Assembly (NCBI RefSeq): GCF_900110025.1
Contig: NZ_FOCE01000017.1
Coordinates: 1 to 38,927 of the forward strand
Length of the DNA: 38,927 nucleotides
Source of the DNA: Gemmobacter aquatilis
GTDB taxonomy: Bacteria; Pseudomonadota; Alphaproteobacteria; Rhodobacterales; Rhodobacteraceae
Direction of reading: 5' to 3'
The position numbers and the translations under genes were made by a program. The notes beneath the pieces were generated by a model that saw only the letters and a list, made by a program, of their open reading frames with translations, had not been told where the DNA came from and did no database searches. Below are positions 1 to 38,927 of this stretch, one piece after another (positions within the stretch are counted from its first letter, which is position 1; every line of letters starts with the position of its first letter).

Positions 1-49
1 GACGAAGCACAGCCATGATCTGCGGTTCCGTAAAACGGCTCTTTCTCAT
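1..49 (-). CDS. IS3-family transposase OrfA, N-terminal fragment (runs off left edge)
   Basis: Reading leftward from an ATG at 49, the 16 visible codons give MRKSRFTEPQIMAVLR. This closely resembles the start of IS3-family OrfA proteins (MRKSRFTE-Q-I---L), the small helix-turn-helix protein that joins OrfB by frameshifting to form the active transposase. A strong Shine-Dalgarno (aggagg, 55-60 on the complement) precedes the ATG. The rest lies outside the window, so it cannot be said whether the element is intact. Family assignment is by recalled similarity of 16 residues only. Confidence 0.7.
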   Translation of the reverse strand, partial: MRKSRFTEPQIMAVLR

Positions 50-121
50 TCGAACCTCCTCAGCTCACGCTACGAGAAAATTCTACCTATGCAGCCCCTT
101 AACCTTGGGGAGGATTACCCA
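1..121 (-). mobile_element. Left end of an IS3-type insertion sequence
   Basis: The OrfA start at 49 is preceded on the complement by about 70 bases of leader. The outer end probably falls near 121, where the complement reads tgggtaatcctcccc, with the 5'-TG terminus usual for IS3-family elements. The matching inverted repeat and any target duplication would lie left of the window, so this boundary is an estimate. Confidence 0.45.
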
Positions 122-439
122 AAGCGGGATCTAGCGACCAGCGTCCTCCTGTGACAGCGTGACTGCCGCGCGTGCCCTGCACCTCTGCAGGCCGGGGTAG
201 ACCTGCTGCAGGTAAGCCGCCAGCCGTTCCGCGACGACGTCGGCATTGGAGCGACTGATCCTCCCCTTGGCTCAGGCCTGCCCGGAGCCAGCATTGCCGA
301 AGGAAATCGTCACCTGCACCGCCGAACAGCGCATCGCCAAGGGGCGCGCCGGTCATCTGCCGCAGTGGCGGACAGCGGGCCTCGCCCGGCTGCCCATGCA
401 CACGCATGGGTCAACCCGGCGAAGCCCTCTGCAGACAGC
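122..439 (-). pseudogene. Gene debris between an IS end and tctA
   Basis: No intact gene is visible. On the minus strand, fragments with protein-like composition lie in different frames. At 350-297 two consecutive nonapeptides, GAPLGDALF and GGAGDDFLR, match the RTX calcium-binding pattern. At about 275-134 another frame reads SNADVVAERLAAYLQQVYPG and ends at a stop. The frames are interrupted by stops, so I read this as decayed sequence next to the insertion element. The RTX-like stretch could be chance in GC-rich DNA. Confidence 0.35.
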
Positions 440-1957
440 TCAATCCTCGTCGCTTGCGATCTGTGCCAGAACGGCACCTTTCCCGCGCATCCGCATCACC
501 CAGGGAACCAGCAGGGCCAAGGCCGCCGCCAGCAGGATGATTGCGGCCAGCGGGGTGGAAACAAGGGTTGTCCAGTCGCCCTGCGAAATCGAAAGCGCGC
601 GGCGCAGTTGTTGTTCGGCCATGGGGCCAAGGATCAGGCCCACCACCACCGGGGCAATGGGATAGCCATGGCGCCGCATCATGAACCCCATGAGGCCGAA
701 GACCAGCAACATGCCGAGTTCAACCGGCGAAGGGTTCATGCCGATGGTGCCGAGCGTGGCGAACAACAAGATTCCGGCGTAAAGCCAAGGGCGCGGGATG
801 GTCAGCAGCTTCACCCAAAGCCGGATCAGCGGCAGGTTCAGCACCAGCAGCATGACGTTTGCGATCAGCAGGCTGGCGATCAGACCCCAGACCAGCTTGG
901 GCGACGTTGCAAACAGCAGCGGGCCGGGTTGCAGGCCGAATTGTTGAAACCCGGCCAGCAGGATTGCGGCCGTTGCCGAGGTGGGCAACCCAAGCGTCAG
1001 AAGCGGCACCAGCGTACCCGCCGCCGAGGCATTGTTGGCAGCCTCTGGTCCGGCGACGCCCTCGATCGCCCCATGCCCGAACTCCTCGGGGTTCCGCGCC
1101 AGACGTTTTTCGGTGGCATAGGACAGAAGCGTGCCGATTTCGGCTCCGCCCGCCGGCATTGCGCCGATGGGAAAGCCGATCGCCGTGCCCCTCAGCCAGG
1201 GTTTCCAGGAGCGCGCCCAGTCGGCCCGGGTCATCCAGACCGAACCCTTGACCGCTTCGATGGTTTCCGCCGCCTGACGCCCCTGCGAGGCGACGAACAG
1301 TGCCTCGCCGATGGCGAAAAGGGCCACGGCAAGGGTGGTGATTTCAACTCCATCCAGCAGTTCCGGCACGCCGAATGTCAGCCGGGCCTGCCCGGTCAAC
1401 TGGTCGATGCCCACAAGGGCCAGCGCCAGGCCGACAAAGAGCGAGGTCAAGCCTTTCATCGTGCTGTCGCCAAAAGCCGCCGAAACGGTGACGAAAGCCA
1501 GCATCATCAGGGCGAAATATTCGCGCGGGCCAAAGACCAGCGCCAGTTTCACGACATAGGGGGCCAGGAAGGCAAGGGCGAGCGTTGCCAGAAGCCCGGC
1601 CACAAACGAGCCGATGGCCGCCGTGGCCAGCGCGGGGCCACCGCGCCCGGCGCGGGCCATCTTGTTGCCTTCAAGCGCGGTCACAATCGACGCGCTTTCT
1701 CCGGGCGTGTTCAGCAGGATCGAGGTGGTCGAGCCGCCATACATCCCGCCGTAATAGATCCCGGCGAACATGATGAGCGATCCGGCAGGGTCAAGACCAT
1801 AGGTAACAGGCAGCAGCAGCGCCACGGTCAGGGCGGGGCCAATGCCGGGCAGAACACCGACGGCGGTGCCCAGCGTGACGCCGATCAGCGCGTAAAACAG
1901 GATCATCGGGTCCATGGCAACGGCAAGACCCTGCAACAAGAAATCGAATGTCGTCAT
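440..1957 (-). CDS. tctA: Tripartite tricarboxylate transporter, large permease TctA
   Basis: A 505-residue integral membrane protein, the usual TctA length. It would be the large inner-membrane subunit that drives uptake of a carboxylate delivered by the periplasmic protein TctC. Family hallmarks near the N terminus are [20 protein letters not shown] (about residues 37-56) and the glycine-rich [20 protein letters not shown] stretch, with many hydrophobic helices after them. It is the last gene of tctC-tctB-tctA and starts 1 base after the tctB stop. The substrate (citrate, other tri- or dicarboxylates, aromatic acids) cannot be read from sequence. Family assignment is firm. Confidence 0.93.
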
Positions 1958-1958
1958 T

Positions 1959-2450
1959 TCAGCCCCCGAAAATCAGGGTTTCCAGAAAACCTGCGGGCAG
2001 TTTCAGCTTCAGAAGCTGATCGAACACACCGTAGATCACCAAAGACAGCGCGATGCCGATAGGGATGGTCATCACCAGCTTGCGCTTGCCAAACCCGGCT
2101 GCCGTCAGCGCGAACAGCATCCCCGAGGCCACGGCAAACCCCATGGGGCGCAGCAGCAGCAGTTGCAGGGCAAGCCCGGCAACGATCAGAAGGACGGCCA
2201 GGTGATCGGGCCGCGGCAAGGCTTCCGCGCCGGTGCGCAGGGCCGAGATGACATGGGCAACGGCCAGCGCAAGCAGCGCAAAACCGACAAATTTTGGCAA
2301 ACCGCCCGATCCGACCCCGGCATAGCCGCCTTTGTCGGGGATGCTTGCGCCCTGCCAGACCAAGACGGCCCCGACGGCGGCCAGCAGCCCGGCGATGACA
2401 AGCGCCGCCCCATCGGGGCGACGCTTGGAAGGAGTATAGACCTTGATCAT
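1959..2450 (-). CDS. tctB: Tripartite tricarboxylate transporter, small permease TctB
   Basis: A 163-residue protein with about four hydrophobic segments, the size of the small TctB membrane subunit that pairs with TctA. TctB sequences are poorly conserved, so the call rests on length, hydrophobicity and position between tctC and tctA. Its ATG overlaps the tctC stop as ATGA, indicating translational coupling. The N terminus ([14 protein letters not shown]) is a short positively charged cytoplasmic tail before the first helix, as expected for a membrane protein without a cleaved signal. Confidence 0.88.
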
Positions 2451-3391
2451 TTGACCAGACCGATGTCCTTCAGGACGGCCGTGGTCGTTTCGATTTCCGC
2501 AGCCAGTTGCGCATCGAATTCGGCCCCTGCAAGGTAGGTGTTCGCCCAGCCCTTGCTGTCCAGAATGGCTTTCCAGCCGGCCGAGTGCACCATCTTGTCG
2601 ATGTCGGCGGCGACAGCGGCCTTCTGGTCGGCCGACAGGCCCGGAGCCGCCGCAACCATGCGCCAGTTCTGAACATTCACGTCATAGCCCGCTTCCTTCA
2701 GGGTCGGGGCATCGGTGCCGACCCATTTTTCGGCTGTCGAAACCGCCAGCATCCGCATGGTCCCCGCTTCGACCTGCGGCAGGAACTCGCCCACGCCCGA
2801 GATGCCGACTGTCACCTGATTGCCCAGAATGGCCGCCAGCGCCTCGCCCCCGCCCGAGAAGGCAACATAGTTGATCTTGGTCGGATCAACGCCCGCCGCC
2901 TTGGCCAGCAGGCCCACGGTGATATGGTCCACGCCCCCCGCAGAGCCCCCCGCCCAAGAGACGGAGCCGGGGTCGGCCTTCATCATATCGACAAGCTCGT
3001 TGATGCTCTGGATCGGGCTGGAGGCGGAGACCGCAATCCCCACCGCTTCGCCAGTCAGGCGGGCAATCGGGGTCACATCGGCCAGAGAGACTGGCGATTC
3101 ATTGGTCAGAATCGCACCAACCATCACATAACCGCCAACAATAAGCTGGCTGGGGTCGCCCGAAGTGGACGACGCAAACTGCGCAAGACCCACCGTGCCA
3201 CCGGCGCCGGGCACGTTCTGCACCTGCACCGACCCCGAAATGGCCTCGGCCTGCAGCACTTCCTGCATGGCACGCGCCGTGCTGTCCCAGCCACCACCCG
3301 GCGCTGCCGGGGCCATGATCATATAGTCGCCAGAAAATGCGGGCGCCGCCAGGCTGGCCGCAAGCACGGCTCCCAAGAGCATGTGTTTCAT
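2447..3391 (-). CDS. tctC: Tripartite tricarboxylate transporter substrate-binding protein TctC
   Basis: A 314-residue periplasmic binding protein (Bug/TctC family). I chose the ATG at 3391 over in-frame upstream starts because ggaggat lies just upstream and because it puts a clear signal peptide ([20 protein letters not shown]) at the N terminus. The mature start [17 protein letters not shown] is the classic TctC ligand-loop motif, and the later [13 protein letters not shown] stretch is also typical. It captures a carboxylate in the periplasm and hands it to TctAB. It is the first gene of the tct operon. An 18-base dyad (3481-3498) lies about 90 bases upstream. Confidence 0.93.
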
Positions 3392-3434
3392 GTTTTTATC
3401 CTCCCAAGGCACAGGTCGTGCCATCCGTCCCGGG

Positions 3435-3452
3435 CAGCACCTCCTCGTGCTG
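3435..3452. terminator. Small hairpin between the binding-protein gene and tctC
   Basis: CAGCAC (3435-3440) pairs with GTGCTG (3447-3452) across a 6-base loop. It lies in the 117-base gap between the upstream binding-protein gene and tctC. No T-run follows, so termination is uncertain; it may only be leader structure. Confidence 0.3.
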
Positions 3453-3480
3453 TCCCTGCGACCAATTGCAGCACATGAAC

Positions 3481-3498
3481 CTGTCAACAAGCTGACAG
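3481..3498. promoter_or_regulatory. 18-base dyad upstream of tctC, candidate TctD operator
   Basis: CTGTCA, six bases, TGACAG: a perfect 6+6 inverted repeat ending 10 bases before the stop codon (3509) of the upstream minus-strand gene. Its position 90-107 bases upstream of the tctC ATG suits an activator site for the neighbouring TctD-like regulator. A weak terminator for the preceding gene is the alternative. Only the symmetry is observed. Confidence 0.35.
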
Positions 3499-3508
3499 TG
3501 CCGACGGG

Positions 3509-4564
3509 TTACTCTTGTGCCAGCGCCGAACGCCACAGCCGGATCAACCGTCGCCGCTTTGCCTGATCCAGATAGACCAGAACGCCGGGGCTGACCGAAA
3601 TGACCCGCAAAGGTGCGCCCTGCAGGGACAGGGCATTTCGCGCGCCGGAAACTTCCAGACTGACCGCCGGAAGCCGCAGCGTTTCGGACAGCAGGGATTG
3701 GCCGTCCTTGCTCATCAGATGGGCCAGAAAGGCGCGGCCAAGCTCTGGCGAGGCTGCGGCGCGCGGCACCAGGGCCACACGGGGGATCACCACGGTAAAA
3801 TCGCGCAACAACACCAGACCCAGATCGGGCGCGTTGCGGGCCTGATCGGCGGCATAAGACCCCAGAATGTTGTACCCCAATGCCAGCCGGCCATCGGCAA
3901 CCCGGTCGATGATCTCCTGACTTGTGGAAAAGGTCTGCAGCCCGGCGGCGGCCATCGTGCGCAACAGCGACCAGATATCCGGGAAATGTTCGGCATCGCG
4001 GGCCAGAAACAGATAGCCGACCGCCGATTGCTCGATGTCATAGGTGCCGATCCTGCCCGCCATCCCCGCAGGCAGCCTGCGCAGCCATTCCATCAGTTCC
4101 AGCCGTGATTGTGGGGGGCCATCGGGAAAGCTGGGCTTGTGATAGACCAGCACGGCAGGCTCGAAGGTCAGGGCAAAGGCGGTATCCTGCCAGTTGGCCC
4201 ACTCGGGCCAGTTGCGCGCCTGTGACACATCAACGGGCTGCGCGTAGCCGTCATTGGCCAGTTTGATCTGCATGTCCATGGCCGAGGAGAACACGAAATC
4301 CGCTGTCGGCGTGCCCGCCCGCGTCTCGGCGATCACGCGCGCGGAAATCTCGCCCGCCAGCAGATCCTCATAGCGCACGGCAAGGTCGGGATGCGTGCTC
4401 TGAAAGGCCAGAATCAGCGGCGCCGCCATCCGGGTGTCCAGTGTGGAATAGATCACCAGTTCGGCACTGGCGGTCCCGCTCGGCGCCGGATAGGCCACGA
4501 CCTCGGCCGGCGCGGGCCAGGCGAATGTTGTGCACAACAGGATCAGACAGGATATTTTTCGCAT
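3509..4564 (-). CDS. Periplasmic solute-binding protein (Fe3+/polyamine ABC type), probable sensory partner of TctDE
   Basis: A 351-residue exported protein. The ATG at 4564 gives a signal peptide (MRKISCLILLCTTFAWPAPA). The body, with ELVIYSTLDTRMAAPLILAF near the mature start, the following FQSTHPDLAVRYEDL, and later ALTFEPAVLVYHK, resembles class II extracellular solute-binding proteins of the FbpA/AfuA group. No ABC permease or ATPase lies nearby. Instead it is divergent from the tctD-tctE pair and upstream of tctCBA. In other bacteria a binding protein next to a histidine kinase can be the ligand sensor for that kinase, so I infer a sensing role here. It may also share transcripts with tctC. 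Family call good, role inferred. Confidence 0.8.
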   Translation of the reverse strand: MRKISCLILLCTTFAWPAPAEVVAYPAPSGTASAELVIYSTLDTRMAAPLILAFQSTHPDLAVRYEDLLAGEISARVIAETRAGTPTADFVFSSAMDMQIKLANDGYAQPVDVSQARNWPEWANWQDTAFALTFEPAVLVYHKPSFPDGPPQSRLELMEWLRRLPAGMAGRIGTYDIEQSAVGYLFLARDAEHFPDIWSLLRTMAAAGLQTFSTSQEIIDRVADGRLALGYNILGSYAADQARNAPDLGLVLLRDFTVVIPRVALVPRAAASPELGRAFLAHLMSKDGQSLLSETLRLPAVSLEVSGARNALSLQGAPLRVISVSPGVLVYLDQAKRRRLIRLWRSALAQE

Positions 4565-4582
4565 GATCTCAATTCGCCAGAT

Positions 4583-4622
4583 GCAAGTTGCGTTCACAAG
4601 CACCGGGAATAGGCTAACTTGC
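4583..4622. promoter_or_regulatory. Divergent promoter region with an inverted repeat
   Basis: The 75-base gap between the divergent binding-protein gene and tctD contains GCAAGTT (4583-4589) and its reverse complement AACTTGC (4616-4622), 26 bases apart. This is a reasonable candidate for a regulator site controlling both directions. I could not pick convincing -35/-10 elements. Confidence 0.3.
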
Positions 4623-4639
4623 CCGCCGGGAGGGCCGCA

Positions 4640-5317
4640 ATGCGTTTGCTGGTAGTTGAAGATGATCTGCCCTTGGCCGAGGCTCTGGTGACGCTTCTGA
4701 CCTCATCGGGATATGCGGTGGATTGCGTGCATGACGGCGCCTCGGCCGAAGCGCTGGTCGCGGCCGAGCAATTCGATCTGGTGATTCTGGATCTGAACCT
4801 GCCCGAAATGGATGGGCTTTCGGTCTTGCGGGCCATGCGCGCCCGCGCCAATCAGGCGGCGGTGATGATCCTGACGGCGCGTGGCGCCGCGGAAGACCGG
4901 GTGCGCGGGCTTGATCTGGGGGCAGATGATTATATCGCCAAACCCTTCGATGTGCGCGAATTCGAAGCACGGGTGCGCTCGATCCTGCGCCGCCATGCCG
5001 GGTTGCGTTCGGCCACGGTCACGCTGGGCGCCCTGTCGCTGGATCTGACCGCCCGGCAGTTCGTTTTGGCAGGGCAGCCGCTTGATCTGCCGCCGCGGGA
5101 GCGGGCCTTGCTGGAACTGCTGCTGACCCGTTCGGGCAAAGTGGTGACGAAAGAGGCGATCGTGCAGTCGTTGACCTCGCTCGACGACATGTTGTCGGAC
5201 AATGCGATCGAACAATATGTGTCACGCCTGCGTCGCCGGATTGCGCCCTGCGGGCTGAGTTTGCGCACGGTGCGCGGCATTGGCTATCTGCTGGAAAAGG
5301 CTCAGGAGAGCCGATGA
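4640..5317 (+). CDS. tctD: Two-component response regulator, TctD/OmpR type
   Basis: A 225-residue OmpR/PhoB-type regulator. The receiver domain (about 1-115) starts MRLLVVEDD, with acidic pocket D8/D9, phosphoacceptor D51 in LVILDLNLPEMDG, and the conserved lysine in DDYIAKPF. A C-terminal winged helix follows, containing the VSRLRRRI recognition helix and the RTVRGIGYLL wing. The ATG at 4640 follows gggaggg at 4628-4634; an upstream in-frame ATG at 4619 would add seven residues that do not belong to the fold. The stop overlaps the tctE start (ATGA). Its place beside tctCBA supports control of carboxylate uptake. Confidence 0.9.
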   Translation: MRLLVVEDDLPLAEALVTLLTSSGYAVDCVHDGASAEALVAAEQFDLVILDLNLPEMDGLSVLRAMRARANQAAVMILTARGAAEDRVRGLDLGADDYIAKPFDVREFEARVRSILRRHAGLRSATVTLGALSLDLTARQFVLAGQPLDLPPRERALLELLLTRSGKVVTKEAIVQSLTSLDDMLSDNAIEQYVSRLRRRIAPCGLSLRTVRGIGYLLEKAQESR

Positions 5318-6693
5318 TACGCTATTCGCTGCGCCGTCGGCTGTTGCTCTGGCTCTTTCTGGCCACCATCCTCATCGGCCTGCTGGCCCTGATCGACACC
5401 TGGCGCGAAGCGCTGCGCACCGCCCAGGGCGTGTCGGACCGGGTGCTCGTCGGGTCGGCCCTTGCAATCGCCGAACGGGTGACGGTGGATGAAACCGGCG
5501 TTCTGGAGGTGGACATCCCCTATTCCTCGCTGGAGATGCTGACCTCCACGGCGCAGGACAAGGTGTTCTACCGGGTGGATGGCCCGATTGGCACCTTCCT
5601 GACCGGATATGACGACCTGCCGGTCGTGCCGGCCCCGCAAGGCGGCGTGGCCTTTGCCGACGGCCAGTTCGGCAATGTGGGCATCCGAAGCGCGACCCTG
5701 CAACGCGAGGTGTCTACCGGCGCGCGGTCCATCGCCTTTTCGGTGACCGTCGCAGAATCCACTCTGGCCAGATCGGCACTGGCCCGCGCGATTCTGGTTC
5801 GTTCGGCCCTGCGGCTGGCGGCGCTGATCCTGGGGGTGGCCGGGATCGTCTGGGTCGCCGTCACACTGTCCCTGCGTCCGCTGGATCGGTTGGGGGCGAT
5901 CATCGCCGAACGCTCTCCGGGGGATCTGCGTCCGGTCACGGCCAATGTCCCGCAAGAGGTGGCGGCGCTGGTCAATGCGATTAACTCTTTCATGGCGCGG
6001 CTGGATACGGCGCTTGTCGCGCTGCGCCATTTCACCGGCAATGCCAGCCACCAGTTGCGCACGCCGCTGGCGGTGGTCCGCACCCAGATCGCCCTGATCG
6101 ACCGCAGCGCCACGCCAGAGCTTGCGGCGGCGGCGACCGCCAAGGCGCTGGTCGCGCTGGAACGTGCCGAACGTGTGCTGGCGCAACTGCTGGTTCTGGC
6201 CCGCGTGGATGCGGCCACGGGGGCCGCCCTCCTGCAGCCTGTGAACATCGTGGCCATTGCCAAGGATCTGACCGCCGAGGTGGTGCCAAAGGCGCTGCAG
6301 CGCGGGATCGACCTCGGATACGAAGGCCCGCAGGATGCCATGGCGATGGCAGAGCCGGTCCTGCTGGGAGAGCTGTTGATGAACCTGCTCGACAATGCCA
6401 TTGCCTATGCCGGGCCGGGGGCTGTCGTCACTGTGCGCGTCGGCAACGACGCAGGTGCCATCGTGCTGGAGGTGGAAGACAACGGCCCGGGGCTTTCTGC
6501 GAAACAGATGACCGAGGCCCGGCACCCCAAACGCGACATGCCCATGCGCGCCGCGCTGAAAGATCAGGACTCCGGCTATGGCCTCGGTCTGGCCATCGCC
6601 TCCGAAATCGCCGCCCTGTTCCATGCGGAACTTCTTCTGCAGACCGGCAGCGAGGGCCGGGGGTTGCGGGCGACAGTCAGGTTTTCGGCCTAG
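5314..6693 (+). CDS. tctE: Sensor histidine kinase, TctE type
   Basis: A 459-residue membrane sensor kinase. It has a first membrane helix near residues 10-28, a periplasmic region of about 140 residues and a second helix near 170-190. The HisKA domain has phosphoacceptor H246 in NASHQLRTPLAV. The ATPase domain has the N box LLMNLLDNAI, G1 box VEDNGPGL and G2 box GYGLGLAIA. The periplasmic part carries the TctE-like pattern GPIGTFLTGYDDLP. It is translationally coupled to tctD. Ligand is unknown; the neighbouring periplasmic binding protein or TctC could present it. No start ambiguity was noticed. Confidence 0.9.
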   Translation: MIRYSLRRRLLLWLFLATILIGLLALIDTWREALRTAQGVSDRVLVGSALAIAERVTVDETGVLEVDIPYSSLEMLTSTAQDKVFYRVDGPIGTFLTGYDDLPVVPAPQGGVAFADGQFGNVGIRSATLQREVSTGARSIAFSVTVAESTLARSALARAILVRSALRLAALILGVAGIVWVAVTLSLRPLDRLGAIIAERSPGDLRPVTANVPQEVAALVNAINSFMARLDTALVALRHFTGNASHQLRTPLAVVRTQIALIDRSATPELAAAATAKALVALERAERVLAQLLVLARVDAATGAALLQPVNIVAIAKDLTAEVVPKALQRGIDLGYEGPQDAMAMAEPVLLGELLMNLLDNAIAYAGPGAVVTVRVGNDAGAIVLEVEDNGPGLSAKQMTEARHPKRDMPMRAALKDQDSGYGLGLAIASEIAALFHAELLLQTGSEGRGLRATVRFSA

Positions 6694-6827
6694 CCCCGCT
6701 GCCCCGGGCCTGTTGCCGCAGGGCCATTTCACTGGCCGCAGCCAGCCCGGCATGAAGCCCGGTCTGCGCCCCCATTGCCGCGTGATGTCGCGGGGGCATG
6801 GCGCGGATATGCAAGCCCGGCCCACGC

Positions 6828-6839
6828 CCTTACGTAAGG
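6828..6839. promoter_or_regulatory. 12-base perfect palindrome upstream of the RTX gene
   Basis: CCTTACGTAAGG is fully self-complementary and lies about 90 bases before the RTX gene ATG, in a 236-base non-coding stretch (6694-6929). The sequence from about 6830 on is clearly more AT-rich (ttacgtaaggtcatacgatttcttgggaataaa), as expected for a promoter. MerR-family and several other regulators bind comparable palindromes; no regulator can be named. Confidence 0.4.
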
Positions 6840-6929
6840 TCATACGATTTCTTGGGAATAAACCCGCGCCTCACTGCGTTTACCCAGCAACCAGGACCAA
6901 TGGGGTTCTGGACAGCAAGGAAAACACTC

Positions 6930-7613
6930 ATGGCAACCATTATCGGCAATGGCGACGCGAACCTGCTGCGTGGCACGGCCCTGAACGACCTCATTCGCGG
7001 CCTTGACGGTGCCGACACGATCACAGGCAACGATGGCAATGACCAGCTCTTCGGCGGTGACGATGAAGACCTGATCCATGGCGGAAACGGCTTCGATACG
7101 ATCGCGGGCGGCAAGGGCGAAGACCGCATGTATGGCGGCGCGGGCAACGATCTGCTGACCGACGAAAGCGGCAACGACCTGTTGGATGGCGGGGACGGTG
7201 ACGACATCCTGCGCGCTGGCGAGGGCAATGACAGCACCTATGGCGGCACCGGCAACGACCTGATCTATGGCGGTGAAGGAAATGACCTGATCCATGGCGG
7301 CGCTGGCAATGATCGGTTGATCGGCGGCGAAGGCAATGACGTGATCGAAGGCGGGCAGGGCAATGACGTGATGACCGGCGGTGCCGGGGCTGATCGCTTC
7401 GTCTTCGTCGCCGGGGTGGACCGCCTGCGCGATTTCGAGGGCGGCGATGACGAGATCGACCTGTCCGGCCTGGCAAGCGTCAACAGCTTCTCGCAGGCGA
7501 TGGCACGGGCGGTGCAGCGCGGCGATGATGTGGTGTTCACCTTTGCCGAGGGGCGGTTGATCCTTGAAAACACACAGCGTTCCGCGCTCGACGATGATGA
7601 TTTCCTGTTCTGA
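6930..7613 (+). CDS. RTX calcium-binding nonapeptide-repeat protein, probably type I secreted
   Basis: A 227-residue protein. After MATII it consists of about 17 uninterrupted nonapeptides (residues 6-158, for example GGAGNDLLT, GGEGNDLIH, GGQGNDVMT), the RTX pattern that forms a calcium-loaded beta-roll outside the cell. The remaining 70 residues match RTX C termini: ADRFVFV, then IDLSGL, and a final acidic-hydrophobic tail DDDDFLF like type I secretion signals. No catalytic domain, signal peptide or neighbouring secretion genes are present. The ATG at 6930 follows aagg at 6918; a longer frame from 6798 begins in non-coding sequence. Function beyond calcium binding is unknown. Confidence 0.85.
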   Translation: MATIIGNGDANLLRGTALNDLIRGLDGADTITGNDGNDQLFGGDDEDLIHGGNGFDTIAGGKGEDRMYGGAGNDLLTDESGNDLLDGGDGDDILRAGEGNDSTYGGTGNDLIYGGEGNDLIHGGAGNDRLIGGEGNDVIEGGQGNDVMTGGAGADRFVFVAGVDRLRDFEGGDDEIDLSGLASVNSFSQAMARAVQRGDDVVFTFAEGRLILENTQRSALDDDDFLF

Positions 7614-7634
7614 GGATCTGGTCTGAACGATAGC

Positions 7635-7658
7635 GGGCGGGTTCACACGAACCCGCCC
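7635..7658. terminator. Bidirectional hairpin between convergent genes
   Basis: GGGCGGGTTC (7635-7644) and GAACCCGCCC (7649-7658) form a perfect 10-bp stem with loop ACAC. It sits midway between the RTX gene stop (7613) and the creatininase-like gene stop (7663), so it probably ends both transcripts. The T-run is weak, as is common at high GC. Confidence 0.75.
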
Positions 7659-7662
7659 CTTC

Positions 7663-8484
7663 TCAGGTGATCGGGTGTCTTGGTGCTGCCGTTGCGACCA
7701 TGCCGTCCATCGGATGCGCCGCCACCGCCCGCAACAGGCCCACGAAGCCCCGCACCTGATGTTCCGCCGTGGCGCGGCCCTTTTCCGCCGTAGCCGCCGC
7801 CGCATTCCCCACCACCCCCGCCGGGTTCAGGTCCGATGCGATCCAGCCATAGCTGAGCGCCCCGGTCGGCGGGATCGCCGCCCCCTCGGCACTGGAGCGG
7901 AAATCGCGCGCAGCACCCATATCCACCGTGTCCGGGTTGAACTGCAGCATCAGCGAGGTTTCCACATCGCCGCCATGGATGCCGAAGGCCAGCTCATGCG
8001 GGGAATACATCGCCTCGGGGTGGCCGAAGCCCGTCCATTGGCACTTCACCGCCAGCATCCCGGCCCGCACCCGCAATTCGCGCGTCAGGATCGACACCAG
8101 ATCCAGATTTCCGCCATGGCTGTTGACGATCACGATCTTGCGCACCCCGGCCCGCGCCACCGAAAGCCCGACCTCCAGCCAGGCTTTCAGCGCCGCTTCC
8201 GCCGAAAGCGTCAGCGTGCCCGCCGCCCAAAGGTGTTCATTCGATTTGCCCACCGCCTGCACCGGCAGAATGCGCACCTCGGGCGCTTCGGCCTCGGGCA
8301 GGGCGCGCAACTGGCGGCGCAACTCGGCCAGCATCCCTTCTGCGATCAACGTATCGGTGCCCACCGGCAGATGCGGCCCGTGCTGTTCCACCGCCGCCGT
8401 GGGCAGGATGGCGATCAGCCGCGCCGGGTCCAGCCCCTGAAATTCCGGCGCGCGAAAGGCGGCCCAGTCCAGCCTGCGGGTCAT
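7663..8484 (-). CDS. Creatininase-family amidohydrolase
   Basis: A 273-residue metal-dependent hydrolase of the creatininase fold. The metal-binding signature is clear: VEQHGPHLPVGTDT with E33, H35 and D44, followed later by VNSHGGNLD. Family members open cyclic amides (creatinine to creatine) or act in formamidopyrimidine and riboflavin-related chemistry. The ATG at 8484 overlaps the previous gene's stop as ATGA. A much longer in-frame reading runs upstream to 9135 but is antisense-quality sequence overlapping a better gene. It ends the eight-gene operon that starts with an NMT1-type binding protein, so I infer hydrolysis of a ring opened or imported by that operon. Substrate unknown. Confidence 0.85.
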   Translation of the reverse strand: MTRRLDWAAFRAPEFQGLDPARLIAILPTAAVEQHGPHLPVGTDTLIAEGMLAELRRQLRALPEAEAPEVRILPVQAVGKSNEHLWAAGTLTLSAEAALKAWLEVGLSVARAGVRKIVIVNSHGGNLDLVSILTRELRVRAGMLAVKCQWTGFGHPEAMYSPHELAFGIHGGDVETSLMLQFNPDTVDMGAARDFRSSAEGAAIPPTGALSYGWIASDLNPAGVVGNAAAATAEKGRATAEHQVRGFVGLLRAVAAHPMDGMVATAAPRHPIT

Positions 8485-9116
8485 GCCTGTGCCTCCATCC
8501 GGCGGGGGTCTCGGGCAGCGCCCGCCAGCAGCCGGTCCATCTGCCGCGCCACGCAGGCCAGATGTTTGGCCCGGCTTTCGGGGGTCGAGCTGTCCATCAG
8601 ATAATGCATCGCAAAGGCGGTGCGTTTGCGCGGCGCACACAGCAGGCCCACCCCGCGCATCAACGTCCGCTTGCCCGGCGCGCCGATGAAAAAGGTCAAC
8701 CAGCGCGAGGCGCCGCCGGTGGTAAACACCCCCAGCCGCGTGATGTGGCGCAACCCGGGGCGAATGGTCTTGTTCGCGCCGTCGGGCATCAGAAAGGCCA
8801 CATCCGGCAGCAGCACCCGGTCCAGCCAGCCTTTCAGCATCGCGGGCAACCCATACCACCAGGTCGGATAGACGAAGATCAGCGTGTCGCACCAGCGCAG
8901 CGCCGCCACATCCTCGGCCACCGGATCGGCATTGCCGGGGCAGGCCAGATAGCCCTGCCATTCCGGCGGGCTCAGCACCGGCGAAAAGCCCCGCGCATAC
9001 AGATCCAGCAGCCGCACCTCGGCCCCCGCCGCCGCCAGCTTGTCCAGCACCAGATCGCGGATGCCCGCCGTGAAACTCGCCCCGTGGGGATGACAATACA
9101 CAACCAGCGCCCGCAT
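8481..9116 (-). CDS. Flavodoxin-fold NAD(P)H oxidoreductase (first of a tandem pair)
   Basis: A 211-residue protein of the NQO1/MdaB/KefF-like group. It starts with the flavodoxin-like strand MRALVVYCHPHGASFTAGI, the FMN/FAD phosphate region, and has FVYPTWWYGLPAMLKGWLDRV, the typical second signature. Such enzymes reduce quinones, azo or nitro groups, or free flavin. It overlaps the upstream paralogue by one base (TGATG) and the downstream creatininase-like gene by four, so all three are translationally linked. In this operon it could supply reduced flavin or reduce a ring intermediate. Precise activity cannot be called. Confidence 0.82.
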   Translation of the reverse strand: MRALVVYCHPHGASFTAGIRDLVLDKLAAAGAEVRLLDLYARGFSPVLSPPEWQGYLACPGNADPVAEDVAALRWCDTLIFVYPTWWYGLPAMLKGWLDRVLLPDVAFLMPDGANKTIRPGLRHITRLGVFTTGGASRWLTFFIGAPGKRTLMRGVGLLCAPRKRTAFAMHYLMDSSTPESRAKHLACVARQMDRLLAGAARDPRRMEAQA

Positions 9117-9697
9117 CAGAAAGCTTCCATCTCACTCTTTACCCGCGCCAGAAAGGCGCCGCGCTGCGCCCCGGTGGCGCGGTTCATGTCATACTGCGCC
9201 AGATAGCGCAGCTTGTCGGGCCGGGTCACATGCCACACCGCCCGGGTGACGATCTTGCGCGGCGGATCGCCCGCGCCGATCGCCCGCCAGCGCGTGCCGC
9301 CATAGGTGGTGACGGCGGCCAGCTTGCGGATATGCGTCAGGTTCGGCTTCACCAGCCCGTCTTCCAGCCGGAAGGACACGCCGGGCAGGAACACCCGGTC
9401 GAAGAACCCTTTCAAAATCGCCGGAAAGCCGAAATTCCACACCGGAAACACCAGAACCAGCGCCTGCGCCGCGCGCAACCGCTCCACATAGCCCTGCACC
9501 GGGGCGATGTTGCTGTCGGTCTCGTGATAGCCGCGCCGCTCTGCCTCGGTCAGCACGGGCGAAAAGCCTTCGGCGTTCAGGTCGCAATCATCCACCTCCC
9601 ATCCCTTGGCGGTCAGGCTGTCCACCACCGCCCGGTGCAGGCTGGCCGAAAAGCTTTCGGCGCAGGGATGGGCAAACAGCACCAGCGCCCGGCTCAT
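9116..9697 (-). CDS. Flavodoxin-fold NAD(P)H oxidoreductase (second of a tandem pair)
   Basis: A 193-residue relative of the adjacent gene with the same layout: MSRALVLFAHPCAESFSASL at the N terminus and VFPVWNFGFPAILKGFFDRV as the second signature. The ATG at 9697 overlaps the FAD-oxidase stop (ATGA); a longer reading from 9745 would add 16 residues lying inside the upstream gene and lacking the fold. The two copies have diverged strongly, so they may form a heteromer or act on different steps. Family call is solid, reaction unknown. Confidence 0.82.
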   Translation of the reverse strand: MSRALVLFAHPCAESFSASLHRAVVDSLTAKGWEVDDCDLNAEGFSPVLTEAERRGYHETDSNIAPVQGYVERLRAAQALVLVFPVWNFGFPAILKGFFDRVFLPGVSFRLEDGLVKPNLTHIRKLAAVTTYGGTRWRAIGAGDPPRKIVTRAVWHVTRPDKLRYLAQYDMNRATGAQRGAFLARVKSEMEAF

Positions 9698-11088
9698 TCC
9701 GCCGCCCTCAGGCCCGCATAGGCATAGATGCCCTGATAGGCCCAATCCGGCACATCCCAGGCGATCATCTTGCCGGGGTTCAGCAATCCCTGCGGATCGG
9801 CCTCGCGCTTGAAGGCCAGTTGCCGGTCATCGACCGACTGCCGCCCGCCTTCCTCCAGCGTATAGCGATGCGGGTTGAAGATCATGCAGCCCAGGTCCTC
9901 GTGGATGCGCACGATTTCCTCCAGCCGGTCCTCGGTGGTGAACCGCACCAGCGTCAGCCCGGCATAGATCACCTGACCGCCCTCGCGCATCACCTCCAGA
10001 TGCTGCATCAGTTCCGGCCCGAACCGTGCCCGCACCGCCGCGATCTTCGCCAGAAAATCCGGCCCGGCATAGCGCACCTGCAGATAGGTGATCGACGGCT
10101 CCACCTTCAGCGCCCGCAGGGTGGTGTGGTTCCAGCCATATTCATAAGCCACGCCCGGGTCGCGCGGCCAGTCATGCGCGTCAGAGCGGTAGATCACCTG
10201 CGCCTCGGGATAGCGCGCGGCGAAGGTCAGGAACCCATCCATCGCATGGGGCGCCACCATCAGGATCACCACATGATCCGCCGCCGTCACCCGGCCCTTG
10301 AACCGCTGGAAATAGGCGTCTGCCACCGGCGCCTCGCACACGGTGACCAGCTTGACCAGAATCCCGTCCTGCCGCGCCAGATCGGCACCGAACTGCGCGG
10401 CGGCGGCGAAATCGGGCAGGGTGACAAACACCCCCAGCCAGTCATATGCCGGGGCCAGCGGCATTTCGACTTCGGTGATGATGCCATTGGTGCCATAGGC
10501 ATGGCTCACCCGGTGCAACTCCTCGCCGGTAAACTCCAGCACGCTTGGCGCCGCCTCCATCGTCACCACGCGCAACCGGATGATATTGCCCAGATCGCGC
10601 AGCGCGCCCCAGCGCACCGATCCCACCCCGCCAGACCCGCCCGCGATGAACCCGCCGATGGTGGCGGTTGCGGCGGTCGAAGGGCACATGCGCAATTCCT
10701 GCCCCGAATGGGCGCGCGTCGCCGCATCCAGATCGCGGATCACGATGCCCGGCTCGCAGATCACCCGCCCCGGCGCGATAGCCTTGATCGCCACCATGTT
10801 CTTCATATGCAGCACGCAGCCCCCGGCCAGAGGCATGGCCTGCCCGTAATTCCCCGTGCCCGCCCCCCGCACCGTCACCGGCACACCATGCGCATGGCAG
10901 ACGCGCAGCACCTCGATCACCTCGGCCTCCGACCGGGGGGAGATCACGAAATCGGCGGTCACATGATCCAGCCGGGCCTTCAACACCGGCGAATACCAGA
11001 AGAAATCCCGGCTTTTCGCGCGGATCGAGGTCGGGTTCTCGTCCAGTTCCAGATGCGCAAGGGCGGCTTTGGCGGCGGCAATATCCAT
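9694..11088 (-). CDS. FAD-linked oxidase (GlcD / vanillyl-alcohol-oxidase type)
   Basis: A 464-residue flavoprotein with an N-terminal FAD-binding domain of the PCMH type. Motifs are ADFVISPRSEAEVIEVLRVC, then VTVRGAGTGNYGQ (pyrophosphate-binding loop) and IGGFIAGGSGGVGSVRWG. The C-terminal region, ending FNPHRYTLEEGG then DPQGLLNPGKMI, matches the cap end of glycolate-oxidase-type proteins. These enzymes oxidise hydroxy acids, alcohols or amine-like carbons. It starts 4 bases after the deaminase-like gene stop. In this operon it would oxidise the imported compound or its deamination product. Substrate unknown. Confidence 0.87.
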   Translation of the reverse strand: MDIAAAKAALAHLELDENPTSIRAKSRDFFWYSPVLKARLDHVTADFVISPRSEAEVIEVLRVCHAHGVPVTVRGAGTGNYGQAMPLAGGCVLHMKNMVAIKAIAPGRVICEPGIVIRDLDAATRAHSGQELRMCPSTAATATIGGFIAGGSGGVGSVRWGALRDLGNIIRLRVVTMEAAPSVLEFTGEELHRVSHAYGTNGIITEVEMPLAPAYDWLGVFVTLPDFAAAAQFGADLARQDGILVKLVTVCEAPVADAYFQRFKGRVTAADHVVILMVAPHAMDGFLTFAARYPEAQVIYRSDAHDWPRDPGVAYEYGWNHTTLRALKVEPSITYLQVRYAGPDFLAKIAAVRARFGPELMQHLEVMREGGQVIYAGLTLVRFTTEDRLEEIVRIHEDLGCMIFNPHRYTLEEGGRQSVDDRQLAFKREADPQGLLNPGKMIAWDVPDWAYQGIYAYAGLRAAE

Positions 11089-11091
11089 GGG

Positions 11092-12354
11092 TCAGCTCAT
11101 CAGATCGTCGAGTTCAGCATAATCCGGCAGCCTGCGGTCGATGGCCACGCCACCCCGCAGCACGATCCGGTCCGATTGCGGGCGGGCGTAAAGCTCGGTC
11201 CAGCTGCGCGCCTTGCAGATCACCAGATCGGCCGGGGCACCGGGGGCGAGGCTGGGGGCTTCAAACCCGCAGGCCTGCGCCGGGTTGGTGAAAAACGCGC
11301 GCGGCCAGTCACTGGCCGAATGATCCAGATGCGCGATCCGCGTCGCCTCGCGCATCACCTCGATCATGTCCATGTCGCCGTAAGCATAGAACGGATCGCG
11401 CGTGTTGTCCGAGGCGAAGCTGACATTGATGCCGCGCGCCCGCATCTCATGCACCAGCGTCACCCCCCGCCAGCGCGGCGTGCGCTCCGCCACCCGGTCC
11501 TGCAGATACATGTTGCACATCGGCAGGCTGACCACGTTGATCCCCGCCCGCGCCACCAGATCCAGCGTATGCGCCCACTCCACCTCGTCCTGCACGGCAA
11601 GCGAGCAGCAATGCCCCACGCTCAGCGGCAGCGCGAAGCCCATCTCCAGCACGGTTTCGGCAATCACCCGCAACGTCGCCACCGCAGGATCGCCGGTTTC
11701 ATCCACATGAATATCGGTATGCAGCCCCCGCGCCTCGGCCAGCCGGAAGAAATCCACCAGCCGGGGTTTCAGATCGGGGATCGGATAGGTCACGCAGCCC
11801 AGCACGCCGCCATGATCGGCGACAATATCCGCCGTGCGCACGAAGGCGCCGCTGGCATCGACATTTTCCATCCCCACAAGGCAGGCGGCCTGCAGGTCGA
11901 TCCGCCCGGCCCATTCGGCGCGCAATTCGGCGAACACCGGGAAGGAAATCGCGTCCTGCGGCGGGATGCTGTCCAGATGGGTGCGGATCGCCCGCGTGCC
12001 ATGCGCATAGGCGCAGCGCAGCGAGAATTCCATCCGCCGCCGCACATCCTCGGCGCTCCAATGCGCCACCCGGTCGGCCCCCACGGTATTCAGCGCGCCC
12101 ATGAAGGTGCCATCCGGGTTGCAGGCGCGCGGCCAGATATGGCCCTTGTCCAGATGGGTGTGCATATCGGTGAAGCAGGGCAGGGCGATCGCGCCGCCCA
12201 TGTCGATCTGCGGCCCGGTTGCCGCATCGGCCAGCTTGCCCCCCGCCACATGCAGGGTCAGCGGGATCAGATCGCCGTCTTGCCCGCTCAGGCAGGCCGG
12301 GGTCTTCAGGTTGGTCAAAGTATAATCGCCGCTGGGCAGAGCGCGGAAATCCAT
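11092..12354 (-). CDS. Cytosine deaminase-like amidohydrolase
   Basis: A 420-residue member of the CodA branch of the amidohydrolase superfamily, cytoplasmic. Metal ligands are visible: H65/H67 in DMHTHLDKGH, a histidine and glutamate in HVDETGD, histidine in SVGHCCSL, and aspartate in ASDNTRDPF. The family deaminates cytosine, isoguanine, creatinine or related cyclic amidines. The ATG at 12354 overlaps the permease stop as TGATG; the TTG three bases upstream is less likely. Coupling to an ABC transporter and a creatininase-like hydrolase suggests a catabolic rather than salvage role. Cytosine itself is only one candidate; I leave the symbol blank. Confidence 0.87.
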   Translation of the reverse strand: MDFRALPSGDYTLTNLKTPACLSGQDGDLIPLTLHVAGGKLADAATGPQIDMGGAIALPCFTDMHTHLDKGHIWPRACNPDGTFMGALNTVGADRVAHWSAEDVRRRMEFSLRCAYAHGTRAIRTHLDSIPPQDAISFPVFAELRAEWAGRIDLQAACLVGMENVDASGAFVRTADIVADHGGVLGCVTYPIPDLKPRLVDFFRLAEARGLHTDIHVDETGDPAVATLRVIAETVLEMGFALPLSVGHCCSLAVQDEVEWAHTLDLVARAGINVVSLPMCNMYLQDRVAERTPRWRGVTLVHEMRARGINVSFASDNTRDPFYAYGDMDMIEVMREATRIAHLDHSASDWPRAFFTNPAQACGFEAPSLAPGAPADLVICKARSWTELYARPQSDRIVLRGGVAIDRRLPDYAELDDLMS

Positions 12355-13202
12355 CAAATCTCCCGTTTGAGGGCACTTTCATGCCATTTGTGCAAAAGCG
12401 CATGGCTGAGGAAGGACAGCCCGGCAAAGATCACCACCCCGGTCGCCGCAATCAGCGCCAGTGCGGCGAACATGCGCGGGATGTTCAGCCGATACCCGGC
12501 CTCCAGAATGCGGAAGGCCAGGCCGGACCCGATCCCGCCGGTCCCCGCCACATATTCCGACACCACCGCGCCGATCAGGCTCAGCCCCCCCGCGATGCGC
12601 AGCCCGCCCAGAAAATAGGGCAGGGCGGAGGGCAGTTGCAGATAGCGCAGCCGCTGCCAGCGCGTGGCGCCATAGATGCGGAACAGATCGCGCAGGTTGT
12701 GATCCGCCGAGTTCAGCCCCAGCGTGGTGTTCGACAGGATCGGAAAAAACGCCACCAGCCAGGCGCAAAGCAGCAGGCCGATCATGCGGTTTTCGACATA
12801 GATGAAGATCAGCGGCGCGACAGACACCACCGGCGTCACCTGCAAGATCACCGCGAAAGGATAGAACGACATTTCCGCAAAACGGCTCTGGTTGAACAGC
12901 ACCGCCAGCCCCACGCCACCCGCCACCGCCACCGCCAGCGCCATCAGCGTGATCTGCAACGTCACCAGCAGCGCATCGAACAGGATCGCCCAATCCTTGA
13001 TCAGCGTCTGCGCCACCAGCCCCGGCCCGGGCAAGATGTAGTGGGGGATCTCATTCCACACCACCACCCGGTCCCACAACAGGATCGCCAGCCCGATGGT
13101 CAGCACCGGCAGCAGCCAGCGCCCGATCCGGTCGATCTGCCGCGCGCGGGCGCGTTTCTGTTCTTCGGCGTCCAGCAGCGGAATGGGGTCGGCGATGCTC
13201 AT
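12354..13202 (-). CDS. ABC transporter permease (SsuC/TauC/ThiX type)
   Basis: A 282-residue inner-membrane protein with about six helices, beginning after a charged cytoplasmic stretch (EEQKRARARQIDRIGRW). The EAA-like coupling loop is LPSALPYFLGGLRIAGGLSL. It belongs to the BPD-transport group that works with NMT1/THI5-type binding proteins for sulfonates, nitrate, pyrimidines and thiamin precursors. The ATG at 13202 overlaps the ATPase stop (ATGA). Only one permease gene is present, so a homodimer is expected. Confidence 0.9.
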   Translation of the reverse strand: MSIADPIPLLDAEEQKRARARQIDRIGRWLLPVLTIGLAILLWDRVVVWNEIPHYILPGPGLVAQTLIKDWAILFDALLVTLQITLMALAVAVAGGVGLAVLFNQSRFAEMSFYPFAVILQVTPVVSVAPLIFIYVENRMIGLLLCAWLVAFFPILSNTTLGLNSADHNLRDLFRIYGATRWQRLRYLQLPSALPYFLGGLRIAGGLSLIGAVVSEYVAGTGGIGSGLAFRILEAGYRLNIPRMFAALALIAATGVVIFAGLSFLSHALLHKWHESALKREI

Positions 13203-13993
13203 GCCGCATCCCCCATCGCCTGATGCAAGGCGCCCGAGGCTTCGCGGCACAGCGCCGCATAATCGGCCGAAGTGCGGAAATCCTCGCCGCGCGGATAGGG
13301 CGCATCGACCGCCAACTCCCGATGCACCCGGCCCGGACGCGCCGCCATCACCACGATCCGATCCGACAGGAACACGCTTTCAAACACCGAATGGGTGACA
13401 AAGATCACCGTGCAGCCGATCTTGGCGCGCAGTTCCAGCAGATCGTTGTTCAACTTGTGGCGGGTGATCTCGTCCAGCGCTGCGAAGGGTTCATCCATCA
13501 GGATCAGCCGGGGCGAGGTGACCAGCGCGCGGGCAATCGACACCCGCATCTTCATCCCGCCCGACAATTCGCGCGGATAGGCGTCCTCGAACGCCTCCAG
13601 CCCCACCAGCTTCAACGCCAGCCGGATCTGATCGCGCACCGCCACAAAGCTTTTGCCGCGCAGCCGGTAGGGCAGCCAGACATTGTGCGCCACCGTGGCC
13701 CATGGCATCAGCGTCGGTTCCTGAAACACCACGCCCAGATCGCCCGCTTCCTGCCCGCCCGCCCAGGTGATCGCCCCCGCCGTCGGGTGCATCAGCCCGG
13801 CAATCAGCCGCAGCGCCGTGGATTTGCCGCACCCCGACGGGCCAAGGAGCGAGATGAAATCGCCCTCGTTCACCGTCAGGTTCATGCCCTGAAGCGCCAC
13901 GGTCTGGCCGTTGAACACCTTGTTCACCCCGGCCATGCGCAGGATTTCGGGCCGCGCGCCCATCGGTTTGATCTTGCGCCAGGTGGTCGCCAT
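13199..13993 (-). CDS. ABC transporter ATP-binding protein (SsuB/TauB/ThiZ type)
   Basis: About 264 residues with complete motifs: Walker A GPSGCGKST, signature LSGGMKMRVSIARAL, Walker B LILMDEPFAALD and the switch histidine in FVTHSVFES. It powers the adjacent permease. The start is uncertain. An ATG at 13993 is used; GTG at 14047 lies inside a hairpin, and an ATG at 13963 (MGARPEIL) also fits the fold. The gene follows the binding-protein gene after a GC-rich hairpin, an arrangement that usually lowers ATPase expression relative to the binding protein. Confidence 0.9.
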   Translation of the reverse strand: MATTWRKIKPMGARPEILRMAGVNKVFNGQTVALQGMNLTVNEGDFISLLGPSGCGKSTALRLIAGLMHPTAGAITWAGGQEAGDLGVVFQEPTLMPWATVAHNVWLPYRLRGKSFVAVRDQIRLALKLVGLEAFEDAYPRELSGGMKMRVSIARALVTSPRLILMDEPFAALDEITRHKLNNDLLELRAKIGCTVIFVTHSVFESVFLSDRIVVMAARPGRVHRELAVDAPYPRGEDFRTSADYAALCREASGALHQAMGDAA

Positions 13994-14016
13994 GCGGGGC
14001 ACTCGTTTGGGAAAGG

Positions 14017-14042
14017 GCAGGGCGGGCAGAACCCCGCCCTGC
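14017..14042. terminator. Intercistronic hairpin downstream of the binding-protein gene
   Basis: GCAGGGCGGG (14017-14026) pairs perfectly with CCCGCCCTGC (14033-14042) over a 6-base loop. On the minus transcript it lies immediately after the binding-protein stop and before the ATPase. In ABC operons such stems usually stabilise the upstream message or partly terminate, keeping the binding protein in excess. Confidence 0.65.
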
Positions 14043-14048
14043 AACACC

Positions 14049-15038
14049 TTACTTCTTTAGATCCATGCCGACGCCCTTGCCGACAAAGCTCAGATCAATC
14101 GCCTTGGAATAATCCAGATCCGCCGGCACCACGCCCGCCGTCGCCATCTTGTCGAAGAAATCCTTGATCTTCGCCTCGGTCATCACACCCACGCCCAGCG
14201 TCAGCGCATCGCCCGAATCCACGATCCCCGCCTCTTTCATCTTTTCGATGCCATAGGCGATCTGCTCGTCGTTCATGTCAGGATTGTCTGCCTTGATCAT
14301 GGCGTTGGCAGCAGCGTTGTCGCCATAAAGGTAGGTATACCACCCCTTGATCGACCCATCGACGAAGCACTTCACCTGTTCGGGCTTCTTGGCCACCGTG
14401 TCGGCCATCGTCTCGATCAGCGTCGAATAGGTGGAATAGCCCGCATCGGCCAGCAGGAAGACATCGGGTTTGAACCCGCCTTCCTTTTCCACCATCAGCG
14501 GCTCGGACGACAGATAGCCCTGCATCGCCACGCCCTCATCCGCGATGAACGGCGCGGGGTTGAACGTATAGACCTCGCGCTGTTCGGGGGTGAAGCCATA
14601 GGCCTTGATCATCCACTGGTAATAGCTGGCATAGCCTTCGTCGCCGATCAGCAGCTTCAGGCCCTTGAGGTCTTCAAACGTCTTGGCCTTGCCCGGATGC
14701 GTCAGAATGACCTGCGGTTCCTTCTGGAAACTCGCCGCCACCGCCACCACCGGTACGCCTTCGGCCGCAGCCGAGAAGGTGCCCAGCAGGTTGCCGCCCA
14801 TGTTGTAATCGATCTTCCCCGCCAGCATCAGCGCGCGGTTGTTCACCTGCGGCCCGCCCGGCATGATCGTCACATCCAGCCCGCAGGCCGCATAGGTGCC
14901 ATCCGCGACGGCCTGATAGAAGCCGCCATGTTCGGCCTGTGCCAGCCAGTTGGTGCCAAAGGTCACCGGCTCGTTGGCCAGTGCCGCAGTCGCCGTGCCG
15001 CACAGGCACAGGGCGAGGGTCGTTGCCGTTTTCCGCAT
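14049..15038 (-). CDS. ABC transporter substrate-binding protein, NMT1/THI5-like
   Basis: A 329-residue periplasmic protein with signal peptide MRKTATTLALCLCGTATAALA. The mature start VTFGTNWLAQAEHGGFYQAV followed by VTIMPGGPQVN matches the NMT1/THI5-like family, which binds pyrimidine precursors of thiamin and other small aromatic or cyclic nitrogen compounds. It is first in an eight-gene operon (binding protein, ATPase, permease, CodA-like deaminase, FAD oxidase, two flavodoxin-fold enzymes, creatininase-like). It therefore probably defines the operon substrate. Weak Shine-Dalgarno aggga precedes the ATG at 15038. Confidence 0.9.
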   Translation of the reverse strand: MRKTATTLALCLCGTATAALANEPVTFGTNWLAQAEHGGFYQAVADGTYAACGLDVTIMPGGPQVNNRALMLAGKIDYNMGGNLLGTFSAAAEGVPVVAVAASFQKEPQVILTHPGKAKTFEDLKGLKLLIGDEGYASYYQWMIKAYGFTPEQREVYTFNPAPFIADEGVAMQGYLSSEPLMVEKEGGFKPDVFLLADAGYSTYSTLIETMADTVAKKPEQVKCFVDGSIKGWYTYLYGDNAAANAMIKADNPDMNDEQIAYGIEKMKEAGIVDSGDALTLGVGVMTEAKIKDFFDKMATAGVVPADLDYSKAIDLSFVGKGVGMDLKK

Positions 15039-15289
15039 GTTTGTTCCCTGTCGGTTGATTCTGTTTTCCTCAGGGTAGGTGCGTGCGGGGCCGCGTCATG
15101 GGGCGCCGGTCATACGCCTGCAAATAATCCTTGCAGGTGCTGAATTGCTGGGCGCTGATTTGACTGTGCGGTTAAAAAATCAGCTTCCCGCATTTTTTCC
15201 TGCTAAAACCAGTCAGCCATGCGCTGCCTTCCTATACTTTAGGTCAGGTTGTCGGCCTTCTGGCCACCTGCCCCATACCAAGGTCACCT
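15039..15289. promoter_or_regulatory. Divergent promoter region between the ABC/deaminase operon and the RidA gene
   Basis: This 251-base non-coding region separates two divergent starts. An AT-rich core (about 15165-15205) contains ggttaaaaaatcagc and cattttttcctgctaaaacc. TATACT at 15233-15238 could be the -10 element for the rightward gene, but no good -35 is seen at the right spacing. No regulator gene lies adjacent. Confidence 0.35.
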
Positions 15290-15688
15290 ATGTCCGAAAC
15301 GCCCCGGATGCTTGTCCCCGCCACGATCCGCCCGCCCTTCGGGCGCTATGCCCATGGCGTGGAACTGCCGCCCGGGGCGCGCGTGGTGATGACCTCAGGC
15401 CAGCTTGGCCTTGGCCCCGATGATGTGGCGCCGCCCGATGTTGCGGCGCAGGCCCGGCTCTGCTTTGCCAACTGCACCGCGATTCTGGCCGAGGCGGGCA
15501 TGGCCCCCGCCGATGCCGTCCGCATCGTGGCCTATGTCACCGACCGCGCCCATATGGCCGCCTATATGGCGGTGCGCGATGAATGGCTGGCCGGGGTCAG
15601 CCGCTTGCCGGTCTCCACCCTCGTCATCGTCTCCGGCTTCACCCGCCCCGAATTTCTGGTCGAGGTCGAGGTGACCGCCGCCCGCTGA
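15290..15688 (+). CDS. RidA/YjgF/RutC-family protein
   Basis: A 132-residue single-domain Rid protein, about the standard length. The C-terminal active-site segment FTRPEFLVEVEVTAAR has the Rid-type Arg, Pro and final V-E positions. Rid proteins hydrolyse reactive enamines/imines or, as RutC in uracil degradation, help release amino-acrylates. It is divergent from the deaminase/creatininase operon, so I infer it handles an unstable nitrogen intermediate there. A general housekeeping RidA role is possible, but the N terminus (MSETPRMLVPATIRPPFGRY) differs from canonical RidA. Confidence 0.85.
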   Translation: MSETPRMLVPATIRPPFGRYAHGVELPPGARVVMTSGQLGLGPDDVAPPDVAAQARLCFANCTAILAEAGMAPADAVRIVAYVTDRAHMAAYMAVRDEWLAGVSRLPVSTLVIVSGFTRPEFLVEVEVTAAR

Positions 15689-15691
15689 CCG

Positions 15692-18565
15692 CTACCCTTT
15701 CGGGCCGAAATCCGGCGGGGGCCCGGTCAGCACCTGATGCAGCTTCAGCGCCAAATCCTGCCGCCGATAGGGCTTCGACAGCAAATGCAACCCCGGGTCC
15801 AGCCGCCCGTGATGCACGATCGAATTCTCGGTATAGCCCGAGGTGAACAGCACCCGCAGTTCCGGCCATTCGGCACAGGCGCGTTCCGCCAGCAGGCGCC
15901 CGTTCAACTCGCCCGGCATCACCATGTCGGTGAACAGCAGCGCCACATCCCCCGCCGCGCGGATCGCCAGCAGCGCCGCATCGCCATCCGCCGCCGCCGT
16001 CACCCGGTAGCCCAGACTTTCCACCAGCCGCTGCACATGGCCACGCAGCGCAGGGTCGTCTTCGGCCACCACCACATGTTCGCCACGGCCCATCGGTATG
16101 GCCACAGCCGGGGCCAGATAGGGCGTGCTGCCTCTGCCTTCAAACTGGCCGCGGGGCAGATACAGGCTGACCGTCGTGCCCTGACCAAGCTCCGAATAGA
16201 TGTTCACATGCCCGCCCGACTGGCTGGCAAATCCATGCACCATCGACAGCCCGAGACCCGAGCCCTTGCCTGCAGGCTTGGTGGTGAAAAACGGATCAAA
16301 GGCGCGCGCCAGCACCTCGGGCGGCATCCCCACCCCGGTATCCGACAAAGCGATGCGCAGATAGGCCCCCGCCCGCACCCCCGGATGTTTGGCGGAATAG
16401 GCGGAATCCAGATGCACATTCGACATCTCGATCATCAATTGCCCACCTTCCGGCATTGCATCGCAGGCGTTCAGCGCAAGGTTCAACAGCGCCGTCTGCA
16501 ACTGGCTCGGGTCCGCCTCCACCGGCGACAGGCCCGGCGGCGTTACCAGCCGCAGCGTGACATAGGCGGGCAGGGTGCGCGCCAGCATCCGTGTCAGTTC
16601 GGCCAGCACGTCCGAAGGCTCCAGCATCCGGGGCTGCAAGGGCTGGCGCCGCGCGAAGGACAGCAGGCTGCGCACCAGATCGGCGCCGCGCTCCGCCGCC
16701 TGCACCACCGCCTCGGCCAGTGCCTGCTCGGTCTCTGATCCCGCCGCCGCCGCCAGCAATTCGGCATTGCCGACGATCACTGTCAGCAGGTTGTTGAAAT
16801 CATGCGCTACCCCGCCGGTCAGCTTGCCCACCGCCTCCAGCTTCTGCGCCTGATGCAGCCGGTCCACCGCCTCGCTCGCCGCCGTCACATCCTCCATGGA
16901 CCCGATGACGCGGAACGCCTCGCCCGAGTCGTCACGCAGCGCGCGCGCCCGGTCGCGCACCCGGGCATAGCTGCCATCGCCGCAGCGAAAGCGGTATTCG
17001 GCCCGCCAGTCATCCTGCCGCCCGGCAATGAAGGCCCGAAACTGCCGCGCGATCATCGTGCGGTCATCGGGGTGTATGGCGTTTTCCCAATGGGTCAGCC
17101 GGGGGTTCACCCCCTCCCAGTCATGCCCGAAAATGCCGCGCATCCCTTCCGACCAGCTGACCGTGGCGGCCCGAAGGTCCACATCATAGATCGCATCCGC
17201 CGCCACATGCAGCAGCGCGCGCAACCGCTCGCCCTCTTCGCGCAACCGCGTCACATCGACGATCGAACCGATGATGCGCAGCAGATTGCCCGCCGCATCG
17301 CGCTGCGCCAGCGCCCGGTCGATCACATGGGCGATGCTGCCATCGCCGCGCCGCACCCGATAGGCATATTCCCAGCGCGGGATCTTTTCCGCCAGCGCCG
17401 CGTCACGCAACGCGGCAATGCGCGGGTAATCCTCGGGGTGGATCGCCGCGCGCCAACTGCCCGGCCCGGTCGCATTGGCCCGCGGGTCCAGCCCGAAATG
17501 CGTCGCATAATTCTCGGATCGCCAGATCTGCCCGCTGTCCGGCGACCAGTCATAGATCACATCGGGCGAGGCTTCTGCCGCCAGCCGAAACCGCTCCTGC
17601 CCCTCGCGCAGCGCGGTGATATCGACGATGGAGCCGACACTGCGCGCCGGGCGGCCATCGGCATGGCGCAAAAACCGCATCCGCCCGATGACATGGGCAT
17701 AACTGCCGTCCGCCCGCGCGAAACGGTATTCTTCAGACCATGTTTCCGCCCCAGCCGCCAGCGCCGCCGCGCGGCTGTCCACCAGCCGGGCCCGGTCGTC
17801 CGGGTGCACCAGACTCAACCAGAACGTCACGCCGCCCCGCCCCGCCGCAGGGGTATGGCCATAGCGGGTTTCCAGCGCATCGCTCCACCAGTTTTCGCCG
17901 CTGTCGCAGTCGAAGATGAACAGCACGTCATGCGCCGCCGAAGTCGCCAGATGGAACCGCGCCTCCGCCTCGTGCATCGCGCTGATGTCGATCATCGCGC
18001 CGACCATGCGCCGCGCCGCGCCGCTGGCATCGCGCAGCAGGTAGCCCCGGTCAATCACATGCGCCAGCGTGCCATCTGCCCGCAGCAGCCGATAGCTTTC
18101 CTCCCAGACCTCGCGCTCCTGCGGCGCGACCGTGCCCACCTGCCCGGTCATCCGGGGGCGATCTTCCGGGTGCAAGCGCGCCAGCCAAGCATCCACATGC
18201 CCCGGAAACACCGCCGGGTCATAGCCGAAGGGCGTGCCGCCCTCGCAGGCCCATTCCAGCGCGCCGCTGCCCATGTCCCAGTCGAACACCGTCAGCCCGG
18301 CAGCGCGCGCCGCCAGCCGAAAGCGGCTGGCCGGGCCGGTGATGCCCACCACCGCAGGCGCCTCGCCCGCGCCCCATGGCACCGGCTGGCGCTGCAGCGT
18401 CAGGTCTGCCATCTGCGCCCCGCGCGCCTCCAGCTCCGCGATCTCCAGCCCTGCGCCAAGCCCAAACGCCTGCGCCGCCCGGTTGGCATGGATCACCCGC
18501 GCCGCAGTGGGATCAAGAACCCAGATCGGTAGGCCGAATCTGTCCAGAAGCTCTGCCGTTGCCAT
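15692..18565 (-). CDS. Soluble hybrid histidine kinase with five PAS domains and a C-terminal receiver
   Basis: A protein of about 957 residues with no membrane helix, so probably cytoplasmic. Order: a short PAS (about 3-60), four PAS_3-type units each with HPED/HPDD and a W-x-x-x-Y-R...DG...V.DR PAC signature (about 82-196, 202-318, 325-440, 448-562), HisKA with H588 in GGVAHDFNNLLT, ATPase with NLALNACDAM, DTGVGM and GSGLGLSMV, then a receiver with D880 in LLFTDMVMPG. H-x-FNN kinases of this class often signal through their own receiver. ATG at 18565 is used; GTG at 18595 would add ten residues. No DNA-binding partner lies adjacent. It is divergent from urtA; any link to urea uptake is speculative. 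Confidence 0.9.
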   Translation of the reverse strand: MATAELLDRFGLPIWVLDPTAARVIHANRAAQAFGLGAGLEIAELEARGAQMADLTLQRQPVPWGAGEAPAVVGITGPASRFRLAARAAGLTVFDWDMGSGALEWACEGGTPFGYDPAVFPGHVDAWLARLHPEDRPRMTGQVGTVAPQEREVWEESYRLLRADGTLAHVIDRGYLLRDASGAARRMVGAMIDISAMHEAEARFHLATSAAHDVLFIFDCDSGENWWSDALETRYGHTPAAGRGGVTFWLSLVHPDDRARLVDSRAAALAAGAETWSEEYRFARADGSYAHVIGRMRFLRHADGRPARSVGSIVDITALREGQERFRLAAEASPDVIYDWSPDSGQIWRSENYATHFGLDPRANATGPGSWRAAIHPEDYPRIAALRDAALAEKIPRWEYAYRVRRGDGSIAHVIDRALAQRDAAGNLLRIIGSIVDVTRLREEGERLRALLHVAADAIYDVDLRAATVSWSEGMRGIFGHDWEGVNPRLTHWENAIHPDDRTMIARQFRAFIAGRQDDWRAEYRFRCGDGSYARVRDRARALRDDSGEAFRVIGSMEDVTAASEAVDRLHQAQKLEAVGKLTGGVAHDFNNLLTVIVGNAELLAAAAGSETEQALAEAVVQAAERGADLVRSLLSFARRQPLQPRMLEPSDVLAELTRMLARTLPAYVTLRLVTPPGLSPVEADPSQLQTALLNLALNACDAMPEGGQLMIEMSNVHLDSAYSAKHPGVRAGAYLRIALSDTGVGMPPEVLARAFDPFFTTKPAGKGSGLGLSMVHGFASQSGGHVNIYSELGQGTTVSLYLPRGQFEGRGSTPYLAPAVAIPMGRGEHVVVAEDDPALRGHVQRLVESLGYRVTAAADGDAALLAIRAAGDVALLFTDMVMPGELNGRLLAERACAEWPELRVLFTSGYTENSIVHHGRLDPGLHLLSKPYRRQDLALKLHQVLTGPPPDFGPKG

Positions 18566-18966
18566 ATGTCCGCTGCCTGCCGCTGTTTTTTCCACTATTG
18601 CGCAGCCTTGGCGCGGATTTGAAGCATTGAATTCGTGCTGTGGCTGTATTCGCGCGCCGATGACGTGGCGCCACTTTTTCAGGCATGGCGGAACCTGGCT
18701 TTTTTGTGTCGCTTCTCGCCGCGTCTCCGCCTGTTTTTGCGGCGCCTGCCCGCAATGATGCCCATAGTATGCGCATTTGCCAATGCCGTAATCCGCCTGT
18801 GCCGTTCATCTTTGCTGCGCCGCCGCATTTGAGGATTCCTGTCGCTGCGGGGGTCGCAACAGGGCGGCGTCAGAGAAGCGGGTCTACCGCTCCCGCACAA
18901 CCGAAACGCATGATGGTCCGGCAGGTTCTCAGAAACCGAAGCCGGGCCGCTAGACAGGGGTCAGAA
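18566..18966. other. Long non-coding gap between the PAS kinase and urtA
   Basis: About 400 bases with no credible gene; the in-frame extension of urtA to 18685 has poor codon quality. It should hold the urtABCDE promoter and that of the kinase. I looked for NtrC-type sites and a sigma-54 promoter (TGGCAC-N5-TTGCA), expected for urea uptake, and found none convincing. A short GC hairpin (GCGGG near 18878, CCCGC near 18892) lies about 75 bases before urtA. Confidence 0.5.
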
Positions 18967-20247
18967 ATGAACGCGATCAAGAACGCGATGCTCGGGGGGG
19001 CCATGGCGCTCTCGCTGGCAGGGGCCGCACAGGCTCAGGAGGACACGATCAAGGTCGGCGTGCTTCACTCGCTCTCGGGCACCATGGCAATTTCCGAGAC
19101 GACGCTGAAAGACACGATGCTGATGCTCATCGAAGAGCAGAACGCCAAAGGCGGCCTGCTGGGCAAGAAACTCGAAGCGGTGGTGGTCGATCCGGCCTCC
19201 GACTGGCCGCTGTTTGCCGAAAAGGCGCGCGAGCTGCTGACGGTGGACAAGGTTGCCGCGATTTTCGGCTGCTGGACCTCGGTCTCGCGCAAATCCGTGC
19301 TGCCGGTCATCGAAGAGCTGAACGGCCTGATGTTCTACCCGGTGCAGTATGAAGGCGAGGAATCCTCGAAGAACGTCTTCTACACCGGCGCCGCACCGAA
19401 CCAGCAGGCGATCCCGGCCACCGATTATTTCCTGAACGAACTCGGCGTGCAGAAATTCGCCCTGCTCGGCACCGATTACGTCTACCCGCGCACCACGAAC
19501 AACATTCTCGAAGCCTACCTGATCTCCAAGGGTATCCCGAAGGAAGACATCTTCGTCAACTACACCCCCTTCGGCCATTCCGACTGGTCCAAGATCGTGG
19601 CTGACGTGGTGGCGCTGGGCGCCGATGGCAAGAAGGTGGGCGTGATCTCCACCATCAACGGCGACGCCAATATCGGCTTCTACAAGGAACTCGCCGCCGC
19701 AGGCGTGACCGCCGACAAGATCCCCGTCGTCGCCTTCTCGGTCGGCGAAGAGGAACTCTCGGGCCTCGATACCTCCAACCTCGTCGGCCACCTCGCCGCC
19801 TGGAACTACTTCCAGTCCGCCGATGTGCCGGTGAACGCCGAATTCGTCGCCAAGTGGAAGAAATTCGCCGGTGAAAAGCGCGTGACCAACGACCCGATGG
19901 AAGCCGCCGTGATCGGTTTCAACCTCTGGGTCGCCGCGGTCGAAAAAGCCGGCACCACCGATGTGGATGCGGTGTCCGATGCGATCATCGGGCTGGAAAC
20001 CCCGAACCTGACCGGCACCATGGCCAAGATGCTGCCGAACCACCACCTGACCAAGCCGGTGCTGATCGGTGAAATCCGCGCCGATGGCCAGTTCGACATC
20101 ATCTCGCAGACCGAGCCGGTCCCCGGCGACGCCTGGACCGATTTCCTGCCGGAATCGGCGGTGCTGGAATCGGATTGGAAAGACCTGAAATGCGGCATGT
20201 ACAACACCGAAACCAAGACCTGCGTGCAGCTGAAGTCCAATTACTGA
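18967..20247 (+). CDS. urtA: Urea ABC transporter substrate-binding protein UrtA
   Basis: A 426-residue periplasmic protein of the branched-chain amino-acid/amide binding class. The signal peptide MNAIKNAMLGGAMALSLAGA ends near AQAQ, followed by TIKVGVLHSLSGTMAISE. Diagnostic UrtA segments include FGCWTSVSRKSVLPV, FYPVQYEGEESS and VFYTGAAPNQQ. It captures urea (or short amides) for UrtBC. The start at 18967 was chosen for the signal peptide; cagggg lies upstream. It is first in urtA-B-C-D-E. Ureases or amidases are not in this window. Confidence 0.95.
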   Translation: MNAIKNAMLGGAMALSLAGAAQAQEDTIKVGVLHSLSGTMAISETTLKDTMLMLIEEQNAKGGLLGKKLEAVVVDPASDWPLFAEKARELLTVDKVAAIFGCWTSVSRKSVLPVIEELNGLMFYPVQYEGEESSKNVFYTGAAPNQQAIPATDYFLNELGVQKFALLGTDYVYPRTTNNILEAYLISKGIPKEDIFVNYTPFGHSDWSKIVADVVALGADGKKVGVISTINGDANIGFYKELAAAGVTADKIPVVAFSVGEEELSGLDTSNLVGHLAAWNYFQSADVPVNAEFVAKWKKFAGEKRVTNDPMEAAVIGFNLWVAAVEKAGTTDVDAVSDAIIGLETPNLTGTMAKMLPNHHLTKPVLIGEIRADGQFDIISQTEPVPGDAWTDFLPESAVLESDWKDLKCGMYNTETKTCVQLKSNY

Positions 20248-20342
20248 TCCTGTGACCAAGGCCGGGGGCCCGCGTTCCCCCGCCCATTGAAGGGGCCGTG
20301 CGGGCCCCTTCACGCTCCCCTCCGCCGCGAACCGCAGGGACC

Positions 20343-22304
20343 ATGCGACATATCATTCATGCATTTCTGGCCGTGCTGCTGCTGGCGCTGCCCCAGATCG
20401 CCGCGAGCCCGGCCCGCGCCGAAGGCGAAGCCGCCGCGATCCTCACCCAGAACCGCGATCTCGTGGCCAAAGCCTCGCGCCAGACCATCGGCCCGGTGAT
20501 CGACGCGCTCGCCGCCTCGGGCGATCCCACCGCCGCACAGATCCTGACGGCATGGGAGGCCCGGCGCCTGGGGCAGCGCAAATCCGACGGCGCCTTCTTC
20601 CTGCTGGCCCCCACGGCCGACGGCTATGCCCTCACCGCCCCTGATGGCACCGCCGCCGGCACCGCGCCGAAAGCTGACATCACCGAACTGAAACCCAATG
20701 CCGGGGTGCGCGGCCTGATCGCCACCGCGCTGGTGCAGTTCACCCTGTCCGACCCCGATCCCGCCGCCCGCGCCGCCGCCCTCACCTCCATCGCCCGCGA
20801 TCCTGCCGCCGCGCATCTCGAACCGCTGCGCGCCTCGATCGACGGCGAAACCGACCCCGCGCTGAAGGCGCAGAAACAGCGGCTGGAACGGCTGCTGGCC
20901 CTGCAATACGGCGCCAGTGCCGCCGAACGCATCGCCGCCATCGAAAGCTTCGGCGCCGATCTCGGGCTCGACATCCGCGGGGCGCTGAACCCGCTGGTCG
21001 CCACAAAACGCATCGCCTATGCCGCCAATCCGCCCGCAGGCGCCAACCTCGCCCGCACCCTCACCCCCGGCACCGACATTCCGCGCACCGAGGCTTATGA
21101 CCTGCTGGTCGCCGCCAACCTCGCCCCCGCCCGGCTGACGCCGGAAGAACAGACCGCCGCCCTTGCCGCCAACCTGGTCAACGGCAGCGTCGGCGGCGTG
21201 GCGCTGGCCGATCTGAACAGCCAACCCGCCCGCGACCGCGCCTATACCGCGCTGGAAACCGCCGGCACCGTGCCCCCCGCCGCCACCGACCCCGAGGTGG
21301 AGGCCGCCCTGCAAGCCCATACCTTCGCCGAGGTCTATGCCGAGCCCGACGCCGAGGTGACAGCCGCCGCGCAGGCCGCGCTCAAACGCATCGGCCTGAC
21401 CGTGGGCGCCATGCAGGTGGCCGACCTCTCGCTCGATGCGCTGTCGCTCGCCTCGATCTATTTCCTCGCCGCCATCGGCCTTGCCATCACCTTCGGCGTG
21501 ATGCGCGTCATCAACATGGCGCATGGCGAATTCATCATGCTGGGCGCCTATACCGGCTATGTGGTGCAGCTGTTCATCACCAACTACACCCTGTCGATCA
21601 TCGTCGCCCTGCCGCTGGCCTTCGCCGTCACCTTCGCCGCCGGTGTGGCGATGGAACGTCTGGTGATCCGCCACCTCTACAAACGCCCGCTGGAAACCCT
21701 GCTGGCCACCTTCGGCATCTCCATCGCGCTGCAACAGATCGCCAAGAACATCTTCGGCACACAGGCCCGCCCGCTCACCGCGCCCGCCTGGCTCGACGGT
21801 GCCTGGGTGCTGAACGACGTGGTGTCGATCTCCTACATCCGCATCGCGATCTTCGTGCTGGCCCTGCTGTTCCTCGGCTTCTTCCTCTGGCTGATGAAAC
21901 GCACCCGCCTTGGCCTCGAAGTCCGCGCCGTGACGCAAAACCCCGCCATGGCCGCCTCGATGGGCATCAACCCCGACCGGATCAACATGCTGACCTTCGG
22001 CATCGGCTCCGGCATCGCGGGCATTGCGGGCGTGGCCATCGGCCTGTTCGCCAAGGTCACCTCGGAACTCGGCTCTGATTACATCGTGCAAAGCTTCATG
22101 ACCGTGGTGGTCGGCGGTGTCGGCAATATCTGGGGCACCCTCGCGGGCGCGCTGCTGATCGGCACGCTGCAAAAGGGGATCGAGTGGTTCAACCCCTCGA
22201 ACACCCTCGCCGCCCAGACCTACATGATCATCTTCATCATCATCTTCATCCAGTTCCGCCCGCGCGGCATCATCGCGCTCAAGGGCCGGGCCGCAGGGGA
22301 TTGA
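20343..22304 (+). CDS. urtB: Urea ABC transporter permease UrtB with long N-terminal periplasmic domain
   Basis: A 653-residue protein. After a signal-like helix (HIIHAFLAVLLLALPQIAAS) comes an alanine-rich, largely soluble region to about residue 355, then a LivH-type permease (about 360-653) with LAITFGVMRVINMAHGEFIM and GVGNIWGTLAGALLIGTLQK. Long UrtB forms with an extracytoplasmic N-terminal extension are known in proteobacteria, but this one is at the long end. It forms the membrane channel with UrtC. ATG at 20343 is preceded by caggga. Function of the extension is unknown; repeated A/D/P-rich segments suggest helical repeats. Confidence 0.93.
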   Translation: MRHIIHAFLAVLLLALPQIAASPARAEGEAAAILTQNRDLVAKASRQTIGPVIDALAASGDPTAAQILTAWEARRLGQRKSDGAFFLLAPTADGYALTAPDGTAAGTAPKADITELKPNAGVRGLIATALVQFTLSDPDPAARAAALTSIARDPAAAHLEPLRASIDGETDPALKAQKQRLERLLALQYGASAAERIAAIESFGADLGLDIRGALNPLVATKRIAYAANPPAGANLARTLTPGTDIPRTEAYDLLVAANLAPARLTPEEQTAALAANLVNGSVGGVALADLNSQPARDRAYTALETAGTVPPAATDPEVEAALQAHTFAEVYAEPDAEVTAAAQAALKRIGLTVGAMQVADLSLDALSLASIYFLAAIGLAITFGVMRVINMAHGEFIMLGAYTGYVVQLFITNYTLSIIVALPLAFAVTFAAGVAMERLVIRHLYKRPLETLLATFGISIALQQIAKNIFGTQARPLTAPAWLDGAWVLNDVVSISYIRIAIFVLALLFLGFFLWLMKRTRLGLEVRAVTQNPAMAASMGINPDRINMLTFGIGSGIAGIAGVAIGLFAKVTSELGSDYIVQSFMTVVVGGVGNIWGTLAGALLIGTLQKGIEWFNPSNTLAAQTYMIIFIIIFIQFRPRGIIALKGRAAGD

Positions 22305-22340
22305 GACCATGGCACGCATCCTCTTCCCGCTTTTCGCCCT

Positions 22341-22362
22341 TTCATCTTGGCCCAAATATCCC
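22341..22362 (-). repeat. Dispersed intergenic repeat, copy 1
   Basis: On the minus strand this reads gggatatttgggccaagatgaa, matching copies at 27481-27512, 27533-27564, 33621-33643 and 37905-37936. It lies in the urtB-urtC gap, inside an operon. All copies are outside genes. Confidence 0.8.
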
Positions 22363-22370
22363 ACGGGGGT

Positions 22371-22391
22371 CCGGGGGTGTGAAACCCCCGG
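22371..22391. terminator. Hairpin in the urtB-urtC gap
   Basis: CCGGGGGT (22371-22378) pairs with ACCCCCGG (22384-22391) over loop gtgaa, directly after repeat copy 1. As urtC-E must still be transcribed, it is more likely a message-processing or attenuating stem than a full terminator. Confidence 0.5.
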
Positions 22392-22412
22392 TTCCACGGC
22401 AGGAGACCCGAA

Positions 22413-23645
22413 ATGACCAAAGGTTTTCTCGCCAAGAATCCCTCCATCCTGATCTTCCTCGCAGCCCTCGCCGCCTTCACCCTGCTGGTCACGCTGGGGT
22501 CCGAGGCGCTGGGCCTCTCCTTCATCTCCACCTCGATGGTGAAGACGCTGGGCAAGATCCTGTGCCTTTGCCTTGTCGCCCTCGCCATGGATCTGGTCTG
22601 GGGCTATGCGGGCATCCTGTCGCTGGGCCACATGGCCTTCTTCGCGGTGGGCGGCTACATGATCGGCATGTGGCTGATGTATGCCCGCACCGAAGAAATC
22701 GTGATCGCGGCGCTGGCGCAAAGCCCGCTGCCCGCCACCCCCGAAGAAATCCGTCAAGGCATCGCCACGCAGATCTTCGGCGTGGTCGGCGCCTCGGATT
22801 TCCCGCCGATCTGGGCCTTCGCCCATAGCCTGCCGCTGCAACTGATCCTCGCGCTGGCCGTGCCCGGCCTCTTGGCGCTGGTCTTCGGCTGGCTGGCCTT
22901 CCGCAGCCGCGTCACCGGGGTTTATCTGTCGATCCTGACCCAGGCGATGACCCTGGCGCTTTCGCTCTACCTGTTCCAGAACGACTCCGGCCTGCGCGGC
23001 AACAACGGCCTGTCGGGCCTGCAAAACATCCCCGGCATTGGCGAGCCGTCACAGGCCGCCGTCTCGCTCTGGCTGTTCTGGGCCTCGGCGCTGGCCTTGG
23101 CCTGCGGCTATGTGCTGCTGGCCTGGCTCGTCTCGGGAAAGCTCGGCTCGGTGATCCGCGCCATCCGGGATGACGAACAGCGCGTGCGCTTCCTCGGCTA
23201 CTCGGTCGAATCCTACAAGCTCTTCCTCTTCACCCTCACCGCCATCCTCGCCGCCCTCGCCGGTGTGCTCTATTACCCGCAGGCGGGCATCATCAACCCC
23301 GCCGAACTTGCCCCCATCGCCTCGATCTACCTCGCCGTCTGGGTCGCCATCGGCGGGCGCGGCAGGCTTTATGGCGCGGTGATCGGCGCAGCGCTGGTCA
23401 CACTGCTGTCAAGCTGGTTCACCGGCGGGCGGGTGCCCGACATCCCGCTGGGCTTTGCGACGTTGAAATGGGTCGATTGGTGGCTGGTGCTGCTGGGCTT
23501 CGGCTTCGTCGCCGTCACGCTCTTTGCCCCGCAAGGCGTCGGCGGTCTGGTGGACAAGCTGCAAGGCCTGCGCAACCCCGACCGCAAGGGCGCCCCCCTC
23601 GGCCCCGATGACGGTTCGCTGCAAGAGAAGGAGGCGGTTGAATGA
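22413..23645 (+). CDS. urtC: Urea ABC transporter permease UrtC
   Basis: A 410-residue LivM-type membrane protein with about ten hydrophobic segments. Typical motifs are LAMDLVWGYAGILSLGHMAF near the N terminus and VIRAIRDDEQRVRFLGY, the cytoplasmic coupling loop. It pairs with UrtB. aggag sits before the ATG. Its last bases overlap the urtD start (ATGA). The cytoplasmic tail after the last helix (NPDRKGAPLGPDDGSLQEKE) is hydrophilic, as in other UrtC proteins. Confidence 0.94.
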   Translation: MTKGFLAKNPSILIFLAALAAFTLLVTLGSEALGLSFISTSMVKTLGKILCLCLVALAMDLVWGYAGILSLGHMAFFAVGGYMIGMWLMYARTEEIVIAALAQSPLPATPEEIRQGIATQIFGVVGASDFPPIWAFAHSLPLQLILALAVPGLLALVFGWLAFRSRVTGVYLSILTQAMTLALSLYLFQNDSGLRGNNGLSGLQNIPGIGEPSQAAVSLWLFWASALALACGYVLLAWLVSGKLGSVIRAIRDDEQRVRFLGYSVESYKLFLFTLTAILAALAGVLYYPQAGIINPAELAPIASIYLAVWVAIGGRGRLYGAVIGAALVTLLSSWFTGGRVPDIPLGFATLKWVDWWLVLLGFGFVAVTLFAPQGVGGLVDKLQGLRNPDRKGAPLGPDDGSLQEKEAVE

Positions 23646-24382
23646 GTGCCCTGCTCGAAGTCTCCGGCGTCTCCGTCACCTTCGACGGCTTCCGCGCCAT
23701 CAACAACCTCAGCTTCTCCATCGGTGCCGCCGAATTGCGCGCCATCATCGGCCCCAACGGCGCGGGCAAGACCACCTTCATGGATATCGTCACCGGCAAG
23801 ACCCGCCCCGATACCGGCACCGTCCGCTTCGGCGAACGCCCGATCTCGCTGCTGGCGCTGTCCGAGGCGCAGATCGCCCGCGCCGGGGTGGGCCGCAAAT
23901 TCCAGCGCCCCACGGTGTTCGAGGATCAAAGCGTCGCCGACAACCTGACCATGGCGCTGAAAGCCGCGCGCGGCCCGTTCAAGGTGCTGTTCTGGAAGGA
24001 AACCGCGGCCGACCGGGCCCGCGTCGCCGCTCTCGCCGCCGAGGTGGGGCTGGCCGATCAGCTGACCCGCAAATCCGGCGAACTCAGCCACGGGCAGAAG
24101 CAATGGCTGGAAATCGGCATGTTGCTGGCGCAGGAACCGCGCCTGCTGCTGGTCGATGAACCCGCCGCCGGCATGACATTGGCCGAACGCGAACACACCA
24201 CCGCGCTGCTGGTCGAAATGGCCAAGACCCGCGCCGTCGTGGTGGTGGAACATGACATGGAGTTCGTGCGCCGCCTGAACTGCAAGGTCACCGTGCTGCA
24301 TGAAGGTGCGGTGCTGGCCGAAGGCTCGCTCGATCACGTGACGAAAAACCCGCAAGTGATCGAAGTTTATCTGGGGCGCTGA
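23642..24382 (+). CDS. urtD: Urea ABC transporter ATPase UrtD
   Basis: A 246-residue LivG-type ATPase. It has Walker A GPNGAGKTT, a Q-loop region FQRPTVFEDQSV, signature LSHGQKQWLEIG (a Gly-His variant common in UrtD), Walker B LLLVDEPAAGMT and switch His in VVEHDMEFVRRL. It drives urea import with UrtE. The start overlaps urtC by four bases. Confidence 0.95.
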   Translation: MSALLEVSGVSVTFDGFRAINNLSFSIGAAELRAIIGPNGAGKTTFMDIVTGKTRPDTGTVRFGERPISLLALSEAQIARAGVGRKFQRPTVFEDQSVADNLTMALKAARGPFKVLFWKETAADRARVAALAAEVGLADQLTRKSGELSHGQKQWLEIGMLLAQEPRLLLVDEPAAGMTLAEREHTTALLVEMAKTRAVVVVEHDMEFVRRLNCKVTVLHEGAVLAEGSLDHVTKNPQVIEVYLGR

Positions 24383-24383
24383 C

Positions 24384-25079
24384 ATGTTGAAAACCGAAAA
24401 CCTGACCCTGCATTACGGCGGCAGCCAGATCCTCCACGGCATCTCGATGGAGGCGAAGGCGGGCGAGGTCACCTGCATCATGGGCACCAATGGCGTGGGC
24501 AAGACCTCGCTCCTGAAGGCCATCGCGGGCACCCATGGCCGTTCGGGCGGCAAGCTCTGGCTCGACGGCGCAGAGGTGCCGAAATGCCCAGCCCAGGCCA
24601 TGGCGAAACGCGGGCTGGCGGTGGTGCCGCAGGGGCGGATGATCTTCCCGCTGCTGACCGTGACCGAAAACCTGCAAACCGGCTTCAGCCTGCTGCCGAA
24701 ATCGGAACACAAGATCCCGGCGGAAATCTACGACCTGTTCCCGGTGCTGAAAGACATGGCGCACCGCCGCGGCGGCGATCTGTCGGGCGGCCAGCAACAG
24801 CAACTCGCCATCGCCCGCGCCATGATCATGCGCCCCAAGGTGCTGCTGCTTGATGAACCGACCGAGGGCATCCAGCCCAACATCATTCAGCAGATTGGCC
24901 GGGTCATCACCTATCTGAAGGGCAAGGGCGGCATGGCCATCGTGCTGGTCGAACAATATTTCGAATTCGCCCATGATCTGGCGGATCGCTTCTATGTCCT
25001 CAAACGCGGCGCCGTGGCGATGGAGGGGACGAAGGACACCCTGTCGAAAGATACCCTGCGCGCCACTGTTTCGGTCTGA
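24384..25079 (+). CDS. urtE: Urea ABC transporter ATPase UrtE
   Basis: A 231-residue LivF-type ATPase. It has Walker A GTNGVGKTS, signature LSGGQQQQLAIARAM, Walker B VLLLDEPTEGIQPN (the EGIQPN ending is typical of UrtE), and QYFEFAHDLADRFYVL near the C terminus. It starts 1 base after urtD and is last in the operon. The transcript probably ends in the inverted repeats at 25081-25234. Confidence 0.95.
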   Translation: MLKTENLTLHYGGSQILHGISMEAKAGEVTCIMGTNGVGKTSLLKAIAGTHGRSGGKLWLDGAEVPKCPAQAMAKRGLAVVPQGRMIFPLLTVTENLQTGFSLLPKSEHKIPAEIYDLFPVLKDMAHRRGGDLSGGQQQQLAIARAMIMRPKVLLLDEPTEGIQPNIIQQIGRVITYLKGKGGMAIVLVEQYFEFAHDLADRFYVLKRGAVAMEGTKDTLSKDTLRATVSV

Positions 25080-25080
25080 T

Positions 25081-25119
25081 CCCCCTCACCCCGGCCCTCT
25101 CCCCCAAGGGGAGAGGGGG
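25081..25119. repeat. CCCTCACCC/CTCTCCCC-type intergenic palindrome, left arm
   Basis: Reads ccccctcaccccggccctct followed by cccccaaggggagaggggg. The second half forms its own hairpin (CCCTCTCCCC with GGGGAGAGGG). It starts 1 base after the urtE stop and can end that transcript. The reverse complement recurs at 25196-25234, so the pair could also form a long stem across about 75 bases. Confidence 0.75.
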
Positions 25120-25195
25120 CGCGGGACGGGGCCACCTGTGCGACATCGTCACTGTCGGATGAAGGCCGGGCCTGCGCCCGAAACCCCGCACAACG

Positions 25196-25234
25196 CCCCC
25201 CTCTCCCCTCGGGGGAGAGGGCAGGGTGAGGGGG
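25196..25234. repeat. CCCTCACCC/CTCTCCCC-type intergenic palindrome, right arm
   Basis: Reads ccccctctcccctcggggga followed by gagggcagggtgaggggg, an imperfect inverted copy of 25081-25119. It ends 14 bases before the stop of the convergent LysR gene, so the two arms together serve the two converging genes. The 76 bases between the arms contain no gene. Confidence 0.75.
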
Positions 25235-25247
25235 CCGCACCCGCCCC

Positions 25248-26165
25248 TCACCACGCCAGCAATTCCTCTTCGCGCCAGCCGCTCACCGCCTGCACCAGCC
25301 AATCCCGAAACGCCACCAGCGGTGGATAGCCCTCGGCGCTCAGCGGCCAGACGAGGTAATAGCTGCCCCGGCTCGGCACCGGCCCGCCCCAGACATCGAC
25401 CAGCCGCCCCTCGGCCAGTTCGGTCTTGGCCAGAAATTCCGGCAGCAAGGCCACGCCCATGCCATAGATCGCCGCCTGAATCATCGCCGCGAACTGGTCG
25501 AACAGCATCCCCAGCGGCACCGCCTCGGCCACCCCGTGATGCGCGAACCAGTCGGACCAGGCGGCGGGCCGCGTTTCCAGTTGCAACAGCGGCAGCCCGA
25601 CCAGATCGCGCGGCCCCGCCACCGGATGGCTGGCCAGAAAGCCCGGCGCGGCGCAGGCCACCATCTTTTCGTCGAACAGCCGCGCAAAGCCCGCCTCGGG
25701 CCAGGTCGCCTCGCCGAAATGGATCGCGGCGTCGAACCCCTCTTCCGCGAAATCGAACGGCCGCAGTCGCGTGCCCAGATTGATCGTCACCCCCGGATGC
25801 GCCGTCAGGAAATCCGGCAGCCGTGGCGCCAGCCAGCGCGTGCCAAAGGTCGGCAGGATCGAAAGCGCCAGTGTCCCGCCCCCCGGCGTCGAGCGCACCC
25901 GCATCGACGCGCGCGAGATCAGGTCCATCGCCTTGGCCACATCGCGCGCATAGGCCAGCGCGTTTTCCGTCGGCACCAGCCGCCGCCCCTCGCGCCGGAA
26001 CAGTTGCACGCCCAACTGCGCCTCCAGATTCTGGATCAACCGGCTGACCGCGCCTTGTGTCAGGTTCAGGTCATTGGCCGCCGCCAGCGTCGATCCGGTG
26101 CGGATCACCGATTCGAACGCTGCAAGCAGGCTGACAGAGGGCAGCAAGCGCCGGGGGGTGGCCAT
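25248..26165 (-). CDS. LysR-family transcriptional regulator (GcvA-like), candidate regulator of the gcdH operon
   Basis: A 305-residue LysR protein. The N-terminal helix-turn-helix (about 8-65) reads LAAFESVIRTGSTLAAANDL and TQGAVSRLIQNLEAQLGVQL. The GcvA-type features are the PSVSLLAAFE start and the effector-domain phrase FGTRWLAPRLPDFL. It is divergent from gcdH with a 103-base gap holding a T-N11-A dyad, so it probably controls gcdH and itself. GcvA-like regulators often flank glutaryl-CoA dehydrogenase in Rhodobacterales. The ligand may be glutarate or a CoA ester (inferred). Confidence 0.88.
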   Translation of the reverse strand: MATPRRLLPSVSLLAAFESVIRTGSTLAAANDLNLTQGAVSRLIQNLEAQLGVQLFRREGRRLVPTENALAYARDVAKAMDLISRASMRVRSTPGGGTLALSILPTFGTRWLAPRLPDFLTAHPGVTINLGTRLRPFDFAEEGFDAAIHFGEATWPEAGFARLFDEKMVACAAPGFLASHPVAGPRDLVGLPLLQLETRPAAWSDWFAHHGVAEAVPLGMLFDQFAAMIQAAIYGMGVALLPEFLAKTELAEGRLVDVWGGPVPSRGSYYLVWPLSAEGYPPLVAFRDWLVQAVSGWREEELLAW

Positions 26166-26208
26166 AACGTATTCCCATCATGCATAGAACAACGCCAATC
26201 TATCGTTA

Positions 26209-26221
26209 TTCAGCCGATGAA
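26209..26221. promoter_or_regulatory. LysR-type T-N11-A operator candidate
   Basis: TTCA-gccga-TGAA is a perfect dyad of exactly the T-N11-A shape recognised by LysR proteins, placed 48 bases before the gcdH ATG and 44 bases before the lysR ATG. AT-rich cttatacgcatat follows at 26228-26240 and may hold the gcdH -10. The AAAGG at 26256-26260 is the gcdH ribosome-binding site. Confidence 0.5.
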
Positions 26222-26268
26222 CAATCCCTTATACGCATATCAACAGATTTCACCGAAAGGCCCGCCCC

Positions 26269-27477
26269 ATGGCACTGAAACCGAAAGACGCCCCCGATCT
26301 TGGTCGCTTCGACTGGGAAGACCCCTTCCGCCTGCGCGACCAGTTGACCGAGGAAGAGCGGATGCTGGCCGACGCCGCCCGCGCCTATGCGCAGGAAAAG
26401 CTGCAACCCCGCGTCATCAAGGCCTTCGCCAACGAAGAAACCGACCCGGAAATCTTCCGCGAAATGGGCGCGATGGGCCTGCTCGGCGTCACCGTGCCGG
26501 AAGAATACGGCGGCATCGGCGCCTCCTACGTCGCCTATGGCCTCGTGGCGCGGGAAGTGGAGCGGGTGGACAGCGGCTATCGCTCGATGATGTCGGTGCA
26601 GTCCTCGCTCGTGATGTATCCGATCTACGCCTATGGCTCGGAAGAACAGCGCAAGAAATACCTGCCGAAACTGGCCTCGGGTGAATATATCGGCTGCTTC
26701 GGCCTGACCGAACCCGATGCCGGCTCCGATCCGGCGGGGATGAAGACGGTGGCGCGTAAAACCGCCAATGGCTACGTCCTCAACGGCGCCAAGATGTGGA
26801 TCTCCAACAGCCCGATCGCCGATGTCTTCGTCGTCTGGGCCAAATCCGAGGCGCATGGCGGCAAGATTCGCGGTTTCGTGCTGGAAAAAGGCATGAAAGG
26901 TCTCTCGGCACCGAAGATCGGCGGCAAGCTCTCCCTGCGGGCTTCGGTGACCGGCGAGATCGTGATGAAGGATGTGGAAGTGGGCGAAGACGCGCTGCTT
27001 CCGAATGTCGAGGGGCTGAAAGGCCCGTTCGGCTGCCTCAACCGCGCCCGCTATGGCATTGCCTGGGGCGTGATGGGCGCTGCCGAATTCTGCCTGCACG
27101 CCGCCCGCCAGTATGGGCTGGACCGCAAGCAGTTCAACAAGCCGCTGGCCGGCACGCAGCTTTACCAGTTGAAACTGGCGAACATGCTGACCGAAATCTC
27201 GCTGGGCCTGCAAGCCGCCCTGCGCGTCGGTCGCCTGCTGGACGAGGCCAATGCCGCGCCCGAGATGATCTCGATCATCAAGCGCAACAACTGCGGCAAG
27301 GCGCTGGACGCCGCCCGCTGGGCCCGCGACATGCACGGCGGCAACGGTATCTCGGAAGAATTCCAGGTGATCCGCCACATGGTGAACCTCGAAACCGTGA
27401 ACACCTATGAAGGCACGCATGACGTGCACGCCCTCATCCTCGGCCGCGCCATCACCGGCGTGCAAGCCTTCTTCTGA
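26269..27477 (+). CDS. gcdH: Glutaryl-CoA dehydrogenase
   Basis: A 402-residue FAD acyl-CoA dehydrogenase that oxidatively decarboxylates glutaryl-CoA to crotonyl-CoA in lysine and tryptophan breakdown. The family marks are strong. [20 protein letters not shown] carries the glutaryl-carboxylate-binding arginine (R105). [14 protein letters not shown] and [17 protein letters not shown] follow. The catalytic base is E381 in [18 protein letters not shown]. It resembles human GCDH over these blocks (recalled). It is first in the plus-strand cluster and divergent from the LysR gene. A large inverted repeat follows the stop. Confidence 0.95.
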
Positions 27478-27480
27478 TCT

Positions 27481-27512
27481 TTCATCCTGGTAAAAATACT
27501 CCCGCCGGAGGC
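27481..27512 (-). repeat. Dispersed intergenic repeat, copy 2 (left arm of an inverted pair)
   Basis: The complement reads gcctccggcgggagtatttt followed by taccaggatgaa. It begins 4 bases after the gcdH stop. With copy 3 (27533-27564) it forms an inverted repeat with 29 of 32 positions paired around a 20-base loop. Confidence 0.85.
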
Positions 27513-27532
27513 GCCCGGCGGTGCCACCTGAC

Positions 27533-27564
27533 GCCTCCGGCGGGAGTATTTGGGCCAGGATGAA
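27533..27564 (+). repeat. Dispersed intergenic repeat, copy 3 (right arm of an inverted pair)
   Basis: Reads gcctccggcgggagtatttg followed by ggccaggatgaa. Only three adjacent bases (ggg against tta) break its pairing with copy 2. The stem would separate gcdH from the E1-fusion gene and could terminate or process the message. It ends 22 bases before the next gene. Confidence 0.85.
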
Positions 27565-27586
27565 GCTGCAAAGGACAAGACCCGGC

Positions 27587-29779
27587 ATGGATCGCGCCGA
27601 CATCGTTCACGACAATTTCCTGCGGCGTCTCGCCACGCGGGACTTCAGCCATGGCCGCGCTCCTTCGGGGGCGTTTTCGGCGTTTCAGGGGGTGGAAATC
27701 TACCGCGCCGCCTGCCTGTCCCGCGCGCTGGATCGGCAAAGCCGCGTGATGCAGCGGGCAGGGCAGGGGTTCTACACCATCGGCTCTTCGGGGCACGAAG
27801 GTCTGGCTGCCGTGGCCGCCGCCCTGCGCCCGACCGACATGGCCTTCCTGCATTACCGCGACGCCGCCTTCCAGATCGCCCGCAGCCAGCAGGTGCCGGG
27901 CCAGAGCATCGCCTGGGACATGCTGCTTTCTTTCGCGGCCTCCTCCGAAGACCCGATCTCGGGCGGGCGGCACAAGGTGCTGGGCTCAAAAGCGCTGGCC
28001 ATCCCGCCGCAAACCTCCACCATCGCCTCGCATCTGCCCAAAGCCGTGGGCGCCGCTTATGCCATTGGCGCCGCCCGCCGCCACCGCCCCGAACATGCCG
28101 AATTGCCGGAAGACGCCATCGTCTATTGCAGCTTCGGCGATGCCTCGGCCAACCATTCCACCGCGCAGGGCGCCTTCAACACGGCGGGCTGGACCTCCTA
28201 TCAATCCATCCCCCTGCCGCTGCTGTTCTGCTGCGAGGATAACGGCATCGGCATTTCCACCAAGACCCCCAAAGGCTGGATTGCCGCAGGCTTCCAGCAC
28301 CGCCCCGGGCTGAAATATTTCGCCTGCGACGGGCTGGATATCTTCGACACCTACGCCACCGCGCAGGAAGCCGCGCATTACGTCCGCACCCGGCGCAAGC
28401 CCGCGTTCCTGCATATCCGCACGATCCGGCTGTATGGCCATGCCGGGGCCGACATGCCCACCACCTATCTCCCGCGCGAGGAGGTGGAGGCGGAAGAGGC
28501 GCAAGACCCGCTGCTGCACATGGCCCGCCAGCTTGACGCCGCAGGCGCGCTGCCCGCGTCCGAGGCGCTGGCGATCTATACCGAAACCAACGCCCGCGTC
28601 GCCCGCATCGCCGCCGAGGCCGTCACCCGCCCGCGCCTGCGCACGGCTGCCGATGTCATGGCGGCGCTGATCCCGCCCAAACGCACCTGCAAGCCGACCA
28701 ACGGCCCGGCCCCCGAGGCGCGCGAGGCCGCCTTCGGCAGCGACATGAAACAGATGAATGACCCGCAGATCATGTCACGGATCATCAACTGGGCGCTGAC
28801 CGATCTGATGCTGGATCACCGCGAAATCGTGATGATGGGCGAGGATGTGGGGCGCAAGGGCGGCGTTTACGGCGTCACGCAAAAGCTGCAACAGCGCTTC
28901 GGCCCGGATCGGATGATCGACACGCTGCTGGATGAACAGTCCATCCTCGGCCTTGCCATCGGCATGGCGCAGAACGGCTTCGTGCCCATGCCGGAGATTC
29001 AGTTCCTCGCCTATCTGCACAATGCCGAAGACCAGTTGAGAGGAGAGGCCGCGACGCTGCCCTTCTTCTCCAACGGTCAATATACCAATCCGATGGTGCT
29101 GCGCATCGCGGGGCTGGGGTATCAGAAGGGCTTTGGCGGGCATTTCCACAATGACAACTCGGTCGCCGTGCTGCGCGACATTCCGGGGCTGATCCTCGCC
29201 TGCCCGTCGAACGGCGCGGATGCGGCGAAAATGCTGCGCGAATGCGTGCGTCTGGCGCGGGAAGAACAGCGGGTCGTTGTCTTTCTCGAACCTATCGCGC
29301 TCTATCCGATGCGCGATCTGCATACCGACAAGGATGGCGGCTGGATGTGCCGCTACCCCGCGCGGGACGAGGTGATCGCGCGGGGCGAGGTTGGCATCCA
29401 TGGCGCGGGCGACGATCTGGCCATCGTCACCTTCGGCAATGGCACCTATCTCAGCCGTCAGGCCGAACCGCTGCTGGCCGCGGCGGGGATCAAGACCCGC
29501 ATCATCGACACGCGCTGGCTGTCGCCCCTGCCGAAAGCGGCGTTGACGGCGGCGGTGCAGGGGGCCAAGCGCATCCTGATCGTCGATGAAACCCGCCACA
29601 CCGGCGGCCTTGCCGAGGCGTTCATGGCGCATTTCCATGAAACCGCTCCCGGCGTGCCCTTGGCCCGGCTGACCGCCGAAGACAGTTTCATCGCCACCGG
29701 CCCGGCCTATGCCGCCACCATGCCGTCGCGCGACAGCATCGTGACCGCCGCCAAGGCACTGATGGAGGCCGCGCAATGA
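27587..29779 (+). CDS. Thiamin-diphosphate 2-oxoacid dehydrogenase E1, alpha and beta fused
   Basis: A 730-residue fusion. The alpha part (1-370) has the ThDP motif G184-D185-A...E217-D218-N219, ASHLPKAVGAAYAIGAAR and RLYGHAGADMPTTY. The linker spans about 370-390. The beta part (390-730) has GEDVGRKGGVYGVT, DEQSILGLAIGMAQNG, GFGGHFHNDNS and TRWLSPLP. The fold matches branched-chain/2-oxoisovalerate E1, decarboxylating a 2-oxoacid onto an acceptor. By context the substrate may be 2-oxoadipate. No E2 or E3 gene is present in the window. ATG at 27587 follows aaagga. The stop overlaps the next gene (ATGA). Fold call strong, substrate inferred. Confidence 0.88.
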   Translation: MDRADIVHDNFLRRLATRDFSHGRAPSGAFSAFQGVEIYRAACLSRALDRQSRVMQRAGQGFYTIGSSGHEGLAAVAAALRPTDMAFLHYRDAAFQIARSQQVPGQSIAWDMLLSFAASSEDPISGGRHKVLGSKALAIPPQTSTIASHLPKAVGAAYAIGAARRHRPEHAELPEDAIVYCSFGDASANHSTAQGAFNTAGWTSYQSIPLPLLFCCEDNGIGISTKTPKGWIAAGFQHRPGLKYFACDGLDIFDTYATAQEAAHYVRTRRKPAFLHIRTIRLYGHAGADMPTTYLPREEVEAEEAQDPLLHMARQLDAAGALPASEALAIYTETNARVARIAAEAVTRPRLRTAADVMAALIPPKRTCKPTNGPAPEAREAAFGSDMKQMNDPQIMSRIINWALTDLMLDHREIVMMGEDVGRKGGVYGVTQKLQQRFGPDRMIDTLLDEQSILGLAIGMAQNGFVPMPEIQFLAYLHNAEDQLRGEAATLPFFSNGQYTNPMVLRIAGLGYQKGFGGHFHNDNSVAVLRDIPGLILACPSNGADAAKMLRECVRLAREEQRVVVFLEPIALYPMRDLHTDKDGGWMCRYPARDEVIARGEVGIHGAGDDLAIVTFGNGTYLSRQAEPLLAAAGIKTRIIDTRWLSPLPKAALTAAVQGAKRILIVDETRHTGGLAEAFMAHFHETAPGVPLARLTAEDSFIATGPAYAATMPSRDSIVTAAKALMEAAQ

Positions 29780-30825
29780 CTTCACAGACCCAACGGAAAA
29801 CCGCCGTCCTCATCTGCCCCGGGCGCGGAACCTATACAAAATCGGAACTTGGCAGCCTGAAACGCCATTTCCACGACGCGGCGCTGCTGGCCAATTTCGA
29901 CGCGCGCCGCAAGGCCGCCGGGCAGGAAACCCTGACCGCGCTGGATGGCGCCGCCACCTATTCCGTGGCGAAACATTCGCGCGGCGACAACGCCTCGGCG
30001 CTGATCTATGCCTGCACGCTAGCCGATGCCCGCGCGGTGCAAGGCGTTGATGTTGTTGCCGTCACCGGCAATTCGATGGGCTGGTATTCCGCACTGGCCT
30101 GCGCCGGGGCGCTGACCCCTGAAGGCGGGTTCGATGTGGTCAACACCATGGGCACGCTGATGCAGCAGCACCTGATCGGCGGGCAGCTCATCTACCCGTT
30201 CGTGGATGAAGATTGGGCGCCAAACCCCTTGAAAAAGGCCGAACTTCTGGCGCTGGTGGCGCAGATCGCCACCCGGCCCGGTCATGCGCTTGCCCTGTCC
30301 ATCGACCTGGGCGGGATGCTGGTTCTGGCGGGGAACGAGGCCGGATTGGCCGCGTTCGAAGCCGCCGTGCCGCCGTTGCAAACCCGCTTCCCGCTGCGGC
30401 TGGCCAATCACGCGGCCTTCCACACCGCGCTGCAAGCCCCCGTCGCCGCCGAAGGCCGCACCCGCCTGTCGCCCGCCCTGTTCGGCCCCCCCAAGCTGCC
30501 GCTGATCGACGGGCGCGGCCATGTCTGGTGGCCAGGCGCCACCGATCCCGCCGCGCTGTGGGATTATACGCTGGGCCATCAGGTCACCGAACCTTACGAT
30601 TTCACCCGCGCCATCACCCATGCCGCGCGGGAGTTTGCCCCCGATCTGTTCATCGTTACCGGCCCCGGCACCACGCTGGGCGGGGCCGTCGCGCAATCGC
30701 TGATCCTTGCGGATTGGCGCGGGATGCGCTCCAAATCCGATTTCCAGCGCCACCAGAATGCGGCCCCGATCCTTGTCTCCATGGGCATGGATACGCAACG
30801 GGCCCAGGTCACCAACGGAGACTGA
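29776..30825 (+). CDS. FabD-like acyltransferase of unknown substrate
   Basis: A 349-residue protein with the malonyl-CoA:ACP transacylase fold. The N terminus AVLICPGRGTY replaces the usual FPGQGSQ. The nucleophile is S100 in TGNSMGWYSAL (GxSxG), and the catalytic His is probably H216 in NHAAFHTAL. The position matching the malonate-binding arginine (R117 of E. coli FabD, in RGKLMQ) is Met125 here (MGTLMQ), so malonate is an unlikely substrate. No acyl carrier protein or fatty-acid gene is near. It is translationally coupled to the E1 fusion and 1 base before the aminoadipate-semialdehyde dehydrogenase. It may move the acyl group made by E1 or edit an acyl intermediate. Real function unknown. 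Confidence 0.8.
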   Translation: MTSQTQRKTAVLICPGRGTYTKSELGSLKRHFHDAALLANFDARRKAAGQETLTALDGAATYSVAKHSRGDNASALIYACTLADARAVQGVDVVAVTGNSMGWYSALACAGALTPEGGFDVVNTMGTLMQQHLIGGQLIYPFVDEDWAPNPLKKAELLALVAQIATRPGHALALSIDLGGMLVLAGNEAGLAAFEAAVPPLQTRFPLRLANHAAFHTALQAPVAAEGRTRLSPALFGPPKLPLIDGRGHVWWPGATDPAALWDYTLGHQVTEPYDFTRAITHAAREFAPDLFIVTGPGTTLGGAVAQSLILADWRGMRSKSDFQRHQNAAPILVSMGMDTQRAQVTNGD

Positions 30826-30826
30826 C

Positions 30827-32326
30827 ATGACCCACACCGCAACCCTTACCGCTGCGGGCCTGACCCCGGCCGAAATCACCGGCGGCACGCTGGCCGTGCA
30901 TTCGCCCATCGACGGCGCGCTGGTCGCCCATGTGCATGAAACCAACCCGGCCGACATGCCCGCGATCATCGCGCGCTCCGTTTCGGCGTTCAAAGCCTGG
31001 CGCACCGTGCCCGCGCCGCGCCGGGGCGAACTCGTCCGCCTGCTGGGCGAAGAACTGCGTGCCGCCAAGGCCGAACTCGGCGCGCTGGTGACGCTGGAGG
31101 CGGGCAAGATCACCTCCGAAGGTCTGGGCGAAGTGCAGGAGATGATCGACATCTGCGATTTCGCCGTCGGCCTGTCGCGCCAGATCTATGGCCTGACCAT
31201 CGCATCGGAACGCCCCGGCCACCGCATGATGGAAACCTGGCACCCGATGGGGCCGTGCGGCGTCATCTCTGCCTTCAACTTCCCGGTGGCCGTGTGGTCG
31301 TGGAACGCCGCGCTGGCGCTGGTCTGCGGCGATCCGGTGATCTGGAAACCGTCCGAAAAAACCCCGCTCACCGCCATCGCCTCGATGAAGATCATGGACC
31401 GCGCACTGGCCCGCTTTGGCGATGCGCCCGAAGGTCTGGTGCAACTGGTCATCGGCGGCCCGGCAATCGGCGAGGCGCTGGTCGCCTCGAAAGACGTGCC
31501 GATCCTGTCGGCCACCGGCTCCACCCGCATGGGCAGCATCGTCGGCCCGAAGGTCGCCGCCCGCTGGGGCCGCCCGATCCTCGAACTCGGCGGCAACAAT
31601 GCGATGATCGTGGCGCCTTCCGCCGATCTGGATATGGCGGTGCGCGCCATCGTGTTTTCCGCCGTCGGCACCGCAGGCCAGCGCTGCACCTCGCTGCGCC
31701 GCCTGATCGCGCATCACTCGATCCGCGCCGATCTGGTCGCCAAACTGGCCAAGGCCTATGCCAGCCTGCCCATCGGCGATCCGCGCCGTGCCACCACGCT
31801 GATCGGCCCGCTGGTCGATCACGGCGCCCGCGACCGGATGCTGGCGCAGCTTGAAAAGGCCCGGGCCGAAGGTGGCACCGTCCATGGCGGCGCCACGGTC
31901 ACCGAAGGCGTGCCGCAGGGCGGCGCCTATATCGCCCCGGCGCTGGTCGAAATGCCCACGCAAACCGATACCGTGCGCGAAGAAACCTTCGCCCCGATCC
32001 TTTACGTTCTGGGCTATGACACGCTGGACGAGGCCATCGCCCTGCAAAACGACGTGCCGCAGGGCCTGTCGTCCTGCATCTTCACTCTGAACCTGCGCGA
32101 GGCGGAAACCTTCCTCTCTGCCGCAGGGTCGGATTGCGGCATCGCCAACGTGAACATCGGCCCTTCGGGCGCCGAAATCGGCGGGGCCTTCGGCGGCGAG
32201 AAGGAAACCGGCGGCGGGCGTGAAAGCGGCTCGGATGCGTGGAAGGGCTATATGCGCCGCCAGACCAACACCATCAACTATTCCGCCCAACTGCCGCTGG
32301 CCCAAGGCGTGAAGTTCGACTTCTGA
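30827..32326 (+). CDS. Alpha-aminoadipic semialdehyde dehydrogenase (ALDH7/antiquitin type)
   Basis: A 499-residue NAD-dependent aldehyde dehydrogenase. Catalytic cysteine is C287 in TAGQRCTSLRRL and the general base E253 in LELGGNNAMIV. GQRCTS-RRL and GGAFGGEKETGGGRESGSDA are characteristic of the ALDH7A1 branch, which oxidises aminoadipate semialdehyde to 2-aminoadipate. It also fits the neighbouring lysine-type enzymes. ggag precedes the ATG at 30827. A hairpin follows the stop. Other aldehydes are possible substrates, but context favours lysine breakdown. Confidence 0.88.
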   Translation: MTHTATLTAAGLTPAEITGGTLAVHSPIDGALVAHVHETNPADMPAIIARSVSAFKAWRTVPAPRRGELVRLLGEELRAAKAELGALVTLEAGKITSEGLGEVQEMIDICDFAVGLSRQIYGLTIASERPGHRMMETWHPMGPCGVISAFNFPVAVWSWNAALALVCGDPVIWKPSEKTPLTAIASMKIMDRALARFGDAPEGLVQLVIGGPAIGEALVASKDVPILSATGSTRMGSIVGPKVAARWGRPILELGGNNAMIVAPSADLDMAVRAIVFSAVGTAGQRCTSLRRLIAHHSIRADLVAKLAKAYASLPIGDPRRATTLIGPLVDHGARDRMLAQLEKARAEGGTVHGGATVTEGVPQGGAYIAPALVEMPTQTDTVREETFAPILYVLGYDTLDEAIALQNDVPQGLSSCIFTLNLREAETFLSAAGSDCGIANVNIGPSGAEIGGAFGGEKETGGGRESGSDAWKGYMRRQTNTINYSAQLPLAQGVKFDF

Positions 32327-32335
32327 ACCACAACA

Positions 32336-32360
32336 CCCGGCGGGCAGATCGCCCGCCGGG
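32336..32360. terminator. Hairpin after the aldehyde dehydrogenase gene
   Basis: CCCGGCGGGC (32336-32345) and GCCCGCCGGG (32351-32360) form a perfect 10-bp stem with loop agatc, 10 bases after the stop. It suggests the last gene of the cluster has its own promoter in 32361-32471 or is expressed at a lower level. Confidence 0.7.
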
Positions 32361-32471
32361 TCGTCAATCTGACGAGAAAACACGTCACTTCTGGCACTCT
32401 GTCCGGCGAAACTGGCGCAGCCGCCCCCTAGGGTGGGCGCATCAACACCACGCGCAAGGACAAGAAAACCA

Positions 32472-33551
32472 ATGTCGTTCAACAGGATCGCCGTGCTCGG
32501 CCTCGGCAAGGTCGGCCATCTGGCCGCGGAACTTCTGGTGCAAGGCGGCTTCACCGTCACCGGCATCGACGCCCGCCCCACCACGGCCCCCTTCGCCACC
32601 AAAACCGTCGATCTCAGCGACCCCGCCGCCCTGAAAGCCGCGCTGGACGGGCAAGAGGCCGTGCTGTCCTGCCTGCCCTATCACCTCAATATCGGCGTCT
32701 CCACCGTCGCCCATGGCCTTGGCCTGCACTACTTCGACCTGACGGAAGACGTGCCCACCACCAAACATATCCGCGAACTCTCCAAGACCTCCAAGGGGCT
32801 GATGGCGCCGCAATGCGGCCTCGCCCCCGGCTTCGTCGGCATCGTCGCCGCCGATCTGGCCAACCAGTTCGAGACCGTCCGCTCGATCAAGCTGCGCGTC
32901 GGCGCGCTGCCGCAGAACCCGACGGGGCTGCTCGGCTATGCCTTCAACTGGTCGCCCGAAGGCGTGGTGAACGAATATCTCAACGATTGCGAGGTGATCG
33001 AGGAAGGCGTGCTGAAAACCGTCTCCGCGATGGAATGGACCGAGGCGATCTTCATCGACGGGATGCAGCTGGAAGCCTTCACCACCTCGGGGGGCTTGGG
33101 CACGATGTGCGAAACCTATCTGGGCCGGATCGAGAACCTCGATTACAAGACCATGCGCTATCCGGGCCATGTGAAGCTGATGAATTTCTTCTTCCACGAG
33201 CTGCTGATGCGCGAAAACCGCGCCGAGGCCGGGCGCATCCTGACCAATGCCAAGCCGCCGGTGGACGAGGATGTGGTCTATGTCCATGTCGCCGCCGAAG
33301 GCAAACAGAACGGCCAGTTGCGCCGCAAGGAATTCGTGCGCGCCTATTACCCGATTGAAATCGGCGGCAAATCCCGCACGGCGATTGCCTGGACCACCTC
33401 CGCCTCGGTTGTCGCGGTGATCGAGATGGTCCGCGCCGGGGCGCTGCCGAGCCAAGGGTTCCTGAAACAGGAAGACATCCCGCTGGCCCCCTATCTGGCC
33501 ACCCCCACCGGCAGCCACTACCAGACCGGCCACCGCGCCCGCCACGCCTGA
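32472..33551 (+). CDS. Saccharopine dehydrogenase-family enzyme (saccharopine or lysine 6-dehydrogenase)
   Basis: A 359-residue NAD(P)-binding protein. The Rossmann motif is VLGLGKVGHLAAELL at the N terminus, then LSCLPYHLN, QCGLAPGFVGIVA, FTTSGGLGTMCET and KTMRYPGHVKLMN, all typical of this family. Two readings fit: glutamate-forming saccharopine dehydrogenase, which needs a separate lysine-ketoglutarate reductase, or lysine 6-dehydrogenase, a same-family enzyme of similar length that makes aminoadipate semialdehyde directly from lysine. No reductase gene is here. Start ATG at 32472 follows aagga. Product feeds the aldehyde dehydrogenase next door. Confidence 0.83.
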   Translation: MSFNRIAVLGLGKVGHLAAELLVQGGFTVTGIDARPTTAPFATKTVDLSDPAALKAALDGQEAVLSCLPYHLNIGVSTVAHGLGLHYFDLTEDVPTTKHIRELSKTSKGLMAPQCGLAPGFVGIVAADLANQFETVRSIKLRVGALPQNPTGLLGYAFNWSPEGVVNEYLNDCEVIEEGVLKTVSAMEWTEAIFIDGMQLEAFTTSGGLGTMCETYLGRIENLDYKTMRYPGHVKLMNFFFHELLMRENRAEAGRILTNAKPPVDEDVVYVHVAAEGKQNGQLRRKEFVRAYYPIEIGGKSRTAIAWTTSASVVAVIEMVRAGALPSQGFLKQEDIPLAPYLATPTGSHYQTGHRARHA

Positions 33552-33557
33552 CGCCCC

Positions 33558-33578
33558 CGATTTTTCTGCGAAAAATCG
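33558..33578. terminator. CGATTTTTC-GAAAAATCG terminator
   Basis: CGATTTTTC (33558-33566), loop tgc, GAAAAATCG (33570-33578): a perfect 9-bp stem six bases after the preceding stop. The built-in T and A runs make it usable from either strand, suiting its place between converging genes. Confidence 0.75.
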
Positions 33579-33581
33579 CGC

Positions 33582-33611
33582 CTCCCCCCCGGCCTTGCGC
33601 CTGGGGGGGAG
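33582..33611. terminator. GC-rich hairpin between converging genes
   Basis: CTCCCCCCC (33582-33590) pairs with GGGGGGGAG (33603-33611). It stands directly after the first terminator and before repeat copy 4, so the 121-base gap is almost wholly structured sequence. Confidence 0.6.
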
Positions 33612-33620
33612 AGGACAGAG

Positions 33621-33643
33621 GTGAGTATTTGCGCCAGGGTGAA
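33621..33643 (+). repeat. Dispersed intergenic repeat, copy 4
   Basis: gtgagtatttgcgccagggtgaa differs at three positions from the core of copy 3 (gggagtatttgggccaggatgaa). It lies 30 bases from the end of the M23 peptidase gene, again between genes. Confidence 0.7.
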
Positions 33644-33672
33644 AGCAGCGCCTTCGATCCTGCGCCGACCGG

Positions 33673-34575
33673 TCAGGCCTTGAACGCCTCTGTCGGCAGG
33701 CGCAGGATCAGATTCGGGTCGGGGCAGATGTCGGACCAGACATCCCACAGGCTTTCATGGCCAACGCCGAAGAAATTGCCGCCCTTTTGGTTCAGCATGT
33801 CAGACATGATCTGAAAATGCAGATGCGGCGCCCAGCCGCCATTTTCGGGCCAGTCACCCAGATCGGCGATATGCTGGCCCGCTGTCACCGTCTGGCCCGG
33901 TTGGCACAGGCCCGGCAGGCTGGCGCCGAGGTGGCCGTAAAGGGTCCAGAACGCGATCCCTTCGACCGCATGTTCCAGGATCAGCGTATGGCCGTAATCC
34001 AGCGGATCGGCATTGTAGGTCACATACAGGACGCGGCCGGGCAGGGGGGCGTGAACCTTGGTGCCCGCCGGGGCGAACACGTCGATCCCCATATGGATCA
34101 TCCGCCGTTCCGGGCTGGCCGCATCGGCGAATTGCGCGGATTTGTAGACCGCGCGTTTCTCGTCGTAGGGGCCAAGGCCATAGGCGGCGCCCTGTGCGGC
34201 GAACCACGTATCGAAGGCGCGATCGGAATAGGCGGGCATATGCGGTGTGTGGTCGGTCAGCAGCGCCATGTGGCTTGTGCTGGCGATCTCGGGCTGGAAT
34301 AGCGGCGCCACGGGCAGGGTGGCCAGCACCGCGCGCAGCCGGTCCGCCCCGGCGGTGGCGGGCAGGCCCGCGCCGCGCCGCATCACCGCGCGCAGCAGGC
34401 CCTGATCCACCGCGCGCAGCCGCGCGGCCTCGGGTGCCAGGCCGAGGGCGGCGAGGATGTCGGGCAGCAGGCTGTCGGCCTGCGCTTCCGACAGGCCCGC
34501 CGCGGCGCGGCGCAGCGCGGTATACAGGTCTTCTGCGCCGATCAGGGCGGCGGCGATACGGGTGGCTTCGGTCAT
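33673..34575 (-). CDS. M23-type metallopeptidase domain protein without a signal peptide
   Basis: About 300 residues. The C-terminal half is a LytM/M23 fold with both zinc motifs: HMGIDVFAPAGTKVHAPLPG (H-x-G-x-D) and PHLHFQIM (H-x-H), plus TLYGHLG. The N-terminal 130 residues form an alpha-helical region (TEATRIAAALIGAEDLYTAL). No signal peptide or membrane helix is seen, unusual for a peptidoglycan endopeptidase. Similar M23 domains occur as part of large cytoplasmic proteins fused to aminotransferase and kinase domains, so a non-murein substrate is possible. ATG at 34575 is used; GTG at 34599 is an alternative. Separate from recR. Confidence 0.82.
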   Translation of the reverse strand: MTEATRIAAALIGAEDLYTALRRAAAGLSEAQADSLLPDILAALGLAPEAARLRAVDQGLLRAVMRRGAGLPATAGADRLRAVLATLPVAPLFQPEIASTSHMALLTDHTPHMPAYSDRAFDTWFAAQGAAYGLGPYDEKRAVYKSAQFADAASPERRMIHMGIDVFAPAGTKVHAPLPGRVLYVTYNADPLDYGHTLILEHAVEGIAFWTLYGHLGASLPGLCQPGQTVTAGQHIADLGDWPENGGWAPHLHFQIMSDMLNQKGGNFFGVGHESLWDVWSDICPDPNLILRLPTEAFKA

Positions 34576-34626
34576 TTGGGGCACCAGATTTTGCAGCACA
34601 GGGGGTGTACGGGGGGTGTACGCATG

Positions 34627-35223
34627 TCAGACGCGGCGCCGCGCCCGGAAAGCGGCACCAATGGTGCCATCGTCGAGGTAATCCAGCTCGCCGCCGATCG
34701 GCACGCCCTGCGCCAGTGAGGATATCTGCACCCCGCTGCCCTCCAGCGCATCGGCGATGTAATGGGCGGTGGTCTGGCCATCCACCGTGGCGTTCAGCGC
34801 CAGGATCACCTCGCGCACGCCCTCGTCGCGGACCCGTTCCACCAGCCGGGGGATGCGCAATTCCTCCGGCCCCACGCTGTCCAGCGCCGAGAGCGTGCCG
34901 CCCAGCACATGATAGCGCCCCTTGAAGGCGCCCGTGCGCTCCATCGCCCAGAGGTCGGCCACGTCTTCGACGACGCAGATCTCGCCCGTCGCGCGGCGGT
35001 CATCGGTGCAGATCGGGCAGATGTCGCCGGTGCCGATATTGCCGCATATGGTGCAATCGCGGGCAGTCAGCGCAACATGTGCCATGGCCTGCGCCAGCGG
35101 GGCCATCAGCGGCCCACGCTTTTTCAGCAGCACCAGCACCGCGCGCCGGGCCGAACGCGGGCCGAGGCCCGGCAGGCGGGCCATCAGCTCGATCAGGTCT
35201 TCGATGTCGCGCGGGCCAGTCAT
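34627..35223 (-). CDS. recR: Recombination mediator RecR
   Basis: A 198-residue protein, the standard RecR length. It has an N-terminal helix-hairpin-helix ([20 protein letters not shown]), a zinc finger with C57, C60, C69 and C72, and a Toprim domain beginning [17 protein letters not shown]. With RecF and RecO it loads RecA at gaps. The ATG at 35223 matches the family start; an upstream ATG at 35271 lies inside the ybaB end. It ends the dnaX-ybaB-recR block, an order conserved in many bacteria. Confidence 0.96.
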
Positions 35224-35236
35224 CAGTGGGGGGCCA

Positions 35237-35581
35237 TCAGAAGGGCAGCTTGAAATCCGGCGGCAGGCCAAGGCCTTCGGTCAGCTTCGCCATTTCCTGC
35301 TGGCCCCGGCTGGCGGCCTTGCCCTGCGCATCCTTGATCGCGGCGATGATCAGATCCTCGATCACCTCCTTCTCCGAGGGCACCAGAATCGACGGGTCAA
35401 TATCCAGCCCGGTGACCTCGCCCTTGGCGGTGCAGCGCGCCTTCACCAGCCCCGCGCCGCTTTCGCCAATCACCACGGTGCGCGCCAGATCTTCCTGCAG
35501 GCGGGCCATCTTTTCCTGCATCTCCTGCGCGGCCTTCATCATCTTGGCCATATCGCCAATGCCGCCCAAACCCTTGAACAT
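35237..35581 (-). CDS. ybaB: YbaB/EbfC nucleoid-associated protein
   Basis: A 114-residue DNA-binding protein of the YbaB/EbfC family, a dimer with tweezers shape. It starts [20 protein letters not shown], then [14 protein letters not shown] and [11 protein letters not shown]. Of two nearby ATGs, the one at 35581 is better spaced from the aaagga site (about 7 bases) than 35587, which would give MSMFKG. The ribosome-binding site overlaps the dnaX stop. Located in the usual dnaX-ybaB-recR order. Confidence 0.95.
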
Positions 35582-35593
35582 GCTCATTTCCTT

Positions 35594-37351
35594 TCAGTTA
35601 TCCTCGAAGGGATCCCATTCATCTTCCACCTCGGGCAGCGCCTGGACAAGGGCCTCTTGCGCCATGGCTTCGGGGGTGCGGATCTCGGTGATCTTCGCGC
35701 CGGGAAAGGCGGCCAGCACCGCCTGCACCAGCGGATTGTCCAGCGCCTCGGCCTCGGCCACCAGCCGGTCGGCGTCCCGCGCCTCGGCAATCGTCGGCGC
35801 ACCGCCGTTGTTCACGACCGAGACGCCCCAGCGCGCGCCCGTCCAGCCTTGCAGCCGCTGCGACAGCCGCGCCGCCAGATCGGCGGGGGCGTTGGCGGCC
35901 GGTTCAAACTCGATCCGGCCGGGGGAGTAGCGGGCGAGGCGCAGGCAGGATTCAACCTCCAGCAGCAGCGCCATGTCGCGTTTTTCACGAATAAGATCAA
36001 GTACATGATCGAATGTCGCGTAAAGCTTCACACCGCCTTCGGCCAAGGCCACCGCCGTGGCGGCCCCGCTCATCGTCGCCCCAAGGGCCGGGCCGCGCGC
36101 AGGCGCCATCATCCGTGCCGGCGCATGAACCATGCCCCCGCCGCCGCCCGCAGGGGCGCCGCCCCCGCCCGGATGCACCGGCGGTGGGCCGGATTGCAGC
36201 CGCCGCACCAGCGCCTCGGGGTCGGGCAGATCGGCGACATGGGTCAGCCGGATCACCGCCATTTCGGCAGCCATCATCGCATTGGGGGCCAGCGCCACCT
36301 CCTCGATCGCCTTCAGCAGCATCTGCCACATCCGCGTCAGCACCCGCATCGGCAGACGGCCCGCCATATCCAGCCCGCGCGCCCGTTCATCGGGCGGGGT
36401 CGTGGGGTCTTCCGCCGCTTCGGGCGTGATTTTAATGACGGAAATCCAATGGGTTATCTCTGCCAGATCGCGCAGAACCGCCATCGGGTCCGCCCCGTCG
36501 GAATATTGTGAGGCCAGCTCGGCCAAAGCCTCGGCCGCCGCGCCCCGCATGATCATGTCGAACAGATCAAGCGTGCGGCCCCGGTCGGCCAGCCCCAGCA
36601 TGGCGCGCACCTGATCGGCGCTGGTTTCGCCCGCCCCATGGGCAATCGCCTGATCCATCAGGCTCATCGCGTCGCGCACCGATCCTTCCGCCGCCCGGGT
36701 GATCAGCGCCAGCGCGTCGGGCGACAGCGCGGCACCTTCCTTGCCCGCGATCTTCGCCAGATGCGCCATCATCACTTCCGGCTCGATCCGCTTCAGATCG
36801 AACCGCTGGCAGCGCGACAGAACCGTGACCGGAACCTTGCGGATTTCGGTGGTGGCGAAAATAAATTTCACATGCGGCGGTGGTTCCTCCAGCGTCTTCA
36901 GCAGCGCGTTGAACGCGCTGGTGGACAGCATGTGAACTTCGTCGATGATATAGATCTTGTAGCGGGCCGAAGCCGCCCGATAGTGAACGGAATCAATGAT
37001 TTCGCGGATGTCACCCACGCCGGTGCGGCTGGCGGCGTCCATCTCCATCACATCCACATGGCGGCCTTCGGCAATCGCGCGGCACTGGTCGCAGACAAGG
37101 CAAGGCTCGGTCGTGGCGCCGCCCGTGCCATCGGGGCCGACGCAGTTCAGCCCCTTGGCGATGATGCGCGCGGTGGTGGTCTTGCCCACGCCGCGCACCC
37201 CGGTCATCACGAAGGCATGGGCGATCCGGTCGGCCGCAAAGGCGTTTTTCAGGGTGCGCACCATCGCCTCTTGCCCGATCAGATCGGCGAAGGTTTGCGG
37301 GCGGTATTTGCGGGCAAGGACCTGATAGCCCTGCGGTTCGGTGTCGGACAT
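35594..37351 (-). CDS. dnaX: DNA polymerase III subunit gamma/tau
   Basis: A 585-residue clamp-loader ATPase. It has Walker A GVRGVGKTT (51-59), a zinc module beginning CVGPDG and ending CLVCDQC, Walker B IIDEVHMLS, sensor 1 FATTEIRKVP and SRCQRF. A Gly/Pro-rich linker (HPGGGGAPAGGGGG) separates the ATPase domain from the C-terminal tau region, which ends EDEWDPFEDN. Strong ggaagg stands before the ATG at 37351. An upstream reading to 37978 runs through the DUF3775 gene on the other strand and is not used. No slippery A AAA AAG site is seen, so a frameshifted gamma form is not predicted. Confidence 0.96.
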   Translation of the reverse strand: MSDTEPQGYQVLARKYRPQTFADLIGQEAMVRTLKNAFAADRIAHAFVMTGVRGVGKTTTARIIAKGLNCVGPDGTGGATTEPCLVCDQCRAIAEGRHVDVMEMDAASRTGVGDIREIIDSVHYRAASARYKIYIIDEVHMLSTSAFNALLKTLEEPPPHVKFIFATTEIRKVPVTVLSRCQRFDLKRIEPEVMMAHLAKIAGKEGAALSPDALALITRAAEGSVRDAMSLMDQAIAHGAGETSADQVRAMLGLADRGRTLDLFDMIMRGAAAEALAELASQYSDGADPMAVLRDLAEITHWISVIKITPEAAEDPTTPPDERARGLDMAGRLPMRVLTRMWQMLLKAIEEVALAPNAMMAAEMAVIRLTHVADLPDPEALVRRLQSGPPPVHPGGGGAPAGGGGGMVHAPARMMAPARGPALGATMSGAATAVALAEGGVKLYATFDHVLDLIREKRDMALLLEVESCLRLARYSPGRIEFEPAANAPADLAARLSQRLQGWTGARWGVSVVNNGGAPTIAEARDADRLVAEAEALDNPLVQAVLAAFPGAKITEIRTPEAMAQEALVQALPEVEDEWDPFEDN

Positions 37352-37465
37352 GGCGCCTTCCGGGATTCTGCGCCCCCAACCTATGCCGCCCGCCCCCCCG
37401 CGTCCACCCGCCCGCTTGCAAAGCGGCGCAGACCGGCGCAGCATATGGCGCAACCGGAGGATACC

Positions 37466-37792
37466 ATGCTCGAAATCAGCCCTGCCAAAGTCGTCCACAT
37501 CATCTATCAGTCGCGCGAAGGCGGCATGGGCGAGCAGGAATTGCACGCCTTCATCGCTGGGCTGAACGAAGATGAACAGGCGCATCTGGTGGCGCTGGCC
37601 TGGGTGGGGCGCGGGGTTTATGAGGCCGAGGATTTCGACGAGGCGGTGGAGACCGCCTTTGCCGAACGCTCGGCCCCGACAGACAAGTATCTGATGGGAA
37701 TGCCACATCTGGCCGAGAATCTGGAAGCCGGGCTGGAGGCGATGGGCATTGACGTGACCGAAGTCGAGGATGATTTCCTGCGCGGCCACTGA
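37466..37792 (+). CDS. DUF3775 domain protein
   Basis: A 108-residue small acidic protein. It begins MLEISPAKVVHIIYQSREGG and contains ELHAFIAGLNEDEQAHLVAL, then a WVGRGVYEAEDFDEAVE stretch. This matches my recollection of DUF3775, a family of unknown function common in alphaproteobacteria. ggagg precedes the ATG at 37466 with ideal spacing. It is divergent from dnaX (114-base gap) and convergent with scoB. Upstream in-frame extension to 36638 overlaps dnaX antisense and is rejected. Confidence 0.8.
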   Translation: MLEISPAKVVHIIYQSREGGMGEQELHAFIAGLNEDEQAHLVALAWVGRGVYEAEDFDEAVETAFAERSAPTDKYLMGMPHLAENLEAGLEAMGIDVTEVEDDFLRGH

Positions 37793-37883
37793 GCGGCGAT
37801 TTTCCGGCGTGGTGAGGAAAGCAGAGCGCGCGATGCGCGCACGCCTGTGTCTCGCCGACCGGGCAGGGCCCGGATCGGCTCGG

Positions 37884-37902
37884 GCGCAGCCTTTGGCTGC
37901 GC
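37884..37902. terminator. Hairpin downstream of the DUF3775 gene
   Basis: GCGCAGCC (37884-37891) and GGCTGCGC (37895-37902) form a perfect 8-bp stem with loop TTT. It immediately precedes repeat copy 5. A second short GCGCGC dyad lies at 37826-37840. Confidence 0.5.
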
Positions 37903-37904
37903 GG

Positions 37905-37936
37905 GCCTCCGGCGGGGATATTTGGGCCAAGATGAA
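37905..37936 (+). repeat. Dispersed intergenic repeat, copy 5
   Basis: gcctccggcggggatatttg followed by ggccaagatgaa. It shares the gcctccggcggg left part with copies 2 and 3 and the gatatttgggccaagatgaa core with copy 1, tying the family together. Confidence 0.85.
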
Positions 37937-37951
37937 GAGGCGTTCGGGTTT

Positions 37952-37976
37952 GGCGCAGGGCTGTTTTCCCTGCGCC
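37952..37976. terminator. Terminator at the end of scoB
   Basis: GGCGCAGGG (37952-37960) and CCCTGCGCC (37968-37976) form a perfect 9-bp stem with loop ctgtttt, 8 bases past the scoB stop on the minus transcript. It is well placed to end scoAB. Confidence 0.7.
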
Positions 37977-37983
37977 ATTGGTG

Positions 37984-38610
37984 TCAGTTGACGATGGTGG
38001 CTTCGGTTGCGGCGCGGAGGTCGGCTTCGGTGACGCCATCTGCCAGTTCGACGATCTTCAGTCCGCCCTCCACCACATCCAGCACGCCGAGGTTGGTGAT
38101 GATGCGGTCCACCACCGCGCGGCCGGTCAGCGGCAGGGTGCAGGCGTGCAGCACCTTGCTTTCACCGTGTTTCGAGGTGTGATCCATCACCACCACCACG
38201 CGGCCCACGCCCGCCACAAGGTCCATCGCGCCGCCCATGCCCTTGACCAGTTTGCCCGGGATCATCCAGTTCGCCAGATCGCCGGTTTCCGAGACCTCCA
38301 TCGCGCCGAGGATCGCCATGGCGATCTTGCCGCCGCGGATCATTGCGAAGCTCTGGGCGCTGTCGAAATAGGCGGTCTGCGGCAGTTCGGTGATCGTCTG
38401 CTTGCCGGCGTTGATCAGATCGGGGTCTTCCTCGCCCTCGTAAGGGAAGGGGCCCATGCCCAGCATGCCGTTTTCCGACTGCAAGGTTACGTTAACACCT
38501 TCGGGGATATAGTTCGACACCAGCGTCGGAATCCCGATGCCGAGGTTGACATACCATCCATCCTGAAGCTCTTGCGCGGCGCGTGCCGCCATCTGATTGC
38601 GGTCCCACAT
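37984..38610 (-). CDS. scoB: 3-oxoacid (succinyl-CoA:acetoacetate) CoA-transferase subunit B
   Basis: A 208-residue beta subunit of a class I CoA-transferase. It has VNLGIGIPTLVSNYIPEGV, catalytic Glu46 in LQSENGMLGMGP, and VVVVMDHTSKHGE. With subunit A it moves CoA from succinyl-CoA to acetoacetate or related acids. It sits 35 bases downstream of scoA. The length and the GMLGMGP loop fit the ScoB/AtoA group; other 3-oxoacids (such as 3-oxoadipate, PcaJ) are possible. Confidence 0.93.
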   Translation of the reverse strand: MWDRNQMAARAAQELQDGWYVNLGIGIPTLVSNYIPEGVNVTLQSENGMLGMGPFPYEGEEDPDLINAGKQTITELPQTAYFDSAQSFAMIRGGKIAMAILGAMEVSETGDLANWMIPGKLVKGMGGAMDLVAGVGRVVVVMDHTSKHGESKVLHACTLPLTGRAVVDRIITNLGVLDVVEGGLKIVELADGVTEADLRAATEATIVN

Positions 38611-38645
38611 GGTCTTTCTCCTGTTCCTGCTTGCGATGATCGGCC

Positions 38646-38927
38646 TTACAGGGCCGGTTCGCGTTTGCGGGTGGTCCGCTGTTCGATGCGTTTTTCATGC
38701 GGGCCCTGCACGATGCGGTGCACATAGATACCCGGCAGATGGATCGCGTCGGGGTCCAGCGCGCCCAGCGGCACGATCTCCTCCACCTCGGCCACGCAGA
38801 CCTGGCCACAGGTCGCCGCCGGGGCGTTGAAATTGCGCGCCGTCTTGCGGAACACCAGGTTGCCCGACGGGTCGGCCTTCCAGGCCTTGACGATCGCCAG
38901 ATCCATCACCAGCCCGGTCTCGAGGAT
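38646..38927 (-). CDS. scoA: 3-oxoacid CoA-transferase subunit A, C-terminal part (runs off right edge)
   Basis: The visible 93 residues are the C-terminal part of the alpha subunit: VMDLAIVKAWKADPSGNLVF, RKTARNFNAPAATCGQ, then VAEVEEIVPLGALDP and LPGIYVHRIV. These match ScoA/AtoD ends. The reading frame is open to the window edge, so the start and the glycine-rich CoA-binding part lie beyond it. It forms a heteromer with the scoB product. Confidence 0.92.
   Translation of the reverse strand: MLETGLVMDLAIVKAWKADPSGNLVFRKTARNFNAPAATCGQVCVAEVEEIVPLGALDPDAIHLPGIYVHRIVQGPHEKRIEQRTTRKREPAL

Follow-up and report, generated by a model that had tools for sequence, protein, structure and literature searches.

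A probable lysine-to-crotonyl-CoA gene cluster in Gemmobacter aquatilis with a candidate 2-oxoadipate dehydrogenase E1 and a FabD-fold acyltransferase

The window analyzed here is a 38,927-nucleotide stretch of Gemmobacter aquatilis DNA (contig NZ_FOCE01000017.1), in which five plus-strand genes between 26269 and 33551 lie divergent from a LysR-family regulator (25248..26165, minus strand; HTH_1 and LysR_substrate over cut-off), confirming the layout given in a preliminary description. In order, the genes encode a 402-aa glutaryl-CoA dehydrogenase (GcdH, 26269..27477), a 730-aa fused E1alpha-E1beta 2-oxoacid dehydrogenase component (E1, 27587..29779), a 349-aa FabD-fold acyltransferase (AT, 29776..30825), a 499-aa ALDH7-type L-piperidine-6-carboxylate / 2-aminoadipate semialdehyde dehydrogenase (Pcd, 30827..32326) and a 359-aa saccharopine-dehydrogenase-family protein, probably lysine 6-dehydrogenase (LysDH, 32472..33551). 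Because aligned relatives start at the same Met, E1 most likely begins at ATG 27587 rather than at GTG 27521; Pcd and LysDH start at ATG 30827 and ATG 32472, respectively. The ATGA at 29776-29779, from which a joint function of E1 and AT had been argued, is a real overlap of the E1 stop with the AT start. A palindrome with 41-nt arms that are 85% complementary (27481..27564), carrying a dispersed genomic repeat motif, separates gcdH from E1, and a G+C-rich hairpin (32335..32361) separates Pcd from LysDH, so that a single five-gene transcript is uncertain; we therefore regard one operon as doubtful and speak of a cluster. The terminator scan overall gave 9 sites, versus 7.0 in shuffles. Since the arrangement recurs across many genera, it is non-random.

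GcdH matches solved glutaryl-CoA dehydrogenases over nearly its full length (1siq and 3gnc, E about 1e-170 to 1e-180), and its stretches DSGYRS (Arg) and NTYEGTHD (Glu), which we take to be the substrate-binding and catalytic motifs, are identical to those of the 3gnc enzyme; against the NCBIfam Desulfo-type model NF045552 it scores under the cut-off (221.7 vs 470). Pcd exceeds the equivalog cut-off of NF050084 (NCBIfam, L-piperidine-6-carboxylate dehydrogenase; 808.3 vs 730 bits), and its relatives among solved structures are Pcd and ALDH7. The last protein contains Sacchrp_dh_C and Sacchrp_dh_NADP domains (Pfam), which upholds its earlier placement in the saccharopine dehydrogenase family, but its nearest long solved match, both partial and weak (residues 6-238, E 1.4e-13), is the 365-aa 3abi, presumably an archaeal lysine dehydrogenase. 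A better reading is that the gene probably encodes a lysine 6-dehydrogenase rather than a saccharopine dehydrogenase.

The fused E1 scores over cut-off for E1_dh, Transket_pyr and Transketolase_C and, by Pfam, has no OGDH-type domain architecture. Invariant in alignments of 12 and 20 sequences are G184-D185...N219-G220, presumably the thiamine-diphosphate motif, and H285, H519 and H521, which we take to be catalytic histidines; E419 is likewise invariant in aligned relatives. By its domains, motif and histidines, the protein is a thiamine-dependent 2-oxoacid dehydrogenase E1 of the alpha/beta type. Its nearest solved relatives are of the pyruvate/branched-chain type and not of the OGDH/DHTKD1 type, which we counted against 2-oxoadipate as its substrate; an OGDH-like E1 of 990 aa is encoded separately (L147 5928-8900), adjoining sucB and lpd (labels by eye). 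The structure model of E1 was poor (pLDDT 68.8) and was left out of the evidence.

An AlphaFold model of AT (pLDDT 92.6) matched FabD entries in Foldseek (best E 1.2e-17; TM 0.66-0.73 by query length), with 15-23% identity to the 50 structures listed. Among 22 sequences, R17, S100, M125, H216 and Q269 are invariant, and S100, H216 and Q269 align with the catalytic Ser, His and Gln of FabD. AT is thus similar in fold and Ser-His-Gln set to FabD (malonyl-CoA:ACP transacylase) and MdcH, but differs from them in its low identity, in a GRGTY sequence in place of the FabD GQGSQ loop, in scores under the curated cut-offs for FabD, MdcH and PF00698 (TIGR00128, 40 bits against 260.9; TIGR03131, 55.4 against 297.9; PF00698, 16.1 against 32.7) and in the invariant Met125 that replaces the malonyl-binding Arg. 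This Arg is thought to hold the malonyl carboxylate in FabD; that R17 might bind a glutaryl carboxylate in AT is our guess.

The occurrence of AT is closely tied to that of E1. Of the 88 loci with AT, 79 have its start no more than 21 bp from E1, and in a sample of 120 family genomes every one of the 26 AT matches that reach E 1e-50 adjoins E1 (three of these, and one E1 match in G295, have one stop inside the matched stretch). Nevertheless, 17 of the 43 family-sample genomes with an untruncated E1 lack AT (18 of 44 if G250, with a partial E1 match, is counted), and its presence or absence changes at least 14 times on the E1 tree. Because it is missing from many E1 loci, AT is an accessory; a role as universal E2 replacement was rejected, and its suggested part in a bridge free of E2 and E3 is weakened accordingly.

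To describe the neighborhoods, relatives were taken from a genome scan (best 80 of 140), and 57 close-relative loci flanked by 5 kb or more on each side were counted, scoring genes within 6 kb. Family-sample loci L111-L119 and L130-L146, picked for lacking Pcd or AT, were left out of these counts, and L105 was omitted as a shorter copy of L146. The recurrent order was LysR, aminotransferase - GcdH - E1 - AT - Pcd - LysDH or DAO-type oxidase, with AT found in 54 loci, Pcd in 39, GcdH in 28, aminotransferase in 27, LysDH in 21 and the oxidase in 13. At least one of GcdH, Pcd and LysDH was present in 45 of the 57 loci; the 12 without any were counted against the pathway, as were two Gemmobacter loci (L010, L012) with no Pcd match at the cluster. 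Relatives at the 60% level of GcdH, Pcd and LysDH occurred in 42, 55 and 23 of 113 E1 loci, respectively, and those of ten other acyl-CoA dehydrogenase / biotin-carboxylase frames from the same genome, used as a control, in none of the 113. Many relatives also retain the divergent LysR. An aminotransferase adjoins the cluster in many relatives but not at the window locus, and the best match to it in the G. aquatilis genome, 47% identical, is located elsewhere, which was again counted against. The annotation of Ruegeria AD91A lists consecutively an aminotransferase, an acyl-CoA dehydrogenase, E1 and an 'ACP S-malonyltransferase'.

Co-occurrence was assessed in the family sample (one genome per genus), since a class-wide sample was too poor in E1-positive genomes (5 of 230). 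Among the 120 genomes, E1 was found in 44, AT in 26, Pcd in 31, LysDH in 16 and HglS in 2. E1 was present in 15 of the 16 genomes with LysDH (Fisher p 5.8e-7), in 21 of the 31 with Pcd (p 6.3e-5) and in all 13 with both, and Pcd was present in 17 of the 26 with AT (p 1.2e-6); these Fisher values overstate the evidence because the sampled genomes are kin. Within the E1-positive genomes, leaving out G250 for its partial match, Pcd or LysDH accompanied E1 in 19 of 26 with AT versus 3 of 17 without it (p 0.0005). In the drafts G323 and G336, LysDH-Pcd and GcdH-E1 lie on different contigs, so the co-occurrence of E1 with LysDH and Pcd reflects more than mere linkage. Counted against the pathway were the 23 of 44 E1-positive and 9 of 26 AT-positive genomes without Pcd at the threshold used, and the 8 of 31 Pcd-positive genomes that lack both E1 and HglS. 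Both genomes with HglS have Pcd and lack E1, a difference in the expected direction that is not significant (0 of 2, Fisher p 0.53), and HglS had no match in the G. aquatilis genome.

Outside the family, 20 of 22 E1-positive genomes were compared (G627 and G485 were left out). Of 16 loci from other classes of the phylum, 11 have GcdH no more than 4 kb from E1, on the same strand and at most 350 bp upstream in seven of them (68-73% identity), with 48-51% identity in a further four; Shewanella has GcdH-E1-AT and Legionella has E1-acyl-CoA dehydrogenase. These GcdH-E1 loci are without lysine genes, and at least five listed non-alpha loci have another LysR protein near GcdH-E1 (two Pfam-confirmed). 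Conserved neighborhoods without lysine genes, which the preliminary description had regarded as contrary evidence, thus do exist outside Alphaproteobacteria, yet GcdH often adjoins E1 there, and this continues to favor the glutaryl-CoA step. No GcdH match was nearby in 9 of the 20 loci, and this was counted against. Ten distant matches came from a phage search, none of them reaching 60% identity, and the five listed lie in unannotated records; the Nonomuraea record is unannotated at the relevant stretch.

The preliminary description had also suggested, as one option, that E1 and AT do without the usual E2 and E3, and here the picture is mixed. Using E2s, lipoyl protein and Lpd of the same genome as tblastn queries (glycine-cleavage H protein left out), we searched 113 E1 loci, many of them with short flanks; 81 had 5 kb or more on either side. 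No E2 was found near E1 in 112 of them, L119 being the only positive; Lpd was found in L119 and, as a 33% homologue located far from E1, in L041, and none of the queries had a match in 20 further distant E1 loci. The sole genome with an E2 near E1, G338, has E1-AT convergent with sucA-sucB-lpd. Hence E1 is not accompanied by a cognate E2 and E3 across these loci. On the other hand, the G. aquatilis genome has sucA-sucB-lpd and PDH sets. Its E2 catalytic genes number only three, one each from the OGDH, PDH and acetoin-type sets (assignments partly by eye), and these and lpd could be borrowed.

Neighborhoods and co-occurrence together support the original view that the cluster serves lysine catabolism to crotonyl-CoA, with E1 and AT at the position between 2-oxoadipate and glutaryl-CoA. 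LysDH would convert lysine to 2-aminoadipate semialdehyde, which cyclises to piperideine-6-carboxylate, Pcd would oxidize the semialdehyde to 2-aminoadipate, and an aminotransferase would yield 2-oxoadipate. E1 with thiamine diphosphate would then decarboxylate 2-oxoadipate and load the resulting glutaryl onto a lipoyl domain, from which it would pass to CoA, so that E1 probably makes the glutaryl-CoA that GcdH would turn into crotonyl-CoA. As E1 comes without genes for E2 or E3, we infer that a resident complex, with sucB/lpd the likeliest, lends it the lipoyl domain and E3. The mechanism that we favor for AT has S100 as an acyl-serine that takes glutaryl off the borrowed lipoyl domain and delivers it to CoA, since the host E2 would be tuned to a different acyl group. 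Judging by the gene families, the residues conserved in the active sites, the linkage and the co-occurrence, it is fairly likely that the cluster is a lysine-to-crotonyl-CoA module with a candidate 2-oxoadipate E1, borrowed E2 and E3, and an AT that is accessory and acts on a glutaryl thioester; the E1 substrate, the borrowing and the role of AT are its predicted elements.

Some alternatives concern the role of AT. It is conceivable, although we consider it unlikely, that E1 and AT form an E2-less 2-oxoacid dehydrogenase system in which E1 glutarylates lipoyl domains, whether those of the host OGDH or PDH or of a free lipoyl protein, and AT replaces the E2 catalytic domain in passing glutaryl to CoA; to our knowledge, the FabD-type fold is not known for acyl-lipoyl:CoA transfer. 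Somewhat better placed, if still on the doubtful side, is the possibility that E1 acts on 2-oxoadipate and AT takes no part in glutaryl-CoA formation, serving instead to clear misloaded carriers (ACP, lipoyl), either as an editing hydrolase or as a glutaryl-CoA:ACP transferase. The patchy distribution of AT on the E1 tree, the persistence of GcdH-E1 linkage without it, and its retention of Ser, His and Gln but not of the FabD Arg would all suit such a task, but the tight spacing of AT to E1, its invariable adjacency in the family sample and the enrichment of Pcd and LysDH in genomes with AT are a better fit to a flux-related role.

Other alternatives concern E1 itself. That it is a branched-chain (or other) 2-oxoacid dehydrogenase component merely adjoining gcdH is improbable: its nearest solved relatives are indeed of the PDH/BCKDH type, and none of the three E2 genes of the genome lies beside an obvious separate BCKDH E1 (partly by eye), but E1 is linked to GcdH, Pcd and LysDH, and the control frames have no relatives at the 60% level in its 113 loci. 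Even less probable is a non-oxidative decarboxylation to glutarate semialdehyde or glutarate, with glutaryl-CoA made later by a CoA-transferase. The near-universal lack of an E2 by E1 and a CaiB-like gene (label by eye) close to E1 at two loci, L084 and L135, would accord with this, but no CoA-transferase gene is among the clusters recurrent in 84 neighborhoods, and the E1alpha/E1beta fold and histidines are those of E1s that acylate lipoyl groups, the mechanism of enzymes of this type.

For the favored reading, with a 2-oxoadipate E1 drawing on borrowed E2 and E3, the closest parallel is mammalian DHTKD1, an OGDH-type 2-oxoadipate dehydrogenase E1 whose E2 and E3 are common to OGDH. The window E1 would resemble it in its proposed reaction and proposed use of resident E2 and E3, but is of the pyruvate/branched-chain type with fused alpha and beta parts, so that the function would have arisen separately. 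The known bacterial alternative is HglS (DUF1338, PF07063), a dioxygenase-decarboxylase that acts on 2-oxoadipate in lysine breakdown, as reported in PMC7286885; it adjoins the Pcd gene in G268 and G319, and differs in being oxygen-dependent and in forming D-2-hydroxyglutarate and no glutaryl-CoA. Because HglS is found in so few of the 120 genomes compared with Pcd and LysDH, the step after 2-aminoadipate is without a named dedicated gene in most. A dedicated E1, if confirmed, would fill this 2-oxoadipate gap in the family and in other classes, and would be relevant to strains producing glutarate or 2-aminoadipate; the proposed functions would also correct the labels 'thiamine pyrophosphate-dependent enzyme' and 'ACP S-malonyltransferase'. 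Were the E2-less system real, it would represent an independent invention of 2-oxoadipate dehydrogenase, and AT in place of the E2 catalytic domain a new case for acyl hand-over to CoA by 2-oxoacid dehydrogenases. In the extracts of open-licence PMC literature searched, neither a fused E1 nor a FabD-like protein is named as a 2-oxoadipate enzyme. In Ruegeria pomeroyi, SPO0234 (lysine dehydrogenase) and SPO0235 (aminoadipate semialdehyde dehydrogenase) were reannotated by function, as stated in PMC4334477, and constitute the same enzyme pair as LysDH and Pcd, with consecutive locus tags. The LysDH proteins of two Ruegeria loci in our set (L027 and L061) are only 40% identical to that of the window.

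The cluster at 26269-33551 consists, as described in the preliminary description and at the positions given there, of five plus-strand genes divergent from a LysR gene (LysR by family scan). These encode an acyl-CoA dehydrogenase by family scan with a near-full-length match to solved glutaryl-CoA dehydrogenases (GcdH), E1 as a single 730-aa chain with E1_dh, Transket_pyr and Transketolase_C domains, the 349-aa AT, which scores weakly for MdcH/FabD and matches no Pfam family above its cut-off, an aldehyde dehydrogenase above the curated L-piperidine-6-carboxylate dehydrogenase (Pcd) cut-off, and a 359-aa protein. The last was correctly placed in the saccharopine-dehydrogenase family by family scan, but since its nearest long match among solved structures is 3abi, which we take to be an archaeal lysine dehydrogenase, and because of its size, lysine 6-dehydrogenase (LysDH) is the better name. 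The reported ATGA overlap of E1 and AT is present in the sequence. The gcdH-E1 gap contains a palindrome with 41-nt arms (27481-27564), and the Pcd-LysDH gap a hairpin. A dispersed motif, GAGTATTTGNNCCAGNNTGAA, seen within the palindrome and at 33623-33643, occurs in 36 exact copies in the G. aquatilis genome, whereas its backward reading has none. The palindrome's right arm ends in one copy, and its left arm is a near-inverse of that copy.

E1 is most likely the E1 component of a bacterial 2-oxoadipate dehydrogenase with an origin separate from the OGDH type. Its sequence is closest to E1 of the pyruvate and branched-chain type, rather than the OGDH/DHTKD1 type, and the thiamine-diphosphate motif and histidines are invariant among aligned relatives; the pocket was left out of the argument because the AlphaFold model is poor (pLDDT 68.8). 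Among the titles and abstract openings listed by searches of open-licence literature, none names such a 2-oxoadipate enzyme; an earlier mention in the bacterial lysine survey of Neshich et al. 2013 (cited in PMC4334477) is possible.

A scan of one genome per species (84,980 species) identified 140 relatives of E1, and in the best 80 of these 140 loci, a set biased towards close relatives, AT lies 3' of E1 in 75 (one of the five AT-less loci reaches a contig edge). In the 57 loci flanked by 5 kb or more on each side (identity thresholds of 35-60% by gene), the genes within 6 kb of E1 include AT in 54, Pcd in 39, GcdH in 28, a class I/II aminotransferase in 27, LysDH in 21 and a DAO-type oxidase in 13. 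At least one of GcdH, Pcd and LysDH is present in 45 of the 57 loci, and none in 12. The usual layout is a LysR gene divergent from aminotransferase-GcdH-E1-AT-Pcd-LysDH, and the annotated order in Ruegeria AD91A is aminotransferase, acyl-CoA dehydrogenase, E1 and "ACP S-malonyltransferase". In a variant layout the DAO-type oxidase replaces LysDH; by analogy it may have a pipecolate-oxidase-like role, because a possible pipecolate oxidase feeding the 2-aminoadipate branch is mentioned for Phaeobacter inhibens (PMC5653290). Ten other G. aquatilis frames for acyl-CoA dehydrogenases or biotin carboxylases served as a control: at 60% identity, none of 113 E1 loci contains a relative of these, whereas GcdH has one in 42, Pcd in 55 and LysDH in 23. 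Six Cypionkella/Pseudorhodobacter loci (L026, L028, L031, L042, L055 and L017, the last cut by a contig end), in which no GcdH or Pcd match was found, have E1-AT beside a divergent block of recurrent neighbour genes (c18-c19-c16) that by eye resembles taurine catabolism.

In a sample of the family that takes one genome from each genus (120 genomes), E1 was found in 44, AT in 26 (always adjoining E1), Pcd in 31, LysDH in 16 and HglS in two. E1 is present in 15 of the 16 genomes with LysDH (p 5.8e-7) and 21 of the 31 with Pcd (p 6.3e-5), p values that are rough since the sampled genomes share descent and that are similar when the G. aquatilis genome is left out. LysDH and Pcd occur together in 13 genomes, every one of which has E1 and ten of which have AT. 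Because two drafts (G323 and G336) carry LysDH-Pcd on one contig and GcdH-E1 on another, the link is more than physical. Counting against this reading of E1 are 23 of the 44 E1 genomes, which lack Pcd at the threshold used, and eight Pcd genomes with neither E1 nor HglS. The latter is the known bacterial enzyme acting on 2-oxoadipate (PMC7286885). Both HglS genomes have Pcd, with HglS adjoining a Pcd copy, and lack E1, but a pair of genomes is too small a sample for testing (p 0.53). One of them, G319, has a locus (L129) ordered LysR-GcdH-Pcd, its LysR 68% identical to that of the window, and HglS lies elsewhere in that genome; GcdH-Pcd likewise lacks intervening E1-AT at L120 of G259, where no HglS match was found. 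Both loci look as though the E1-AT block had been excised or not yet inserted. Another subtype of LysDH, sharing 39-41% identity with that of the window, occurs in G232, G260, G272, G342, L027 and L061, also in genomes with E1.

Across a phylum sample, E1 is present in 29 of 398 genomes, and 20 of 22 outside-family loci were fetched, 16 of them from other classes. Neighbourhoods without lysine genes, named in the preliminary description as evidence against a 2-oxoadipate bridge, do occur in these 16 in that no LysDH match and a lone, distant (32%) aldehyde dehydrogenase match were found, but GcdH lies within 4 kb of E1 in 11. In seven it is on the same strand and at most 350 bp upstream (68-73% identity to that of the window); the additional four are less sure as GcdH because of their 48-51% identity. 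AT is 3' of E1 in six of the 16, and GcdH is adjoined by a LysR gene of a different kind. In agreement with the GcdH-E1 link, GcdH of Shewanella lies 411 bp upstream of E1, which AT follows, and in Legionella an acyl-CoA dehydrogenase (52%) comes after E1. A GcdH match is absent nearby in nine of the 20 outside-family loci. This proximity across classes indicates that the widest link of E1 is to GcdH, i.e., to glutaryl-CoA. At L193 and L194 (family f179) and L198 (f200), gcdH-like (48-51%), GNAT-like and glutathione-transferase-like genes (the latter two labels by eye) precede E1, without AT; L198 has an extra intervening opposite-strand gene.

The proposal that the usual E2 and E3 are missing holds for the surroundings of E1 but not for the genome, where a search for the E2 catalytic domain gave three genes, in sucA-sucB-lpd, PDH and acetoin-type sets (names assigned partly by eye). 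By tblastn of 113 E1 loci (2.09 Mb in all, with flanks of 5 kb or more on both sides in 81), E2 genes lie near E1 solely in G338, where E1-AT is convergent with lpd-sucB-sucA (L119, 8573-18481); L041 has a distant Lpd homologue (33%) far from E1, and the 20 distant E1 loci gave no E2 or Lpd match. Lacking a dedicated E2 and E3, E1 would therefore need to borrow both, as does mammalian DHTKD1, from which E1 differs in type; the single G338 case is suggestive of borrowing, no more. In the acetoin-dehydrogenase-like set (L149, 4134-7898, C19 of the G. aquatilis genome; labels partly by eye), a short E2 catalytic domain (229 aa) and a lipoate-ligase-like gene accompany a free lipoyl protein of ~109 aa, which E1 might use as an acceptor.

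AT is most likely an accessory of E1. Its model is good (pLDDT 92.6, pTM 0.91) and has the FabD fold (best Foldseek E 1.2e-17; 15-23% identity among 50 structures listed), bearing out the FabD-like acyltransferase of the preliminary description. The Ser/His/Gln of FabD align with Ser100, His216 and Gln269, whereas the Arg with which FabD holds the carboxylate of malonyl is replaced by Met125 and the loop GQGSQ by GRGTY, with Arg17; all five residues are invariant in 22 sequences. With the catalytic set kept and this Arg replaced, AT should, judging from sequence, transfer or hydrolyse acyl groups, probably with a substrate other than malonyl. The role we favour, although unproven, is that AT would off-load glutaryl from a borrowed lipoyl domain onto CoA. 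At least 14 changes in AT presence on the tree of 113 E1 proteins, seven forced by well-supported branches, indicate that AT was often lost or gained. Where E1 is untruncated, 19 of 26 genomes with AT also carry Pcd or LysDH, versus three of 17 without AT (p 0.0005). Of the 88 AT-bearing loci, 79 have the AT start no more than 21 bp from E1.
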